NCBI RefSeq assembly: GCF_007994985.1
Contig: NZ_VOQF01000014.1
Coordinates: 1 to 64,000, forward strand
Length of the DNA stretch: 64,000 bases
Reading direction: 5' to 3'
From: Metabacillus litoralis
GTDB lineage: Bacteria; Bacillota; Bacilli; Bacillales; Bacillaceae
The position numbers and the translations under genes are program-made. Each line of letters opens with the position of its first letter. Position 1 is the first letter of the stretch. Shown here in pieces: positions 1 through 64,000 of this stretch. Under the pieces are notes generated by a model that searched no databases, was not told where the DNA came from, and saw only the letters and a list, made by a program, of their open reading frames with translations.

Positions 1-6
1 GTGCAG

Positions 7-27
7 TGTAAAATGTCGTATTTTACA
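7..27. other. Short perfect inverted repeat upstream of fadF
   Basis: TGTAAAAT and ATTTTACA are separated by 5 nt. There is no T-run after it, so a terminator for a gene outside the window is possible but not shown. Confidence 0.35.
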
Positions 28-72
28 TGTGTCTATTTATTGGGGGCTTGACCACAGGCACCAAAAAAACTA

Positions 73-102
73 TTGACTGAATGCTCATTCATTTATTATC
101 AT
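73..102 (+). promoter_or_regulatory. fadF-cluster promoter with FadR-like operator
   Basis: The stretch 74-91 (TGACTGAATGCTCATTCA) matches the Bacillus FadR operator pattern TGAATGAMTANTCATTCA at 16 of 18 positions. It overlaps a -35-like TTGACT (73-78); a possible -10 is TATCAT (97-102, spacing 18). In B. subtilis FadR represses fatty-acid degradation operons and acyl-CoA relieves it. Repression here is inferred from the match, the position and the downstream genes. Confidence 0.7.
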
Positions 103-184
103 AGAGGTATAGTTAAAAAGGGAAGAGTTTTAGGGGTAGTGACCAAGAAGTATTGTTACAACTGGGAGATTGGGGGAAATTGAG

Positions 185-2299
185 ATGGATGCACTTTTAT
201 GGGTGAATTTTATTGCATTCTTAATTGTAACCGCTTACGCTGTACATTTATTTGTTTACTTAATTCGTACAAGGATGGCTTACATTAAGCTTGGAAAAAA
301 AGTTGAATTTGATGGCAAGGTAAAGGAAAGATTCGAAAAGATTTTGGTGAATGTATTTGGTCAGAAAAAGTTATTGAAAGACAAGAAAAGTGGAATTATC
401 CATGTGATGTTTTTTTATGGCTTTATTCTTGTTCAATTTGGAGCACTTGATTTTATTATTAAAGGACTGATACCTGGTGCACATTTACCATTAGGACCAC
501 TGTATCCTGCGTTTACATTTTTCCAAGAGATTATCACATTTATGATTTTAGTTGCGGTCGTTTGGGCATTTCATCGAAGATATGTTGAAAAACTTGTTCG
601 ACTTAAGCGTGGCTTTAAATCAGGTTTAGTACTGATCTTTATTGGTGGACTTATGTTATCTGTATTACTAGGAAATGGGATGGGTCTTGTCTGGCATGGT
701 CATGATTTAACATGGTCAGAACCTATTGCTTCTTCATTTGCATTTTTACTTAGCTTTGTTGGAGAAACAGGCTCGATCGTTATTTTCTATATTGCTTGGT
801 GGATTCACTTATTATTTTTATTAACGTTCTTAGTGTATGTTCCACAATCAAAGCATGCACATTTAATTGCTGGACCGGCAAATGTTTATTTTAACCGTGT
901 TTCAAATCCAGGAAAGCTTGAGAAAATTGACTTTGAAGATGAAACACAAGAATCGTTTGGTGTAGGGAGAATTGAAGACTTTACACAACCACAACTGATT
1001 GATTTATATGCTTGTGTAGAGTGTGGACGCTGTACAAATATGTGTCCAGCAACAGGTACAGGTAAAATTCTCTCTCCGATGGATTTGATTCTAAAATTAA
1101 GAGATCATTTAACCTTCACAGGAGCTGCTGTTACACAGAAACAGCCTTGGGTACCTGCGGTTGCATTTAGTGGGACAAAAGGTAATCAAATCGCTATGAT
1201 GGCTTCTGGTGCTGGTGCAAATGAATCTGCAGCAACAGCAGTTGACTATAGTCCATCATTAATTGGTGATGTAATTACAGAAGAAGAAATTTGGGCTTGT
1301 ACTACTTGTCGTAACTGTGAAGATCAATGTCCAGTTATGAATGAGCATGTTGATAAAATTATTGATATGCGTCGCTATTTAGTTTTAACAGAAGGAAAAA
1401 TGGATGCTGATGCACAACGTGCGATGACAAATATTGAGCGTCAGGGAAATCCGTGGGGTCTTAATCGTAAAGAGCGAGAAACATGGCGTGAAGCACGAGA
1501 AGATGTTGTTGTACCTACTGTTAAGGAAATGAGCAAAGCTGGAGAAGAGTTTGAATACTTATTCTGGGTTGGATCTATGGGATCTTACGATAATCGTAGT
1601 CAAAAGATTGCTCTTTCTTTTGCAAAACTACTTAACGAAGCTGGTGTGAAATTTGCGATTCTTGGTAATAAAGAGAAAAATTCAGGAGACACACCACGTC
1701 GTCTAGGAAATGAATTTTTATTCCAAGAGCTTGCAACAAAGAACATTGATGAGTTTGTGAAAAATGACATCAAAAAGATCGTTACAATTGATCCACATGC
1801 GTACAATATTTTCAAAAATGAATATCCTGACTTTGGACTAGAAGCAGAGGTTTTCCATCATACAGAATTGCTAGCTGAGCTAGTGAAATCAGGAAAGCTA
1901 AAACCAAAGCTTGCTGTTGAAGAAACAATTACCTTCCATGATTCCTGTTATTTAGGAAGATACAATGAGGTATATGATGCACCACGAGATATTCTAAAAG
2001 CAATTCCAGGTGTGAAGCTTGTTGAAATGGAGCGTAACCGCGACAAAGGAATGTGTTGTGGAGCTGGTGGTGGACTGATGTGGATGGAAGAAGATACAGG
2101 CAGTAGAATTAATGTAGCGAGAACAGAACAAGCATTAGCTGTTAAGCCATCTGTCATTAGTGCAGGCTGTCCATATTGCTTAACAATGTTAAGTGATGGA
2201 ACAAAAGCAAAAGAAGTAGAAGAAACGGTAAGCACTTATGATGTAGCAGAGCTACTGGAAAAATCGATTTTTGGTGAAATAAAAGAATTAGTTTCTTAA
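185..2299 (+). CDS. fadF: FadF-type membrane iron-sulfur electron-transfer protein
   Basis: Likely carries electrons from acyl-CoA dehydrogenases (via ETF) to the quinone pool. The 704-residue protein has an N-terminal membrane domain of several hydrophobic helices (about residues 1-230), resembling the nitrate reductase gamma/heterodisulfide reductase membrane subunit. Two 4Fe-4S motifs follow (CVECGRCTNMCP and CTTCRNCEDQCP), then two CCG-type cysteine domains (CCGAGGG and GCPYC). ATG 185 is chosen because GGGGGA lies 7-8 nt upstream; the TTG at 170 has no well-spaced site. It is first in the beta-oxidation cluster, behind a FadR-like operator. B. subtilis has the orthologue (ywjF) at the same place. 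The electron-acceptor role is family knowledge. Confidence 0.88.
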   Translation: MDALLWVNFIAFLIVTAYAVHLFVYLIRTRMAYIKLGKKVEFDGKVKERFEKILVNVFGQKKLLKDKKSGIIHVMFFYGFILVQFGALDFIIKGLIPGAHLPLGPLYPAFTFFQEIITFMILVAVVWAFHRRYVEKLVRLKRGFKSGLVLIFIGGLMLSVLLGNGMGLVWHGHDLTWSEPIASSFAFLLSFVGETGSIVIFYIAWWIHLLFLLTFLVYVPQSKHAHLIAGPANVYFNRVSNPGKLEKIDFEDETQESFGVGRIEDFTQPQLIDLYACVECGRCTNMCPATGTGKILSPMDLILKLRDHLTFTGAAVTQKQPWVPAVAFSGTKGNQIAMMASGAGANESAATAVDYSPSLIGDVITEEEIWACTTCRNCEDQCPVMNEHVDKIIDMRRYLVLTEGKMDADAQRAMTNIERQGNPWGLNRKERETWREAREDVVVPTVKEMSKAGEEFEYLFWVGSMGSYDNRSQKIALSFAKLLNEAGVKFAILGNKEKNSGDTPRRLGNEFLFQELATKNIDEFVKNDIKKIVTIDPHAYNIFKNEYPDFGLEAEVFHHTELLAELVKSGKLKPKLAVEETITFHDSCYLGRYNEVYDAPRDILKAIPGVKLVEMERNRDKGMCCGAGGGLMWMEEDTGSRINVARTEQALAVKPSVISAGCPYCLTMLSDGTKAKEVEETVSTYDVAELLEKSIFGEIKELVS

Positions 2300-2331
2300 G
2301 TTATTTAGGAAGAAAAACGATCATAAAATGA

Positions 2332-2356
2332 AGAGAGGGGGTCAGACCCCCTCTTC
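2332..2356. other. GC-rich hairpin with GGGGTCAGACCCC core
   Basis: GAGGGGGTC and GACCCCCTC flank a single A, just after fadF. No T-run follows (CTTCAAAATCG), so it is a poor intrinsic terminator. The same core recurs in the terminator after spoIIR (49671-49697). Confidence 0.5.
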
Positions 2357-2371
2357 AAAATCGTAAGAAAT

Positions 2372-2389
2372 CGAGCGAGCGTTCAGTCA
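2372..2389 (+). promoter_or_regulatory. Weak FadR-like half-matching site upstream of the thiolase
   Basis: CGAGCGAGCGTTCAGTCA keeps the spacing of the FadR/TetR-type palindrome seen at 74-91 but has about six mismatches to the consensus. It may bind FadR or the local TetR protein. Low confidence. Confidence 0.25.
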
Positions 2390-2448
2390 ATTATGTAAGC
2401 GCTTGCTATTAGATAAAATTTTATCTTTATTTGAGGAGGAAGTTAACT

Positions 2449-3627
2449 ATGACAAAAACAGTGATTTTAAGTGGTGTAAGAACACCAGTTGGAAAGTTCG
2501 GAGGTACACTATCTTCTTTAACAGCTGCTGAACTAGGAGGCATTGCAATTAAAGAAGCTTTAAAAAGAGCAAATGTTGATGGAGAGAAAGTGGATGAAGT
2601 GATTTTAGGGAATGTACTACAAGGTGGGCAAGGGCAAATTCCTTCTCGTCAGGCTGCCCGTGCTGCAGATTTGCCGTGGAATGTAAAAACGGAAACAATT
2701 AATAAAGTATGTGCATCAGGATTAAGAAGTGTGACATTAGCAGATCAAGTGATTAGAGCTGGTGATGAAGAAGTAATCGTTGCTGGTGGTATGGAATCGA
2801 TGAGCAATGCTCCTTATTTATTACCAAAAGCACGATGGGGCTTAAAGATGGGAGATAGTGCAGTAAAGGATTCCATGATTCATGATGGCTTAACATGTAG
2901 CTTCACAGGTGTACATATGGGCACTTACGGAAATAGTACCTCAAAAGATTTAGAGCTAACTCGTCAAGTGCAGGATGAATGGGCATTAAGAAGCCATCAG
3001 CGAGCAGTACGAGCACAAGAAGCAGGATTATTAGCGGAAGAAATTGTATCCGTGCCTGTTCCACAACGAAAAGGTGATCCAATAATCGTTGATCAAGACG
3101 AAGCGCCACGAAAAGACACATCAATTGAGAGATTATCAAAGCTAGCACCTGTATTTGATCATGATGGCACAATTACCGCTGGAAATGCCCCGGGAATTAA
3201 TGATGGAGCAGCTGCACTTGTATTAATGAGTGATGAGCGTGCACAAAAGGAAGGCTTACAACCACTAGCAACAATTTTAGCTCATACGGCAATCGCTGTT
3301 GAAGCAAAGGATTTTCCTAAAACGCCAGGTCTTGTTATTAATGAACTTTTAAACAAAGCAGGTAAAAGTGTTGAAGATATTGATTTATTTGAAATTAACG
3401 AAGCCTTTGCAACAGTTGCACTAGCTGCAAATCAACTAGCTAACTTAGATCCTGAAAAAGTAAATGTAAACGGTGGAGCCGTTGCACTTGGACATCCAAT
3501 CGGAGCAAGTGGAGCGAGAATCATCATAACACTCATTCATGAATTAAAGCGCAGAGGTGGAGGCATTGGAATTGCTGCGATTTGTAGCGGCGGTGGGCAA
3601 GGTGATGCGATCATGATTCAAGTTTGA
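2449..3627 (+). CDS. mmgA: Acetyl-CoA C-acetyltransferase (thiolase)
   Basis: Thiolase of 392 residues, the usual length, cleaving acetoacetyl-CoA or short 3-ketoacyl-CoA to acetyl-CoA. Nucleophile Cys88 lies in NKVCASG; NEAFA, the GHPIGASGARI region and the C-terminal CSGGGQGDA (second catalytic Cys) are all present. ATG 2449 follows GAGGAGGAAG with 6-8 nt spacing; an in-frame upstream start at 2431 has no such site. It is followed after 37 nt by the 3-hydroxybutyryl-CoA dehydrogenase, so the two are probably cotranscribed. The symbol follows the B. subtilis mmgABC set; the local context is the fad cluster, not a mother-cell operon. Confidence 0.9.
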   Translation: MTKTVILSGVRTPVGKFGGTLSSLTAAELGGIAIKEALKRANVDGEKVDEVILGNVLQGGQGQIPSRQAARAADLPWNVKTETINKVCASGLRSVTLADQVIRAGDEEVIVAGGMESMSNAPYLLPKARWGLKMGDSAVKDSMIHDGLTCSFTGVHMGTYGNSTSKDLELTRQVQDEWALRSHQRAVRAQEAGLLAEEIVSVPVPQRKGDPIIVDQDEAPRKDTSIERLSKLAPVFDHDGTITAGNAPGINDGAAALVLMSDERAQKEGLQPLATILAHTAIAVEAKDFPKTPGLVINELLNKAGKSVEDIDLFEINEAFATVALAANQLANLDPEKVNVNGGAVALGHPIGASGARIIITLIHELKRRGGGIGIAAICSGGGQGDAIMIQV

Positions 3628-3664
3628 GGTGAAAATTAACGTCATTTTTTAGGGGAGATAAGAA

Positions 3665-4513
3665 ATGAGTATAGATAAAATAATGGTTGTTGGAGCTGGG
3701 CAGATGGGATTAGGCATTGCCCAGGTTTGTGCGATGTCAGGGATAGAAGTTGTTCTACATGATATATCAGAAGAAATTGTTGAGAAAGGAATAAATTCGA
3801 TTGATAAACAGCTTACTAGATTAGTAGAAAAAGGAAAAATGTCCGAGAATGAGAAAAATGAAACACAACAAAGATTAACAACCTCAGTTAACCTCTCAAA
3901 CGCAAGCTCCGTTGATTTAGTTATAGAAGCAATTGTTGAAAAAATGGAAATTAAAACAAAGCTCTTTAAGGAACTAGATAAACTAACACCAGATCATACG
4001 ATTTTAGCAACAAATACATCATCACTACCAATTACTGAAATAGCTGCTGCGACAAATAGACCAAAAAGAGTCATTGGAATGCATTTTATGAATCCTGTAC
4101 CTGTGATGAAATTAGTCGAAATCATTCGTGGTCTAGCAACAGCAGATGAAGTTTTTGACCAAATTAAGAATTTAACAGAGAAGATAAACAAAGTTCCAGT
4201 TGAAGTAAATGACTTTCCAGGCTTTGTTTCGAACCGAATTTTAATGCCGATGATTAATGAAGCAATATATACCGTTTATGAAGGTGTTGCCGAGCCAGAA
4301 GCAATTGATGAAGTGATGAAGCTAGGAATGAACCATCCAATGGGACCTTTAACTTTAGCTGATTTCATCGGTCTTGATACATGTTTATATATTATGGAAA
4401 CACTTCATGAAGGCTTTGGAGATGATAAATATCGACCTTGTCCATTGTTACGAAAGTATGTAAGTGCTGGCTGGTTAGGGAGAAAATCAGGTAGAGGCTT
4501 TTATACTTATTAA
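3665..4513 (+). CDS. hbd: 3-hydroxybutyryl-CoA dehydrogenase
   Basis: NAD(P)-dependent oxidation of 3-hydroxybutyryl-CoA to acetoacetyl-CoA, one step before the thiolase encoded upstream. The 282-residue protein starts with a Rossmann nucleotide motif ([13 protein letters not shown], residues about 8-20). The dehydrogenase signature around NTSSLPIT, the catalytic His in [11 protein letters not shown], and the C-terminal domain ([16 protein letters not shown]) follow. The start has AGGGGAGA at 9 nt. Equivalent to B. subtilis mmgB. The thiolase lies 37 nt upstream and the acyl-CoA dehydrogenase 76 nt downstream. Confidence 0.9.
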
Positions 4514-4589
4514 ATTGCGATACTAGTAGATTTCTAATTCAAAGGGGTATTTTTTTAGAGTGCAAAGTAACGCAAAGGGGTGGATTCGC

Positions 4590-5726
4590 GTGAATCTACA
4601 TTTCACAGAAGAACAAATGATGCTGCAAAAGATGGTTAGAGAATTTGCTAAATCAGAAATTGAGCCATTTGTTGAGGAAATGGAAAAGGGGATTTTTCCG
4701 AGGGAATTATTAAATAAAATGGCAGCACTAGGTTTAATGGGTATTCCTGTTCCTGAAAAGTATGGTGGAGCGGGAATGGATTTTACAGCATACACAATCG
4801 CTATTCATGAAATCTCAAAGGCTAGTGCAACGCTTTCTGTCATCTTATCTGTTCATACTTCAGTCGGTACGTATCCAATACTTGCTTTTGGAAGTGAAAA
4901 ACAAAAAGAAAACTATGTGAAAAAACTCGCAACAGGTCAGTACTTAGGCGCATTTTGTTTAACAGAACCAAGCTCTGGCTCTGATGCAGCAAGCATGAAA
5001 ACACGTGCTGTCAATAAGGGAGATCATTATCTATTAAATGGATCAAAGATGTTTATCACAAATGGTGGAGAAGCAGATACGTATATCGTTTTTGCACGGA
5101 CGGGTGAAGGCAAAGGAAGTGAAGGGATATCAGCTTTTATCGTCGAAAGTGACACTCCCGGATTTGTTATTGGTAAAGATGAACATAAGATGGGGTTAAA
5201 TGGATCACGAACCGTCTCATTAATGTTTGAAGACGCAAAGGTGCCAGCAGACAATCTTTTAGGTCAAGAAGGAGAAGGCTTTAAAATTGCCATGGCAAAC
5301 CTTGATGGTGGAAGAATTGGCATCGCAGCACAAGCACTTGGTATTGCTGAAGCAGCACTAGAAAAATCAATTTTATATGCAAAAGAAAGACAGCAGTTTG
5401 GCAAACCAATTTCCGCTCAACAAGGAATTGCCTTTAAGCTAGCTGATATGGCAACAAAGGTTGAGGCAGCAAAGCTATTAGTCTATCAAGCAGCATGGCT
5501 CAAACAAAATAATCTACCTTGTGGAAAACAAGCAGCAATGGCAAAGCTACTCGCCTCTAAAGCAGCTATGGAGGTGTCAACTGATGCAATACAAGTCTTT
5601 GGTGGCTATGGATATACAAAGGATTATTCAGTTGAAAGATACTTCCGCGATGCAAAGGTATGTGAAATCTACGAAGGTACAAGTGAAATTCAAAAAATAG
5701 TGATTAGTAAGCATTTATTAAAATGA
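4590..5726 (+). CDS. Short-chain acyl-CoA dehydrogenase 1
   Basis: FAD-dependent alpha,beta-dehydrogenation of a short-chain acyl-CoA (butyryl-like, inferred from neighbours). The 378-residue protein has the family signature GAFCLTEPSSGSDA, the helix with RQQFGKPI, and the C-terminal YEGTSEIQKIVISK that carries the usual catalytic glutamate (E of YEGT). I choose GTG 4590 because AAAGGGGTGG precedes it by 8 nt and the protein then starts MNLHFTEEQ like its relatives. GTG 4560 would add 10 residues and has a 12-nt spacing. It is closely related to the next acyl-CoA dehydrogenase (6070-7209); mmgC-like. Confidence 0.88.
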   Translation: MNLHFTEEQMMLQKMVREFAKSEIEPFVEEMEKGIFPRELLNKMAALGLMGIPVPEKYGGAGMDFTAYTIAIHEISKASATLSVILSVHTSVGTYPILAFGSEKQKENYVKKLATGQYLGAFCLTEPSSGSDAASMKTRAVNKGDHYLLNGSKMFITNGGEADTYIVFARTGEGKGSEGISAFIVESDTPGFVIGKDEHKMGLNGSRTVSLMFEDAKVPADNLLGQEGEGFKIAMANLDGGRIGIAAQALGIAEAALEKSILYAKERQQFGKPISAQQGIAFKLADMATKVEAAKLLVYQAAWLKQNNLPCGKQAAMAKLLASKAAMEVSTDAIQVFGGYGYTKDYSVERYFRDAKVCEIYEGTSEIQKIVISKHLLK

Positions 5727-5843
5727 AGCTATATTCGTAAACTTGTTGTTTTTAGAAATCTGAAGAAAATAGCACTGTATAATCTTTAGAAATATCTTTA
5801 TATTTTGTCCTTTTAAATAAAATTTACCTGATCGTAATGAGTC

Positions 5844-5972
5844 CGTTCCATTTCGCTCCAGAAACTTGCTTTCCGCGGGGAGGAAGCTGAGCCTCCTCGG
5901 CGCAAGCGCCTGTGGGGTCTCACCCTTTCCTCTGCGCCCGCAGGAGTCAAGTTTCTTCCGCTACATTGCACT
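5844..5972. repeat. GC-rich intergenic element, subtype B, reverse orientation
   Basis: GC-rich island in the 343-nt gap between the two acyl-CoA dehydrogenase genes. Its reverse complement starts with TAGTGCAATGTAGCGGAAG and continues to GACTCCTGCGGG and AGGCGCTTGCGCC. This is the core also found inside the longer elements at 47762-48111 and 53207-53561. Self-complementary and non-coding. Upstream, 5765-5790 (AGCACTGTATAA) resembles a fragment of the 163-bp MITE family. Confidence 0.8.
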
Positions 5973-6069
5973 ATAATTACTGTAAATATTTTGCTTAATT
6001 AACATCTTTAGAAAAATTGTTTTACCAAATAAAATACGATAATTTCCAACAGAAAAGGGGAGAAACACT

Positions 6070-7209
6070 ATGTTTTTTAAACTATCAGAAGAACATGAAA
6101 TGCTAAGAAAAACAGTACGAGATTTTGCTAAAAAGGAAGTTGAACCAACAGCAGCAGAACGAGATGAACAAGAGCGCTTTGATATGGATTTGTTCAAGAA
6201 AATGGCTGATTTAGGATTAACAGGTATTCCATGGGATGAAGAGTACGGTGGAATTGGAAGCGATTACTTATCATATGTGATTGCGGTAGAGGAGCTATCA
6301 AGAGTTTGTGCAAGCACTGGGGTTACATTGTCTGCACATACTTCATTAGCAGGCTGGCCTTTATATAAATTCGGATCAGAGGAACAAAAGCAAAAATACT
6401 TAAAGCCTATGGCATTGGGTGAAAAAATCGGTGCATATGGATTAACAGAGCCTGGCTCTGGTTCTGATGCTGGCGGAATGAGAACAAATGCAAAAGAAGA
6501 TGGAGATCATTATGTGTTGAATGGTTCAAAAATCTTCATTACAAATGGAGGAATTGCTGATATCTACATCGTATTTGCTATAACAGATCCTTCTAGTAAA
6601 AATAAAGGAACAACAGCCTTTATTGTGGAAAAAGACTTTCCTGGATTTTCAGTAGGTAAAAAAGAAAGTAAATTGGGCATTCGATCTTCACCTACGACAG
6701 AAATCATTTTTGAAGATTGTAGAGTGCCAAAGGAAAATATGCTTGGTCAATTAGGTGATGGCTTTAAAATTGCGATGATGACATTAGATGGTGGCAGAAA
6801 TGGAATTGCTGCACAAGCTGTTGGAATCGCTCAAGGAGCGTTAGATGCTGCAATCGCGTATGCAAAAGAACGTGAGCAATTCGGGAAGCCAATCGCTGCA
6901 CAGCAAGGAATTAGCTTTAAATTAGCAGATATGGCAACAAACATTGAAGCTGCGCGTCTATTAACCTATCAAGCTGCATGGCTAGAATCAGAAGGTCTTC
7001 CGTATGGAAAAGAATCTGCTATGTCAAAATTATTTGCTGGTGATACGGCAATGCAGGTAACAACAGAAGCTGTACAGGTATTTGGTGGCTATGGCTATAC
7101 AAAGGATTATCCGGTAGAACGCTTTATGAGAGATGCAAAAATCACCCAAATATACGAAGGAACACAGGAAATTCAACGACTTGTTATCTCGAGAATGATT
7201 ACAAAATAA
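6070..7209 (+). CDS. acdA: Acyl-CoA dehydrogenase 2
   Basis: Second FAD acyl-CoA dehydrogenase, 379 residues. It shows [48 protein letters not shown] and [14 protein letters not shown] with the catalytic Glu. It corresponds by position (fadF...rpoE) to B. subtilis acdA. Start ATG 6070 has AAAAGGGGAG upstream. It resembles the previous gene throughout, consistent with an old duplication; the two may prefer different acyl chains (butyryl versus isobutyryl or other branched). That preference cannot be read from sequence. Confidence 0.88.
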
Positions 7210-7270
7210 ATGATGCTACGGAAATGAAAGGAACTAATAGATAATCATAAGAAAAGAGGTGGGGAGGTAG

Positions 7271-7894
7271 ATGGAAAAACGTGAAGTTCTTGCATCTGTA
7301 AAGGATGAAAAATTAATAGAGAAGCGGCGAAATCAAATGATTAAAGGAGCGGTCACTCTTTTTAAGGAAAAAGGATTTCATCGCACAACAACAAGAGAAA
7401 TTGCCAAAGCAGCAGGTTTTAGCATTGGTACTTTATATGAATATATTAGGCAAAAGGAAGATGTCCTGTATTTAGTGTGTGACACAATTTATGACCAAGT
7501 TCATAATCGACTTGAAGAAAATATCGATACGAAGCTAGGTACAATAGAGAGCTTGCAGCTGGCAATAAATAATTATTTTAAAGTGGTAGATGTGATGCAG
7601 GATGAAGTGTTAGTGATGTATCAAGAAGCGAAGTCTTTATCAAAAGATGCGCTTCCTTATGTTTTAAAGAAGGAAAATGAAATGGCAGCTATGTTTAAGA
7701 AAATTATTGTAAGATGTGTGGAAAATCGCGAGTTAACACTTACAGAAGAGCAGTGTGATATGGTTGCTCACAATATTATTGTTCAGGGGCAGATGTGGGC
7801 GTTTAGAAGATGGACACTTCAAAAAAATTACACACTTGAAAAATACATTGAACTACAAACAAAGCTAATTCTACAAGGGGTTGTGGAGAAATAG
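7271..7894 (+). CDS. TetR-family regulator of acyl-CoA metabolism
   Basis: Transcriptional repressor candidate of 207 residues. The N-terminal TetR HTH covers about residues 18-65 (MIKGAVTLFKEKGFHRTTT, then EIAKAAGFSIGTLYEYIRQKEDVLY). The C-terminal ligand domain ends in aromatic helices, suiting a hydrophobic or acyl-CoA ligand. A strong AGAGGTGGGGAGG site precedes ATG 7271. It lies between acdA and icmF, an arrangement I recognise from other Bacillus fad-icmF clusters. The ligand (perhaps an acyl-CoA) and operators are inferred. FadR itself is usually encoded elsewhere, so I give no symbol. Confidence 0.85.
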   Translation: MEKREVLASVKDEKLIEKRRNQMIKGAVTLFKEKGFHRTTTREIAKAAGFSIGTLYEYIRQKEDVLYLVCDTIYDQVHNRLEENIDTKLGTIESLQLAINNYFKVVDVMQDEVLVMYQEAKSLSKDALPYVLKKENEMAAMFKKIIVRCVENRELTLTEEQCDMVAHNIIVQGQMWAFRRWTLQKNYTLEKYIELQTKLILQGVVEK

Positions 7895-7953
7895 TCTGCG
7901 GACACTTTTGGCATAAGCTTTAGGTGTTACGTAAAACACAGGGGTGGATGTTT

Positions 7954-10900
7954 ATGACAATATCAGAGGTGTATAAGCCAGTAAATGATGTTCGATTTGT
8001 TACAGCATCAAGTTTATTTGATGGCCATGATGCTTCAATTAATATTATGCGCCGAATTTTACAAGCAAGCGGAGCTGAAGTGATTCATTTAGGACATAAT
8101 CGTTCAGTTGAAGAAATTGTTGCAGCAGCAATTCAAGAGGATGCACAAGGTATAGCGATTTCCTCTTATCAAGGCGGTCATGTGGAATTTTTTAAATATA
8201 TGCATGATCTGCTACAGGAAAAAGGTGCAGGACATATTCGTCTTTTTGGTGGAGGCGGTGGAGTTATTATTCCCCGTGAAATAAGAGAATTACATGAATA
8301 TGGAATCGCAAAAATCTTTTCTCCTGAAGATGGAAGAGAGCTTGGTTTACAAGGCATGATCAATCATATGATCAAAGAATGTGATTTTTCTACAGTTGAA
8401 AATGAAAGAATCGACCTTGAGCACCTTAAGGAAGGGCAGCACAAGGCTGTTGCAAAGCTGATTTCATATGCAGAATCAAAGGTTTCCAAACGAGAAACAT
8501 CACAAAATGCTGATCAGCTGTTTAGACAGCTTCAAGATATATCTTCATCTGCACCAGTCATTGGGATTACTGGAACAGGTGGCGCTGGGAAAAGTTCATT
8601 AACAGATGAATTAATTAGAAGATTTTTAAATGAAGTGCCGGATTTAAAAATTGCTGTGTTATCGATTGATCCTACAAAACAGAAAACTGGTGGAGCATTA
8701 TTAGGAGATCGAATTCGAATGAATGCGATCTTTTCTCCGCGGGTGTTTATGAGAAGCTTAGCAACTCGTCAATCGAAATCAGAGCTTTCACTTGCTATTC
8801 ATGATGCGATTTCTGTAGTGAAGGGTGCAGGCTTTGGATTAATAATCGTTGAAACAAGTGGAATTGGTCAAGGTGATGCTGAAATTGCGGAAATCTGTGA
8901 TCTTTCTATGTATATTATGACAAGTGAATTTGGAGCTCCATCACAGCTTGAAAAAATCGATATGCTTGATTATGCAGATTTAGTTGTAATTAATAAATTT
9001 GAACGCAAAGGATCTGAAGACGCAAAACGTCAGGTACAAAAGCAATATCAGCGTAGCCGTCTCTTATTTGATGAGCCTTTAGATAACATGCCTGTGTACG
9101 GAACAATTGCAAGTCAATTCAATGACTTAGGTACAAACACGTTATTTTCAAAGCTATTAGAATTAATAAATGCAAAAACAAATCAACAATGGACATCATC
9201 ACTACCAATCGTAAAAGATGTTGAAAAACAAAATGTCATTATTCCACCAGAACGTCGTTATTATTTACGAGAAATTAGTGAGACGGTAAGAAATTATCAT
9301 AAATTATCAGAAGATCAAGCTGAAATTGCAACGAAGTTATTTCAAGTAAAAGGAACAATCCAGGCTATTGCAGATCAAGATGATAACGAAGATGCTATGA
9401 AAACTTTAGTAGCTTTAAAAGAGCAATTAGAAGGAAAGCTAACAGCTGATTCAAGAGCATTGCTTATTAATTGGAATGACCTAAAGGAAAAATACTCCGC
9501 AGACGCATTTACAACAGTTATTCGAAATAAAGAGATTGTGACTAAGTTAAAAACAATATCCTTATCAGGACTGATGATTCCTAAGGTCGCGCTACCAAAG
9601 TATAAAAATGAAGGCGATATTTTGGCATGGTTATACAGAGAAAATGTTCCTGGGGTATTTCCATATACTGCTGGTGTTTTTCCTTTCAAACGCGAAGGTG
9701 AAGATCCTAAGCGACAATTTGCTGGAGAAGGAACGCCAGAACGAACAAATCGACGTTTTCATTATTTATCAAAAGATGATGATGCAAAACGGTTGAGTAC
9801 TGCATTTGATTCTGTCACTTTATATGGAGAAGATCCTGCATATCGTCCAGATATCTACGGGAAAATTGGTGAAAGTGGTGTGAGTATTTGTACACTCGAA
9901 GATATGAGGAAGCTTTATGCTGGCTTTGATCTTTGCGCACCATCTACTTCTGTTTCGATGACAATTAATGGTCCAGCACCAATCATTTTAGCGATGTTTA
10001 TGAATACAGCAATCACTCAGCAAGTTAGTAAAAAGGAAGCAGAGCTAGGAAGACAGCTTAGTGCAAAAGAGTTTCAAGAAGTGAAAGCCTTTACTCTACA
10101 AACTGTTAGAGGAACAGTTCAAGCTGATATATTAAAAGAAGATCAAGGTCAAAATACTTGTATTTTTTCAACAGAATTTGCTTTAAGACTGATGGGAGAT
10201 ATTCAACAATATTTTATCGATTATAAAGTGAGAAATTACTATTCTGTCTCAATTTCAGGCTACCATATTGCTGAAGCAGGAGCGAATCCTATTTCACAGC
10301 TAGCTTTTACCCTTTCAAACGGGTTCACATATGTTGAGTATTATTTAAGTAGAGGAATGGATATTGATTCTTTTGCACCAAATCTCTCATTCTTCTTTAG
10401 CAACGGCCTTGATCCAGAATACACAGTGATTGGAAGAGTAGCGAGAAGAATATGGGCTACTGTTATGAGGAATAAATATGGAGCAAATGAAAGAAGTCAA
10501 AAGCTAAAGTATCATGTACAAACCTCTGGACGATCTTTACACGCTCAAGAAATTGATTTTAATGATATTCGTACTACATTACAGGCGTTAATGGCTCTGC
10601 ATGATAACTGTAATTCTCTTCATACAAATGCGTATGATGAAGCAATCACAACACCAACAGAAGAATCCGTTCGCCGTGCAATGGCCATTCAAATGATCAT
10701 CACAAAAGAACATGGCTTAACAAAAAATGAAAATCCACTTCAAGGCTCCTTTATTATCGAAGAACTAACAGATTTAGTAGAAGAAGCTGTTTTAACAGAA
10801 TTTGACCGCATAAATGAACGTGGCGGGGTACTCGGTGCGATGGAGACTCAGTATCAACGAGGCAAAATCCAGGATGAATCGATGCATTATGAAATGAAAA

Positions 10901-11214
10901 AGCATACAGGTGAGCTACCGATCATTGGAGTGAACACCTATCTAAACCCAAATCCACCATCACAAGAAATGATGGATAACATGGAGCTAGCAAGGGCAAC
11001 TAAAGAAGAAAAAGAAACACAAATTAAAAACCTACAAAATTTCCAAAAAGCAAACGAAGATAAAATCGAAGAAGCTCTAAACCAACTAAAAAGAACAGCA
11101 ATAGAAAACGGCAATATCTTTGCAGAGCTAATGGAAACAGTAAAAGTAGCAAGCCTAGGCCAAATCACAACAGCACTTTATGAAGTTGGCGGGCAGTATC
11201 GTAGGAATATGTAA
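7954..11214 (+). CDS. icmF: Fused isobutyryl-CoA mutase with G-protein chaperone
   Basis: Interconverts isobutyryl-CoA and n-butyryl-CoA with adenosylcobalamin. This lets valine- or isobutyrate-derived carbon enter the butyryl-CoA pathway encoded upstream. Order over 1086 residues: B12-binding domain (about 10-150, FDGHDAS with the cobalt-ligand His), MeaB-like GTPase (about 190-420, P-loop [12 protein letters not shown]), linker, then mutase barrel (about 540-1086, [14 protein letters not shown]). Two positions fit isobutyryl rather than methylmalonyl specificity: Phe in PYTAGVF and Gln in GQNTCIFS, where methylmalonyl-CoA mutases have Tyr and Arg. ATG 7954 has GGGGTGG 6 nt upstream; GTG 7924 and ATG 7948 are worse. 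Confidence 0.92.
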
Positions 11215-11386
11215 GGGTGCATAAAGTATAAACTGTATTTTACTTGCTCATGAAATGAAATTCTACTTTATCATGAATATCTTCTTTAACTTTTTTAGAA
11301 CATTAAATTAAGTAAAAGTAATTTTTAAGTAAATCTCTTTAATAAAGTATAGTTTTTAAATATGTCTTTAGCAGTAACTAATGTAA

Positions 11387-11516
11387 GGTTGATTGGAGCG
11401 GAAGGTGCGAGACTCCTGCGGGTGCGCGGGACAGGTGAGATCCCGCAGGCGCTGTGCGCCGAGGAAGCTCACCGCACGCCCCGCGGAAAGCGAGCAACCT
11501 GTAGCGCAAATCAACC
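11387..11516. repeat. GC-rich intergenic element, subtype A, copy 1
   Basis: 130-bp element bounded by GGTTGATT and AATCAACC, in the icmF-rpoE gap. The interior is GC-rich (GACTCCTGCGGG, CGCAGGCG-CGCCGAGGAAGC, GCCCCGCGGAAAGCGAGC). Copies at 34719-34849 (inverted) and 51585-51714 are nearly identical. Small ORFs across it on both strands are by-products. The rest of the 624-nt gap (11215-11838) is AT-rich; a -10-like TATAAT sits at 11724-11729 with no good -35. Confidence 0.85.
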
Positions 11517-11838
11517 AGCACCATACTTTTACAAAGGGTTTAAGAAAAAACTCCAATAATAGGTATTTATCATAACAACAGAGTGACTTAATTGATTAGA
11601 AATAATCTAAAAAGTAAGTAATTAATTAAAGCTACCACTAATATAAACTCTGACACAAAGGTGCAGAAGCATTTTTGTGTATTTTTTACGTTATAAAGGT
11701 GGCATAAACTACTAGAATTTGTTTATAATGAATGGTATGGTTTGTTGACTTTACAATTTGTACATAATGGTAACGAATAATACTAATGTTCTTATTTCTT
11801 AATTTATAGATTGATGACCTAGAAAGGGAGTGCCGTAT

Positions 11839-12366
11839 TTGAGTCTAAAACAATTAACAGATGAGCAAATAAAAGAAATGGCAATGGTTGAGGTTGCATA
11901 TGAACTTTTTATAGAAGGTAAAAAGCCTTATGTATTCAGTGAATTAGTAGAGGAAATAGCAACTTTACTAGGACTTACAAAAAAGCAGGTTGAAGATAAA
12001 ATAGCTCAATTTTATACAGACATCAATATCGATGGACGCTTCATTTGTGTTGGAGAAAACATGTGGGGACTGCGTACTTGGTATCCGTATGAGCAAATTG
12101 AAGAAGAAATTGTACCTGTTACAAAACCTAAAAAGAAAAAATCTAAAGCTTCTGATGATGATTTAGAAGAAGTGTTTGATGAACTAGAAGATGATTTAGA
12201 TTATGATGATCTAGATGATTTCGATGATACAGATGATGAAGAAGAAGATGATGATTTCGACGACATTGATGAAACAGATATCGATGACGATGATGATGAT
12301 CTAATTGATGATGATGACGAAGATTTAGATGAAGATGATGAAGATGACGAGGAAGACGAAAAATAA
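11839..12366 (+). CDS. rpoE: RNA polymerase delta subunit
   Basis: Delta subunit specific to Firmicutes RNA polymerase; it speeds enzyme recycling and alters promoter selectivity. The folded N-terminal domain (about residues 1-90, with YELFIEGKKPYVFSELV and a WGLRTWYPY end) is followed by a short Lys patch (KPKKKKSKA). An almost purely Asp/Glu tail (about 100-175) completes it, exactly the known architecture. TTG 11839 is preferred: AAAGGGAG ends 8 nt before it, and MSLKQLTDEQIKEMA aligns with the B. subtilis start. GTG 11830 overlaps the ribosome site. Total 175 residues. Confidence 0.95.
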   Translation: MSLKQLTDEQIKEMAMVEVAYELFIEGKKPYVFSELVEEIATLLGLTKKQVEDKIAQFYTDINIDGRFICVGENMWGLRTWYPYEQIEEEIVPVTKPKKKKSKASDDDLEEVFDELEDDLDYDDLDDFDDTDDEEEDDDFDDIDETDIDDDDDDLIDDDDEDLDEDDEDDEEDEK

Positions 12367-12378
12367 CAGTAAATCGTC

Positions 12379-12490
12379 TTGACTTTCTTTTTCACAGTAG
12401 GTAGAATCTATTTTGGGCTCTTAAAAAGCTATCGTTTGTAATTTTACATTTACAGCTCCCTTTCAACTAGTTTGGAAGGGAGCTTTCTTA
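12379..12490 (+). promoter_or_regulatory. pyrG promoter and CTP-sensing attenuator
   Basis: Promoter TTGACT-N17-TAGAAT (12379-12407), then 7 nt to an initial GGGCTC (12415-12420). Downstream is an intrinsic terminator: AGCTCCCTT (12454-12462) pairs with AAGGGAGCT (12475-12483), then TTTCTTATTTT. This is the arrangement of B. subtilis pyrG. Low CTP stalls polymerase at the first C, extra G residues are added to the 5' end by slippage, and the G-tract pairs with the CU-rich arm to block the terminator. The remaining leader to 12710 is AT-rich without other visible signals. Confidence 0.9.
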
Positions 12491-12671
12491 TTTTGTAGAG
12501 AAAAAAACTATGAGAAACTACGGTCCTTTACTATAAAGAACCGTTTTCCAATAAATAAGATGGACAAGCAGTATTGAAACCTTTTTTAGGGAAATATTGC
12601 AAGTATATTTCACATTAGCTTAGCACCTCACACTTTACTAATAAGTTTTCCAAATTTATTTTTTAATTTAG

Positions 12672-14318
<1,647 letters not shown>

Positions 14319-14356
14319 TACACATTTCTATATATTCTTAAATTAGCTATAATCTA

Positions 14357-14408
14357 GAGCTAGTTGTTCCTCTTTCTATTGAAAGAGAGGTCAACTAGCT
14401 TTTTTTTA
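14357..14408 (+). terminator. pyrG terminator
   Basis: Long stem AGCTAGTTG(tt)CCTCTTTC with GAAAGAGAGG(t)CAACTAGCT around a 4-nt loop, followed by a run of eight T. Confidence 0.9.
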
Positions 14409-14611
14409 TTTTATATAGGTATTGGTGAACTTTGGCTTTCTACCTCTTAAAGAAGGATATCCTTATTTGGGCTTGGCTATAACTTATCAGAGCTTGTGCT
14501 TTTCCTCTATTATTATGTTCTACTTTCAAAAATTGAGCATAATATCCAATAATAAGAAACAAAAAATCATTCGTTCATTTAGCCTATATGTATATGTTTA
14601 TTACATTTTAC

Positions 14612-14748
14612 GAAACCGGTTTTTATAAATTTTTAAAAAAATCAAAAAAACAGTTGAATAAAATGTAATAAAGTTATATAATTCTACTTGAAAGCGGTTT
14701 CTGTTACTAATAATTGCAACTGATTCTCTAATTTTAGAAATCGGTTTC
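14612..14748 (+). promoter_or_regulatory. Promoter and operator array of the beta-glucoside ABC operon
   Basis: A promoter TTGAAT-N17-TATAAT lies at 14654-14682. LacI-type near-palindromes sit around it: GAAACCGGTTTT (14612-14623), GAAAGCGGTTTC (14690-14701, at the expected start of transcription) and GAAATCGGTTTC (14737-14748). A weaker TTTCCGG is near 14762. Site 14689-14702 also matches the CcpA cre consensus TGWAARCGYTWNCW at 13 of 14 positions. The same operator recurs at 20669 and before the cellulase (23865, 23896). The LacI-family protein encoded at 18085 is the likely binder. Confidence 0.75.
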
Positions 14749-14803
14749 GTGTAGGTAACTGTTTCCGGTTCAATATGATTAATATTATAAGGGGGAAATA
14801 CAG

Positions 14804-16105
14804 ATGAAAAGCATGAAAAAATGGTTAGCTTTAGGTTTAACATTAGTGCTTGCGTTCTCATTAGCTGCTTGTAGTGGCGGTGGAAATGAAGGGGCTTCTA
14901 ATGATGGTGGCGAAGGTGGAGACGAAAAAGTAGAATTAACGTTCTGGGCTTTTGGTGCTACTGGTTATGAAGAATTAGTAAAAGAATACCAGGAAGAAAA
15001 TCCAAATGTTACAATAAAATTTAAATCATCTGAAACAGCAGAACATCATGATGCATTATTTACAGCATTATCAGCTGGTAGTGGTGCTCCTGATATCGCG
15101 ATGCTTGAGGTTGATCAATTTGATCGTTTCAAAGTAGCGCAAGATCGTTTTGCGAATTTATATGACCTTGGAGCTAAAGACGTTCAAGATCAATATTTAG
15201 ACTGGAAATGGAATGCTGGAGAAAATGCTGATGGCGATTTCTTATTCGGTCTTCCTACAGATATAGGTCCTAAAGCTTTATACTATCGTACAGATGTTTT
15301 CGAAGCAGCTGGTTTACCAACTGAGCCTGCTGAGGTAGAGGCATTAATTAGTTCTCCTGAAGCTTTTAAAGAAGCTGGTTTACAAGTTAAAGAGAAAACA
15401 GGAAAACCGTTTGTTGATAGTATCGAAATGGCATACAGAGCTTATTTAGATTCAGCTGTAGAAACTTATTTAAATCCTGAAGGCGAGTTACTTATTGCAG
15501 AAGAAGGAAATGCAGTTAAAAAAGCTTATGATTATGCAGTTGAGTTAAATGAAGCAGGAATTGTTGGTAACTTTGATATGTGGACACCAGAATGGTCTAA
15601 TGCTGTAAACACTGGTGAATTTGCTGCAGAATTAGGTGCTGGTTGGTTAAAAGGTTGGATGGAAGGTAATGCTCCAGATGCTTCTGGTAATTTCAAAGTA
15701 GCTACTTTACCAACTGAATTTGCTGCAAACTGGGGAGGATCTTATATTGCAATCCCAGGTGAAACAGAAAATGCTCAAGCAGCATACGATTTTGTTGAAT
15801 GGTTAGTATCACCTGAAAATCAATTAAAATCTTTCCAAAGCAATGGATTATTCCCTTCTGCACCAGCTGTGTATGAAATGGAAGAGTTCACTTCTAACCA
15901 AGACGAGTTCTTTGGTGGTCAAGTAACTTCTGAAGTATTTGCACAAGCTGCACAAGATATCGAAGGTGCTGTTTATAAAGGTGAGAAATACTTCCCGGTT
16001 CACCAAGAAGTTCTGAATGCACTTAAGAACGTTCAAGTTGGTGGAGATCCTGAGGAAGAATGGGAAGCTGCTGTTAAGCGTGCACAAGATCTAGTAAGTC
16101 GCTAA
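14804..16105 (+). CDS. Sugar ABC transporter substrate-binding lipoprotein
   Basis: Extracytoplasmic solute-binding protein of family 1, 433 residues. The lipoprotein signal peptide ends in the lipobox LAAC (Cys about 23), followed by a Gly/Ser/Asp-rich tether. The mature body has the family features near LTFWAFGATGYEELVKEYQEE, GAPDIAMLEVDQF and WGGSYIAIPG. First gene of an operon with two permeases; no ATPase gene is present, so a shared MsmK-type ATPase elsewhere must energise it. Cellodextrin or beta-glucan oligosaccharide as substrate is inferred from the GH1 and GH5 genes. Start has GGGGGAAA. Confidence 0.88.
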   Translation: MKSMKKWLALGLTLVLAFSLAACSGGGNEGASNDGGEGGDEKVELTFWAFGATGYEELVKEYQEENPNVTIKFKSSETAEHHDALFTALSAGSGAPDIAMLEVDQFDRFKVAQDRFANLYDLGAKDVQDQYLDWKWNAGENADGDFLFGLPTDIGPKALYYRTDVFEAAGLPTEPAEVEALISSPEAFKEAGLQVKEKTGKPFVDSIEMAYRAYLDSAVETYLNPEGELLIAEEGNAVKKAYDYAVELNEAGIVGNFDMWTPEWSNAVNTGEFAAELGAGWLKGWMEGNAPDASGNFKVATLPTEFAANWGGSYIAIPGETENAQAAYDFVEWLVSPENQLKSFQSNGLFPSAPAVYEMEEFTSNQDEFFGGQVTSEVFAQAAQDIEGAVYKGEKYFPVHQEVLNALKNVQVGGDPEEEWEAAVKRAQDLVSR

Positions 16106-16182
16106 TCTGACTATTCAATTATTTTGGTTATGGTGCTCATTTGGGCACCATAGCCAATTTATAAAGGAAACGGGGAGTGAAA

Positions 16183-17124
16183 ATGGTTTCTGCAAATGAA
16201 AAAAAAGTCAAAACCAAAAGATTTTTGTCTGAAGAAAAGAAAGATATGATATCTGGGTATTTATACGTTTCACCATTCTTCATCATTTTTGCGGTTGTAG
16301 GTCTTTATCCAGCGCTATTCAGTATGTATTTAGCTTTCCAAAAGTGGAATGGATTAAGTCCAATGGAATTTGTAGGGTTGAATAATTTTAAGATTGTTTT
16401 AGTAGATCCGCTATTTTGGAAATCTGTTTATAATACACTGATTATTGGATTAATGGGAACTGCTCCACAATTAATTGTAGGAATTATTCTTGCATTTTTA
16501 CTTAACTTATCGTTTCTCCGCTTTAGAAATTTCTTCAGAGTTACGATCTTCATGCCGTATATTACGTCAATGGTTGCAGTGGCCCTCATATTTAGTGTTT
16601 TATTTAGTAATCATGAATCTTCCCTAGCCAACTATGTATTGGGTGTATTTGGTTTCGATCCTGTAAGTTGGGGGACTTCCGAATGGGGTACAAAAATAGC
16701 CATTTCAATCATGGTTTTCTGGAGATGGGTTGGATATAACACAATTATTTATTTAGCTGGACTCCAAAGTATTTCTAATGATCTTTATGAAGCGGCAACA
16801 ATTGATGGAGCTAATAAGTTTCAACAACTTATGTATATTACAATGCCGTTATTAAAACCATTTATCACTCTAACTGTTTTCTTCTCAACTGTTGGAGCAT
16901 TACAATTATTCGCAGAACCAACGGTATTCCTTGGAGCAGCTGCATTTACTAGAGATGAAGCAATGACTGTCGTGATGTATTTATATCGTGATGCATTCAA
17001 GCTACAATCCTTTGGTACAGCTTCAGCAACTGCGATTATCTTATTAATCATCATTATCGTATTCTCAGCGATTAATACATTACTAACTTCAGGTTATGGT
17101 AAGAAGAGGAAGGAGGCAAAATAA
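16183..17124 (+). CDS. Sugar ABC transporter permease (MalF type)
   Basis: First integral-membrane subunit of the carbohydrate importer, about 313 residues with six predicted helices. It has the permease EAA loop (YEAATIDGANKFQQLMYITMPLL), the docking site for the ATPase. ATG 16183 is chosen with GGGGAG at 5-7 nt; GTG 16177, two codons upstream, is also possible. The end overlaps the next permease by one base (TAATG), indicating translational coupling. Confidence 0.88.
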   Translation: MVSANEKKVKTKRFLSEEKKDMISGYLYVSPFFIIFAVVGLYPALFSMYLAFQKWNGLSPMEFVGLNNFKIVLVDPLFWKSVYNTLIIGLMGTAPQLIVGIILAFLLNLSFLRFRNFFRVTIFMPYITSMVAVALIFSVLFSNHESSLANYVLGVFGFDPVSWGTSEWGTKIAISIMVFWRWVGYNTIIYLAGLQSISNDLYEAATIDGANKFQQLMYITMPLLKPFITLTVFFSTVGALQLFAEPTVFLGAAAFTRDEAMTVVMYLYRDAFKLQSFGTASATAIILLIIIIVFSAINTLLTSGYGKKRKEAK

Positions 17125-17966
17125 TGGGTGAAGTAGCTGGATCAAAGAAGTTTTCGTTAGGAAGAATAGCAATCTATGTTTTTATGAGTTTAGCATCCTT
17201 GCTTTCGCTTTTTCCATTTTATTGGATGTTTGTTATGGCAACAAGTCCAAGTTCTGCCTATAACTCGATCCCACCAACAATTACACCGGGTAAACTGTTG
17301 GTTGAGAACTTTCAAAAAGTATTAGGATCAATCGATTTCTTCCAAGCAATGTGGAATACGATTATCCTATGTACGTCAGTAACAATTGTTGTTTTGATTA
17401 TTAGTTCTTTAGCAGGTTTTGCATTTGCTAAATTCAAGTTTCCAGGAAAGAATGCATTGTTTATAGGTATTCTATTAACAATGGTTATCCCACCACAGCT
17501 TGGGTTAATTCCACAATTCTACTTAATTTCAAAAGCAGGATTATTGGATACCTTGCAAGGGGTAGCACTATTGTTCTTCTTGAATCCTTTAGGAATCTTC
17601 TTGATGAGACAATATGTGACAGGATCAGTGCCAGATGAACTTATAGAGGCAGCAAAGCTTGATGGTTGCTCTAACTTCAGAATCTACAGAAGTATTGTCT
17701 TGCCAATTATACTACCTGCATTTGCAACATTAGGAATCATAGTCTTTACAGCTGTATGGGGAGAATTCCTATGGCAATTTACGATTTTAAGAGATCCAGA
17801 GATGTATACAATACAAGTTGCGTTAGCGAATTTAAGTAATACGTTCAATATCGACTTTGGAATGATACTATCAGGTGTTTTCTGGGCGACTGTACCATTA
17901 ATTATCATTTTCTTACTGTTTAATAGATTATTTATTTCAAGTATTACAGATGGAGCAGTTAAGTAA
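17124..17966 (+). CDS. Sugar ABC transporter permease (MalG type)
   Basis: Second membrane subunit, 280 residues, six helices, with the EAA motif ELIEAAKLDGCSNFRIYRSIVLP. Start overlaps the stop of the previous permease; GGAAGGAGG lies upstream. It ends the transporter operon; the LacI-family regulator starts about 120 nt later in the same direction and may be read through. Confidence 0.88.
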   Translation: MGEVAGSKKFSLGRIAIYVFMSLASLLSLFPFYWMFVMATSPSSAYNSIPPTITPGKLLVENFQKVLGSIDFFQAMWNTIILCTSVTIVVLIISSLAGFAFAKFKFPGKNALFIGILLTMVIPPQLGLIPQFYLISKAGLLDTLQGVALLFFLNPLGIFLMRQYVTGSVPDELIEAAKLDGCSNFRIYRSIVLPIILPAFATLGIIVFTAVWGEFLWQFTILRDPEMYTIQVALANLSNTFNIDFGMILSGVFWATVPLIIIFLLFNRLFISSITDGAVK

Positions 17967-18084
17967 CTCTTCTTACCAATATATTCATTGTAGAAGGACA
18001 TTTATAAAATTGAATTTTCGTGAAAATAATAGTAATCTAACAGTATTAACTTATTATGAAGGCGAAAGGCAAACGGGGACCACT

Positions 18085-19095
18085 ATGAATTTAACAATAA
18101 AAGATATCGCGAAAATGGCTGGAGTATCTCCAGGAACTGTATCTAAAATTATAAATAATTATAGTGGCATTAGTGAGAAAACGAAGAAGAAAGTTATGGA
18201 TATTATAACTGAAACAGGATATCAACCTACTTTTTCTGCAAAGGCACTTGCCACTAAAAAGTCTAATTTAATAGGGTTAATATACGCTGGGAAGGTAAAT
18301 GTTGACTTTACTCATCCATATTTCAATGAAGTTGTTACTTCGTTTAAAAAGGCGATTGGACTGTTAGGTTACGATATTATTATGTTTTCGAATGAACAAT
18401 TTTATAAAGATAATGGTAGTTACTTAGCAAGATGTAGACATTTTCATGTTGATGGATGTGTCATCATTGCTGGAGAAGAAATTGAGGATGCCATTTATGA
18501 ATTAGTAGAAGCTGGCATCCCATGTATGGGAATAGATTTAGAATTATCTGGACCAAGTGCAAGCTTTGTTATGAGTGATAATGTTAACTTGTCAAGACAG
18601 GTGATTCAGCATTTTTATTTACATGGTATTAGAGATGTTGGTTTTATAGGTGGAAAACGTGATTCTGCTATTGCCATGTTTAGAGAAAAAGGATTTATAG
18701 ATGCGATGAACCAGCTTGGTCTAGACGTGAAAAAAGAGTGGATGTATTATGGAGATTTTCATGAGGAAAGCGGTTATGTTGCAATGAAAAAAATATTTGA
18801 AAACAAAACGCTTCCTCGTGCAATATTTGCTGCTTCTGATATGATGGCGTTTGGCGCAATCAGAGCAATTAAGGAACAAGGCTTAAGAGTGCCAGAGGAT
18901 ATATGCATTATTGGCTGTGATGATATTGATGCTTGCCGTTATAGCAGTCCTAAATTAACGACTGTCAGACAGGATAAGGATCGACTCGGAAAGCTTGCTG
19001 CTTATATGTTAAACGATTTAATTAACGGAAAATCAGAATTAAAGCCTATCTTTATTGATTCGAAATTAATAGTACGAGAATCATGTGGACGTTAA
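18085..19095 (+). CDS. LacI-family transcriptional regulator
   Basis: Repressor of 336 residues. The LacI HTH at residues 1-50 (TIKDIAKMAGVSPGTVSKI) is followed by a hinge with ALATKKSN and a periplasmic-binding-like effector domain (GCDDIDACRYSSPKLTTVRQ near the end). The longer open frame beginning at 17950 overlaps the permease; ATG 18085 gives the canonical N terminus, with a modest ACGGGGAC site. Likely controls the ABC operon and cellulase through the repeated GAAA-CG-TTTC operators, with a cello-oligosaccharide as inducer (inferred). Confidence 0.85.
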   Translation: MNLTIKDIAKMAGVSPGTVSKIINNYSGISEKTKKKVMDIITETGYQPTFSAKALATKKSNLIGLIYAGKVNVDFTHPYFNEVVTSFKKAIGLLGYDIIMFSNEQFYKDNGSYLARCRHFHVDGCVIIAGEEIEDAIYELVEAGIPCMGIDLELSGPSASFVMSDNVNLSRQVIQHFYLHGIRDVGFIGGKRDSAIAMFREKGFIDAMNQLGLDVKKEWMYYGDFHEESGYVAMKKIFENKTLPRAIFAASDMMAFGAIRAIKEQGLRVPEDICIIGCDDIDACRYSSPKLTTVRQDKDRLGKLAAYMLNDLINGKSELKPIFIDSKLIVRESCGR

Positions 19096-19100
19096 TAAAA

Positions 19101-19263
19101 GGCTCTTTTCTGAATGATTGTTGCTATTTGGCCTAATTATGTAGTAGAAACATTTTTGTTTTAGCAAAAAGGGTACTAATTTCTGAAGAAAAGATGCCAC
19201 CATGCTTTATACAGTGTTGTTTACTTGGAGTTATTATAAGCAACAAAGTTTACGAAAATAGTC
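19101..19263. mobile_element. 163-bp MITE-like element, copy A, with 8-bp target duplication
   Basis: Ends are imperfect inverted repeats of about 24 bp (left GGCTCTTTTCTGAA, right TTTACGAAAATAGTC). It is flanked on both sides by TAATAAAA (19093-19100 and 19264-19271). The interior contains GAAGAAAAGATGCCAC and TATACAGTG. No coding capacity. GGCTCTTT ends and 8-bp AT-rich duplications fit ISL3-family transposases. The insertion abuts the lacI stop codon. Confidence 0.88.
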
Positions 19264-19301
19264 TAATAAAAAGATAGAAAAAATTTAGTGGAGGCAAAAA
19301 A

Positions 19302-20651
19302 ATGGCTATCATAGAATTTCCAAAAGATATACGATGGGGAGCTGCTACAGCAGCATACCAAATCGAAGGAGCTGCAACGAAAGATGGAAGAGGTCTTTCA
19401 ATATGGGATACATTTTCAAAAACGCCGGGTAAAGTTTTAAATGGAGATAATGGTGATATAGCTTGTGATAGCTATCATCGCTATGAAGAAGATATCGAGC
19501 TTATGAAAGAATTAGGTATTGATATTTATCGATTCTCAGTTTCTTGGCCACGTATTTTCCCAACAGGAACGGGTGAAGTAAATCAAAGTGGTCTTCAATA
19601 TTATCACGATTTCGTTGATGCCCTTTTAGCAAATGGAATTGAGCCAATGTGTACTCTTTATCACTGGGATCTACCACAAGCTTTACAGGATAAAGGTGGC
19701 TGGGAAAATCGTGAAACAGTTGATGCCTTTGCAGAGTATTCTGATTTAATGTTTAAAGAATTTGATGGAAAGATTAAAAAATGGATAACGATCAATGAAC
19801 CGTGGTGTGTTTCATTTCTTTCTAACTTTATAGGGATCCATGCACCAGGGTATCAAAATCTTCAATTGGCAACAACAATTTCACATCATCTTCTACTTGC
19901 TCATGGTAAGGCTGTAACGAAATTCAGAGAATCAGGTCTTACAGGTGAAATTGGTTATGCTCCAAACCTTGAATGGAACGAACCATATAGCAATAAACAA
20001 GAAGATATTGATGCATGTAATAGAGGAATGGGCTGGTTTATTGAGTGGTTCTTTGATCCAGTTTTCAAAGGAAGCTACCCACAATTTATGCTAGATTGGT
20101 TCGAGAAAAAGGGAGTAACACTTTCAATTCAAGATGGAGATATGGCATTTATTCATCAGCCAATTGACTTTGTTGGGATTAATTACTACACAGGTAGTGT
20201 TGTAAGATATAAAGAAAACCATGAATTATTTGATAATGAAAAAGTAGATATTGGTTATGAAAAAACTGATTTTGATTGGAATATCTACCCTGAAGGTTTT
20301 TATAAGGCGTTATCAAAATTAAAAGATCAATATGGACAAATTCCAATATATATTACTGAAAACGGAGCTTGCTATAATGATGGTGTAGAAAATGGGCGTG
20401 TTAAGGATCAAAGAAGAATTGATTACTTAAAACAGCATTTAACATCATTAAGTAGAGCAATAGATTCTGGTGTAAACATCAAAGGTTATCTAACATGGTC
20501 ATTACTTGATAACTTTGAATGGGCTGAAGGATATGACAAACGTTTTGGTATTATTCATGTTGACTTCAATACATTAGAACGAACAAAGAAAGATAGCTAC
20601 TACTGGTACAAGCAAACAATCAAAAATGGTTGGTTTGATATGTTTTATTAA
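19302..20651 (+). CDS. GH1 beta-glucosidase
   Basis: Cytoplasmic family 1 glycosidase, 449 residues with no signal peptide. It hydrolyses cellobiose and short cellodextrins imported by the adjacent ABC system. Acid/base Glu166 is in TINEPW and nucleophile Glu353 in ITENGA; the N-terminal signature FPKDIRWGAATAAYQIEGA is clear. Because the importer is ABC and not PTS, the substrate should be unphosphorylated, so beta-glucosidase rather than 6-phospho-beta-glucosidase is the better call. It starts after MITE copy A with GTGGAGG upstream. The terminator after it carries an operator-like sequence. Confidence 0.93.
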   Translation: MAIIEFPKDIRWGAATAAYQIEGAATKDGRGLSIWDTFSKTPGKVLNGDNGDIACDSYHRYEEDIELMKELGIDIYRFSVSWPRIFPTGTGEVNQSGLQYYHDFVDALLANGIEPMCTLYHWDLPQALQDKGGWENRETVDAFAEYSDLMFKEFDGKIKKWITINEPWCVSFLSNFIGIHAPGYQNLQLATTISHHLLLAHGKAVTKFRESGLTGEIGYAPNLEWNEPYSNKQEDIDACNRGMGWFIEWFFDPVFKGSYPQFMLDWFEKKGVTLSIQDGDMAFIHQPIDFVGINYYTGSVVRYKENHELFDNEKVDIGYEKTDFDWNIYPEGFYKALSKLKDQYGQIPIYITENGACYNDGVENGRVKDQRRIDYLKQHLTSLSRAIDSGVNIKGYLTWSLLDNFEWAEGYDKRFGIIHVDFNTLERTKKDSYYWYKQTIKNGWFDMFY

Positions 20652-20658
20652 TTTATAG

Positions 20659-20697
20659 ACCCCAATTGGAAATCGGTTTCTGGTTGGGGTTTTTTTC
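20659..20697 (+). terminator. Terminator containing an operator-like palindrome
   Basis: ACCCCAA and TTGGGGT close a hairpin whose whole 16-bp stem pairs if G-T wobbles are allowed, followed by TTTTTTC. The inner part is GAAATCGGTTTC (20669-20680), identical to operator sites at 14737 and 23896. Confidence 0.85.
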
Positions 20698-20764
20698 TTA
20701 TCATTTTTAACAGGTAGATTATGGTTATTATTATATATTTGCAGCGAGAATTGGGGAGATTATA

Positions 20765-22537
20765 GTGAGGAAATACTGGGGTGAAATCAAGCAATTTTTC
20801 AATAATCGAGGAAAAAGGTATAAGGAAGATACACATAGATTCACAGTTGGAAGAAAAATATTTATTGCATTTGCTATTATTTTTATTTTAATTGCAGGAT
20901 TTAGCTTTTCTGCTTTGAGTGGGATGAATTCAATTAATAAGAAATCAACTGAAGTTGAGGAAACATGGCTTCCTACAGTTGAGAGATTAGGAGAAATGCG
21001 CTATCTTGTAGAACAAGTTGTGGCGTTTCAATTATTTTATGCATCAGCAGAAACAATCGGTGAGATGAATAACTTTGATGGTAGATTTGAAGAAATTTTC
21101 ACTCGGTTAGATGAGTTATTTGTAGAATATGAAAAGGTTTTAACTTCAACTGAAGAAAAACAAGTATATAATGATTTTAAAGCTGAATGGAGTAACTATC
21201 TTGAAGTACATGATGAAGTACTTACCTTATCTAGAGCAAATGATGATGATTCAGCTAGCACAATGATAAAAGCTTCTCGTCAACAAATAGAAGTAGTTGA
21301 AAGTCATATAAGTAAGCTTGTTGAAATGAATCAAAATAATGCAAGTAAAGCAGCTGAGCAAGGCAAAGAAATATTTGTAAACTCTATGACAATAACAATT
21401 GTTCTTATTGCTTTTGTATTAACTGCTGCCATTATCATGGGTATACTATTAGCAAGAAGCATTTCGAAACCAATTTCTGAAGTGTCGGCGAGTGTTAATC
21501 AGGTAGCACAAGGAAATTTAACAATTGAGCCGATTATTGTAAAGAATAAGGATGAAATTGGAACATTAGCTAATGATTTTAACAAAATGACAAACAGTTT
21601 AAGAATGTTAATACTACAGGTTATGGAAAATTCCGAACAAGTAGCTTCAACTTCTCAGCAACTATCATTAAGTGCTGATCAGACAAAAAAAGCAACAGAG
21701 CAAATTGAGTTTGTTATTAAAGAAGTAGCTAGTGGTGCAGAAACACAGGTGAATCGCGCATCTGAAGCAAATCATGCTGTATCGGAAATCTCAAAAGGCA
21801 TGGAGCAGGCGGCTTCCTCTATTCTAGCTGTTTCTGATTTGACAGTTTCCACAAATAATAATGCACATATGGGACAAGAAGTTGTTTCACAAACAATTAG
21901 TAGAATGAATGAGTTGGAAAACAAAGTGAAACATGCGTCAGCTGTTATTGATAATGTCGGTGAATTATCTAAAGAGATTGGTCAGATTGTGTCACTAATT
22001 ACAGGTGTAGCAGATCAAACAAATCTTTTAGCATTAAACGCAGCTATAGAAGCAGCAAGAGCAGGAGAGCATGGTAGGGGATTTGCGGTTGTTGCAGATG
22101 AAGTACGAAAGCTTTCTGAGCAAACGGGTCAATCTGCAGAAAAAATCAAACACCTTATTCAAGACATGCAGATAGAGGTAGAGAAGGCAGTAGAATCAAT
22201 GACCGATGGAATGAATGCAGTAGATAATGGGATGATAATGGTTCGAAAAACGGGTGACTCTTTTGAAGAAATTGTGCACATGATTACTGAGGTATCATCG
22301 CAATCACAAGAGGTATCTGCTATTGTTGAAGAAGTAAATGCTAGTACTCAAAGTATGGTCACATTAATTGAGGGAATTGCCAATATTTCTGTGCAATCTG
22401 CTGGGAATTCTGATTCTGCCATAGTATCTGTTGTACAACAAAATGCTACAATGAATGGTATCACCACTTCATCTGAAGAGTTAAGCACCAAAGCCTCTGA
22501 ATTACAGGAGCTAGTAAAGAAATTCAAGGTTAAATAA
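20765..22537 (+). CDS. Methyl-accepting chemotaxis protein in the cellulose locus
   Basis: Transmembrane chemoreceptor of 590 residues. TM1 is at about 31-53, followed by an extracellular four-helix-bundle type sensor (about 54-200), TM2 (about 205-228), HAMP (about 229-285) and the signalling coiled coil. The hairpin tip is [34 protein letters not shown]-like (key residues E, R, G, E, V). GTG 20765 has GGGGAG at 7 nt. It lies between the beta-glucosidase and the cellulase, so sensing a beta-glucan breakdown product directly or through the binding protein is plausible; the ligand is unknown. Confidence 0.9.
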
Positions 22538-22594
22538 AAAAGACTGAATTCTCAAAGATTCAAGACCAGCCTAAGAGAATATATCAATTATTAA

Positions 22595-22757
22595 GGCTCT
22601 TTTCTGAAAGATTGTTGTTAATTAACGTAATTTCCTATTAGAAACAATGTTGTTTTCATATAAAAGTTACGAGTACAAGAAGAAAAGATGCCACTAGACT
22701 TTATACAGTGCTGTTTTCTTCATATTACAAAAAGCAACAAAGTATACGAAAACAGCC
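22595..22757. mobile_element. 163-bp MITE-like element, copy B, with exact 8-bp target duplication
   Basis: Same ends and length as copy A (left GGCTCTTTTCTGAAAG, right TACGAAAACAGCC). It is flanked by ATTATTAA at 22587-22594 and 22758-22765. It lies directly before the YesL-like gene and creates a spurious upstream extension of that reading frame. Confidence 0.9.
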
Positions 22758-22785
22758 ATTATTAAAGAGAAAGAAGAAGGATATT

Positions 22786-23388
22786 ATGCGAGATAAAATT
22801 CAAAGAATATTAGAGATTTTAACAGCATTCTTTTTTCTAAATATGCTATGGATCATTTTTTGTTTACCGATCATCACAATCTTTCCTTCTACAATGACGA
22901 TGTTTAGCATCGTGAGAAGGTGGAAGCAGAATGAAATTGATTATGATTTAGCAAAATTATTTTTTTCAGAGTTTAAAGAAAATGCAAGGAAATACTTCTT
23001 GCTAGGTGTTGTATGGCTAATTTTTGGTATATTGCTTATCATTGATTACTTCTTTATCATTACCATCCAATTTGAAGCGAGAAATCTACTTTTTGGACTT
23101 CTCTTTTTGGGTACTTTTATATATTTAGGTATGTCGCTATTTATCTTTGGAATTGCTGTGAATTTTGATCTTCCTAAAAAGGCAATTATCAAGAATGCCT
23201 TTTTATATACAATAGGAAAATTAGGAACAACAGTATTAACGGTTATGATTTTAGTAAGTATGGTGATTATTTGTTATATTGTGCCTTATTTGTTATGGAT
23301 AATCGGTAGTATTACAGCATTTTTCATTTATACGACAATGAGTAATATGAACCGAGCTACATGGGAAAAAGATAGCAGTCAAAAATAA
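22786..23388 (+). CDS. YesL/DUF624 family membrane protein
   Basis: Membrane protein of 200 residues with about five hydrophobic segments and the family-typical start (ILTAFFFLNMLWIIFCLPIITIFPST). YesL-type genes are found beside carbohydrate ABC transporters; their biochemical role is unknown. The frame is open from 22708, but that extension lies in MITE copy B. ATG 22786 has AAGAAGG at 7 nt and gives the normal N terminus. Likely associated with the transporter in the membrane (inferred from context only). Confidence 0.82.
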   Translation: MRDKIQRILEILTAFFFLNMLWIIFCLPIITIFPSTMTMFSIVRRWKQNEIDYDLAKLFFSEFKENARKYFLLGVVWLIFGILLIIDYFFIITIQFEARNLLFGLLFLGTFIYLGMSLFIFGIAVNFDLPKKAIIKNAFLYTIGKLGTTVLTVMILVSMVIICYIVPYLLWIIGSITAFFIYTTMSNMNRATWEKDSSQK

Positions 23389-23424
23389 ATGTTTTTTTCA
23401 TGGATAGTAGCTTTCAAAATTCTT

Positions 23425-23670
23425 CAAAAAAGAGACAACATAAGTATTTAAGCAAATGATAACCCTAATTAACAGGTGATATGTCAATTAATCTTTCACC
23501 TGATAGTTAGGGTTTTTTTGTTGTCTTCAATAAATTTTTTGATTGTTCCTATTATTTAGTGGAATGGAGCGGCAGGCACTCAACTGCTACCATTAAGATT
23601 TAATTGTCTTAATAGATGAATTATTTAATGATATCCCAACCCCTTTTTCATTTTGGGAAAGGGGTTTCCT
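23425..23670. repeat. Decayed copy of the ~350-bp hairpin element, acting as terminator
   Basis: It keeps the 5' hairpin of the element family (AACCCTAA with TTAGGGTT, inner CAGGTGA with TCACCTG, 23461-23515, then T7) and the text up to GTGGAATGGAGCGG. The GC-rich core is lost. The right end (23630-23655, TATCCCAACCCC) resembles the family terminus. A second hairpin ACCCCTTT/AAAGGGGT follows (23638-23668). Both could stop transcription after the YesL-like gene. Confidence 0.65.
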
Positions 23671-23742
23671 ATTAGAAAAAGTATTTATCAGAAAATTTCA
23701 GTTTATTAAAGAATATTCCTTTTATTTTATTTGAAAAACTAG

Positions 23743-23907
23743 TATAATTAAAAATGTTAGCGTTTACAATCTAATAATAGCTTTCAAATACTATAAAAAG
23801 AGAGTAATTGCTTAAAATTACATAAGGGGGAGAAGGGGAACGGAGTTTTTTTATATCTATCAATGAAACCGTTTTCGTTAATTATAATCTTTTGAGAAAT
23901 CGGTTTC
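23743..23907 (+). promoter_or_regulatory. Cellulase promoter region with perfect cre and two LacI-type operators
   Basis: A -10 TATAAT is at 23743-23748 with a weak -35. The reverse strand of 23755-23768 reads TGTAAACGCTAACA, a perfect match to the CcpA cre consensus, at about +1. Two LacI-type sites follow: GAAACCGTTTTC (23865-23876) and GAAATCGGTTTC (23896-23907). Catabolite repression plus substrate induction of the cellulase is the expected outcome (inferred). Confidence 0.78.
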
Positions 23908-23932
23908 CAAACAAAAACAAGGGGGATTTATT

Positions 23933-26500
23933 TTGATAAAAAAGATGTTGAAAAAATTCACAGTCTATATGATGATTTTCGGATTAATAGCTTCCATGCT
24001 TCCATCTTTGGCAGCTGCTGAGGAATCTGATTATGGTAGTTTACTAGGTAATCCAGGTAAAAAACCATCTCAAGCTGGAGCTTTAAAGCTAAATGAAGTA
24101 AATGGACAAAAAACACTTACTGATAGTAGTGGTGCCCCAATTCAATTACGTGGAATGAGTACTCATGGGTTGCAATGGTTCCCAGAGATTATTAATGATA
24201 ATGCATTTACAACACTATCAAACGATTGGGGTTCAAATTTAATTCGTCTTGCAATGTATGTTGGAGAAAATGGATATGCAACAAATCCAGAGGTTAAGCA
24301 AAAGTTAATAGAAGGAATTGAACTTGCAATTAAGCATGATATGTATGTAATCGTCGACTGGCATGTTCATGCTCCTGGAGATCCTAATGAAGAAGTTTAT
24401 AGCGGAGCTTTGGATTTCTTTGATGAAATTTCTACTAAATATAAAGATGTTCCAAATATTATTTATGAAGTAGCTAATGAACCAAGTAGTAATAGCAATG
24501 GTGGTGATGGAGTAACAAATGATGAAGCAGGTTGGAATGCGGTAAAGTCGTATGCTGAGCCTATCATCGAAAAGATCCGTGAAAATGGAGCAGAAAACAT
24601 TGTTATTGTTGGAAGTCCAAACTGGAGTCAACGTCCTGATTTAGCGGCAGATAATCCTATTAATGACGAAAACACAATGTATACTGTTCATTTCTACTCT
24701 GGCTCACATCCAGCAGCAGCTGATAGCAGTGATCGTGAAAATGTGATGAGTAATGCTAGATATGCGCTTGAAAATGGAGTAGGTGTTTTTGCAACAGAAT
24801 GGGGAACAAGTGAGGCTAATGGTAACAATGGTCCTTATTTGGATGAAGCTGATGTGTGGATTAATTTCTTAAATGAAAACAATATTAGTTGGGCAAATTG
24901 GTCTTTAACAAATAAAAATGAAACGTCTGCAGCATTCACACCATTTCAACTAGGTAAGTCAGAGGCAACAGATCTTGATCCAGGTGCTGACCATATGTGG
25001 TCGCCAAAAGAATTGAGTATTTCTGGTGAGTATGTACGAGCTCGTATTAAAGGTGTTTCATATGAGCCAATCGATCGTACGAAGTTTACAGAGGTTTTAT
25101 GGAATTTTAATGATGGAACATCACAAGGATTTGGTGTTAATGGTGATAGCCCTGTAAAGGATATTACTACTACTAATCAAGATGATGCGCTTAAAGTTTC
25201 AGGTTTAAGTAATAGTGAGAATGATCTTTCAGAGGGTAATTTTTGGGCAAATGCTCGACTTTCAGCAGATGCTTGGGGTCAATCTGTAGATATACTAGGA
25301 GCAGAAATGCTAACTATGGATGTCATTGTTGATCAACCAACAACTGTATCTATTGCTGCTATAGCACAAGGACCATCAGCACCATGGGTAAATCCTGCAC
25401 GTGCAATTCAAGTGAATAGTGAGGAATTTGTGGCTCATGGAGATCAATATAAAGCAGTTTTAACAATAACAAAAGAAGATGCTCCTTCACTTGCTACTAT
25501 TGGGGAAAGTCCTGATGATAGTACAATGAACAATCTTGTTCTTTTTGTAGGTGCTGAAAATGCGGATAGTATTTCTTTAGATAACATTACAGTTTCAGGA
25601 ACAATGACTGAAGTAGAGGTAATAAATGACCCAGAAGGTGTAGCAACAATTCCGTCTACCTTTGAAGATGATACACGTCAAGGTTGGAAATGGAGTGGAG
25701 ATTCTGGTGTGAAAACAGCTTTAACCATTCAAGAAGCAAATGGCTCAAAAGCTCTTTCATGGGATTTTGCTTATCCAGAGGTTAAACCATCTGATAATTG
25801 GGCATCTGCGCCTCGTTTAGATTTTTGGATGGATACATTAGCACGTGGTGATAATGATTATGTTGCATTTGATCTTTATATGGATCCAACTCGTGCATCA
25901 ACAGGAGCGATAGCGGTTAACTTAGTATTCCAACCAGAAGCTCTTGGCTATTGGGCACAAGCACCAGGAACATATGAAATCAATTTAGAAGAACTTGACT
26001 CTGCAAAGAAAACATCTGATGGCTTATATCACTTTGAAGCAAAAATAGATGTAAGTACAATTGAAAACTTACAAGACGACACCTTGCTTCGCAATATGCT
26101 GCTTATATTCGCAGATGTCGAAAGTGACTTTGGTGGAACAATGTATGTTGATAATGTGAGATTTGAAAAAGCGGATCCAGGCACAGGTGGAGAAGAAGGA
26201 GAAACACCAGCACCAAACCCAGGTGAGGGAGAAGGAGAAACACCAGCACCAGGAACGGGTGAGGGAGAAGGAGAGGCACCAGCTCCTAACACAGGTGAAG
26301 AAGAAGAAAAAGCACCATCTTCAGATAAAGATAAAGATAAAGAAGGAGAAGTACCAACAGTCGAAAAAGTTAGTTCAGGTAAAGAATTACCCGATACTGC
26401 TACAAGCTCATATTCTACTTTATTAGTGGGAAGCTTGTTATTTCTTGCTGGAATCATGTCTTACTTTTTTATTAAAAGAAGAATAAGTGTGAGTAAGTAA
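23933..26500 (+). CDS. Wall-anchored GH5 endo-beta-glucanase with two CBMs
   Basis: Secreted cellulase of 855 residues. Order: signal peptide (about 1-28, ending LAAAE); GH5 catalytic domain (about 45-350) with acid/base Glu183 in VANEPSS and nucleophile Glu289 in FATEWGTSE; two beta-sandwich modules resembling CBM28 and CBM17 (about 375-560 and 570-745), as in alkaline Bacillus cellulases; an acidic Pro/Gly/Glu linker (about 747-800); LPDTA at about 819, a hydrophobic helix and RR-rich tail. The LPxTA end implies sortase attachment to the wall rather than free release. TTG 23933 has GGGGGA at 6 nt. Feeds oligosaccharides to the ABC importer and GH1 enzyme. Confidence 0.9.
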   Translation: MIKKMLKKFTVYMMIFGLIASMLPSLAAAEESDYGSLLGNPGKKPSQAGALKLNEVNGQKTLTDSSGAPIQLRGMSTHGLQWFPEIINDNAFTTLSNDWGSNLIRLAMYVGENGYATNPEVKQKLIEGIELAIKHDMYVIVDWHVHAPGDPNEEVYSGALDFFDEISTKYKDVPNIIYEVANEPSSNSNGGDGVTNDEAGWNAVKSYAEPIIEKIRENGAENIVIVGSPNWSQRPDLAADNPINDENTMYTVHFYSGSHPAAADSSDRENVMSNARYALENGVGVFATEWGTSEANGNNGPYLDEADVWINFLNENNISWANWSLTNKNETSAAFTPFQLGKSEATDLDPGADHMWSPKELSISGEYVRARIKGVSYEPIDRTKFTEVLWNFNDGTSQGFGVNGDSPVKDITTTNQDDALKVSGLSNSENDLSEGNFWANARLSADAWGQSVDILGAEMLTMDVIVDQPTTVSIAAIAQGPSAPWVNPARAIQVNSEEFVAHGDQYKAVLTITKEDAPSLATIGESPDDSTMNNLVLFVGAENADSISLDNITVSGTMTEVEVINDPEGVATIPSTFEDDTRQGWKWSGDSGVKTALTIQEANGSKALSWDFAYPEVKPSDNWASAPRLDFWMDTLARGDNDYVAFDLYMDPTRASTGAIAVNLVFQPEALGYWAQAPGTYEINLEELDSAKKTSDGLYHFEAKIDVSTIENLQDDTLLRNMLLIFADVESDFGGTMYVDNVRFEKADPGTGGEEGETPAPNPGEGEGETPAPGTGEGEGEAPAPNTGEEEEKAPSSDKDKDKEGEVPTVEKVSSGKELPDTATSSYSTLLVGSLLFLAGIMSYFFIKRRISVSK

Positions 26501-26542
26501 TAAAAGAAGATAGCACATTTGATTAGTAGAGATTCAACAACA

Positions 26543-26570
26543 AAAAGCACCTTATCTTAGGTGCTTTTTG
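26543..26570 (+). terminator. Terminator after the cellulase gene
   Basis: AAAAAGCACC and GGTGCTTTTT around a short loop, with the T-run on either strand, so it could work for both directions. Confidence 0.85.
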
Positions 26571-26619
26571 TTATATATTATTTTAAATGGAATTATCGGC
26601 TAGTGATCTCTTTTTAAAA

Positions 26620-26782
26620 GGCTGTTTTCACAAACTTTATTGCTTACAAATATCCGGAGAATTGAGTATTGTATTAAGTCTAGTTGCAACTTTTCTTCAT
26701 AAAGTAGTAGCCTTATATGCGAAAATACACTGTTACTACTGCATATTTTAGTTACATAGCAACAATCTTTCAGTAAAGAGCC
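26620..26782. mobile_element. 163-bp MITE-like element, copy C, inverted
   Basis: Inverted copy: left end GGCTGTTTTCACAAAC, right end TTTCAGTAAAGAGCC, exactly 163 bp like copies A and B. The flanks (TTTTTAAA and TCTTTAAA) look like a decayed 8-bp target duplication. It lies between the cellulase terminator and ywjG and ends the beta-glucan locus. Confidence 0.8.
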
Positions 26783-26847
26783 TCTTTAAATGGTCCTAAG
26801 TTATTGTTCTCTAATCATATTTGGCTTTCTAAATATGAAAGGGGTTA

Positions 26848-27387
26848 TTAATCTTCTTCATATTCATTCAAAATCTCTTTAATTGTAAAACTTAACGCGT
26901 AGTATACATATAATGCTGTCATTAATGCAGGGTAACCATATCTTTCACCGTCATCACCAGGAATTAATGGTTGACGAAGCTTAGCATCTATATGTAAATC
27001 TGTGTTTTGATTTAATCCATCGACTGTATTTTTTATTAAGGCAGAAACGCCGACTGTTTGGATACCTTTATCTGAAAGTTCTTTTGCAATTGTAATCGCT
27101 TCTTCATCAGTTGAACGGTATGTGAATAGAATCACTCTGTCTGCAGATGTGACCTTTTTTATAGCTCCCTCTGAATCCAATAATGATTCTGCTCCTACTA
27201 AGCTTTCCGAACCCGTTAAAGCCTCTAACACAACCCCATGTAGCTCTTTGTGTCCATACAAATAAACTTTGCCGTCCCCCACTAAAGCTTGTGCTAAGAG
27301 TCTTGCACTGTCTTCTATGTTCATTTCCTCTTGTTCAAGAATCCGATTAAAATGTCCCGTAATTTGTGTTGTGAAAATTTTCATCAT
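26848..27387 (-). CDS. ywjG: DUF2529 family protein YwjG
   Basis: Cytosolic protein of 179 residues in the place of B. subtilis ywjG, between pyrG and spo0F, read in the opposite direction. The fold suggested by KVYLYGHKELHGVVLEAL, ADRVILFTYRSTDEEAITIAKEL and TVGVSAL is SIS-like (sugar-isomerase type phosphosugar binding). No catalytic role is established. The AAGGAGAG site lies about 10 nt from ATG 27387; ATG 27384 is equally possible. It separates the beta-glucan island from the conserved spo0F block. Confidence 0.85.
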   Translation of the reverse strand: MMKIFTTQITGHFNRILEQEEMNIEDSARLLAQALVGDGKVYLYGHKELHGVVLEALTGSESLVGAESLLDSEGAIKKVTSADRVILFTYRSTDEEAITIAKELSDKGIQTVGVSALIKNTVDGLNQNTDLHIDAKLRQPLIPGDDGERYGYPALMTALYVYYALSFTIKEILNEYEED

Positions 27388-27516
27388 TGAAAGTGAACTC
27401 TCCTTCTTTTCAAATACTATTCGTATTATAACGAAGAAACATAAAATCTAAAAATGTTTAAAATCATTGAATTGACCATAAATGTGATATTCTAAAGAAG
27501 GATTTTAGGATAAATT

Positions 27517-27547
27517 ACGACAAACTAGGCAGAATTTGTCGACAAAA
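27517..27547 (+). promoter_or_regulatory. Candidate Spo0A boxes upstream of spo0F
   Basis: TTTGTCGAC (27536-27544) overlaps its own inverse GTCGACAAA (27539-27547), and a third inverse site TACGACAAA lies at 27517-27525. Each differs from the 0A box TTTGTCGAA by one or two bases. A possible SigH -10 (GCAGAAT, 27530-27536) sits among them. B. subtilis spo0F is controlled by Spo0A and SigH, so these fit. The rest of the 488-nt gap is AT-rich without other clear signals. Confidence 0.6.
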
Positions 27548-27875
27548 GATTAACTAAGAATGCAGGAGATAAACGGAAAAAGAAGAATTATTAATAAACA
27601 AGAAACCGTTTTAGTCGTTCAACTTTTTTTGATAGAATTGAATACTTTAACAAAATTGTCACCAAGGTTTATACATAGGCTACGTAAAAACGTGATATTC
27701 AAATAATAATTGTGTGGATTTCAGCAGACAAAGGAGCTGGAAGATGACCAATTTTTGTTCACAACTTTATATTAAGCTTTTTAAGTGCTAACTAGCGTTT
27801 AATAATAATGAGAGCAAAGGTACTAAAGGTATCAGTCCTAGAGAAAACTAAAAAAATTAAGAGGTGTAATATAAC

Positions 27876-28250
27876 ATGTTAAAAGAAAAAATATTAATTG
27901 TTGATGATCAATACGGTATTCGTATATTGCTAAATGAAGTATTTCAAAAGGAAGGCTATCAGACATTTCAAGCAGCTAATGGCTTTCAAGCTCTAGAAAT
28001 CGTTGATAAGCATTCTCCAGATTTAGTTCTTCTAGATATGAAAATACCAGGTATGGATGGGATTGAAATTCTAAAAAGAATGAGAGTTGTTGATCAGGAT
28101 ATTCGTGTCATTATTATGACTGCATATGGCGAGTTAGATATGATTCAAGAAGCCAAGGATCTTGGAGCACTTACTCATTTTGCAAAACCATTTGATATTG
28201 ATGAGATTCGTGGAGCTGTAAAGAAATACTTACCACTTAAAGCAAACTAG
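27876..28250 (+). CDS. spo0F: Sporulation phosphorelay response regulator Spo0F
   Basis: Single-domain receiver of 124 residues. It accepts phosphate from sporulation kinases on Asp54 (VLLDMKIPG) and passes it to Spo0B. The acidic pair DD (residues 10-11), the conserved Thr (IIMTAYGE) and Lys (HFAKPFD) are present, and there is no output domain. Start ATG 27876 follows AAGAGGTG. Located as in B. subtilis upstream of fbaA. Confidence 0.96.
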
Positions 28251-28430
28251 TAACATTATATTACCCAAATATCTGCAGAAATGTTGCCGTTTTCCGGGAT
28301 TATTGGTATGCTAGTACATATGAAAAGTGATCATGCGGAATCTACATATTAGTGATAAATTCTGGTCAAGCTAGGTATGATATACTTTTCTGTACTAGAA
28401 AAATAAGGTTTCTTAGGAGGATTTTTCGAC

Positions 28431-29288
28431 ATGCCTTTAGTTTCAATGACAGAGATGCTGAACACAGCAAAAGACAAGGGATATGCAGTAGGACAATTTA
28501 ATTTAAACAATCTTGAGTTTACTCAAGCAATCCTGCAAGCAGCTGAAGAAGAAAAATCACCAGTTATTCTTGGTGTATCTGAAGGTGCTGCTCGTTACAT
28601 GGGTGGATTCAAAACAGTTGTTAAGATGGTAGAAGGTTTAATGGAAGATTATAAAACAACAGTTCCTGTTGCAATCCATTTAGATCATGGATCAAGCTAT
28701 GACAAATGTAAAGAAGCAATTGATGCTGGTTTTACATCTGTTATGATCGATGCTTCACACCACCCATTCGAAGAGAATATTGAAACAACGAAACAAGTTG
28801 TTGAATATGCTCATTCAAAAGGTGTTTCTGTAGAAGCAGAATTAGGAACAGTTGGCGGACAAGAAGACGACATTATTGCAGAAGGCGTAATCTACGCTGA
28901 TCCTCAAGAATGTGCTGAACTTGTTAAACGTACTGGTATCGACTGTTTAGCTCCTGCACTTGGTTCTGTTCATGGACCATACAAAGGTGAGCCAAACTTA
29001 GGATTCAAAGAAATGGAAGAAATCGCTAACCTTACTGGTATGCCATTAGTACTTCATGGTGGTACTGGAATTCCAACAAAAGATATTCAAAGATCAGTAT
29101 CTTTTGGTACAGCTAAAATTAATGTTAACACTGAAAACCAAATTGCATCTGCTAAAGCAGTTCGTGAAGTGTTAGCTGAAAAGCCAAACGAATATGATCC
29201 TCGTAAATACATGGGGCCAGCTCGTGACGCGATTAAAGCCACAGTAATCGGAAAAATGCGTGAATTTGGTTCTTCAAACCAAGCTTAA
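28431..29288 (+). CDS. fbaA: Class II fructose-bisphosphate aldolase
   Basis: Zinc-dependent cleavage of fructose 1,6-bisphosphate in glycolysis and its reversal in gluconeogenesis. The 285 residues equal the B. subtilis FbaA length. Catalytic and metal sites are visible: [37 protein letters not shown] and LHGGTGIP. Start ATG 28431 has TAGGAGGA at 9 nt. In B. subtilis the transaldolase gene ywjH follows; here an 808-nt gap follows instead. Confidence 0.96.
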
Positions 29289-29299
29289 TTTTATAGAAT

Positions 29300-29334
29300 A
29301 TATTACCGCCTTTGTCGAGAAAAGGCGGTAATAT
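29300..29334. terminator. Hairpin after fbaA
   Basis: ATATTACCGCCTTT and AAAGGCGGTAATAT with a 7-nt loop: strong stem, no T-run after it. May stabilise the 3' end or assist termination. Confidence 0.55.
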
Positions 29335-29423
29335 TCAGAATATAAAGAAAGCGCTATCAAAGTATGTCGAAATTCCTCTAAACCTGTTATATACTAGCTG
29401 ACCTAGTTTAAAAGAATAATAGG

Positions 29424-29460
29424 AAACGGACTTGCTGCTGCTTGTCCGTTTTGTTATTTT
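29424..29460 (+). terminator. Second hairpin with T-rich tail downstream of fbaA
   Basis: AAACGGAC and GTCCGTTT around a 12-nt loop, then TTGTTATTTT. Confidence 0.65.
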
Positions 29461-30096
29461 CGATCTTTCAGCATCAAAACAACTAGGTTTAACAAAAAGA
29501 CGTATGCTGGTGTTATAAATAAACCTTTCATGTTAAGAGCGAGTATGACATACTCATATACTTACCACTAATAATGTAAATCTCCTATAAACTCAAAAAA
29601 AATCCAAAATTGTTATGATAAAACTTAAAGTTAAACGTTGTTGTCCTGCTTAATAGATGGTTTAATAATAGTAGAGCTTATTTTATCAGGTAAAGCTTAT
29701 TTTATTATTTTCCTCTAAGTTAATTAAAACGGAAATAAAAAGAAACTTTTAGATTGCCTTTTTATAAACTTAAATTATAAAGATATGTATTGACAATGCT
29801 ATAAAAGGAAATAAAAGAGATAAACAACTTGTTTTTTATCGCTAGTGTTACAAACCTAGTGGATAGGAGAAATGAAGTTAATCTATAACTTCACTGACAG
29901 GACGGTAAGGATTTATCTCTACTATTATTAGTGATTAAACTTTGTTGACAAGAGATGTTTTATTCGGAAAACATGATGGTAAGGAAATAGAAGCATGTTT
30001 CGTGTACGAAAGAATACATAATTATGTGAAATTACCGAAAAAGCTCATCCTCCATGTTCTTTCCGCAAAGTCAACTTCATTAGAAGGGAGACTATT
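29461..30096. other. Gene-free gap before murA2
   Basis: AT-rich, no convincing ORF on either strand where B. subtilis carries ywjH (tal). A small inverted repeat GAAGTTA...TAACTTC lies at about 29873-29892. A 19-codon ATG frame at 29872 has a ribosome-like AGGAG only 2-3 nt away, too close. I see no riboswitch I can name. Confidence 0.5.
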
Positions 30097-31386
30097 ATGG
30101 AAAAATTAAAAATAGCAGGTGGAGATTTACTGAAAGGTTCAGTATCGATCAGTGGTGCAAAAAATAGTGCAGTAGCATTAATTCCTGCGACGATCTTAGC
30201 AGAATCTCCAGTTACAATTGAAGGCCTGCCGAATATTTCTGATGTAAATATACTTGGTGATTTGTTAGAGGAGATTGGAGGTAAGGTAGAGCTTACCAAC
30301 AATGAAATGATTGTAGATCCTTCGAATATGATTTCAATGCCTCTTCCAAACGGAAAAGTTAAGAAGCTTAGAGCTTCCTATTACTTAATGGGAGCGATGT
30401 TAGGTCGCTTTAAAAAAGCTGTGATTGGTCTTCCTGGTGGATGTCATTTAGGACCACGTCCAATTGATCAGCATATTAAAGGATTTGAAGCATTAGGTGC
30501 AAAAGTAACAAATGAACAAGGTGCAATATACTTACGTGCAGAAGAACTTCGAGGAGCTCGAATTTACCTTGATGTTGTTAGTGTAGGTGCAACAATCAAC
30601 ATTATGCTTGCTGCGGTTAAGGCTACAGGAAGAACAATCATCGAAAATGCTGCCAAAGAGCCTGAAATCATTGATGTAGCAACTTTACTAACAAGTATGG
30701 GTGCAAAGATAAAGGGTGCTGGAACAGATGAAATAAGAATAGATGGTGTTGAGAAGCTTAGCGGCTGTCGTCATTCAATTATTCCTGATAGAATTGAAGC
30801 TGGAACTTATATGATAATTGGTGCAGCTATGGGTAAGGAAGTAATGATTGATAATGTTATTCCACTCCATCTAGAATCACTAATAGCGAAGCTTCGGGAA
30901 ACAGGTCTTCATATTGAAACAAGCAATGACCAAATTTTAATTATTGGTGGACAAAAAGAGTTAAAATCAGTTGATATCAAAACACTCGTTTATCCAGGTT
31001 TTCCAACGGATTTACAACAGCCATTTACTTCTTTCTTAACAAAAACAACCGGTACTAGTGTTGTAACTGACACGATATATTCTGCTCGTTTTAAACATAT
31101 CGATGAATTGAGAAGAATGGGTGCCGAAATCAAAGTTGAAGGTAGATCTGCTATTGTTTCTGGTCCAACAAGATTACAAGGTGCAAGAGTGAAGGCAAGT
31201 GATCTTCGTGCAGGTGCTGCTCTAGTATGTGCGGGATTGATGGCAGACGGCATTACCGAAATTACAGGTCTAGAACATATCGATAGAGGGTATAGTCAGC
31301 TAGAAGAGAAGTTAACAGGTCTAGGAGCAACAATTTGGCGTGAAAAATTAACTGAAAAAGAAATTGAACAACTACAAAATTCTTAA
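30097..31386 (+). CDS. murAB: UDP-N-acetylglucosamine 1-carboxyvinyltransferase (second paralogue)
   Basis: First committed step of peptidoglycan synthesis: transfer of enolpyruvate from PEP to UDP-GlcNAc. The 429-residue protein has [16 protein letters not shown] at the start, the catalytic loop Cys116 ([16 protein letters not shown], fosfomycin target) and the C-terminal [16 protein letters not shown]. Its position between fbaA and rho is that of B. subtilis murAB (murZ), the minor paralogue; the main murAA normally lies elsewhere. Start follows AGAAGGGAGA. Confidence 0.93.
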
Positions 31387-31419
31387 ATTGATTCGTGTAG
31401 CTAGAATGAGAAAATATAT

Positions 31420-31446
31420 AACCACCTGGATGAACTCCAGGTGGTT
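31420..31446. terminator. Hairpin after murA2
   Basis: AACCACCTGGA and TCCAGGTGGTT around 5 nt, a perfect 11-bp stem without a T-run. Confidence 0.6.
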
Positions 31447-31694
31447 GATATAAAATGTTATCGTTATTGAATCTAGATGTAAAACATTCGTAGGAAGCAT
31501 AACAAGTCTTGATCTAAATTCTTCAAAGAAAAGCCTCTAGCTTACAATGAATTTTCCAAAAATGATTGATTAAAGTTGAAAAATAGGGTAAAAATAAAGA
31601 GTGCTGCATTGAACAACTAGCTTCAAAATCTACTTCAAGCTCACCTTCATTCCTTCTCTATCCAAATGTACTGGTTTTTATCTTCATTTGATTA

Positions 31695-31849
31695 GGCTCT
31701 TTTCTTTAAAAATTGTTGTTAATTGACCTAATGATTGTGAAAAACAGTGTTTTCTTCGCATGAAAGAAATCATTTTGAGAAGAAAAAGATGTTATACAGT
31801 GCTGTTTATTTCGAGTATAAAAGGAAGCAACAAAGTTTACGCAACAGCC
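31695..31849. mobile_element. MITE-like element, copy D (155 bp)
   Basis: Same family as copies A-C: left GGCTCTTTTCTTTAAA, right CAAAGTTTACGCAACAGCC, interior GAGAAGAAAAAGATG and TATACAGTGCTGTTT. A few bases are deleted, and the flanks are only a partial match (TTTGATTA, ATGACTAA), so it is older. It sits in the 583-nt gap where B. subtilis has glpX; the rest of the gap is AT-rich without genes. Confidence 0.8.
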
Positions 31850-31969
31850 ATGACTAATTGGTTATAAATCTTCAATTAAGCAGCAACTAGACAAACTTCC
31901 ATAGCTGAAAATTGAGTTTGAAATGATAAATAGAAATTAAAATTGAAAATGAAAAAGAGTGGTGTTTGT

Positions 31970-33241
31970 ATGAATCAGGTTTCAATTTCTTCATTAGAAC
32001 ATTTGAAATTGAAGGAACTATATGAACTTGCGCGTCAGTATAAAGTTTCATATTATAGCAAGTTAACAAAGAAAGAATTAATTTTCGCTATTTTAAAGGC
32101 GAATGCTGAACAAGAAGATCTTTTATTTATGGAGGGTGTTCTTGAAATTATTCAGTCTGAGGGCTTCGGTTTTTTAAGACCAATCAACTATTCTCCTAGC
32201 TCTGAAGACATTTATATCTCTGCATCACAAATTCGACGCTTTGATTTAAGAAATGGTGACAAAGTTTCTGGTAAGGTTCGTCCTCCAAAAGAAAATGAGC
32301 GTTACTACGGATTGCTGCATGTAGAAGCTGTAAATGGTGAAGATCCTGAAACAGCTAAGGAACGTGTTCACTTCCCAGCATTAACTCCTCTATATCCAGA
32401 TAGACAAATATTCTTAGAAACAAAATCAAATAATTTATCTACAAGAATCATGGATCTTATTGCACCTGTGGGCTTTGGACAACGTGGTCTGATTGTTGCA
32501 CCTCCTAAAGCAGGTAAAACAATGCTATTAAAAGAAATTGCTAATAGTGTGACAACAAATAATCCAGAAGCAGAGCTTATCGTCTTATTAATTGATGAAA
32601 GACCTGAGGAAGTAACGGATATTGAGCGCTCTGTTGCAGGAGATGTTGTTAGCTCAACATTTGATGAAGTTCCAGAAAATCATATTAAAGTAGCAGAGCT
32701 AGTGCTTGAGCGTGCGATGCGTCTTGTTGAACATAAAAAGGATGTTATTATCCTAATGGATAGTATCACTCGTTTAGCACGTGCTTATAACTTGGTCATT
32801 CCTCCAAGTGGACGTACATTATCTGGTGGTATTGATCCTGCAGCATTCCATCGTCCAAAAAGATTCTTTGGAGCAGCTCGTAATATCGAAGAAGGCGGAA
32901 GCTTAACAATTCTTGCTACTGCATTAATTGATACAGGATCTCGTATGGATGATGTTATTTATGAAGAATTTAAAGGAACAGGAAATATGGAGTTGCATCT
33001 AGATCGTTCTCTAGCAGAAAAACGAATCTTCCCTGCAATCGATATTCGTCGTTCTGGAACAAGAAAAGAAGAGCTTCTTATTCCAAAAGATCATTTAGAA
33101 AAATTATGGGCTATCCGTAAATCAATGACAGATTCTCCTGACTTTGTTGAGAAGTTCTTTAGAAAGCTTCGCCAAACAAAATCTAACGAAGAATTCTTTA
33201 GTAATTTAGATGCTGAGATGAAGACTGCAAGAAATCGATAG
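31970..33241 (+). CDS. rho: Transcription termination factor Rho
   Basis: Hexameric RNA helicase that ends untranslated transcription. The 423-residue protein has an N-terminal RNA-binding region ([20 protein letters not shown] and the cold-shock-like fold to about 130), Walker A ([15 protein letters not shown]), Walker B ([11 protein letters not shown]) and the Q/R loops near [22 protein letters not shown] 31970 gives [10 protein letters not shown], matching the B. subtilis start; its ribosome site (GTGGTG) is weak, and the upstream in-frame TTG 31943 and ATG 31949 have none. Weak initiation would fit the low level and autoregulation of Bacillus Rho (inference). Confidence 0.95.
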
Positions 33242-33340
33242 AATTGGTAGTGGGTGCTGGGGCTTTCTTAGCCATCTTGCCTAATGCTTGTTGCCGATAA
33301 GCAGGCACCTTCCGCTTTTCTAGTAATATTTAACTTCAGC

Positions 33341-33369
33341 TTGCATTTGGTCTTGGCACTTGTTATAAT
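33341..33369 (+). promoter_or_regulatory. rpmE promoter
   Basis: TTGCAT-N17-TATAAT, ideal spacing, about 95 nt before the rpmE start, leaving a leader of about 90 nt. Confidence 0.8.
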
Positions 33370-33465
33370 TTGCTCATGTGCTTTTCTAGTTGTGATTTAT
33401 CTTTTGATGAATCCACTAGATATTACTCTGTTTCAGATGATTCAGGGCGGAAGGAGATGAAAAGA

Positions 33466-33678
33466 ATGAAAACAGCAATTCACCCAAACTTTAATAAAGT
33501 TATGGTTAAATGTGCATGTGGTAACGAATTCGAAACTGGATCTACTAACAAAGAGATCAAAGTTGAGGTTTGTTCTGAGTGCCACCCATTCTACACAGGA
33601 CGTCAGAAATTTGCGGATGCAGGTGGACGTGTAGATAAATTCAACAAAAAATACGGCATTAAGTCACAACAACAATAA
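33466..33678 (+). CDS. rpmE: Ribosomal protein L31 (zinc-binding type)
   Basis: Large-subunit protein of 70 residues. The zinc ligands are present (VKCACGN and [10 protein letters not shown]), so this is the C+ form that stores zinc and is replaced by a Cys-less paralogue under zinc starvation in B. subtilis. ATG 33466 with AAGGAG 9-10 nt upstream gives MKTAIHPNF, the normal start; the open frame upstream to 33370 is leader sequence. No Zur box is visible at this gene. Confidence 0.95.
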
Positions 33679-33689
33679 TGCTTCTTTCA

Positions 33690-33726
33690 AACAGGCAAGA
33701 CGAAACTGCTCTTGCCTGTTTTTTCA
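33690..33726 (+). terminator. rpmE terminator
   Basis: AACAGGCAAGA and TCTTGCCTGTT around 9 nt, then TTTT. Confidence 0.9.
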
Positions 33727-33903
33727 CGCCTATTTTACCAATTTAAGCATATCCTACATACTATAGTAGGCTATTTTTAAGACATTTAGTATCATGTAAA
33801 GCATGTTTATATAGATAATAAAAAGATACGATTAGTGTACCTTCTTAATAATGGTACATGTCAATCGACTCCAAGATGAAAACGACGAAGGGAGAGCCGT
33901 TTC

Positions 33904-34533
33904 ATGTATATAATGAAGCAAAGTGGTTGGCTTGAAGTCATCTGTGGTAGTATGTTTTCAGGTAAATCAGAGGAACTCATTCGTAGAGTTCGACGTGCGA
34001 AGTTTGCAAAACAAGAGGTTAAGGTATTTAAGCCTGTCATTGATAATCGCTATAGTGAAGAAGAAGTTGTTTCACATAATGGAACAGCCATTATATGTAA
34101 GCCGGTAGCTTCTTCTATAGAGATTTTAGAATATATATCTGATAAAACAGATGTGATAGCTGTTGACGAAGTTCAATTTTTTGATGATAATATTGTGGAT
34201 GTTCTTACTTTATTAGCAAATCAAGGATATCGTGTTATTGCCGCGGGTTTAGATCAAGATTTTAGAGGAGAGCCTTTTAGTGTTGTTCCAGGTCTGATGG
34301 CTATTGCAGAATCAGTGACTAAGCTACAGGCTGTTTGTTCGGTGTGTGGATCTCCGGCAAGTCGTACGCAAAGGTTGATAAATGAAAAGCCGGCGTCATA
34401 TCATGATCCGATTATATTAGTTGGTGCATCTGAATCGTATGAGCCAAGGTGTAGGCATCATCATGAAGTGCCAGGTTCACCTGTGAAGGATTTTAAGAAA
34501 GAGGAAAGTACTACAACGAAAAATAGCATTTAA
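33904..34533 (+). CDS. tdk: Thymidine kinase
   Basis: ATP-dependent phosphorylation of thymidine for salvage. Type II TK of 209 residues with P-loop [20 protein letters not shown], and a C-terminal lasso with zinc-type residues (CSVCG, RCRHHH). GAAGGGAG precedes ATG 33904 by 8 nt. Follows rpmE as in B. subtilis. Terminator hairpin lies 100 nt downstream. Confidence 0.95.
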
Positions 34534-34640
34534 GATGAATAGGTAGACTTATTGAGGGGTCTTTCATTAGTGAAAAAGAGGACAGGCTTATAAGTAGTGA
34601 TGAGATTCGATTAGGTGCAAATAATAGCTCTATAATAGAC

Positions 34641-34670
34641 CGCTGTTGATGTAAGTTCAACAGCGTTTTT
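34641..34670 (+). terminator. Terminator after tdk
   Basis: CGCTGTTGA and TCAACAGCG, then TTTTT. Confidence 0.85.
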
Positions 34671-34718
34671 GATTTAGGCTCTTAGGCAAATCTATATGCA
34701 TTAAAACAAGTATTGTGA

Positions 34719-34849
34719 GGTTGATTTGCGCTACAGGTTGCTCGCTTTCCGCGGGGCGGGCGGTGAGCTTCCTCGGCGCATAGCGCCTGTGGGATCTCAC
34801 CTGTCCCGCTGCACCCGCAGGAGTCTCGCACCTTCCGCGCTAATCAACC
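34719..34849. repeat. GC-rich intergenic element, subtype A, copy 2 (inverted)
   Basis: 131 bp, GGTTGATT to AATCAACC, the reverse complement of the copies at 11387 and 51585 with few differences (CCGCGGGGCGGGCGG, CGCATAGCGCC, CACCCGCAGGAGTC). Confidence 0.85.
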
Positions 34850-34980
34850 TTAAATAGTTTTGGTGATCAAACCCTTTAAGACTACATTATTACCATCTTC
34901 TATAACCCTGTGTAGATAGATTTAAGTAACCTAAGTAACAAGTAACGTTTCGAAGAAGAATATTACTACAAGCTGAATTA

Positions 34981-35425
34981 AACAGAACCGATTAACCTGT
35001 ACATCTCCATCGTACTTAATCATCATCCATTGAAACCATCCTTTATTTTAATGTATCTCAAAACTATTGGATATCCGATCTCCTATAATTTTAAATCAAC
35101 TCTTCCTTCCATTATTACTAGTCTTATTGCTAAAAGATCTTATTTATTGTAGGATTGTTCATCTTTGTACTGGACATTTTTTAAGATTGCCATTTTGCTA
35201 TCTCTTTAATTACAGCACCTCATGACACTCTAATCAGAGCACAATCATTACTATCATTAGTTTGAACAGAACTGATTAACCTATCTACTTCCCTCGAACT
35301 TAATAATCATCTATTGGAAACCATCCTTTATTTTATGAATATCAAAACTCTATTGGATATCCCATCCCCTATTATCAACTCTTCCTTATAATTTTAGGTT
35401 CTTTATTACAAGTCTTATTGCTACA
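34981..35425. repeat. Two diverged direct repeats of about 155-160 bp in non-coding DNA
   Basis: Unit 1 (34981-35135) and unit 2 (35265-35425) share AACAGAAC-GATTAACCT, GAAACCATCCTTTATTTTA, TATTGGATATCC, ATCAACTCTTCC and AGTCTTATTGCTA in the same order. They start 284 bp apart. No ORF of note. They make up most of the 1.1-kb gap before the giant phosphoesterase gene; function unknown. Confidence 0.75.
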
Positions 35426-35571
35426 GCATGTAATACTATTCTTCTTAGATAAAATAAAACTCCCTTCCAGAGCATTTCATTTAGTTCGTTAAATTAATAA
35501 CTATTAACCAATATTTATTGGAATTGTATATATGTATACTCTTTACAATTCCTTAATAATATATGGAAAAG

Positions 35572-35609
35572 TTTATAAATATTTACATCCTTTTTAAATT
35601 CAGTTTACA
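35572..35609 (+). promoter_or_regulatory. PhoP-like direct repeats upstream of the giant phosphoesterase gene
   Basis: TTTATA (35572), TTTACA (35582), TTTAAA (35593) and TTTACA (35604) are spaced 10, 11 and 11 bp. This is the pattern of B. subtilis Pho boxes (TT[ATC]A[CT]A repeats every 11 bp, four per PhoP-binding region). A further TTTACA lies at 35542. It ends 53 nt before the start codon. Confidence 0.6.
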
Positions 35610-35662
35610 TAGTTGAATTAGAATTAACATGAACTAGATTACTAGAGTTTGAGGAGGATATT

Positions 35663-38600
35663 ATGGGCGGAAGAGCAGTATTTAGATTTAGTAAGAAATT
35701 GTTTATTTATGTTTGTTTAGTTATGATTGTTTTTTCTAATTTTATATCAGTACTTCCAGTGAAGAAAGTTTATGCTGCGGAGAGTGGAGACCAACCTACT
35801 ATACTGAACGTTGAGGAAACAGAAGGAAAAGAGAAGGTAAATGAGGAGGTAGACGGTACATCTGATGATTCTATAGATCAAGTAGAGCCTGAAGAAAGTG
35901 CTGAAGTTATTGATTCGGAAAAGGAAATACAAAAAGATTCTCAAGAAGAAGCTAAGCAGATAGAAGTTGAGAAATCCGAGCAACTAGTAGAGAAATCACA
36001 AAACACAACAAAGACTCCTACAACTGAAACTGATCTTGTACCTACTCCACAAGATGAAAGCACAGAAGAAACACCTCCTACTAAATCTGAAGAATCTACT
36101 AATAAAGTAGAAGAAGATTTTAATCGTTTTTCACCAATTTTAATCACTGAAATAACTCCTAATTCAAAAGGAGCAGATAATTACGAGTATTTTGAGCTAT
36201 ATAATAATACAAATCAACAGCTATCATTAACAAACTATTCTTTTGTTTATCACTACACAGATGGTAGTTATGGAGATAAAGTATTTCAACTTCCAGCTAC
36301 AGTAATGGAAGCACAGGAAACTCTTATATTTTGGTATAATCCAAAAAATCTTTCATTAACTGATTTTAACAATCAATTTGGAACGAATTTAGCTAGTAAT
36401 CAAGTGATCGAATTTACTGATGTTTTCCCAGGCTTTGCAAACGGAGGGAATCGTGCACTTATTATCAAGGATAAAAATAATCTTGAGCTAGTATCAGCAA
36501 GCTACCTTGGTAATGAAGCTGATAATACTACTGGAAATGGGATTGATTATAAATACCCAGCTACAGGAACTATTATGGACAAGCTTAAAGTAGTAGCACC
36601 ACCAACTCCTGGTATAATTGAAGCTGCTCAAGTTCCTGCTAAACCAGTAGAATTAGAGGAACCTCCAGCAGAAGACACTAAAGCACCTGTTATTGACCAT
36701 ACACCTGTAAATGAAAGTAAAGCGTTTACTGAAATTAACATTTCTGCAAAAATAACAGATGATAAGGCAGTTAATTCAGTTTCAACACTATATTATAAAA
36801 ATGAAGAAGATACTGATTTTAGATCTTTACCAATGGTTGTTGATGGAGAAGATTCAACAATAGCTGCAGCAAAAATCCCTGGCGATTATGTTACTTCTAC
36901 GATTACATATTATCTTGAAGCATCAGATGGGGTAAACATAGCTAAATCAGAGGAATATACGATTTCTGTAGAATTACCTGAAGAAACGTTTAGTGAACAG
37001 CCGGTATTAATTACTGAAATTTCGCCAAACTCCGCTGGTGGTGGAACGGATTATTATGAGTTCTTTGAACTTTATAATAATACAACTCAGCCTTTAACAT
37101 TAATGAACTATTCATTTGTATATAAGTATACAGATAGTGGAAAAGAAGTTGCTTTTCAAGTACCTCAAACGACAATTGAACCACAAGAGACTCTGGTATT
37201 TTGGTTTAACAATGGAAGTCGTACATTAGATGATTTTAATGCAAACTTTGGTTCAGCATTAACAGCTGATCAAGTGATCGAATATAAAGATGTATTCCCA
37301 GGTTTTGCTAATGGAGGTAATCGTGCAATCATTCTAAAAGATAGCATGAACTCAGAGGTTATCTCAGCAAGCTATCTAGGAAATGAAAATGATAATACAG
37401 GTGCAGATATTCATTATATGTTCAAAGCTAAAGGAACTGAAATGGAGAAATATCAAGTACTTGCAGCACCAAATCCGGGAATCATTTCACCTGTTCAAGT
37501 ACCAACAAAGCCAATTGAGCTTGAAGAAATTCCTAAGGATACAGAAGCACCTGTTATCAACCATGTACCTGTGACTGAAAGTGATGCCTTTTCAGCAATC
37601 ACAATAGAAGCAGATATTACAGATAATATGGCAGTTCCATTCTCTACTCTTTATTATAAAAAAGCTGGTGGGGAGAACTTTACTACCTTATCAATGAATA
37701 TGAGTGCAGATACAGCCAAGTATTCTGCTACCATTCCTGGTTTAGATGTAGAAGAAAATATGATCTATTATATTGAAGCGGGAGATGGGACAAATACATC
37801 AACTACTGAAGAATTTGCTATCACCGTCACAAAAGATGAAGTAGATTATGAAAAAATTCCGCAGTTTTTAGTGACTGAAATCGTTCCTGATACAACAAAT
37901 GTTGGTTCAGCTGATGGATATGAATTTGTTGAAATCTACAATAATACAAATCAGGATCTGAACTTTAAGGAATACAAGCTTCAATATCGTTATGGAAATG
38001 ACCCAGCTAGTGATGTTGTATGGGCTTCTGTACCAGATGATGTTGTTATTCCGTCTAAAGAGACACTTGTGTTTTGGATTATTAATTCACAAAATGGTGA
38101 GAAAACAGTTGCAGATTTTAATGCACACTATGGGTCAAATTTAGTAGAAAATCAAGATATTACTAGAATTTATAGTGATGGAATGGCCAATGGTTCACCT
38201 AGAGGACTTGTTGTTGCTACAAATACGAAAGAAGAAATCACCGTTTCATATTACAACGATGTCGTTAATGCTGATGATACTGTCGCAGATAAAGGAATTG
38301 TTTTCAAATATCCTGAAAACGGATCAAAGCAATCGGTGAAAACTAGTGCTGGTCTTCTTGACGCAACTCCAGGAGCTGTTGATGCTAATCAAGTACCAAA
38401 AAAACCAGTGCATATCGTCAGGGATACAGTAGCTCCAACATTTGACAATAAAACAAACATCACTGAAATACTGCAAACTGAGGATATAAAAATTTCAGCA
38501 GCAGCATCAGATGATGTAGAAGTAAAATCAGTAAGATTGTTTTATCGTACAAATGATCAAGATGTTTTTAATGAGACATTATTAACATTAGACTCTGAAA

Positions 38601-41600
38601 CGCATTTATATGAAAATATGATTTATGCTTCAGAGCTTATCGGCAAAGAATATGTTGAATATTTCTTTACTGTTTCTGATGGTACAAATGAAGTAAAAAG
38701 TGAAATCAACAAGATTATCATAAAAAATACAATTGATAATTCAGATATTCGCTTAAACGTAGAAGACAAGCAAGTTCTGTCTAAAAGTAAAATATTAAAG
38801 GCTACTTCTAAGGAAGAAGAAGCAAAAAATGTGAAGCTATTTGTTGATAACGAAGAGTTAACAGAGGAAACGTATCACTCCTTAGAAACAGAAGCTTATT
38901 TAGCGCTTGAAGTGAATGGACTGAATACGTATTTCCAAAACGCAGTGACAATGGGTGATGATATTTTGTTCTTAATGGACAAAGACTGGTTATCACATTG
39001 GAAAACATTCACGATACCTGTTGAAGCAGATCGTTTACAGCTTGGTGAAAACATCCTTACTGTTCGAGCAGGTAATAAAGCATCACCCTTCCAGCTTGAA
39101 GAAGATGAAGAAAATCGTGATGACTATAACTTACGTAATGTACGCTTGATTTTAGCGGATGGCACTGTTTTAAGAGATACTGATAAAAGTGATCCCACAA
39201 AGGTCTATGATATGGGTGATGATGGTACATTCCGTCCATTTGAAGACTTTACCTTCACGATTACTGAAGAGCATACAACATCTAAAACATATACATGGAA
39301 CACAACAACAGTGGAAGATGGAGAACATGTTGTTAAAGCTCAAGATTCAGATCATGATATTACAAAAACAGTATTGGTTGATAACACAGCTCCTTCTGTT
39401 GAAACAACGATTATTGAAGGAAAAGAATATAAAGGCAGCTTTACAATTGATGCCACTGTAACAGACGAGATAGCAGGAGTGAATACAGTTAAAGCATTAC
39501 TAGATGGTGAACAAATACAGCTACCGTTCAACACTGCATCATCTCAGCTAGAAGCAGGTGAACATACACTTTCCATTTTGGCGACAGATTTAGCTGGAAA
39601 TGAAGCGGAAAAGGCTGTCACATTCTCTGTCACTAATGAGAATCCTATTAAACCAGAGCTTATTTCTCCAACAGATGGTAGCTCTACACCTGTTACTGGT
39701 GATCCTAGATTAAAAGTAAAGGTTACAGATCCCTCAGGAGATGATTTAGATGTAAAGTATTATCAAGGCTTTAAATATGATATGAACAGCACGGACAAAG
39801 TTCATGCCTTTAAAAATTCAACTGATTTTGAACCACCACAAACGATGGTACCAGAAGGGGAAGCAGCCTTTACAGACGAAGATATCTCATCTGTTTCAAA
39901 GAAAGATGGAACCTATATGATCACTGACTCAAGTGAGAAGTTTCCATATCACCGATTTGATGTTCAAGTTGATTCATCCATTGATGAAAATGATGAAATT
40001 GAGTTAACTTGGAGTGGAAATTCTCTAGAGGGAAGAAAGGTGTCCATGTATGCTTGGAATCATAGTGAAGCGAAGTGGCAGCTTGTTACGTATAAAGTTG
40101 CAGGAGCAGAGGATTTTGAATTAATAGGGTATGTTGAGGTTAGTGATTTTGTAAAAAATTCAAACATCAATGTATTGATTCAAGATGAAATTCCAAGTAC
40201 TCCTGATGAATATGATTATACATTTGTGTGGATGTCTGATACTCAATATTATTCAGAAAGCTATCCTTACATTTTTGAAAGACAAACAAATTGGATTGCT
40301 GAAAAACAAGAAGAATTAAAGATAAAGTACGTGTTCCATACAGGTGATTTAGTTGATAACTTTGATCAGCTGCAAGAGTGGAAATATGCTGATGAATATA
40401 TGAAGGTTTTAGATGATAACAATGTTCCATATGGTGTTTTAGCAGGAAACCATGATGTTGATCAACTTTCTAATGATTACACTGAGTATTATAAGTGGTT
40501 TGGTACTGATAGATTTGAAGATAAACCATACTACGGTGATACGTATAAAAACAATCGTGGACATTATGACCTAATTTCAGAAAATGGTAATGACTTTATC
40601 ATGGTTTATATGGGCTGGGGAATTCAAGATGAAGATTTAGAATGGATCAATGATGTGTTAAAACAATATCCTGATCGAAAAGCGATTTTAAGCTTTCATG
40701 AATATTTACTCGTTTCAGGAAATCGAAGTCCTTTAGGTAACGAGATATATGAACAAGTAGTTGAACCAAATGAAAATGTCATCGCGGTTCTTAGCGGTCA
40801 TTATCATGATTCAGAGACATTGATAAGTGAAATTGATGATAATAATGATGGAGTTACAGATCGCAAAGTATATCAAATGCTTGGTGACTATCAAGGTGGT
40901 CCTGAGGGTGGTCAAGGCTATATGAAGCTTTTACATTTTGATCAAGATAATAATAGAATTATCGTCAATACGTATTCACCATATTTAGATGATTATAACT
41001 ACTATGATCCAAGTGAATATCCAGGTAAAGATGAAATGATCATTGATTTAGATCTGAGTGTAGATGAAAAAAGAGTAGCCACTGATTATTTTTCTGTAAA
41101 TGTCAAAACAGATACAGAAATCGGAAAACAAGAAAATGTGCCGAGTGGTAGTGAAGCTGAAGTGACTTGGACAGGCCTTACAGAGAATAAAACATATTCT
41201 TGGTATGCTGTTGCCGAAGATCAATACACTGGAAAATCAGTATCTGATATTTGGACATTCACAAAAGGTAAAGATGAAACAACGAATCCAACTGATCCAG
41301 GAGAAAACCCAGGACAGCCAGGTGATGGAGATAATCCGGGCGAAAATCCAGAGCAACCAGGAGAAGGAGATAACCCAGGAGAGAATCCAGAGCAACCAGG
41401 AGAAGGAGATAACCAAGGGGAGAATCCAGAGCAACCAGGAGAAGGAGATAATCCAGGCGGAAATCCAGAACAACCAGGCAAAGGTACAAATCAACCTGGT
41501 AAAGATGTGTCTAACGATAATCAACATATTACTGTTAAAATACAGGATGGAAAAGCAACAATTAAAACAGAAGATTTAAAGAGACTATCAAAGAATACAA

Positions 41601-42187
41601 AAGTTATTTTAGACCTAAAAAAGGAATACAACGTTAAAGTTCAATTAACAAAGCAACAAATTCAACTAATAAAAGAAAAACAATTAGTGCTTTCGATTCA
41701 AAATCAAGATGTGAATGTATTAATTCCAACTGCTAACCTACCTGTTGGAAATGATGTTGTTATTCATATTGAGCGTATGAAGGATATTCAAGAATCGGTA
41801 AGTGCTGTGTATGATTTTAGTATTACATCAGGAGATAAGACTTATCATGAATTTTCACAGAATATGATCCTGGAGTTTAAGATAAAAGAAAAAGTGAAGA
41901 ATCAAGATAACGTGAAGATTTATTACTACAATGAAGATTTGAAAAAGTGGGAATTTGTTGGTGGAAATTATGCTAACGGAGTAGTTACTGCAACTACTGA
42001 TCATTTTAGTACATTTGCTGCTTTTGAAATGACACCAGATGATAAGGCGGATGAAATGGATATTCCAGAAAGTGGCTATCATTTACCGGCCACAGGGACT
42101 AACATGTTTACTATTCTTCTTGGTGGAATGTTTCTCTTTGTGATAGGAGTTGGATTTTCTCTTAATCAACGGAGAAAAGTAATATAA
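35663..42187 (+). CDS. Giant wall-anchored metallophosphoesterase with lamin-tail domains
   Basis: Secreted protein of 2174 residues. Order: signal peptide (about 1-38); acidic Ser/Glu-rich stretch (to about 150); three lamin-tail domains (about 157-313, 445-606, 732-913; motifs ILITEI, YEYFELYNNT, ETLVFW) alternating with Ig-like modules; further Ig-like modules; calcineurin-type metallophosphoesterase (about 1515-1775) with MSDTQ, GDLVDN, GNHD, FHE and GHYHD; Fn3-like module; Pro/Gly/Glu repeat linker; a C-terminal module (about 1953-2122) shared with the alkaline phosphatase at 54746; LPATG at about 2141, hydrophobic helix, basic tail. The substrate may be nucleic acid or another phosphodiester; not determinable. 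GAGGAGG precedes ATG. Pho-type repeats upstream suggest phosphate control. Confidence 0.88.
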   Translation: MGGRAVFRFSKKLFIYVCLVMIVFSNFISVLPVKKVYAAESGDQPTILNVEETEGKEKVNEEVDGTSDDSIDQVEPEESAEVIDSEKEIQKDSQEEAKQIEVEKSEQLVEKSQNTTKTPTTETDLVPTPQDESTEETPPTKSEESTNKVEEDFNRFSPILITEITPNSKGADNYEYFELYNNTNQQLSLTNYSFVYHYTDGSYGDKVFQLPATVMEAQETLIFWYNPKNLSLTDFNNQFGTNLASNQVIEFTDVFPGFANGGNRALIIKDKNNLELVSASYLGNEADNTTGNGIDYKYPATGTIMDKLKVVAPPTPGIIEAAQVPAKPVELEEPPAEDTKAPVIDHTPVNESKAFTEINISAKITDDKAVNSVSTLYYKNEEDTDFRSLPMVVDGEDSTIAAAKIPGDYVTSTITYYLEASDGVNIAKSEEYTISVELPEETFSEQPVLITEISPNSAGGGTDYYEFFELYNNTTQPLTLMNYSFVYKYTDSGKEVAFQVPQTTIEPQETLVFWFNNGSRTLDDFNANFGSALTADQVIEYKDVFPGFANGGNRAIILKDSMNSEVISASYLGNENDNTGADIHYMFKAKGTEMEKYQVLAAPNPGIISPVQVPTKPIELEEIPKDTEAPVINHVPVTESDAFSAITIEADITDNMAVPFSTLYYKKAGGENFTTLSMNMSADTAKYSATIPGLDVEENMIYYIEAGDGTNTSTTEEFAITVTKDEVDYEKIPQFLVTEIVPDTTNVGSADGYEFVEIYNNTNQDLNFKEYKLQYRYGNDPASDVVWASVPDDVVIPSKETLVFWIINSQNGEKTVADFNAHYGSNLVENQDITRIYSDGMANGSPRGLVVATNTKEEITVSYYNDVVNADDTVADKGIVFKYPENGSKQSVKTSAGLLDATPGAVDANQVPKKPVHIVRDTVAPTFDNKTNITEILQTEDIKISAAASDDVEVKSVRLFYRTNDQDVFNETLLTLDSETHLYENMIYASELIGKEYVEYFFTVSDGTNEVKSEINKIIIKNTIDNSDIRLNVEDKQVLSKSKILKATSKEEEAKNVKLFVDNEELTEETYHSLETEAYLALEVNGLNTYFQNAVTMGDDILFLMDKDWLSHWKTFTIPVEADRLQLGENILTVRAGNKASPFQLEEDEENRDDYNLRNVRLILADGTVLRDTDKSDPTKVYDMGDDGTFRPFEDFTFTITEEHTTSKTYTWNTTTVEDGEHVVKAQDSDHDITKTVLVDNTAPSVETTIIEGKEYKGSFTIDATVTDEIAGVNTVKALLDGEQIQLPFNTASSQLEAGEHTLSILATDLAGNEAEKAVTFSVTNENPIKPELISPTDGSSTPVTGDPRLKVKVTDPSGDDLDVKYYQGFKYDMNSTDKVHAFKNSTDFEPPQTMVPEGEAAFTDEDISSVSKKDGTYMITDSSEKFPYHRFDVQVDSSIDENDEIELTWSGNSLEGRKVSMYAWNHSEAKWQLVTYKVAGAEDFELIGYVEVSDFVKNSNINVLIQDEIPSTPDEYDYTFVWMSDTQYYSESYPYIFERQTNWIAEKQEELKIKYVFHTGDLVDNFDQLQEWKYADEYMKVLDDNNVPYGVLAGNHDVDQLSNDYTEYYKWFGTDRFEDKPYYGDTYKNNRGHYDLISENGNDFIMVYMGWGIQDEDLEWINDVLKQYPDRKAILSFHEYLLVSGNRSPLGNEIYEQVVEPNENVIAVLSGHYHDSETLISEIDDNNDGVTDRKVYQMLGDYQGGPEGGQGYMKLLHFDQDNNRIIVNTYSPYLDDYNYYDPSEYPGKDEMIIDLDLSVDEKRVATDYFSVNVKTDTEIGKQENVPSGSEAEVTWTGLTENKTYSWYAVAEDQYTGKSVSDIWTFTKGKDETTNPTDPGENPGQPGDGDNPGENPEQPGEGDNPGENPEQPGEGDNQGENPEQPGEGDNPGGNPEQPGKGTNQPGKDVSNDNQHITVKIQDGKATIKTEDLKRLSKNTKVILDLKKEYNVKVQLTKQQIQLIKEKQLVLSIQNQDVNVLIPTANLPVGNDVVIHIERMKDIQESVSAVYDFSITSGDKTYHEFSQNMILEFKIKEKVKNQDNVKIYYYNEDLKKWEFVGGNYANGVVTATTDHFSTFAAFEMTPDDKADEMDIPESGYHLPATGTNMFTILLGGMFLFVIGVGFSLNQRRKVI
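41290..41490 (+). repeat. Coding tandem repeat in the phosphoesterase linker
   Basis: About four imperfect copies of a 39-bp unit encoding NPGENPEQPGEGD. It forms the flexible wall-spanning linker before the shared C-terminal module. Confidence 0.85.
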
Positions 42188-42355
42188 AATATGTTTAAGC
42201 TAAATATTGTTTTTTTGCAAGGTGCTTATGAGATTGAATTATATTAAAATGACAAACTACCCATCATTAGATTGAACTAAGTCAGATAAAAAAACCTAAA
42301 GGCAGATAGATACGAAAAAGTAGTAAATTTGTCGGTGAGAAACATATAAAAGTTG

Positions 42356-42383
42356 GAGACCAAATCACGCATAATTTGGTCTC
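42356..42383 (+). terminator. Hairpin after the phosphoesterase gene
   Basis: GAGACCAAAT and ATTTGGTCTC around 8 nt, followed by TTCGCATTTTT; moderate terminator. Apart from this and the TetR promoter, the 476-nt gap (42188-42663) shows nothing. Confidence 0.7.
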
Positions 42384-42584
42384 TTCGCATTTTTATCAGT
42401 AACTTTAATGGGTGAATTAGCATAAGAATTTTCATCAAAAATAACACGATAACATAGAGTGATTTCATGCATAGATGAAGCTAGACATTTATCCAGTGCA
42501 TGTTTCAACAAGGTATTAAAAATGTAAAAAGTATGCAAACCTTACCTTTGATGGAGGAATTTTATAGCCTTTTGCGAAATTTAA

Positions 42585-42636
42585 TTGTTAAAATAAGGTA
42601 ATTATGTTAAAATGACTGTAGTCAATAAGTGACTAC
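42585..42636 (+). promoter_or_regulatory. Promoter with overlapping TetR-type operator
   Basis: TTGTTA-N17-TAAAAT (42585-42613). It is followed at once by GTAGTCAATAAGTGACTAC (42618-42636), a perfect 7-bp inverted repeat with a 5-bp spacer, preceded by an overlapping TGACT-GT-AGTCA (42613-42624). The position over the start of transcription is what an autorepressor would use. Confidence 0.75.
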
Positions 42637-42663
42637 GATCATTTTTATGGAGGTGAAGTATGC

Positions 42664-43245
42664 TTGTTAAGAGAAGAAAGAAAAAAGGAATTAAAAAAAC
42701 AAATTTTTCTTAAATCAATTAAATTGTTTAAGGAGTATGGATATGACAATGTTACTGTTGAGAAAATCGCATCATCCTGTGGCATTGCAAAGGGGACATT
42801 CTTTAATTATTTCCCGAAGAAGGAACACCTATTACTGTACTTAGGCAATTCACAAAATGATTTTCTTTGTGAAATCATACAAAAATATCAGAATGTGAAA
42901 ATTAAACAAAAGCTCCTACTCATCTTCAAGGATCTCTTATCTGTTTATCTAGAAAATTCAGACCTCTTAAAAATCACTTTATCTGAGACGATTCGTTCTG
43001 CATTAAAAGATGAATCAAGAAACATAAACTTATTTACAGAAACCCTAACTGCACTGATGGAGGAAGCAAAAACAAATAAAGAAATAAATACTCGTTTCGA
43101 GTCAAGAGTGATCGCCTCTGTTCTAGTAGGAATCTATTTTAACACCTTAATAAATTGGTCTGTTAGTCAAGACATAAGTGATAATATTTTCCCTATTTTT
43201 CGTGAACAGTTTGAAATGATTTGGGAAGGCGTTGAACAGGAATAA
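42664..43245 (+). CDS. TetR-family regulator, likely autorepressor
   Basis: 193 residues. The TetR HTH covers about residues 10-57 (FLKSIKLFKEYGYDNVTVEKI, ASSCGIAKGTFFNYFPKKEHLL). The C-terminal ligand domain is not assignable. It starts at TTG 42664, 10 nt from GGAGG. A better-spaced ATG at 42660 opens a different frame of 17 codons, so a leader peptide or a sequencing slip cannot be excluded. The next gene follows after 21 nt, so the pair is an operon under the palindromic operator upstream. Confidence 0.82.
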   Translation: MLREERKKELKKQIFLKSIKLFKEYGYDNVTVEKIASSCGIAKGTFFNYFPKKEHLLLYLGNSQNDFLCEIIQKYQNVKIKQKLLLIFKDLLSVYLENSDLLKITLSETIRSALKDESRNINLFTETLTALMEEAKTNKEINTRFESRVIASVLVGIYFNTLINWSVSQDISDNIFPIFREQFEMIWEGVEQE

Positions 43246-43266
43246 AATGAGAGTGGAGGTATGTAG

Positions 43267-43686
43267 ATGCGTCTATTTTTGGTTTACTCATCGGTTATAA
43301 TCTTAGCTCTGGTAAGCGTGTTACATTTTTATTGGGTATTCGGTGGAACAAAGGGAATTCAAGCTGTTTTACCAGAAAAAAAAGAGGGGAAAGTTGCATT
43401 TACTCCAAGAAGGGTTGAAACGGTAATTGTTGCAGTTGGCATGATTGGTGTGGCCTTTATATTATTAGTACAGAACAACTTAATTTCCTTTTTTACACCA
43501 AATTCCTTTACGAAATGGTCAAGCATCATCCTTAGCATCATTTTTTTACTTAGATCTATTGGCGATTTCAAATACTTTGGTTTCTCCAAGAGAGTAAAAA
43601 ACACTACTTTCTCTAAGTACGATACGCAATTATACACCCCTCTTTGCTTATTTTTAGGAATTATATTAATGACTTCTTGGTTATAA
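43267..43686 (+). CDS. DUF3995 family small membrane protein
   Basis: 139 residues with four hydrophobic helices (about 5-25, 50-70, 83-100, 120-138) and the typical HFYWVFGGTKGIQAVLP near the start. The function of this family is unknown. GTGGAGGT precedes the ATG. Cotranscribed with the TetR regulator, which makes it the probable regulated target, perhaps in response to a membrane-active compound (inference). Confidence 0.8.
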   Translation: MRLFLVYSSVIILALVSVLHFYWVFGGTKGIQAVLPEKKEGKVAFTPRRVETVIVAVGMIGVAFILLVQNNLISFFTPNSFTKWSSIILSIIFLLRSIGDFKYFGFSKRVKNTTFSKYDTQLYTPLCLFLGIILMTSWL

Positions 43687-44034
43687 TTTTGGCTCTATTA
43701 ATGCTTAGTAGTCGATTTTGTTATAGGCATTCGGTTTCCTAATGACAAAATAAACTCTTTTTTCCTAGATCCAAGAGCCTCTTCTTAAGCTAAGCACCTG
43801 TGGTTTTTTTTGCGAGCTTCTCTGGATGGACAGAAGTGAGTAATATTATATTTACTTCATTGAACATAGTGCTGAAAATTCAACATTGAGTTAAACCTAG
43901 CTTAACATTTTGAGATGATAGTAAATTATTCATTTTAATCGAGAACTCTTTATAATAACAAATTATTTTAACCTCTTTATGCTCATGAAAAAAATTCTAT
44001 TCGGGTAACATAAAGCATAGGAGGTGGTGCAAAA
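43687..44034. other. Gap between DUF3995 gene and lipoprotein gene
   Basis: AT-rich, with no ORF, no terminator with a clear stem and no repeat I can name. A -10-like TATAAT lies near 43951. Confidence 0.4.
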
Positions 44035-44469
44035 GTGAAAAAGTTGTTACTTTTATCAATTTTTTCTTTATGTCTAACAGGCTGTCAAATGCAAGCGCGA
44101 GAAGGCTATGAGCCTCAAGCGGAGGATATTAATGGAACACGTTTGATGAAGGATGGCCATGCTACTTATGAAAATCAGGAATTAGCAGATGAGCCGTATG
44201 TGCCGAATCAGAATCCAAATTTTATTGATTTGACAGAATCCAGACCTGATCTCGGATCAGATCAGAATAAGCTTGAAGAAGCAATTATGGATGAAGAGGA
44301 ATTATCATTAGGACCGGTTATGATGTTTGGAAATAAAATTCACGTAACAGTGTATACAACAGAAGATCTCTCAAAGAAGGAAAAGAAACAAAGAGTGAAA
44401 GAAATACATGAAAAAATGATCACAGCATTACCTAGATATCGGATTGATGTTGAATTGAAACAAAAATAA
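44035..44469 (+). CDS. Small lipoprotein of unknown function
   Basis: 144 residues. Signal peptide with lipobox LTGC (Cys about 17), so it should be a membrane-anchored extracytoplasmic protein. The mature part is hydrophilic and acidic in the middle. It ends in a region that looks folded (GNKIHVTVYTTEDLSKKEKK, then MITALPRYRIDVELKQ). I do not recognise the family; a sporulation lipoprotein of the YhcN/YlaJ sort was considered, but I see no convincing motif. GTG 44035 has AGGAGGTGG. Neighbour of racA, facing it. Confidence 0.75.
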   Translation: MKKLLLLSIFSLCLTGCQMQAREGYEPQAEDINGTRLMKDGHATYENQELADEPYVPNQNPNFIDLTESRPDLGSDQNKLEEAIMDEEELSLGPVMMFGNKIHVTVYTTEDLSKKEKKQRVKEIHEKMITALPRYRIDVELKQK

Positions 44470-44470
44470 T

Positions 44471-44490
44471 AAGGGGCGTTGATGCCCCTT
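44471..44490. terminator. Bidirectional hairpin between lipoprotein gene and racA
   Basis: AAGGGGC and GCCCCTT around 6 nt, in the 22-nt gap between convergent stops. Confidence 0.7.
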
Positions 44491-44491
44491 G

Positions 44492-45013
44492 TTAGAAACC
44501 AAAAATTGAACTAATTAAATTCTTCTTTCTGGTTTTTTTAGGAGCTGAAATGCTATCAAAAACAAGTAATTGATCTTTAGCAGGAGCCTCGCGTTTTTGT
44601 CCATTTTCTAGCTCATCTATTCTTTGTTCAAGCTTTTGTATGGTAGATGTTAATTCTTCCATTTCTCTTCTATGCTGTAAAACTTGATAGGAAACAACAT
44701 CATCTGCTTTATTTCTAATTCGTCTTTCTAGTTCATCAACACGATTATTTATTTCAGTAAATTTAGTAGTATCGATTGTTGTTGTCATTCTTTTAAAAGA
44801 CCCCTTCCGAATGTTGTCTAATGTATCAGGTTGTTGAGGTGTTTGATGTAGGGTTTGCTGTTGGATTTGCCTAATTTTCTCAATATCATCTTCAGAAAAT
44901 TGATAATGTCCCAGTTCATTTTTCTCTAACTCCATGTCATATTGACTAACCCATCTCATCAATGTTCTTCTAGAAACCCCAAGTAACTTAGTGACAGTTG
45001 TTGTACTATTCAT
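44492..45013 (-). CDS. racA: Chromosome-anchoring protein RacA
   Basis: DNA-binding protein that attaches the origin region to the cell pole through DivIVA at the onset of sporulation. 173 residues: an N-terminal MerR-like HTH (about 1-50; TTVTKLLGVSRRTLMRWVSQYDM, KNELGHYQFSEDDIEKI), a long coiled coil (about 90-150, EINNRVDELERRIRN...EELTSTIQKLEQRIDELENG) and a basic tail (KKTRKKNL). ATG 45013 has AAGGAGG at about 7 nt; longer in-frame starts to 45082 lack a site. Position next to ywkD and prfA matches B. subtilis. Confidence 0.9.
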   Translation of the reverse strand: MNSTTTVTKLLGVSRRTLMRWVSQYDMELEKNELGHYQFSEDDIEKIRQIQQQTLHQTPQQPDTLDNIRKGSFKRMTTTIDTTKFTEINNRVDELERRIRNKADDVVSYQVLQHRREMEELTSTIQKLEQRIDELENGQKREAPAKDQLLVFDSISAPKKTRKKNLISSIFGF

Positions 45014-45215
45014 CTTCTTCCTCCTTAACATTATCAGTACATAATCAAACTGCAGCTTTCTTATCATCCAAAAACAAACCAACAGACATGTGAACTTCTA
45101 TTAGTAGGTTTTCGACTCTTAAAGCTAGTTACCTTCACGTTAGACAAAACAAGTATGTATTCGGCAAAGAAAGTGGATGTTTTACATAATATGATGCTGT
45201 AATGTCGAACCTAAT

Positions 45216-45602
45216 TTATTTTTCATATAATTCTAGTGGTAAACCGTCTGGATCAGGAAAGAATGTAAACTTTTTATCAGTAAAAGGATCTACCCGAATA
45301 TCTTCTACTTCTATCCCTTTTTCTAGTAACTCTTCTACTGCAGACTGGATATTATCGACTTCAAATGCTAGATGTCGTAAACCTAGAGCCTCAGGATTTG
45401 TAGGTCGTTTAGGAGGGTTTGGGAATGAAAACAACTCAATTTGATATGTATCATTTACCTTTAGATCTAATTTATATGACCTACGTTCCTCACGATAAAC
45501 TTCTGCAACTATTTCAAATCCGAGAATATTGGTATAAAAATCCTTTGAAACCTCGTAATCAGAACAAATAATGGCTACATGATGAATTTTATTAATATTC
45601 AA
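45216..45602 (-). CDS. ywkD: VOC/glyoxalase-family protein YwkD
   Basis: 128-residue vicinal-oxygen-chelate protein made of two beta-alpha-beta-beta-beta units: HHVAIICSDYEVSKDFYTNI at the start and LRHLAFEVDNIQSAVEEL, DPDGLPLELYEK at the end. Metal ligands of the glyoxalase pattern (His at about 7, Glu/His in ELFSF and RHLAF, Glu in LELYE) are in place. Substrate unknown. TTG 45602 with AGAGGT at about 7-8 nt. Upstream of racA on the same strand, with 200 nt between, and divergent from prfA. Confidence 0.88.
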   Translation of the reverse strand: MNINKIHHVAIICSDYEVSKDFYTNILGFEIVAEVYREERRSYKLDLKVNDTYQIELFSFPNPPKRPTNPEALGLRHLAFEVDNIQSAVEELLEKGIEVEDIRVDPFTDKKFTFFPDPDGLPLELYEK

Positions 45603-45696
45603 GCTAACTACCTCTTTTCATTGTGGAATTATTTAATAACTGGTGTGATCTTAACTCATACTATTATAATATAAGCCAAATAAGATGAATTTGCTT

Positions 45697-45725
45697 TTGA
45701 CGCTTTATGTGACCTATACTATAAT
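45697..45725 (+). promoter_or_regulatory. prfA promoter
   Basis: TTGACG-N17-TATAAT, 35 nt before the prfA start codon; near-consensus SigA promoter. Confidence 0.85.
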
Positions 45726-45759
45726 TATAATGTTATGCATGAAAATTGAGGTGACATGT

Positions 45760-46830
45760 ATGTTAGATCGTTTAGAATCGGTAGAATATCGTTATGAAAA
45801 ACTAAATCAGCTATTAATGGATCCTGACATTATCGGAGATTCTAAAAAGCTGCGTGAATATTCAAAGGAACAATCCGATTTACAGGAAACAGTTGAAGTG
45901 TACCGTGAATATAAAGAAGTTCGTGAGCAAATTGCTGATACGAAATCAATGCTTGATGAAAAGCTTGATGCAGAAATGCGCGAAATGGCGAAAGAAGAGC
46001 TATCAGAGCTAGAAGATCGTGAAGAAGAGTTAACAGCTCGACTTAAGATTCTTCTTGTACCCAAGGATCCTAATGATGATAAAAACGTTATTGTGGAAAT
46101 CCGTGGAGCTGCTGGTGGAGATGAAGCTGCGTTATTTGCTTCAGATTTATATCGCATGTACAGTCGTTTTGCAGAAATGCAGGGCTGGAGAACAGAAGTA
46201 ATGGAAGCAAACGCAACAGGTACTGGTGGTTATAAAGAGATTATCTTTATGATTAATGGTAAAGGTGCTTATTCGAAGCTGAAGTTTGAAAATGGTGCTC
46301 ACCGTGTTCAACGTGTTCCTGAAACAGAATCAGGTGGACGTATTCACACATCTACAGCGACAGTTGCAGTCCTTCCAGAAACAGAAGAAGTTGAAGTAGA
46401 GATTCACGAGAAAGATATTCGTACAGATACGTTCGCGTCAAGTGGACCAGGTGGACAAAGTGTTAATACAACAATGTCTGCTGTTCGTTTAACACATCTT
46501 CCTACAAATACAGTTGTATCTTGTCAGGATGAAAAATCACAAATCAAAAATAAAGAAAAAGCAATGAAGGTTCTTCGTGCTCGTGTGTATGATAAATTCC
46601 AACGTGAAGCACAAGCAGAAATTGACCAAAACCGAAAGCTAGCAGTTGGTACAGGTGACCGCTCAGAGCGAATCAGAACGTATAACTTCCCGCAAAACCG
46701 TGTAACAGATCACAGAATTGGTTTAACAATTCAAAAGCTTGATCAAATTCTAGAAGGAAAGCTTGATGAAGTCGTGGAAACATTAATCGTTGAAGATCAA
46801 TCAAGCCGACTTCAAGATGCGGAAGAGTAG
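45760..46830 (+). CDS. prfA: Peptide chain release factor 1
   Basis: Recognises UAA and UAG and triggers peptide release. 356 residues with an N-terminal coiled region, the codon-recognition domain and the catalytic GGQ loop ([12 protein letters not shown]). ATG 45760 with GAGGTGAC gives [10 protein letters not shown], the usual start; in-frame codons before it lie in the promoter. Next gene prmC, which methylates this GGQ glutamine, begins 6 nt after the stop. Confidence 0.96.
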
Positions 46831-46836
46831 AATAAG

Positions 46837-47706
46837 GTGAAATTTGTATATGAAGCCCTTAATTGGGCTTCTTCTTTTTTAAAGGAAGCGGGAAGAGATG
46901 AAAATGCTGGAGAGTTATTGCTGCGTCACCATTTAAATATGGAGCGTGCGACACTACTGTCAAATTTGAGACTGGTCCTCTCAGAAGAACAAAAGGAAAT
47001 CTTCATACATGATGTAAAAAAACATGGAGAAGGCATACCTGTTCAATATTTAATCGGTTATGAAGAATTTTATGGACGACGTTTTAAAGTGAACAAAGAG
47101 GTGCTTATCCCTAGACCAGAAACAGAGGAGCTTGTTGAAGGAATTCTAACAAGAGCTACAAAAATGTTTGCAGATCAAAAAGAGATCAATGTAGTTGATA
47201 TAGGCACTGGAAGCGGTGCGATTGCCATCACATTAGCTTTAGAAAAATCGGAATTCAAAGTGAGTGCTGTTGATATTGCAGAAGAATCCTTACAAATTGC
47301 TAAAGTAAATGCAGTAGCTTTGCAGGCTAATGTAGAATTTTTACACGGTGATCTACTTGAACCGATTGCAAATAAAGCTGAAGAAGGAAAAATCGACATC
47401 CTCGTTTCAAATCCTCCATATATACCTGATTGGGAAATTGAAACTCTTTCACCTGTTGTGAAGGATTATGAACCAATGCGGGCATTAGCAGGAGGAAAGG
47501 ATGGACTCGACTTTTATAGAAGATTAATTTCAGATATGAAGGAACTCCTGAATACTCGAGCTTTAATCGCATTTGAAATTGGAGCAGGTCAAGGAGAGGA
47601 TGTACAAAACCTTCTGAAGCAAGCCCTTCCACATGCAAATGTTGAGGTTGTTTATGATATCAATGGGAAAGATCGCATGGTGTTTGGAGAATTGAAGCAA
47701 GATTAA
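46837..47706 (+). CDS. prmC: Release factor glutamine methyltransferase
   Basis: SAM-dependent N5-methylation of the glutamine in the GGQ motif of release factors. 289 residues: N-terminal helical RF-binding domain (to about 85), then a Rossmann methyltransferase with DIGTGSGAIAITLA and the catalytic SNPPYIP. It starts at GTG 46837, close behind prfA (operon). ywkF-like neighbours of B. subtilis are absent; a 350-bp element follows instead. Confidence 0.95.
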   Translation: MKFVYEALNWASSFLKEAGRDENAGELLLRHHLNMERATLLSNLRLVLSEEQKEIFIHDVKKHGEGIPVQYLIGYEEFYGRRFKVNKEVLIPRPETEELVEGILTRATKMFADQKEINVVDIGTGSGAIAITLALEKSEFKVSAVDIAEESLQIAKVNAVALQANVEFLHGDLLEPIANKAEEGKIDILVSNPPYIPDWEIETLSPVVKDYEPMRALAGGKDGLDFYRRLISDMKELLNTRALIAFEIGAGQGEDVQNLLKQALPHANVEVVYDINGKDRMVFGELKQD

Positions 47707-47761
47707 CGGGTTCTGTTGAATATATCAAGATACACATATCATATATCAGTGTTTTTTATAG

Positions 47762-48111
47762 AATGAGGTTGGACATAAGTATTTAAGTTAATGAAAAATC
47801 CGAAATATTAGGAGATATTTCAATTAATTATTCGCCTAATATTTCGGGTTTTTATTTGCATACTTCGATAGATTTTTGGATTTTGCATACTATTTTTAAG
47901 AACTAGTGGAATGGAGTGGAAGACATTTGACTCCTGCGGGTGCAGAGGAAAGGCTGAGACCCCACAGGCGCTTGCGCCGAGGAGGCTTAGCTTCCTCCCC
48001 GGCGAATCTTATGTCTGCAGCGCAATGGAACGAACTTGTTTCTTTCATCTTAACTGAATTTAGATTTATTCGTCTTTTTGTATGACTTCTTTAATTAGTC
48101 CCAACCTCATT
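47762..48111. repeat. 350-bp hairpin element, copy 1, between convergent genes
   Basis: Terminal inverted repeats AATGAGGTTGGACATAA and TTAGTCCCAACCTCATT. Near the left end is a hairpin (GAAATATTAGG with CCTAATATTTC, 47800-47850). The GC-rich subtype B core lies at 47909-48036 (GACTCCTGCGGG ... GGCGCTTGCGCC). No coding capacity. It fills most of the gap between the convergent prmC and DUF4240 genes. Paralogue at 53207-53561; decayed relative at 23425. Confidence 0.85.
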
Positions 48112-48151
48112 ATCTGTATTCATTTTCAATCGGTTTATCTGCTTTTAACCT

Positions 48152-48700
48152 TTAACCTAATGGATCTTCTCCAAATCTTTCCCATAGAACAGGAAATAGA
48201 TTTTCAAGATCATCTTCTTCCCAATCAAATTCGATGTCATTTACAGGTTGCAATCCCTTTTTATCAAGAGCTTCTAATAATTCGTCGTGTATATTGTCAT
48301 CCCATTCAATATCACCAGTCTTTATCAGGGTATAGGCATCAAGTCCAACGGAAAGTAACTCTTCATTTTGAGGGTACCCTTCGTCATCAAGGTTATCTTC
48401 ATTTATATATTCTGCTAAAAATTCAGGGTCTTTCAATACCTTGTTAAATACTACTTCTCCTTGTCCAATAAGCCATCCCCGAAAATAATCAAAAGCATCA
48501 TCAGAGCAGCCACCCATTAAAACAAACGCTGCTCCCCATAAACGGGAATTATAACTAGCATTCATTAACTCTTGAAATAGAAATTCAAATTCCACAACTT
48601 CCTCTACTTCTTTTTCAGCTAATAACTCAGTTAACCATTCTGCTTGATCATCAAATTCTCTGGATTTCTCGATTAAACTCCACAATTCTTTCTGATCCAT
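48152..48700 (-). CDS. DUF4240 domain protein
   Basis: Acidic cytosolic protein of 182 residues. DUF4240-type features: start MDQKELWSLIEKSRE, the conserved LWGAAFVLMGGCSDDAFDYFRGWLIGQG, and EELLSVGLDAYTLIKTG. Function of the family is unknown; such proteins are sometimes found with immunity or toxin-antitoxin genes, but none is nearby. ATG 48700 is chosen because GGAGGT lies 7 nt upstream; the frame is open 15 codons further. Probably an accessory gene between prmC and spoIIR. Confidence 0.85.
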   Translation of the reverse strand: MDQKELWSLIEKSREFDDQAEWLTELLAEKEVEEVVEFEFLFQELMNASYNSRLWGAAFVLMGGCSDDAFDYFRGWLIGQGEVVFNKVLKDPEFLAEYINEDNLDDEGYPQNEELLSVGLDAYTLIKTGDIEWDDNIHDELLEALDKKGLQPVNDIEFDWEEDDLENLFPVLWERFGEDPLG

Positions 48701-48937
48701 TATAAAGACCTCCATTTTATCTTCGCTAATTGGTAAATTTGACATATAATAATCGATTTTCTCACTTAAATGAACCTACCTGTTATAGTAAGTATAGTAT
48801 TTCTCAATTAATACATATTTTAACATATTTAAGTTCATACCCATATTTTTTCAGAAAACATAGAATACATCCTTAATTTTGGTAACTAACTATTATTCTA
48901 TCTATTAATCTATTTTTAAAAATTTTTAAAAAACATA

Positions 48938-48966
48938 GTTTAAGAATCTTTTACGCTGTCCATACT
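48938..48966 (+). promoter_or_regulatory. Candidate SigF promoter of spoIIR
   Basis: GTTTA (48938-48942), 15-nt spacer, GTCCATACT (48958-48966). This matches the SigF pattern GYWTA-N15-GGNNANANT except the second G. spoIIR is SigF-dependent in B. subtilis, and the start codon is 22 nt downstream. Confidence 0.6.
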
Positions 48967-48987
48967 GTCTACCAAGGGAGGCGTTAG

Positions 48988-49659
48988 ATGATGAAAAAAC
49001 AACAATTAGCACTTATATATATTATCCTATTATTTGCAGGGGCAATCGCAAATGTTTATAAAGAACCAGTAGCAGCAACAAGCACAGAGGAACCAGTGGT
49101 GATACCAGATGAGGCCATTCGTTTACGAATTCTAGCTAATAGTAATTCTGATGAAGACCAGGAATTAAAAAGAAAGATTCGTGATGAAGTGAATAAAGAA
49201 ATCACAGAATGGGTGGAAGAATTAACTTCTGTAGATGCTGCTAGAAAATTAATTCAATCAAGATTACCCGAAATAGAAGCTATTGTGGAAGATGTTCTAG
49301 AAAAGGAAAATATACAACAATCATATTCAGTAGATTTTGATAATGTTAGCTTTCCAACTAAGCTATATGGCAATTTTATTTACCCAGCAGGAGATTACGA
49401 AGCAATTCTTATTAGCTTAGGTGAAGCAGAAGGTGCTAACTGGTGGTGTGTACTCTTCCCACCATTATGTTTCCTAGACTTTTCAAATGGTGAGGCTGTT
49501 GCAAATGCAGAAGAAACCGAAGAGAAGCAAGTAGCTGAAAACGACCAAGCTAAATCAACAGAGAAAGCAGCAGCTCTTGTTATAGATGAAGAAGATGAGA
49601 AAGAAGAAGTAGAAGTGAAATTCTTCTTAGTAGAGTGGTTCGAAGGGATATTTTCATAA
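48988..49659 (+). CDS. spoIIR: Stage II sporulation protein R
   Basis: Forespore signal protein secreted into the intermembrane space to activate SpoIIGA, which then processes pro-SigE. 223 residues, near the B. subtilis length. N-terminal signal anchor (about 5-22), the family core AIRLRILANSNSDEDQELKRKIRDEV, then YPAGDYEAILISLGEAEGANWWCVLFPPLCF with its conserved WWC. The C-terminal part is acidic and variable, ending in FFLVEWFEGIF. GGGAGG precedes ATG 48988 (ATG 48991 also possible). Confidence 0.93.
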   Translation: MMKKQQLALIYIILLFAGAIANVYKEPVAATSTEEPVVIPDEAIRLRILANSNSDEDQELKRKIRDEVNKEITEWVEELTSVDAARKLIQSRLPEIEAIVEDVLEKENIQQSYSVDFDNVSFPTKLYGNFIYPAGDYEAILISLGEAEGANWWCVLFPPLCFLDFSNGEAVANAEETEEKQVAENDQAKSTEKAAALVIDEEDEKEEVEVKFFLVEWFEGIFS

Positions 49660-49670
49660 GGTAGGAAAAA

Positions 49671-49697
49671 GGCGGGGGTCAGACCCCCGCTTTTTTT
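49671..49697 (+). terminator. spoIIR terminator with GGGGTCAGACCCC core
   Basis: GCGGGGGTC and GACCCCCGC around a single A, then eight T. Same core as the hairpin at 2332. Confidence 0.9.
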
Positions 49698-49760
49698 TGG
49701 AATAAAACTAGATTTCATCTCATAGAGTTGTAGTAGAGAAAAATGATATGGGGTGAGATC

Positions 49761-50204
49761 ATGTTTTATCAGTTAAAAATAGCAGAAGAAAAGGATCTTG
49801 GTAGATTAACAGATTTTGTCGAAAAAGCTGGTGTAAGTTCTGATGGTGTATCAGAAATTATTGATTATTTTGTACTAATGGAAAATGGAGAAAATGAGAT
49901 TGTTGCGACTATTGGCGTTCAACCATTAAATGAAAATGGATTGTTAAGGTCTTTAGTAGTGTCAGATAAGCTTAAACAAGCACATATCCTAACACTTTTC
50001 CAAAGTATTCAAACATTAGCTGAGAAAAAAGGTATTAATCATTTATTTTTGGTAACTAATAAAGAAGCATCAGTTCAATTTTTATCACTAATGGGCTTCG
50101 AAGAGATAGATTTTAAAGCAATTCCAAAGGATCTTTTAACTTTAGAGCATATGAATGGCTCACTTAAAGAAGAAAATGCAAAGATTATGAGAAGAACTGC
50201 TTAA
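49761..50204 (+). CDS. ywlB: GNAT-family acetyltransferase YwlB
   Basis: 147-residue N-acetyltransferase of the GCN5 fold: GENEIVATIGVQPLNENGLLRSLVVSD (strands 3-4) and LFLVTNKEASVQFLSLMGFEEID near the end. The acetyl-CoA pyrophosphate loop is degenerate, so the activity is uncertain. ATG 49761 has GGGGTGAG at 5 nt; the ATG at 49743 lies before this site. Position is that of B. subtilis ywlB. Confidence 0.85.
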   Translation: MFYQLKIAEEKDLGRLTDFVEKAGVSSDGVSEIIDYFVLMENGENEIVATIGVQPLNENGLLRSLVVSDKLKQAHILTLFQSIQTLAEKKGINHLFLVTNKEASVQFLSLMGFEEIDFKAIPKDLLTLEHMNGSLKEENAKIMRRTA

Positions 50205-50707
50205 TATCCACACAGTTATCCACATTACTGCAAGTCTTATCCACAAATTGTGGATAAGACTTGTTTTATTATAGGACTTCTTTTATACTTTCAAGAGTCA
50301 AGAATCTACAAAACCGCGAAATTTGTAGATAAATCGAACGGTTGCAAAAGGAGTTATTATAGATGAAAACGAAACTTTGGACTGTGGATGATCTTAGTAA
50401 CTTATCCACTAGTTATCCACAAATCACACAGGCAGCAGATTTTATCCGAAATAATGAGGTTGTCGCTTTTCCAACTGAAACGGTGTATGGGCTAGGAGCA
50501 AATGCATGCTCAGATGATGCTGTAAGAAAAATCTTTGAAGCAAAGGGTAGACCAAGCGATAATCCACTAATTGTCCACATTGCATCAATTGAACAGCTAG
50601 AGGAAATCGTTGAAGATGTATCTGGTTATGCCTATCAACTAATTAAAGCCTTTTGGCCGGGTCCATTAACACTAGTATTAAGAAAAAAGGCAAATCAGTT
50701 ATCCACA
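50204..50707. promoter_or_regulatory. DnaA-box cluster at ywlB-ywlC
   Basis: Perfect TTATCCACA boxes at 50216-50224, 50237-50245, 50249-50257 (reverse strand), 50413-50421 and 50699-50707. One-mismatch boxes lie at 50204-50212 (ATATCCACA), 50402-50410 (TTATCCACT) and 50571-50579 (TTGTCCACA). Three perfect boxes and one variant lie between the two genes, the others within ywlC. B. subtilis has DnaA-box clusters outside oriC that bind DnaA stably; I recall one at ywlB-ywlC. A role in titrating DnaA or in controlling ywlC is inferred. Confidence 0.85.
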
Positions 50708-51409
50708 TTCGTGACGGCGGGCTTAGATACAGTTGCAGTGAGAATGCCAAATCATCCAGTTGCTTTAGAGATCATTGCTAAATCAGGGGTCCCGGTCGCT
50801 GCGCCAAGTGCGAATCGATCTGGAAAACCAAGTCCAACACAAGCTAACCATGTCTATCATGACCTTGATGGAAAAATAAGCGGAATCATTGACGGAGGCC
50901 CAACAGGTGTTGGTGTTGAATCAACAGTCCTTGATTGTACATCAGATATCCCAACAATCCTTCGACCAGGTGGAATAACAAAACAACAACTAGAGTCAAT
51001 CATTGGAAAAGTTAATGTCGATCAAGCACTAATTGAAGAAGGTCATACTCCAAAATCACCTGGAATGAAATACACCCATTACGCACCAAATGCACCTGTT
51101 GTGATCATAGATGGAAGTCATAAATATATGCAAAACATAATTAATCAATATGAAGAGCAAGGTAAGAATGTAGGTGTACTCACAACAGAAGAAGGATTAA
51201 ATCACTTTCAAGCACAAAAAGTAATTGCCTGTGGAACGCGTAAAGACCTGAATACAGTTGCAGCAAATCTTTATGACGTACTACGCCAATTTGATAAAGA
51301 AGAAGTTGACGTTATTATAAGTGAAAGCTTCCCCCTAGATGGAGTCGGTGAAGCAATCATGAACAGATTACTAAAAGCAGCAGGAAACAATGTGATTGTG
51401 GAAGAGTGA
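50363..51409 (+). CDS. ywlC: Threonylcarbamoyl-AMP synthase (Sua5 type)
   Basis: Makes threonylcarbamoyl-AMP from threonine, bicarbonate and ATP for the t6A37 tRNA modification. 348 residues, so the long two-domain form: YrdC domain (about 20-210; FPTETVYGLGANACSD, KGRPSDNPLIVHI, VAAPSANRSGKPSPT) plus C-terminal Sua5 domain. The linker KSPGMKYTHYAPNAPV is characteristic. Start ATG 50363 with AAAGGAG. DnaA boxes lie in its promoter region and inside the gene, which is unusual. Confidence 0.94.
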   Translation: MKTKLWTVDDLSNLSTSYPQITQAADFIRNNEVVAFPTETVYGLGANACSDDAVRKIFEAKGRPSDNPLIVHIASIEQLEEIVEDVSGYAYQLIKAFWPGPLTLVLRKKANQLSTFVTAGLDTVAVRMPNHPVALEIIAKSGVPVAAPSANRSGKPSPTQANHVYHDLDGKISGIIDGGPTGVGVESTVLDCTSDIPTILRPGGITKQQLESIIGKVNVDQALIEEGHTPKSPGMKYTHYAPNAPVVIIDGSHKYMQNIINQYEEQGKNVGVLTTEEGLNHFQAQKVIACGTRKDLNTVAANLYDVLRQFDKEEVDVIISESFPLDGVGEAIMNRLLKAAGNNVIVEE

Positions 51410-51584
51410 ATGATTTGATTTCCGAGCTAGTAGTTTGCTTTCTGAAAATTAATTTTCGAGTAGTTTTATTCCGAGGTTATCGTGAATGATCATTTATATA
51501 GAGAAATGTTGAATACAACTGTGAACTAAGTTTTTTTATAACAACTTATATTTTGGTACTTTATATAGAAATGTAAACTATTTA

Positions 51585-51714
51585 GGTTGATTGTAGCGAA
51601 AGGTGCGAGACTCCTGCGGGAGCAGCGGGACAGGTGAGATCCCACAGGCGCTTGCGCCGAGGAAGCTCACCGCACGCCCCGCGGAAAGCGAGCAACCTGT
51701 AGCGGAAATCAACC
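51585..51714. repeat. GC-rich intergenic element, subtype A, copy 3
   Basis: 130 bp, GGTTGATT to AATCAACC, same orientation as the copy at 11387, in the ywlC-mntP gap (431 nt). The rest of the gap is AT-rich, and I do not see a manganese riboswitch. Confidence 0.85.
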
Positions 51715-51840
51715 AACCCGCTACACTTTATTAGACTCCCTTAAATAGAAATATCTGGTCTCAGGTTTCAAAACATCATAATGTTCTATTCCAAATCGGA
51801 CGTGCATAAAGTTAAATAGGCGTGTCCGAGGAGGGGGAAC

Positions 51841-52401
51841 ATGGATATTCAATCAATAATCGGTGAATTAATCACACTATTAATAATGGCTTTAGCTTTA
51901 GGAATGGACGCATTTTCCGTAGGCCTTGGAATGGGCTTAATTAAGTTGAGATTACGACAAATATTCTACATTGGTGTAACAATCGGTGTTTTTCATATAT
52001 GGATGCCGCTAGTTGGTATGTTAATTGGACGACTTTTAACTGACACCTTTGGAACAATTGCAACTTTATTAGGCGGAGGTCTCTTAATACTATTAGGAAT
52101 ACAAATGGTTTTTTCATCATTTAAAAAAGACGACGAACCACTGATCACTCCTGTAGGCTTTGGGTTAATTGTATTTGCGCTAAGTGTAAGCTTAGATAGC
52201 TTTTCAGTTGGCTTAAGTTTAGGGATTTATGGAGCCAAAACATTCCTGACTGTCGCTATTTTCGGGATCGTAAGTATGGTTCTAACATGGTTGGGTTTAC
52301 TAGTTGGAAAAAGAGTGCAAAATTGGCTTGGCTCATACAGCGAAGCACTAGGTGGCGCCATTTTATTAGCATTTGGAATTAAGCTTCTATTACCTTTTTA
52401 A
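51841..52401 (+). CDS. mntP: Manganese efflux pump MntP
   Basis: 186-residue inner-membrane exporter with six helices arranged as an inverted repeat. Conserved acidic motifs [12 protein letters not shown] (helix 1) and [12 protein letters not shown] (helix 4) are the metal path. Occupies the ywlD position of B. subtilis. Start ATG 51841 with GAGGAGGGGG. Confidence 0.92.
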
Positions 52402-52440
52402 TTGAAAAATCGGTATAAGTAATAGACAGGGAGAATAGAA

Positions 52441-53205
52441 ATGATCGAATCATTTAAAGTACATATGACCCAATTAAACGAGGAAAGAAATATCAGAATC
52501 TATCTTCCAAGAAAATATGAGAAAGAAGATAAACGATATCAAGTGCTGTATATGCATGATGGACAAAATGTTTTTCAAAGTACTGATGCAATTGGTGGTG
52601 TTTCTTTAGAATTAGAAAACCATTTAGATGATAATGGTATAGAGATAATCGTTGTAGCAATCGATCAAAATAGTAAGAAACGAGTAGATGAATATTGTCC
52701 ATGGGTGAACGGTGAATATAGCAAGGAAATCTTTGGTTTGACTGAAACAACAGGTGGCTCTGGGAAAGAATATATTGATTTTGTTGTTAACGATCTAAAG
52801 CCACTTATCGATAGAAAGTACCGAACAAAAAAAGATGTAACTTCAATTGCAGGTATTTCATTAGGTGGATTAATCTCCACTTATGCTGCATGCTGTTATC
52901 CACAAGTGTTTAAGAAAGTCGCAGTATTATCTTCTGCTTTCTATAGAAATCAGGAACAAATAGAAAAACTTTTAATAGAAACAGATTTATCTTTTGTTAA
53001 TGGATTTTATATCGATTGCGGAACAGCAGAGGCGAAGAAGGATATTAGAATTAGTGAAGAGTTTTTGGCTTCAAATGAAAAAATCTATCATATTTTAAAT
53101 AAGAAGCATCATCATGTTATATTTGAAAAGCATCATGATGCAGAACATAGCTATACGGAATTTAAAAAAAGAGTTCCGAAGATGATTTCTTTTATAATAG
53201 ATTAA
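52441..53205 (+). CDS. Esterase of the alpha/beta hydrolase (putative esterase) family
   Basis: 254 residues, cytosolic. Fold features: RIYLPRKYEKEDKRYQVLYMHDGQN at the start, the nucleophile elbow GISLGG (Ser about 143), an acidic residue in DCGTAEAKKD and a C-terminal His in EHSYTEFKKRV. Relatives include siderophore and acyl-glucan esterases; the substrate is unknown. It starts 39 nt after mntP with AGGGAGA, so cotranscription is possible. The 355-bp element begins directly after its stop codon. Confidence 0.82.
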   Translation: MIESFKVHMTQLNEERNIRIYLPRKYEKEDKRYQVLYMHDGQNVFQSTDAIGGVSLELENHLDDNGIEIIVVAIDQNSKKRVDEYCPWVNGEYSKEIFGLTETTGGSGKEYIDFVVNDLKPLIDRKYRTKKDVTSIAGISLGGLISTYAACCYPQVFKKVAVLSSAFYRNQEQIEKLLIETDLSFVNGFYIDCGTAEAKKDIRISEEFLASNEKIYHILNKKHHHVIFEKHHDAEHSYTEFKKRVPKMISFIID

Positions 53206-53206
53206 T

Positions 53207-53561
53207 GAAGAGGCTGGGACATAAATATTTAAGCTAAAGATAAACCCGAATTATTAGGTGATATGTCAATTAAACATTCGCCTAATATCTCGGGTTTTTA
53301 TTTGCTTTCTTCAATAGATTTTTTGATTTTGCATACTTTTTTTAAGAACTAGTGTAATGGAGCGGAAGACATTTGACTCCTGCGGGTGCAGAGGAAAGGC
53401 TGAGACCCCACAGGCGCGCAGCTTACGAGGAGGCTCAGCTTCCTCCCCGCGGAAAGCAAATGTCTGCAGCGCAATGGAACGAACTTATTTCTTTCAACTT
53501 AACTGAATTTAGATTTATTCGCCTTTTTGTATGACATCTTTAATTATGTCCCAGCCTCTTC
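53207..53561. repeat. 355-bp hairpin element, copy 2, filling a convergent gap
   Basis: Terminal inverted repeats GAAGAGGCTGGGACATAA and TTATGTCCCAGCCTCTTC, perfect over at least 17 bp. Internal hairpin at 53250-53297 (TTATTAGG with CCTAATA, closed by ACCCGA and CGGGT) and GC-rich subtype B core (53352-53480). It occupies essentially the whole space between the stops of the esterase and the CobW gene. Confidence 0.88.
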
Positions 53562-53566
53562 GTTTT

Positions 53567-54547
53567 CTATGTTAAGTGTAAAAAGGTTTGCTCGTAAGAT
53601 TCTTTTATTGCATCACTATTAATTCCGTTACCGATTAAGATTATGATTGGTTTTAAACCATTTTTTGATTTTACTTCTTCTAATGCAAGCTTTTTAGATG
53701 CGTATTGAAATGAATATAAATTTGAGTCTTTATGAAACTGAACGATTCCTTTTCCTCTGAAAACATTTTCTGGTAAACCTTTTAACCACTTCTCAAATAC
53801 CTTTTTATCAAATAGTGGTATATCTTCCAACTTAACAGCTTTAATAGCCGCATGGTTAACATGATCATGACTACATGATGAATCTACTGAACATCCGCAT
53901 GCAGATACTTGTTTGTCTGTTAAGTTAATTGTACGTACTCTCTCCGTCAACAGCTCAGCTACTGAGACATCTCCATATGAAGCACTAACAATTGGTATTT
54001 CTTCATGAACTAATTTCTTAATTTGAGTATGAATTTTATCGAGTTTTTTTTCGGAAACAAGATCTGTTTTATTTAAAATAATAAACGAAGCACTCGTAAT
54101 TTGTTCCTTTAATAGTGTTCGAACCTCTTTTGAGCTAGAAAAAATACTTTGGTAGTCTAGGTAATTACTTGCATCTACTAAACTAATAACTGATTGTAAA
54201 TTAAATTGATCAATATATAGTGGGCTTGAAAGCGCCTCGATAATTTCATTAGGGTTCGCAACACCAGTACCTTCTATTAACAAGATGTCGACAGGATTTT
54301 TGACAAATTGATCTAAAGTTGTTTTTAAATCCTCTTGAATAGAGCAACAAATACAACCGTTTAAAAGCTCATACATTTGTTCCTTATCAAATAGATGGTT
54401 CTCAACATTTGTATCGCCAAGCTCATTGAGGATTATACCAAGCTTTTGTCCTCTTGTATTGCATTCTTCAACGAGTTTTTTCAACACAGTTGTTTTACCA
54501 CTTCCTAAAAATCCACTAATTATATAAACATTTATAGGTAGTTTCAA
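53567..54547 (-). CDS. CobW/COG0523 metal-chaperone GTPase, zinc-linked
   Basis: G3E GTPase of 326 residues: Walker A GFLGSGKTT, the metal motif GCICCS (CxCC), Walker B LLIEGTGVANP and NKTD. A His/Cys-rich insertion (CGCSVDSSCSHDHVNHA) precedes the C-terminal CobW domain. Relatives under Zur (YciC, ZagA) deliver zinc to target enzymes. TTG 54547 is chosen: GAGGGG lies 6 nt upstream and the product starts MKLPINVYIISGF; the frame is open to 54637, but that DNA carries the promoter. A Zur-like box overlaps its -10. Divergent from zinc-dependent alkaline phosphatase. Confidence 0.9.
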   Translation of the reverse strand: MKLPINVYIISGFLGSGKTTVLKKLVEECNTRGQKLGIILNELGDTNVENHLFDKEQMYELLNGCICCSIQEDLKTTLDQFVKNPVDILLIEGTGVANPNEIIEALSSPLYIDQFNLQSVISLVDASNYLDYQSIFSSSKEVRTLLKEQITSASFIILNKTDLVSEKKLDKIHTQIKKLVHEEIPIVSASYGDVSVAELLTERVRTINLTDKQVSACGCSVDSSCSHDHVNHAAIKAVKLEDIPLFDKKVFEKWLKGLPENVFRGKGIVQFHKDSNLYSFQYASKKLALEEVKSKNGLKPIIILIGNGINSDAIKESYEQTFLHLT

Positions 54548-54579
54548 CACAAACCCCTCACTTTTCATTATTGGTATCA

Positions 54580-54625
54580 AATAGGAATCGTTACGATTAT
54601 ACACGTATATTATACACTTCGACAA
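54580..54625 (-). promoter_or_regulatory. Promoter with Zur-like box for the CobW gene
   Basis: On the minus strand, TTGTCG (54620-54625), N18, TATAAT (54596-54601). The stretch 54580-54598 (AATAGGAATCGTTACGATT) matches the B. subtilis Zur box AATCGTAAT-N-ATTACGATT at 15 of 18 defined positions and overlaps the -10. Zinc repression is inferred. Confidence 0.75.
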
Positions 54626-54640
54626 GCAATTCCTCAAAAA

Positions 54641-54711
54641 TTTACAAAAAATTTACCTTATCTACAAAATATATACATTTTCCCTTAACATTTACAAACT
54701 ACCATTATAGT
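54641..54711 (+). promoter_or_regulatory. PhoP-like repeats and -10 before the alkaline phosphatase genes
   Basis: TTTACA (54641) and TTTACC (54652) are 11 bp apart; TCTACA (54661) and TATACA (54672) are 11 bp apart; TTAACA (54685) and TTTACA (54691) follow. A -10-like TATAGT is at 54706-54711. Tandem TT[ATC]ACA repeats at 11-bp steps and a missing good -35 are typical of PhoP-activated promoters. Confidence 0.6.
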
Positions 54712-54745
54712 TGTGAGAAAAATAGATTAAGGGAGGAATATGATA

Positions 54746-57097
54746 GTGGTAGTTAAAAGAGGCTTTACTAAGAAACTAGTTACTCTTGGTGTTATATCAT
54801 CATTAGTAATCGGTAGTTTTGCTGGATTAAATCAAGAAACAGCAAAAGCTAATACCGCAGAAACACCAGAAATCAAGAATGTAATTTTCTTAATCGGAGA
54901 TGGAATGGGACCTTCGACAGTAACAGCACATCGTTATATGATGGATAACCCTGACACAAAACAGATTGAACTTACTGAATTTGACAAGTATTTAGTAGGA
55001 ATGCAAACTACATACCCAGATGATCCTGCACAAAACATTACAGATTCCGCATCAGCTGCAACAGCAATGGCATCAGGAATTAAAACGTACAATAATGCGA
55101 TCGGAATGGATAATGAAAAAAATCCATACGAAACAGTACTTGAGCAAGCGAAAGAAGATGGAAAAGCAACTGGATTAGTTGCAACTTCAGAGGTAACACA
55201 TGCAACACCAGCATCTTATGGTGCACATGATGAAAGTCGTAGAAATATGGATGCGATTGCAAACGATTATTTTGATGAGCTGGTTAATGGTAATCATAAA
55301 ATTGACGTTATTCTTGGTGGTGGCTCTAAAAACTTCGTACCAGAAGATGGTCGAAAAATCGATAATCGTAATCTAGCAGAAGAATTCCAGAAAAAAGGCT
55401 ATAGCTATGTAACGAATAAAGATGAACTAATGAAAGATGAAAATGGACAAGTATTAGGATTGTTTGCAAAGGGCGGTCTTCCAAAAATGATCGACCGTGA
55501 TGACAGCATTCCTTCTCTTGAGGACATGACATCTGCTGCTATTGAGCGCTTAAGTAAAGATGAGCAAGGCTTCTTTTTAATGGTAGAAGGCAGTCAAATC
55601 GACTGGGCTGAGCATGACAATGATATTGTTGGAACAATGAGTGAAATGAACGATTTTGAACAAGCCTTTAAAGCTGCAATCGATTTTGCTAAACAAGATG
55701 AGCACACATTAGTTGTGACAACAGCTGACCATGCAACAGGGGGTTTATCTTTAGGAGCTAACACGAAGGCTAAACCAAATGGAGATTATAATTTCCACGT
55801 TAATCCTATTCAAGCTTTCTCGAAAACACCTGACTATATCGCTGCTGAAATCTATGCAGCTGGAGCTGGTGCAGATGTTGTAGGAATTATGCAAAAGCAT
55901 ATTGATTCAAGCTTCTATAATCAAATTACAAATGAAGAAATCCAAGCGGTAAAAGATGCTGCTGCAGCAACAGATGGTATTGCAATTGATAATGCAATCG
56001 AAGCTATTGTTAATGATCATTCCGTAACAGGCTGGACAACTGGTGGACATACTGGTGAAGACGTTCCTGTTTACGCATTTGGTCCACAAAGCGATCGTTT
56101 TGCTGGATTAATCGATAATACAGACCAAGCGAAAATTATCTTCCAACTATTAGAAGAAAATAAAATGCCAGAAACACCTGAAGTACCAGAAAACCCAGAA
56201 ACACCTGAAGTACCAGAAAATCCAGAAACACCTGAAGTGCCAGAAACACCAGAAGTGCCAGAAAATCCAGAAACACCTGAAGTACCAGAAAACCCAGAAA
56301 CACCAGAAACACCGAACCCAGAAACACCTGAAGTACCAGAAAACCCAGAAAACCCAGAAAACCCAGAAACACCAGAAACACCAGGTGATGAAACAGAGCA
56401 ACCAAAACCACAAGAACTTAAAGTAACAATGAAAAATGGTAAAGCTACAATTGATACAGAGGACTTAAAGTCATTAGAAGACGGTTCGACAGCTGTTCTT
56501 GATTTTAAAGATGTATACAATGTGGAGCTATCTTTAAGTAAAGATCAAATTGAATTATTAAAAGCTAAAAACATTGATCTTCACATGAAAAATAAAGATG
56601 TAAAAGTAAATGTTCCTTTTGAAAACCTTCCAGAAGGTGATGTGAAAATTAAGGTAGAACGCATGAAAGACATTGATGATGCTCTAAGTGCTGTTTACGA
56701 TTTCACAATCTTTGCAGGAGATAAAGCAGTTCATCAATTTAAAGAAGAAATGACGTTAGAATTTAATGTAACTGGTGAAGTAGAAAAAGAAGAAGATGCG
56801 AAACTATTCTACTATAACGAAGAAGATAAGAAGTGGGAGTTAGTTGGTGGAGAATATAAAAATGGTGTTGTAACAGCAGGTACAGACCACTTTAGTTCTT
56901 TCGCGGTATTTGAATTAGAGATGGATAATGCAAAAGACGTTGATAAACTGAAAAAGCTTCCAGCAACTGAGGGAGGATATGGCTTACCTCAAACAGCTAC
57001 TAATGTGTTTAATTTACTAGGATTAGGAATTGTTGTTTTACTAGCAGCTGGTGCGATCTTCTTTTACCAAAGAAGAAAAACGAAATTGAACGTTTGA
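54746..57097 (+). CDS. Wall-anchored alkaline phosphatase
   Basis: Zinc/magnesium phosphomonoesterase of 783 residues. Signal peptide (about 1-33, ending AKA). PhoA domain (about 40-470) with LIGDGMGPSTV (metal), DSASAATAMASG (catalytic Ser), HATPASYGAHDESR, EGSQIDWAEHDND, TTADHATGG and TGGHTGEDVPVYA. Then a Pro/Glu repeat linker, a C-terminal module (about 556-727) homologous to that of the giant phosphoesterase, LPQTA at about 747, hydrophobic helix and RRK tail. GTG 54746 is preferred to ATG 54740: spacing from GGAGG is 9 nt, and MVVKRGFTKKLV then aligns with MVFKRSITKKLV of the next gene. Confidence 0.92.
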   Translation: MVVKRGFTKKLVTLGVISSLVIGSFAGLNQETAKANTAETPEIKNVIFLIGDGMGPSTVTAHRYMMDNPDTKQIELTEFDKYLVGMQTTYPDDPAQNITDSASAATAMASGIKTYNNAIGMDNEKNPYETVLEQAKEDGKATGLVATSEVTHATPASYGAHDESRRNMDAIANDYFDELVNGNHKIDVILGGGSKNFVPEDGRKIDNRNLAEEFQKKGYSYVTNKDELMKDENGQVLGLFAKGGLPKMIDRDDSIPSLEDMTSAAIERLSKDEQGFFLMVEGSQIDWAEHDNDIVGTMSEMNDFEQAFKAAIDFAKQDEHTLVVTTADHATGGLSLGANTKAKPNGDYNFHVNPIQAFSKTPDYIAAEIYAAGAGADVVGIMQKHIDSSFYNQITNEEIQAVKDAAAATDGIAIDNAIEAIVNDHSVTGWTTGGHTGEDVPVYAFGPQSDRFAGLIDNTDQAKIIFQLLEENKMPETPEVPENPETPEVPENPETPEVPETPEVPENPETPEVPENPETPETPNPETPEVPENPENPENPETPETPGDETEQPKPQELKVTMKNGKATIDTEDLKSLEDGSTAVLDFKDVYNVELSLSKDQIELLKAKNIDLHMKNKDVKVNVPFENLPEGDVKIKVERMKDIDDALSAVYDFTIFAGDKAVHQFKEEMTLEFNVTGEVEKEEDAKLFYYNEEDKKWELVGGEYKNGVVTAGTDHFSSFAVFELEMDNAKDVDKLKKLPATEGGYGLPQTATNVFNLLGLGIVVLLAAGAIFFYQRRKTKLNV
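56164..56395 (+). repeat. Coding repeat of PETPEVPEN units in the phosphatase linker
   Basis: Tandem near-identical copies encoding PETPEVPEN and shortened variants; flexible spacer between the phosphatase domain and the wall module. Confidence 0.9.
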
Positions 57098-57122
57098 TAA
57101 TTTAACTAAGCTTAATACAGTT

Positions 57123-57148
57123 AGGACGGGAGGTACACCAGTACTTCC
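57123..57148 (+). terminator. Weak hairpin between the two alkaline phosphatase genes
   Basis: GACGGGAGGTAC pairs with GTACTTCCGTC with one bulge and a 4-nt loop; no long T-run. May only attenuate, so the second gene could be read through from the first. Confidence 0.45.
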
Positions 57149-57202
57149 GTCTTCTCTACATTAAGAGATTACTAGCATTATAAGAAATTAGGAGGGAAAT
57201 CC

Positions 57203-58627
57203 ATGGTTTTTAAACGATCGATTACGAAAAAACTAGTAACAGCAGCTGTACTATCAACAGTAGTTGTTGGAAGTTTTGCAGGCTTAAATCAAGATGAAGC
57301 AAAAGCAGAAAAAGAATCTACAGCTAAAATAAAGAATGTCATATTCCTAATTGGTGATGGAATGGGACCTTCTACAGTAGCTGCTCATCGTTATATGAAA
57401 AATGATTCTTCAACTAAAATGATGGAGCCTACTGAATTTGACAAGTATTTAGTAGGGATGCAAACAACATATCCAGATGATCCAGCACAAAAGATTACTG
57501 ACTCAGCATCAGCTGCGACAGCAATGGCATCAGGTATAAAAACGTACAACAACGCAATTGGAATGGATAATGAGAAAAATCCTTATGAAACAGTACTTGA
57601 ACGAGCTAAAGAGTATGGAAAAGCTACTGGATTAGTTGCAACATCTGAAATCACTCATGCTACACCAGCTTCTTATGGTGCCCATGATGAAAGTCGTAGA
57701 AACATGGATGCAATAGCTGATGATTATTATTATGAGCTAATTAATGGTGAACATAAAGTCGATATCATGCTTGGTGGTGGTTCAAAGAACTTTGTACCAG
57801 CTGATGGTCGTAAAAAGGACACTACTAATCTAGCAGAAAAATTTGTTGAAGATGGTTATAGCTTTGTAACAAATAAAGAAGAATTAATGAACGATAAAAA
57901 CGGTCAAGTATTAGGGTTATTTGCTAAAGGTGGACTTCCTAAAATGATCGACCGTGATGATAGCATTCCTTCACTTGAAGAAATGACAACAACAGCAATC
58001 GAGCGCCTTAATCAAGATGAAGATGGTTTCTTCTTAATGGTTGAAGGAAGTCAAATTGACTGGGCAGAGCATGATAATGATGTTGTAGGTACGATGAGTG
58101 AAATGGAAGACTTCGAGCGTGCATTTAAAGCAGCGATTGATTTTGCAAAAAATGATGGTGAAACACTAGTTGTGACAACTGCTGACCACGCAACAGGTGG
58201 TTTAACCTTGGGTGCAAATACGAAAGCAAAAACGAGTGGAGACTATAACTTCTTAGTTAACCCGATTAAAGCTTTCAATAAAACACCTGATTACATTGCG
58301 GCTGAACTTTATGCGTCAGGTGCAAGTGCTGAAGTAGAAAGTGTTATGAAAAAATACATCGATAATAGCTTCTATAGCCAAATTAAGCCTGAGGAAATTC
58401 AAGCTGTAAAAGATGCAGTAGTAGCAAAGAATGGAACAGCAATTGATAATGCAATCGAAGCAATTGTTAATGATCATTCTGTAACAGGCTGGACTACAGG
58501 AGGACACACAGGAGAAGAAGTACCTGTATATGCATTCGGTCCAGAAAAATCTCGTTTTAAAGGTTTGATTGATAATACAGATCAAGCAAAAATTATCTTC
58601 CAACTATTAGAGGAAAATAATAAGTAA
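57203..58627 (+). CDS. Secreted alkaline phosphatase (paralogue without wall anchor)
   Basis: 474 residues: signal peptide (about 1-32, ending AKAEK) and a PhoA domain with the same motifs as its upstream neighbour (IGDGMGPSTVAAHR, DSASAATAMASG, EGSQIDWAEHDND, TADHATGG, TGGHTGEEVPVYA). The two are very similar from first to last residue of the catalytic domain. This one ends where the linker of the other begins (FQLLEENNK). So one tandem copy is wall-bound and the other soluble. ATG 57203 with TAGGAGGG. No clear Pho box of its own in the 105-nt gap. Confidence 0.92.
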   Translation: MVFKRSITKKLVTAAVLSTVVVGSFAGLNQDEAKAEKESTAKIKNVIFLIGDGMGPSTVAAHRYMKNDSSTKMMEPTEFDKYLVGMQTTYPDDPAQKITDSASAATAMASGIKTYNNAIGMDNEKNPYETVLERAKEYGKATGLVATSEITHATPASYGAHDESRRNMDAIADDYYYELINGEHKVDIMLGGGSKNFVPADGRKKDTTNLAEKFVEDGYSFVTNKEELMNDKNGQVLGLFAKGGLPKMIDRDDSIPSLEEMTTTAIERLNQDEDGFFLMVEGSQIDWAEHDNDVVGTMSEMEDFERAFKAAIDFAKNDGETLVVTTADHATGGLTLGANTKAKTSGDYNFLVNPIKAFNKTPDYIAAELYASGASAEVESVMKKYIDNSFYSQIKPEEIQAVKDAVVAKNGTAIDNAIEAIVNDHSVTGWTTGGHTGEEVPVYAFGPEKSRFKGLIDNTDQAKIIFQLLEENNK

Positions 58628-58641
58628 GCGGCAATATTTGA

Positions 58642-58676
58642 GTAGAAAGCCTGAATTGGTAGGCTTTCTACTTTTC
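58642..58676 (+). terminator. Terminator after the second alkaline phosphatase
   Basis: GTAGAAAGCCT and AGGCTTTCTAC around 8 nt, then TTTTCT. Confidence 0.85.
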
Positions 58677-58786
58677 TACTAAAGTAAGATCCTCAGGGTA
58701 AGTAATCTTCATTACATATAAAGTAGTCACTTGTATGGGCTTTTTGAATTTGGATGATACAAGAACATAGAAGAAGGGGTTTTAAT

Positions 58787-59800
58787 ATGAGAACAACGAT
58801 GTTAAAGCAATCGAAGGAATTAATAGGTTTAGCATTGGTAGCAGTATTTATCTATTTCTTTATATTTTGGGATTATAAAATCTTTCAAAATCAATTTTCT
58901 ATCCCAAAAGACTGGTTGAACCTGAATACCATATTTTTGAGTATTGTCATTGAAGCCATTCCGTTTATTTTATTAGGGGTGTTTGTTTCATCTCTTATTC
59001 AAATATTTGTATCAGAAGAAACAGTAAAGAAGTATATTCCAAAGAATATGATTATAGCTGTGTTACCAGCCGCTTTGCTTGGTGCTATTTTTCCAGTTTG
59101 TGAGTGTGCAGTTGTACCGGTTGTAAGAAGATTAATTAAAAAGGGAATGCCTTTGCATGTTGCATTTGTCTTTTTAGCTTGTGCACCTATTTTAAATCCA
59201 GTCGTTGCTGCTTCTACCTATTTTGCATTTCAAACAAATCTTAGTATTTTAACTGGTCGTATGGTTTTAGCTTTTATATTATCGATTATTATCGGTCTAG
59301 TATTATATGTTTTCTTTAAAAATAGTGACCAATTGAAGCTAACATCTGAGGAATTAGTTGGAAAGCAAACTAGCACTTCTGAGGTTCTTAATGTAAACAA
59401 ATTTAAAGCAACACTGTATCATGCAAGTGATGAATTTTTTGATATGGGTAAATTCCTCATTATTGGTGCTTTTATCGCAAGCTTATTCCAAACATTCTTA
59501 GATCGAGAAATTTTATTAAGTTTAGGTTCAAGTGAATTTTCTTCACCAATCGTTATGATGGTTTTTGCATTTGTGTTATCACTATGTTCAGAAGCAGATG
59601 CTTTTATAGCAGCTTCTTTTGGTAATACATTTGCACCTGGAGCTTTATTAGCCTTTCTTGTTTATGGGCCTATGTTGGATTTGAAAAATACAATCATGCT
59701 TTTCGCATTCTTCAAAACGAAATTTGTTTTCACATTTATTTTAGTTGTAACAGTAGTTGTTTATTTAGGAGTACTTGTATATCAAGCAGTTGTATTTTAA
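58787..59800 (+). CDS. UPF0718 family permease (YcgR-like)
   Basis: Integral membrane protein of 337 residues with about eight helices. Family features include EAIPFILLGVFVSSLIQIFV, FPVCECAVVPVVRRLIKKGMPLHVA (conserved Cys pair) and LCSEADAFIAASF. Substrate unproven; relatives are proposed for metal or thiol handling. ATG 58787 with AAGAAGGGG gives MRTTMLKQSK; the frame opens earlier at 58754 without a site. A GTAAT-N4-ATTAC inverted repeat lies at 58701-58714 but does not have Zur spacing. Operon with the next gene (21 nt apart). Confidence 0.85.
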   Translation: MRTTMLKQSKELIGLALVAVFIYFFIFWDYKIFQNQFSIPKDWLNLNTIFLSIVIEAIPFILLGVFVSSLIQIFVSEETVKKYIPKNMIIAVLPAALLGAIFPVCECAVVPVVRRLIKKGMPLHVAFVFLACAPILNPVVAASTYFAFQTNLSILTGRMVLAFILSIIIGLVLYVFFKNSDQLKLTSEELVGKQTSTSEVLNVNKFKATLYHASDEFFDMGKFLIIGAFIASLFQTFLDREILLSLGSSEFSSPIVMMVFAFVLSLCSEADAFIAASFGNTFAPGALLAFLVYGPMLDLKNTIMLFAFFKTKFVFTFILVVTVVVYLGVLVYQAVVF

Positions 59801-59821
59801 GACGGATGGAGGGGAATTAAA

Positions 59822-60697
59822 ATGGAACAATCAACTGATCTAGGTTTTCAAAAATTCATAAGAGGCATTATATTAGTAGGCTTCACTATGCTGTTATTTA
59901 AATTGATCATTTCTGGTGATATTACAAACTTTATTGCACCAAAAATGCTTCCGTTTGCTTATTTTGCAACAGGAGTATTTCTTATTCTGGGAATTCTACA
60001 AATATGGAGAAGTGATTCGAAAGAAGAATTAGATATCTATTGTGATTGTGGTCTTGATCATAGTGGAAAAAGGTCACCGATCAAATCAGTTTTAATCTAT
60101 TCCTTATTTCTATTTCCGGTTTTAACAGGGTTTATGTTTCCGGAAGTTGTCCTAGATAGTTCAGTTATCGCAAAAAGAGGAATTAACCTAGGTGCTTCAA
60201 ATACTTCAGTAGAACAAAATGAGAAGACAAGTGAAGATACAGTGGTCGAAGCTTCGGCATCAGAAAGTAGTTCATCATCAACATCTTCTGAAGCGAAAAG
60301 TCTTGATGAATTATTTTTAGAGGGTTTATTAAATAGTGAAAAAATCGTTGTAAAAGATACAGAGTACCAGAAGATTACAAACTATATTGAGACGAACTTA
60401 GATAAGTTCGTCGGTAAAGAAATTGAGCTAACTGGATTTGTTTATCGTGAGCCAGACTTTACGCCGGATCAAATGGCAGTTTCCAGATTCACAGTTTCCT
60501 GCTGTGTAGCAGATCTTCAAGTTATTGGGACAATGGCAAAAGGCGAAATGGCAACACAGCTTAAAAATGACCAATGGGTAAAGGTAACAGGAACAATTAA
60601 TAAAACAGAACGAAATGGCCTCGCTCTTCCATCAATTGATATTGGTCAATTAGAAGTAATAGAAGCTCCATCAGATCCATATATTTATATTTATTAA
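59822..60697 (+). CDS. TIGR03943/DUF1980 family protein (YcgQ-like)
   Basis: 291 residues. Two N-terminal helix groups (about 12-33, 40-60) with a short CDCGLDHSGKR loop, a further helix (about 85-105), a Ser/Glu-rich linker (about 125-165), then a soluble domain with GKEIELTGFVYREPDF, VSRFTVSCCVADLQVIG and WVKVTGTI, resembling an OB fold. It pairs with UPF0718 permeases across Firmicutes, so the two probably form one complex. GGATGGAGGGG precedes ATG 59822. Confidence 0.85.
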   Translation: MEQSTDLGFQKFIRGIILVGFTMLLFKLIISGDITNFIAPKMLPFAYFATGVFLILGILQIWRSDSKEELDIYCDCGLDHSGKRSPIKSVLIYSLFLFPVLTGFMFPEVVLDSSVIAKRGINLGASNTSVEQNEKTSEDTVVEASASESSSSSTSSEAKSLDELFLEGLLNSEKIVVKDTEYQKITNYIETNLDKFVGKEIELTGFVYREPDFTPDQMAVSRFTVSCCVADLQVIGTMAKGEMATQLKNDQWVKVTGTINKTERNGLALPSIDIGQLEVIEAPSDPYIYIY

Positions 60698-60710
60698 TGC
60701 TATAATGATT

Positions 60711-60740
60711 GAGTGTAGAGTTTATCTCTGCACTCTTTTT
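60711..60740 (+). terminator. Terminator after the YcgQ-like gene
   Basis: GAGTGTAGAG and CTCTGCACTC around 5 nt, then TTTTT. Confidence 0.88.
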
Positions 60741-60780
60741 ATCTTTGCTGTTAATTAATCTAACTATCTGTTGTATTTAA

Positions 60781-60910
60781 AAAGTGCTGTTTAATACAAG
60801 CTGCTAAAAGTAAAACTTAGTGTAATGGAGCGAAATGAAACAATTTCATACTAACTCTTTCATAAAACTTGTTATATCAAATGTCAATAAAGTTTACGAA
60901 AACCCCCATG
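60781..60910. repeat. Decayed mixture of repeat fragments before ywlE
   Basis: AAAGTGCTGTTTAATACA (60781-) and AATAAAGTTTACGAAAAC (60889-60906) look like pieces of the 163-bp MITE family, and AGTGTAATGGAGCGAAA (60819-) like the start of the GC-rich subtype B core. No intact element. A -10-like TATAAT is at 60995-61000, just before ywlE. Confidence 0.5.
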
Positions 60911-61020
60911 TATTACAATCCCAATAGGAGAAAATAGTCCCGATATACATATTTTTTTCAATAAATTCGACTATTTTCTTACGTTTTTTTCGATTATAAT
61001 ATAATAAAGGAGTGTTTTAT

Positions 61021-61467
61021 ATGACAAATGTACTATTCATCTGTACGGGAAATACTTGTAGAAGTCCGATGGCTGAAGCCCTTTTAAATCATGTGAAGGA
61101 TTCAGATTCAATTTTTGTTAAATCGGCTGGTGTTTTTGCAATGGATGGCAGTGATGCATCTAGTCATACGATTGAAGCGTTACGTGAAAAAGGTATTACA
61201 TGTCAGCACCAGTCTTCTAGTTTATCGAGTGATTTAGTAGAGTGGGCAACCATTATTTTAACAATGACAAATAATCATAAACAATCAGTTATTGATCAAT
61301 ATCCGCAAGCCGGAAGAAAGACCTTTACTCTTTCTGAATATGTTACAAGTCATGATGAAGAAAAGCGTGATATAACTGATCCCTTTGGTGGACCTTTATC
61401 ATTATATCGACAAACACTGGAAGATTTAGAAGCACTTATTGTGAAGCTGAAAGATAAGCTTAAATAG
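61021..61467 (+). CDS. ywlE: Protein-arginine phosphatase YwlE
   Basis: Low-molecular-weight phosphatase fold, 148 residues, removing phosphate from arginines placed by McsB. The P-loop CTGNTCRSP has Thr where tyrosine phosphatases have Ile; in YwlE this Thr gives phosphoarginine specificity. The general acid Asp is in [12 protein letters not shown] 61021 has AAAGGAG at 7 nt. Position between mntP and rpiB matches B. subtilis apart from the inserted zinc/phosphate block. Confidence 0.93.
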
Positions 61468-61492
61468 AAGAAACAAACAGGGGGAGAAACAC

Positions 61493-62785
61493 GTGAAGAA
61501 GGATGATAAGAGATATAAGTTTAGCTTGCGTCGTAAGCTCGTTATTTTTACAACCGTTTTAGCATTGATTACATATTCAACAAGTGCTTTCTTTATTTAT
61601 GTTTTAGTGAATTTTGCTGATCATCTTGTTGCACCAGAAGTATTCACTTTGATTACATTATTAATGGGTGTTTTCTGGTCAGGTGTTTTAGCGTATTTTG
61701 GTGCTGGCTTCATTACGAGAGCGCTAAAAAGGCTTGAAACAGTTGTGTACAAAGCAGCAGAAGGTAATATTAAAGAAGATGTTCCATTAACCAAAAGTGA
61801 TGATGAAATTAGAGGCTTAAGTATTGCATTTAATTCGATGCTTGCAAATATGAGAAGTATGGTAGAAAGCATTGAATCAAATTTTCATGCAACAAATCAA
61901 CAGGTCACTCAAATTGCAACAGCTTCGAATAATGCATCAAAGCAAGCAGATGAAATCTCTTTAACTGTTCAGGAAATTTCACGTGGTGCTGATCAATCTG
62001 CTACATCTATCCAAGAAACAGCAGCTTCGGTTGAAGATATTATTGAATTTGCTTCACAAGTAGAAGAAAAAGCAACTTCATCTGAAAACATGTCAAAACA
62101 GATGGTGTCATCATTAGAAGAAAGTAAAAAGGTTTATGATTCACTTATAACAGGTATTCAAACACTAGCTGAGGAAAATCAGCATTCAATGACAGCAGTT
62201 CGTAGACTTGAAGAGCATGCAAATGAAGTATCAACAATTGTCTCACTTGTTGGAGATATTGCAAATCAAACGAATTTATTAGCATTAAATGCTTCAATCG
62301 AGGCAGCAAGAGCAGGAGAGCATGGAAAAGGCTTTGCGGTTGTTGCTGAGGAAGTACGAAAACTAGCTGACGAAAGTGCGAAAGCTGTACAAGGGATAAC
62401 GGGTCTTATCGGAAATATTCAACAGGAAGTTCAAAATGTAGTAGGTCAAATAGGTGAGCAAGTAGAAACAGCGAAAAGTCAGGCTGAGAATGGACAAACC
62501 TCTGCTAAAATGCTTGAAGAAACTAGTACTTCGATTTTAGATGTTGCAACAGCAGTTAACCAAATTAGCGAGCTTGTTCATCAACAAATGGATTCACTGC
62601 ATAAAACTGGTGCACAATCTCAAGAGGTGGCTGCAATTGCCGAGGAAACATCTGCAGGTGCTCATGAAGTGGCATCAGCTATTGAAGATCAAACAACAAA
62701 TATCCAGCAAATTAGTCAGTTAGGAAAACAACTTGCTGAAAGTGCAGACGAATTACGAAAAACAATTGATCGTTTTCATAGATAA
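61493..62785 (+). CDS. Methyl-accepting chemotaxis-type protein without extracellular sensor
   Basis: 430 residues: two adjacent membrane helices (about 16-36 and 45-68) separated by a loop of only some ten residues, HAMP (about 70-122) and the MCP signalling domain with tip [20 protein letters not shown]. Lacking an extracellular domain, it should sense a membrane or cytoplasmic cue. GTG 61493 with GGGGGAG, 25 nt after ywlE, so possibly cotranscribed. Confidence 0.88.
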
Positions 62786-62805
62786 GAGATAAAATAGAAT
62801 GGAAG

Positions 62806-62838
62806 AAAAAGCTAATAGCATGAGCATTAGCTTTTTTA
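62806..62838 (+). terminator. Terminator after the MCP gene
   Basis: AAAAAGCTAAT and ATTAGCTTTTT around 9 nt, followed by T. Confidence 0.88.
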
Positions 62839-62901
62839 TACATCAATGAATTGTAGTATGATTAGTGATAGTAATGAGTTGAAAAAGTGGAGGGTGTATC
62901 A

Positions 62902-63348
62902 ATGAAAGTTGCAATTGCTTCAGATCATGGTGGACTTAATATAAGAAAAGAAATCATTGCGTTACTTCAAGAGCTGAATATTGAATTTGTAGATATGGGC
63001 TGTGAATGTGAAACATCAGTAGATTACCCTGATTATGCTTTACCGGTAGCAGAGAGAGTGGCGAACGGAGAATTTGATCGCGGTATCTTAATTTGTGGCA
63101 CAGGAATTGGTATGAGTATTGCCGCAAATAAAGTAAAAGGCATTCGCTGTGCACTTGCTCATGATACATTTAGTGCTCAAGCAACACGTGAACATAATGA
63201 CACGAATATGCTAGCAATGGGTGAACGAGTAATCGGTCCTGGTTTAGCTAGAGATGTAGCAAAGATCTGGTTAACAACTGAATATCAAGGTGGTCGTCAC
63301 GCAACACGAGTGGGTAAAATCACTCAATACGAACAGAATCACAATTAA
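62902..63348 (+). CDS. rpiB: Ribose-5-phosphate isomerase B
   Basis: Interconverts ribose 5-phosphate and ribulose 5-phosphate; RpiB/LacAB family, 148 residues. Motifs: SDHGG at the start, catalytic Cys in LICGTGIGMSIAANK, and HDTFSAQATREHND. ATG 62902 with GGAGGGTG; the frame is open to 62887. As in B. subtilis (ywlF), ywlG follows, 16 nt later. Confidence 0.94.
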   Translation: MKVAIASDHGGLNIRKEIIALLQELNIEFVDMGCECETSVDYPDYALPVAERVANGEFDRGILICGTGIGMSIAANKVKGIRCALAHDTFSAQATREHNDTNMLAMGERVIGPGLARDVAKIWLTTEYQGGRHATRVGKITQYEQNHN

Positions 63349-63364
63349 AGGAAGTCGTTAATCT

Positions 63365-63937
63365 ATGACAAATCTTGAAATGTGGAAACAGGATTTCACT
63401 TCTTTATTAGATGATTTTCAAAAGCAAGCAAAGCTAGAAAAAGAAGATATCCTCGTAATTGGCTGTAGTACAAGCGAGGTAATTGGTGAAAAAATCGGTA
63501 CTGCTGGATCAGAAGAGATAGCAGCCATGATTTTCAATACGTTATCAGATTTTAGAGAAAAAACTGGAGTCAATATAGCATTTCAATGCTGTGAACATTT
63601 GAATCGTGCGCTAGTTTTAGAAAAAAGTGTAGCAAAAACAAATAAATTGCCTCAAGTCACAGTCATTCCTGTGCGACAAGCAGGTGGCGCCATGGCTACC
63701 TATGCCTTTAACTCTATGAACAATCCAGTAGTTGTCGAGCATATTGAAGCTGACGCTGGAATAGACATCGGTGATACTTTTATTGGCATGCATCTCAAGC
63801 ATGTGGCTGTACCAATTCGTAGCAAAATAAAACAAATCGGTGCCGCACATGTTACAATGGCGAACACCCGCCCTAAATTAATAGGCGGAGCAAGAGCTTT
63901 ATATGAACAAACAATTGAAAATAGCTCGTGTCATTAA
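63365..63937 (+). CDS. ywlG: UPF0340 family protein YwlG
   Basis: 190-residue cytosolic protein of the DUF436/UPF0340 family. Conserved stretches: VIGCSTSEVIGEKIGTAGSEE, FQCCEHLNRALV (Cys pair, His), QAGGAMATYAF, EADAGIDIGDTFIGMHLKHV and NTRPKLIGGARALYE. Function unknown; deoxyribose- or pyridoxal-related roles have been suggested only by its glyA neighbourhood. AAGGAAG lies before the ATG. Likely cotranscribed with rpiB. Confidence 0.92.
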   Translation: MTNLEMWKQDFTSLLDDFQKQAKLEKEDILVIGCSTSEVIGEKIGTAGSEEIAAMIFNTLSDFREKTGVNIAFQCCEHLNRALVLEKSVAKTNKLPQVTVIPVRQAGGAMATYAFNSMNNPVVVEHIEADAGIDIGDTFIGMHLKHVAVPIRSKIKQIGAAHVTMANTRPKLIGGARALYEQTIENSSCH

Positions 63938-63940
63938 AAA

Positions 63941-63984
63941 GAAGGAGTCAACCTTTGGTGTTGATTCCTTCTTTGTGTTTTTTC
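63941..63984 (+). terminator. Terminator after ywlG
   Basis: GAAGGAGTCAAC and GTTGATTCCTTC around 7 nt (one mismatch or wobble), then TTGTGTTTTTT. Confidence 0.88.
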
Positions 63985-64000
63985 ATAGAAATTGTGTAAT

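Follow-up and report, generated by a model that had tools for sequence, protein, structure and literature searches.

The insertion element at the locus

This locus raises the question of what the 350-bp repeat is that occurs twice in the window (the whole stretch of 64,000 nucleotides analysed here), and whether its folded form is under selection, as the first-pass annotation proposed from paired changes between copies. Both of these copies (A and B) are present with the positions and bases reported, and the decayed copy that had been placed at 23461 is also real. Their extents, bounded by terminal inverted repeats (TIRs) in copies A and B, and the related features of the window are as follows.

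47765..48108, + strand: MITE copy A, between prmC (46837-47706, +) and a DUF4240 gene (48152-48745, -)
47765..47778, + strand: left TIR of copy A, GAGGTTGGACATAA, one base deleted
47797..47851, + strand: subterminal terminator-like hairpin of copy A, AAATCCGAAATATTAGG...CCTAATATTTCGGG, then a T tract
47904..48037, + strand: structured core of copy A
48095..48108, + strand: right TIR of copy A, TTAGTCCCAACCTC
53210..53558, + strand: MITE copy B, between an esterase gene (52441-53205, +) and a cobW-like gene (53567-54637, -)
53210..53224, + strand: left TIR of copy B, GAGGCTGGGACATAA
53242..53301, + strand: subterminal terminator-like hairpin of copy B, then a T tract
53350..53484, + strand: structured core of copy B, GACTCCTGCGGG...CCGCGGAAAGC
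53544..53558, + strand: right TIR of copy B, TTATGTCCCAGCCTC
23432..23644, + strand (approximate): decayed MITE copy, TIRs damaged, core mostly lost, hairpin still paired via compensatory changes
14356..14401, + strand: empty site, hairpin CTAGTTGTTCCTCTTTCTATTGAAAGAGAGGTCAACTAG and T tract; an element takes its place in M. crassostreae (G011 C5:203773)
5836..5973, - strand: free-standing core, medium type
11386..11517, + strand: free-standing core, short type, ends GGTTGATT/AATCAACC
34719..34854, - strand: free-standing core, short type
51581..51725, + strand: free-standing core, short type

The 350-bp repeat is a small non-coding MITE that forms a new family of a known kind, with a covarying core that lacks an Rfam match. 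No ORF spans it, its ends are 15-bp TIRs (GAGGCTGGGACATAA/TTATGTCCCAGCCTC), and both copies fold much more strongly than shuffles (z values of -8.5 and -5.8). At least 49 copies with 78-100% identity occur in the part of the genome examined, and scaling up from about 25 full copies in 0.9 Mb gives an estimate of ~100 for the whole genome. Neither the element nor its core matched Rfam 15 at gathering or relaxed thresholds, the only Rfam matches elsewhere in the window being the PyrG and L31 leaders, and phage records gave no match. Weak miRNA-like Rfam hits on the hairpin scored far under their thresholds and were dismissed as chance. The site of copy A is occupied in M. crassostreae by a paralogous copy in opposite orientation and in M. 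litoralis by a different ~165-bp MITE with similar TIRs; copy B has an orthologue in M. crassostreae with 98.6% identity outside the core.

Elements replace terminator-like hairpins

We compared the window's genome, M. crassostreae and M. litoralis at sites filled in one genome and empty in another, which resolved 12 sites; two further comparisons (#19 and #24) had flanks too diverged to resolve. At all 12 resolved sites the element occupies the position of a terminator-like hairpin of 22-42 bp that is present in the empty genome. The replaced segments have a mean z of -5.0 against dinucleotide shuffles, with stems of at least 8 pairs in 11 of the 12, and for nine sites the alignment runs on either side up to within 2 nt of GAGG/CCTC. 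No target duplication is seen at the cleanly aligned sites, and out-group states at sites 1 and 6 show that the hairpin is ancestral. The 12 replaced hairpins are unrelated to one another and present no fixed target sequence.

The elements are strongly biased towards the 3' ends of genes. Among 52 elements none lies inside an ORF, and the median distance from a stop codon is 22 nt. Convergent genes flank 31 of the 52, as opposed to 243 of 1475 in the background (P = 2.6e-12), and none lies between divergent genes (P = 7e-5). At 5 of 13 doubly occupied sites the two elements have opposite orientations and share only paralogue-level identity. These pairs represent repeated use of the same target; in-place inversion is unlikely because they resemble each other no more than random paralogues do (0.84-0.91, median 0.872).

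Covariation in the hairpin and core but not in the terminal repeats

A statistical test of pair covariation against shuffling, as suggested in the first-pass annotation, was run on aligned copies. That annotation took the TIRs to differ between copies while staying paired within each, and this did not survive the larger sample: over 15 TIR pairs in 44 aligned copies there were 0 two-sided cells, where shuffling predicts 1.5. The annotation had itself named independent change at paired positions in a larger sample as grounds for refutation, and for the TIRs this is what the data show. Pairing of the TIRs in these 44 copies was 89.7% as compared to 89.9% when shuffled, and in 40 copies the arms agreed at 516 positions relative to 518.2 when shuffled. 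The terminal repeats are transposon ends that drift independently copy by copy, and the GAGGTTGG/CCAACCTC copy is a case of two common single changes coinciding. The closing stem often has mismatches, and selection on it was rejected since paired change in the TIRs is not beyond chance in either the 44- or the 40-copy test. The outer AAT/ATT and GAA/TTC pairs, which had been read as part of the same structure, both sit just outside the TIR-bounded element. They are consistent with A/T tracts and remnants of the target stem that was replaced: complementarity between flanks exceeds shuffled pairing (mean run 1.82 versus 1.37, p = 0.0008, n = 73). Thus, covariation that is apparent from two copies of a repeat can mislead.

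The internal hairpin and the central core do support selection on the folded form, whereas the terminal repeats do not. The internal hairpin exhibited 5 two-sided cells in the 44 copies with 0.9 expected, a value reached by 1 of 500 shuffles, and 128 distinct hairpins from several species gave 27 two-sided cells with 4.5 expected and a maximum of 13 in 500 shuffles. The exchanges cited earlier, TAGG/CCTA for CAGG/CCTG and CCCGA for CCCTAA, are real examples. For the ~135-nt core, 79 two-sided cells were observed across 28 genomes relative to 23 expected. These paired changes mark the hairpin and the core as conserved structures.

When a single genome is considered, subfamilies and apparent exchange among copies partly confound the core signal; in the two clear orthologous pairs, the core diverges more than the rest of the element. 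A simple terminator scanner made no call on the hairpins of copies A and B; the hairpin of copy A has a longer loop than the scanner permits. The central core had not been singled out in the first-pass annotation.

Probable link to IS1182-family transposases

Autonomous IS1182-family insertion sequences with the same ends occur in the same genus and in other Bacillales. Two congeners carry IS1182-family elements of 1821-1824 bp with the same TIRs and inward terminator-like hairpins, and their transposase matches NF033551 with 434 bits relative to a cut-off of 270. Plasmid elements of Cytobacillus, Kurthia and Mammaliicoccus also have these TIRs and inward hairpins. The MITE TIRs differ from those of the insertion sequences (genomes G002 and G008 and several plasmids) by 0-1 mismatches in 15. 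The window's draft genome lacks an intact IS1182 transposase; a relic scoring 27 bits is all that it has. Besides TIRs and core, nothing of the MITE interior is shared with the autonomous elements found, and derivation of the MITE as a plain internal deletion of the core-bearing elements L093-L107 is unsupported outside the core and its edges.

We consider it highly probable (about 0.9) that the MITE owes its mobility to an IS1182-family DDE transposase supplied in trans, which targets hairpins and replaces them without duplication. Such a transposase would recognise the GAGGCTGGGACA(T/A)AA ends, its source in this genome being presumed, and would target inverted repeats, for the most part hairpins that resemble terminators and lie just 3' of genes, possibly acting on a cruciform or folded strand. 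The element would then replace the target hairpin with no target duplicated, and the complementarity of the flanks would be what remains of the target stem. Termination may be taken over from the replaced hairpin by the element's own subterminal hairpin, which would leave insertions nearly harmless. A requirement for this single internal hairpin as a one-direction terminator predicts an orientation bias at tandem sites, which was not found (11 versus 10).

Two other explanations address the element as a whole. One is a structured RNA or single-stranded DNA whose entire fold, terminal stem included, is selected, such as a bidirectional terminator or a non-coding RNA. Full copies do fold strongly, the internal hairpin and core covary and the elements are located at gene 3' ends; however, the closing stem lacks any covariation in 44 copies and is often mismatched, close relatives are for the most part polymorphic for the copies or have paralogous ones, and target choice accounts for element position, all of which make this explanation unlikely. 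Less probable still is a REP-like element mobilised by the genome's RAYT/Y1 tyrosine transposases through hairpin recognition on single-stranded DNA. Although the genome has three Y1_Tnp genes and the core is a hairpin, no copy lies within 1.5 kb of these genes, the element's inverted-repeat ends are the same as those of IS1182, and hairpins are replaced exactly on insertion.

The stem-loop replacement seen at the 12 sites is of the type known from IS1272 and TnSha1. IS1272 and TnSha1, IS1182-family elements of Staphylococcus, replace inverted repeats, often RNA-seq-confirmed terminators, without target duplication and reuse one target in both orientations (PMC5678879, PMC4923244). The Metabacillus element is likened to them by behaviour, not end sequence: a stem-loop is deleted on insertion without duplication, and targets are reused in both orientations. 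However, IS1272 and TnSha1 are autonomous or composite and kilobases long, whereas the Metabacillus element is non-coding, 350 bp and of far higher copy number. Hairpin-replacing transposition, documented before in staphylococci, is now readable at 12 independent sites in another family, and with a small non-coding high-copy element the choice of target (terminators, gene 3' ends) is directly testable. Such elements would rewrite the terminators of many genes per genome, some repeatedly.

The EFAR elements of Enterococcus are listed among bacterial MITEs (PMC3733652). They differ from the Metabacillus element in host order and interior. Venditti et al. (2007) reportedly described EFAR insertion as removing most of a 24-37 bp stem-loop and keeping part of the stem. 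EFAR is likewise small and non-coding, and on this account it too would replace a stem-loop and retain part of the stem (supported by the flank complementarity of p = 0.0008 in our case), which is a likeness and not descent. Small structured repeats also occur elsewhere in low-GC Firmicutes, here compared by names and sizes alone: bcr1 in the Bacillus cereus group, and Bhal-1 among further stem-loop families (PMC2267715). The IS1182 elements of Metabacillus, Cytobacillus, Kurthia and Mammaliicoccus (NF033551) have the TIR GAGGCTGGGACA(A/T)AA and a terminator-like hairpin beside each end, and the Kurthia copy additionally shares the core; they differ from the MITE in encoding a transposase and in interiors that are otherwise unrelated.

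The structured core

The core combines a strong covariation signal with many loci across the order and is unnamed in Rfam; it turns up in 49 of 60 genomes from that order, and a search of open-access text by sequence word and topic found no description of it. We tentatively raise the possibility, itself rather doubtful, that it is a structured nucleic acid not described before, either RNA or hairpin DNA, which forms a working part of hairpin-targeting IS1182 elements, where several subgroups have it between the left end and the transposase. On this view it is kept in their MITEs, has been taken up by those of a different transposon family, and has a fold under selection across Bacillales. If so, it might regulate the transposase or help to find or open hairpin targets.

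That the core is instead an independent mobile repeat, or a passenger in several transposons, is quite plausible while falling short of even odds. Free-standing cores are common, with 73 of 125 core matches outside complete 350-bp elements; the core also lies inside MITEs whose GGCTATGTTAAAG ends are unrelated and whose target duplications measure 7-8 bp; and some IS1182 elements have no core (L104, L070, L279, L281, L282, L303 and L304). Against such independence stands its constant placement: each of the 22 distinct core-bearing IS1182 loci has it upstream of the transposase, on the strand opposite to that gene. These loci span several subgroups with different ends, including the Kurthia plasmid insertion sequence that has the TIRs of the 350-bp MITE.

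Structure of the MITE and its copy number

Both 350-bp copies noted in the first-pass annotation exist and are bounded by 15-bp terminal inverted repeats (TIRs), GAGGCTGGGACATAA and TTATGTCCCAGCCTC; the outer AAT/ATT and GAA/TTC pairs fall beyond the TIRs. From left to right the MITE consists of a TIR, a short spacer, a terminator-like hairpin, a spacer, a core of ~135 nt, a spacer and a TIR.

47765-48108: MITE copy A
53210-53558: MITE copy B
53242-53301: terminator-like hairpin of copy B
53350-53484: core of copy B (~135 nt)

A search of the window's genome gave 40 full or near-full copies with about 86-95% identity, and the examined part of this genome contains 49 copies. Extrapolated to the whole 4.9-Mb genome, the density of about 25 full copies per 0.9 Mb suggests roughly a hundred copies. 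The MITE is also present in Metabacillus crassostreae, M. litoralis (G003), Bacillus suaedaesalsae and one Alkalihalobacillus MAG. The same TIRs also bound a second MITE family, which is 136-234 bp long and has no core (locus L283 at G003 contig C6:321600-322500; G003 C7:165650; C45:461731 in the window's genome).

The MITE stands in place of inverted repeats

Comparison of 2.37 Mb of the window's genome, M. crassostreae and M. litoralis yielded 16 filled/empty comparisons which, with one further site added and two with diverged flanks set aside, represent 12 distinct resolvable sites. At all 12 an inverted repeat occupies the empty allele (examples are AAGGGGCTGATGTATTTCAGTCCCTT, GCTAAGAATCACAAATATGATCTTAGC and AAATAGAGTGAAGAAAAAGACTTCACTCTATTT) and the MITE stands in its place, with flank alignments reaching within 2 nt of the TIRs on both sides at nine sites and no target duplication at the cleanly aligned sites. 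One empty site lies inside the window.

14356-14401: empty site with a bulged hairpin

The replaced segments fold better than their own shuffles in 12/12 cases (mean z -5.0); shuffles as good as the replaced segment numbered 0/300 at ten sites, and 2/300 and 10/300 at the remaining two. Two genomes keep the hairpin at sites 1 and 6, indicating that it is ancestral there. Bases directly outside the TIRs are complementary more frequently than in shuffled flanks, a pattern that would be expected from a remnant of the target stem. Elsewhere in the window, an abutting 44-nt inverted repeat (75% complementary) is located in intergenic sequence at 14591-14678.

Based on simple ORF calls, 31 of 52 MITEs lie between convergent genes versus a background of 16% (P = 2.6e-12), none of the 52 lies between divergent genes or inside an ORF, and the median distance to a stop codon is 22 nt. 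Judging by its sequence, the MITE's own hairpin could plausibly act as a terminator. A simple terminator scanner that requires a loop of 3-8 called neither this hairpin nor that of the window's empty site, and no orientation bias of the MITEs was found. Where a site is occupied in two genomes, orientation is opposite at 5/13, and these oppositely oriented pairs resemble each other no more than random copies do. In M. litoralis the site matching window position 47762 holds a third MITE, which is different but resembles the others at its ends. Either terminators have been hit repeatedly, or the inverted-ended element has itself been replaced as a target.

Relationship to IS1182-family elements and known systems

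The MITE ends also occur on IS1182-family elements of two congeners, with four copies of 1821 bp in one and a single copy of 1824 bp in the other; the transposase scores 434 bits against NF033551 (cut-off 270). Plasmid relatives from Cytobacillus, Kurthia and Mammaliicoccus share this TIR, with a terminator-like hairpin directed inward beside each end. The 350-bp MITE thus shares its ends and subterminal hairpin with these IS1182 elements and lacks a gene. In the window's draft genome only a 27-bit relic of an IS1182 transposase was found. This genome also has three Y1_Tnp (RAYT-like) genes (C45:4970-5296, C45:12126-12395 and C6:107207-107536), for which no repeat partner was identified.

IS1272 and TnSha1 delete their target hairpins, often proven terminators, and insert in both orientations with no duplication (PMC5678879; PMC4923244). 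The MITE shows the same behavior, and thus is a new element of an already known hairpin-replacing kind. EFAR elements, in work by Venditti et al. from 2007, reportedly also replace stem-loops. These enterococcal elements are classed as MITEs (PMC3733652). A second IS1182 subgroup in the same genus (loci L109 and L110), with ends TCAGACTGTAGACAA, has a complete stem-loop, such as GTCAACAATTATTGTTGAC, flanking the IS on both sides, as if it duplicated the hairpin whereas the GAGGCTGGGACA subgroup replaces it.

L109, 1120-1180 and 2700-2760, reverse strand: stem-loops
L110, 930-985 and 2520-2570, reverse strand: stem-loops

The core outside this MITE

The core matched no family in Rfam 15. Rfam matches in the window are a PyrG leader (12415-12494) and an L31 ribosomal leader (33426-33456). 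Across the order, a covariance model of the core had hits in 49 of the 60 genomes and 23 of the 30 genera, frequently at least 51 per genome. The core occurs free-standing, in this MITE, at IS1182-family loci and in MITEs with GGCTATGTTAAAG ends, which have the same core, show 7-8 bp target duplications and resemble, at a guess, derivatives of a candidate ISL3-type element.

M. crassostreae C8:69994-70143: GGCTATGTTAAAG-ended MITE with core
Window's genome C45:312991-313098: GGCTATGTTAAAG-ended MITE with core

At 22 distinct IS1182-family loci, which have several end types, the core is in every one on the opposite strand upstream of the transposase. Among the core-bearing elements is an IS from a Kurthia plasmid that has the TIR of this MITE (36.5 bits, E = 2e-7 at this locus); other IS1182 elements have no core. 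The core may be a working part of IS1182 elements or a passenger.

Covariation in the hairpin and core, not in the TIRs

The first-pass annotation had proposed that the terminal repeats and the internal hairpin covary, and that the fold is therefore under selection. By that annotation's own criterion this is refuted for the element ends, as 15 TIR pairs aligned from 44 copies gave 0 two-sided cells versus 1.5 upon shuffling, with 89.7% paired versus 89.9%. A second, independent count in 40 copies found 516 identical arm positions versus 518.2 shuffled. With no excess of paired change, the copy with GAGGTTGG/CCAACCTC is a coincidence. Covariation of the internal hairpin does hold, with 5 two-sided cells versus 0.9 expected in the 44 copies, and 27 versus 4.5 among 128 hairpins from several species. 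The core covaries strongly, with 79 cells versus 22.8 in 31 sequences from 28 genomes; 0/500 shuffles reach 79 and slid controls give 12 cells at most. These hairpin and core shuffle statistics ignore kinship among the sequences, and inside a single genome the core signal is mainly that of two or three subfamilies.

The two clear pairs of orthologous copies show differences at 8/139 and 6/138 core positions, versus only 3/208 and 1/209 in the rest of the MITE. Between the window's core at 53350-53484 and its orthologous copy (L034), a core arm is CCCGCGGAAAGCAAATGTC in one and CCCGGTGAATCTTATGTC in the other with the remainder near-identical. This switched arm, together with the greater divergence of the core, points to exchange between MITE copies.

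Follow-up and report, generated by a model that had tools for sequence, protein, structure and literature searches.

DnaA boxes at the ywlB-ywlC junction of Metabacillus litoralis appear to share bases with a terminator, a promoter edge and codons

Introduction

In the 64,000 nucleotides of Metabacillus litoralis DNA analyzed here (contig NZ_VOQF01000014.1, positions 1 to 64,000; hereafter the window), DnaA boxes are crowded around the junction of ywlB and ywlC, which raises the question of what keeps them there, some of them within a coding sequence. The genes in this neighbourhood follow the order spoIIR, a ywlB-like GNAT acetyltransferase gene (49761-50204, + strand), ywlC (50363-51409, + strand) and a gene for an MntP-like protein. 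The ywlC gene encodes a Sua5/TsaC-type threonylcarbamoyl-AMP synthase, which catalyses the first step in the t6A modification of tRNA. A previous sequence-only reading had pointed to the density of boxes at this place and to the use of similar clusters in B. subtilis; we compared the region with the rest of the genome and with relatives across the order, and weighed what could account for it.

Box content and genome background

A pattern search of positions 50204-50707 recovered the five perfect TTATCCACA boxes of the sequence-only reading (50216+, 50237+, 50249-, 50413+ and 50699+), while its three one-mismatch boxes proved to be five (50204+, 50324-, 50383-, 50402+ and 50571+). The single perfect box that it had noticed elsewhere, at 52896 (+ strand), is indeed the only other one in the window. 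Its estimate that chance would supply far less than one box also stands: the genome (Metabacillus, 4.88 Mb) contains 86 perfect boxes in 4,884,777 bp, thus ~0.009 are expected per 504 bp, and five within 492 bp have a Poisson probability of ~5e-13 per 504-bp stretch, which is not chance. Clusters were then ranked by the number of perfect boxes per 504 bp from the genome-wide pattern list; ywlB-ywlC ties for first place with a cluster on the rlmH/htrC side (C75:196292-196568), so its density is not ordinary for this genome. The half of oriC upstream of dnaA has 4 perfect boxes in 220 bp, fewer than the junction. The remaining dense clusters are found at oriC (rpmH-dnaA-dnaN), trmE/jag, gcp/ydiF and yqeG, the flanking genes being named from their translations.

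Four boxes precede the ywlC promoter region. The first, detected by pattern search with one mismatch (ATATCCACA; 50204-50212, + strand), overlaps the ywlB stop codon (50202-50204) and occupies a position common to most congeners; 12 bp further on comes a perfect box (50216-50224, + strand) that has 0-1 mismatch in congeners. The other two form the inverted pair of perfect boxes already recognized in the sequence-only reading, with its left arm at 50237-50245 (+ strand) and its right arm at 50249-50257 (- strand), both perfect in 21/21 genus genomes. A weak box with one mismatch (TTATCTACA; 50324-50332, - strand) lies in the ywlC 5' leader and is shared by the closest relatives only. The same leader holds a second inverted repeat at 50303-50333 (ATCTACAAA ... 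TTTGTAGAT), which includes part of this weak box; CTACA...TGTAG arms resembling it are seen in some congeners, not all.

Conservation and chromosomal position

The position had been suspected to be conserved, and this holds well beyond the genus. In each of the 21 genus genomes, the interval from -300 to +400 relative to the ywlC start codon contains 6 to 11 boxes at matching offsets, those of the window being -159, -147 and -126 (+ strand), -114 (- strand), +20, +39 and +50. A comparison of boxes with their flanks, as proposed earlier, gave 4.97 perfect boxes per kb in the -300/+400 region versus 0.06 in the rest of the loci of the genus. The cluster is present in most of 89 further genomes of the order, and at least 4 boxes were found in some genome of 43 of the 45 Bacillales families sampled. 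When this region was dinucleotide-shuffled in 110 genomes, 0.01 perfect boxes and 0.25 boxes with at most one mismatch arose per 709 bp, versus ~2.9 perfect boxes observed per locus. Farther out among the Bacilli, boxes at +20, +32 and +50 persist in several cases, and some of the lineages examined there have no boxes at ywlC.

In 25 relatives with both genes on one contig, ywlC lies on the left arm at 128-552 kb from dnaA; these distances come from the relatives, the genome of the window being divided into 75 contigs with dnaA on another one. In one congener (G003; L031 and L032) ywlC is broken into two frames that overlap (residues 1-115 and residues 102-348), due to either a frameshift or an assembly error.

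Predicted terminator hairpin and promoter

The inverted pair of perfect boxes (50237/50249) is also the core of a predicted RNA stem, G-CAAGTCTTATCCACAA-A-TTGTGGATAAGACTTG-TTTTATTAT, a role missed in the sequence-only reading. The complete element (50230-50264, + strand) has a 16-bp stem, a 3-nt loop and then TTTATTAT; folding gave 16 pairs, -23.8 kcal/mol and a z-score of -7.3, so that a stable stem, a short loop and a T-tract directly 3' are combined as in intrinsic terminators. Moreover, the bases flanking the boxes co-vary among 74 loci sharing the 12-bp register of the inverted boxes, with C-G, T-A and G-C at the first pair and all four Watson-Crick types represented at each of pairs one to three. 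The flanking paired run averages 3.22, whereas 2000 re-pairings averaged 1.19 and never exceeded 1.84; kinship among the loci inflates this test somewhat, and the 53 loci from the order alone, spread over many families, agree. Since DnaA should need no complementarity beyond the 9-mer, this covariation points to an RNA hairpin and so to a ywlB terminator. Sequence, folding and covariation together support the view that the inverted pair doubles as the stem of a candidate ywlB terminator. Literature searches for DnaA boxes located in terminator hairpins retrieved nothing relevant. The yqeG/sda, gcp/ydiF, trmE/jag, yydA and oriC clusters of Bacillus have counterparts here beside the genes where they would be expected, and these, unlike ywlB-ywlC, have no inverted box pair giving a long hairpin and T-tract; neither has any other cluster of this genome.

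A candidate ywlC promoter (50261-50289, + strand), also missed in the earlier reading, abuts the pair; it consists of TTGTTT (50261-50266), a 17-bp spacer and TATACT (50284-50289), and its -35 overlaps the base and the T-tract of the terminator. Conserved hexamers 17 bp apart suggest a promoter of the SigA type, the -35 agreeing with consensus at 3/6 positions (a weak match to TTGACA) and the -10 at 5/6; a general promoter scan of the region did not return TTGTTT-N17-TATACT among its candidates. In 21/21 genus genomes the predicted promoter is identical and its -35 begins exactly 3 bp past the right-hand box. A promoter-like pair follows a box in 48/110 loci, in 41 of these at exactly 3 bp, and after shuffling such a promoter occurs anywhere in ~3% of upstream regions. 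The exact fusion of promoter and terminator belongs to only about half of the loci, and several families have the boxes without the hairpin or without a ywlC-type promoter.

Probable DnaA control of ywlC and uptake of DnaA

The locus is already known from B. subtilis, where DnaA binds the ywlB-ywlC junction in vitro. In vivo, binding in that species is easily seen at eight regions, which coincide with the eight strongest in vitro, and the junction is among them (PMC4447404). In that species ywlC is repressed by DnaA (PMC12112137), and expression of a PywlC-lacZ fusion is lowered in a mutant whose DnaA level is raised about twofold (PMC12112137; PMC8203912); the fusion includes 240 bp before and 73 bp after the start codon (PMC12112137). 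The Metabacillus cluster sits at the orthologous position (PMC4447404), downstream of ywlB and upstream of ywlC, and like its counterpart has many boxes and, in congeners, an oriC-proximal place on the left arm. It also shares with the Bacillus clusters outside oriC the presence of several 9-mer boxes per few hundred bp, far above genome background, and their conservation across relatives. Its distance to dnaA is ~266-301 kb in closed congeners versus ~440 kb in B. subtilis, where the summit of the ywlC region is at 3772105 on a chromosome of ~4.2 Mb (PMC4447404).

We infer that DnaA binds at ywlB-ywlC in Metabacillus, and we consider it likely (roughly 85%) that this cluster is the orthologue of the B. 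subtilis ywlC cluster, repressing ywlC and taking up DnaA, in combination with a terminator. DnaA, mainly in its ATP form, would bind the four upstream boxes (50204-50257) cooperatively, as well as the boxes just past the start codon (50383-50421) and the outlying ones at 50571 and 50699. The bound protein would cover the ywlC promoter or bracket it on both sides, possibly by looping or by a filament across the promoter between the upstream and the 50383-50421 boxes, and would thus repress ywlC; the repression itself is what was shown in B. subtilis, and the geometry and its action in Metabacillus would be an extension of it. As the last upstream box ends 3 bp before the -35, DnaA on this right-hand box would abut RNA polymerase, which fits the known repression. 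Near oriC, the cluster would moreover take up DnaA and help to delay initiation together with other clusters, an effect that B. subtilis shows for six clusters jointly: deleting those six outside oriC leads to early initiation (PMC5295017). The pair forming the ywlB terminator stem in RNA, a single stretch of DNA would be DnaA site, terminator and promoter edge, and the same few bases appear to serve all three, and a part of the YwlC code.

A simpler proposal is that the cluster only draws DnaA off oriC, its nearness to ywlC and to the promoter being incidental. Such pure titration agrees with the early initiation of the six-cluster deletion, with the partial relief obtained when one cluster was put back at various locations (PMC5295017), and with the oriC-proximal position conserved in the 25 relatives; yet the exact 3-bp spacing between box and -35 points to gene control too, the box offsets to the start codon are conserved, and repression of ywlC is known in B. 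subtilis, so we regard titration as the sole function as rather improbable. The sequence-only reading had named both titration and gene control as uses of B. subtilis clusters outside oriC, in line with the published evidence (PMC12112137, PMC5295017). E. coli datA is likewise a box cluster outside oriC and lowers initiation; it acts together with IHF and stimulates hydrolysis of the ATP bound to DnaA.

Boxes within the ywlC coding sequence

Three boxes follow closely after the start codon: one with one mismatch on the - strand (50383-50391; codons 8-10, Val-Asp-Asp), often perfect as Val-Asp-Lys/Asn in other families; one with one mismatch on the + strand (50402-50410; codons 14-16, Leu-Ser-Thr); and a perfect one on the + strand (50413-50421; codons 17-20, Ser-Tyr-Pro-Gln). 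The leader residues VDK/VDN (VDD in the window), LST and YPQ are thus encoded by DnaA boxes. Further along, a one-mismatch box (TTGTCCACA; 50571-50579, + strand) covers Ile-Val-His of the conserved Sua5 motif PLIVHI, and a perfect box (50699-50707, + strand) covers codons 113-115, Leu-Ser-Thr, in part of the genus only.

That boxes inside ywlC deserve attention had been remarked before; the codon choice that holds them had been overlooked. Counting codons only where the box-encoded residues occur, Val8 is GTG in 81/85 genomes versus 28% elsewhere in ywlC (P = 2e-14 with one vote per family), and the third base preceding it is T in 74/85 versus 32% (P = 1e-8, one vote per family). The Pro of YPQ is CCA in 42/42 versus 37% and the Ser of LST is TCC in 26/27 versus 11%, with P = 3e-11 and P = 6e-4, respectively, again with one vote per family. 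Box-type codons are over-represented at the 50571 match as well (GTC in 67/105 versus 17%). To judge from these codon counts, the boxes within ywlC are kept by the choice among synonymous codons.

These counts bear on a further alternative, namely that the resemblance to DnaA boxes is fortuitous, the inverted pair having no role but termination and the coding matches reflecting a conserved peptide. The hairpin is a good terminator candidate and the 50571 match sits in PLIVHI, as such a coincidence would have it; however, outside the hairpin there are boxes on either strand, synonymous codons that match a box are far above background in dozens of families, the coding registers differ between families (+20, +32, +39, +50 and +76), as would be expected if boxes rather than one peptide are selected, and the B. 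subtilis orthologue is bound by DnaA. We rejected mere peptide conservation because of the synonymous-codon bias, the varied registers and the boxes outside the hairpin, and consider coincidence very unlikely. A second or cryptic replication origin, suggested by a box density resembling that of oriC, was rejected as the least credible reading of all, since dnaA with its flanking box clusters is on another contig in the standard rpmH-dnaA-dnaN order, the neighbourhood is an ordinary chromosomal spoIIR-ywlB-ywlC one, and the conserved promoter and terminator account for the spacing.

Box-free leaders retain parts of the peptide (e.g. L100 and L108), thus the ywlC leader peptide itself may be older than its boxes.

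Possible overlapping functions and related clusters

To the locus as known from B. subtilis, DnaA control of ywlC with uptake of DnaA being our preferred reading here too, the present analysis adds a predicted merging of the DnaA site with a terminator and the edge of a promoter, as well as the constraint on codons; in the accessible literature, the main 2012 study (Okumura) apart, we found no statement of the hairpin, the promoter abutment or the codon constraint. Conservation this deep across Bacilli indicates that ywlC has long been under DnaA control and that this control is strongly selected, to the extent that codons within an enzyme gene are fixed; the locus supports control by DnaA clusters as a general feature of Bacilli. 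It also lends itself well to studying overlapping codes, and to asking if read-through is affected by DnaA located at a terminator and promoter. More tentatively, and with less than even odds, a segment of ~60 bp could be under overlapping selection for DnaA binding, ywlB termination and the start of ywlC transcription, with the inner boxes shaping the amino acids of the enzyme's leader; DnaA might then set both ywlB read-through and ywlC initiation and so couple DnaA supply to the t6A modification of tRNA.

Genes for tRNA modification adjoin three conserved DnaA clusters, ywlC (tsaC), gcp (tsaD) and trmE (mnmE), which may be a coincidence. Downstream of ywlC, a GC-rich stretch at 51590-51700, around cgagactcctgcgggagcagcgggacaggtgagatcccacaggcg, resembles a dispersed Bacillaceae repeat.

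Two additional clusters were observed in this genome. One of them, L003:1516-1685 (C9:43015-43184), has 3 perfect and 3 one-mismatch boxes within ~170 bp, adjoins an N-acetylmuramoyl-L-alanine amidase-like gene and is absent from the eight B. subtilis regions; at the matching place, ~540 kb from dnaA on the other side, 4 perfect boxes are packed into 100 bp in the closed congener G006. The second, L007:1116-1336 (C75:32115-32335), has 2 perfect and 4 one-mismatch boxes between thioredoxin-reductase-like and short-chain dehydrogenase genes; its DNA is conserved in part in 21/21 genus genomes, and its counterpart in G006 has 4 perfect boxes within ~530 bp at ~180 kb from dnaA.
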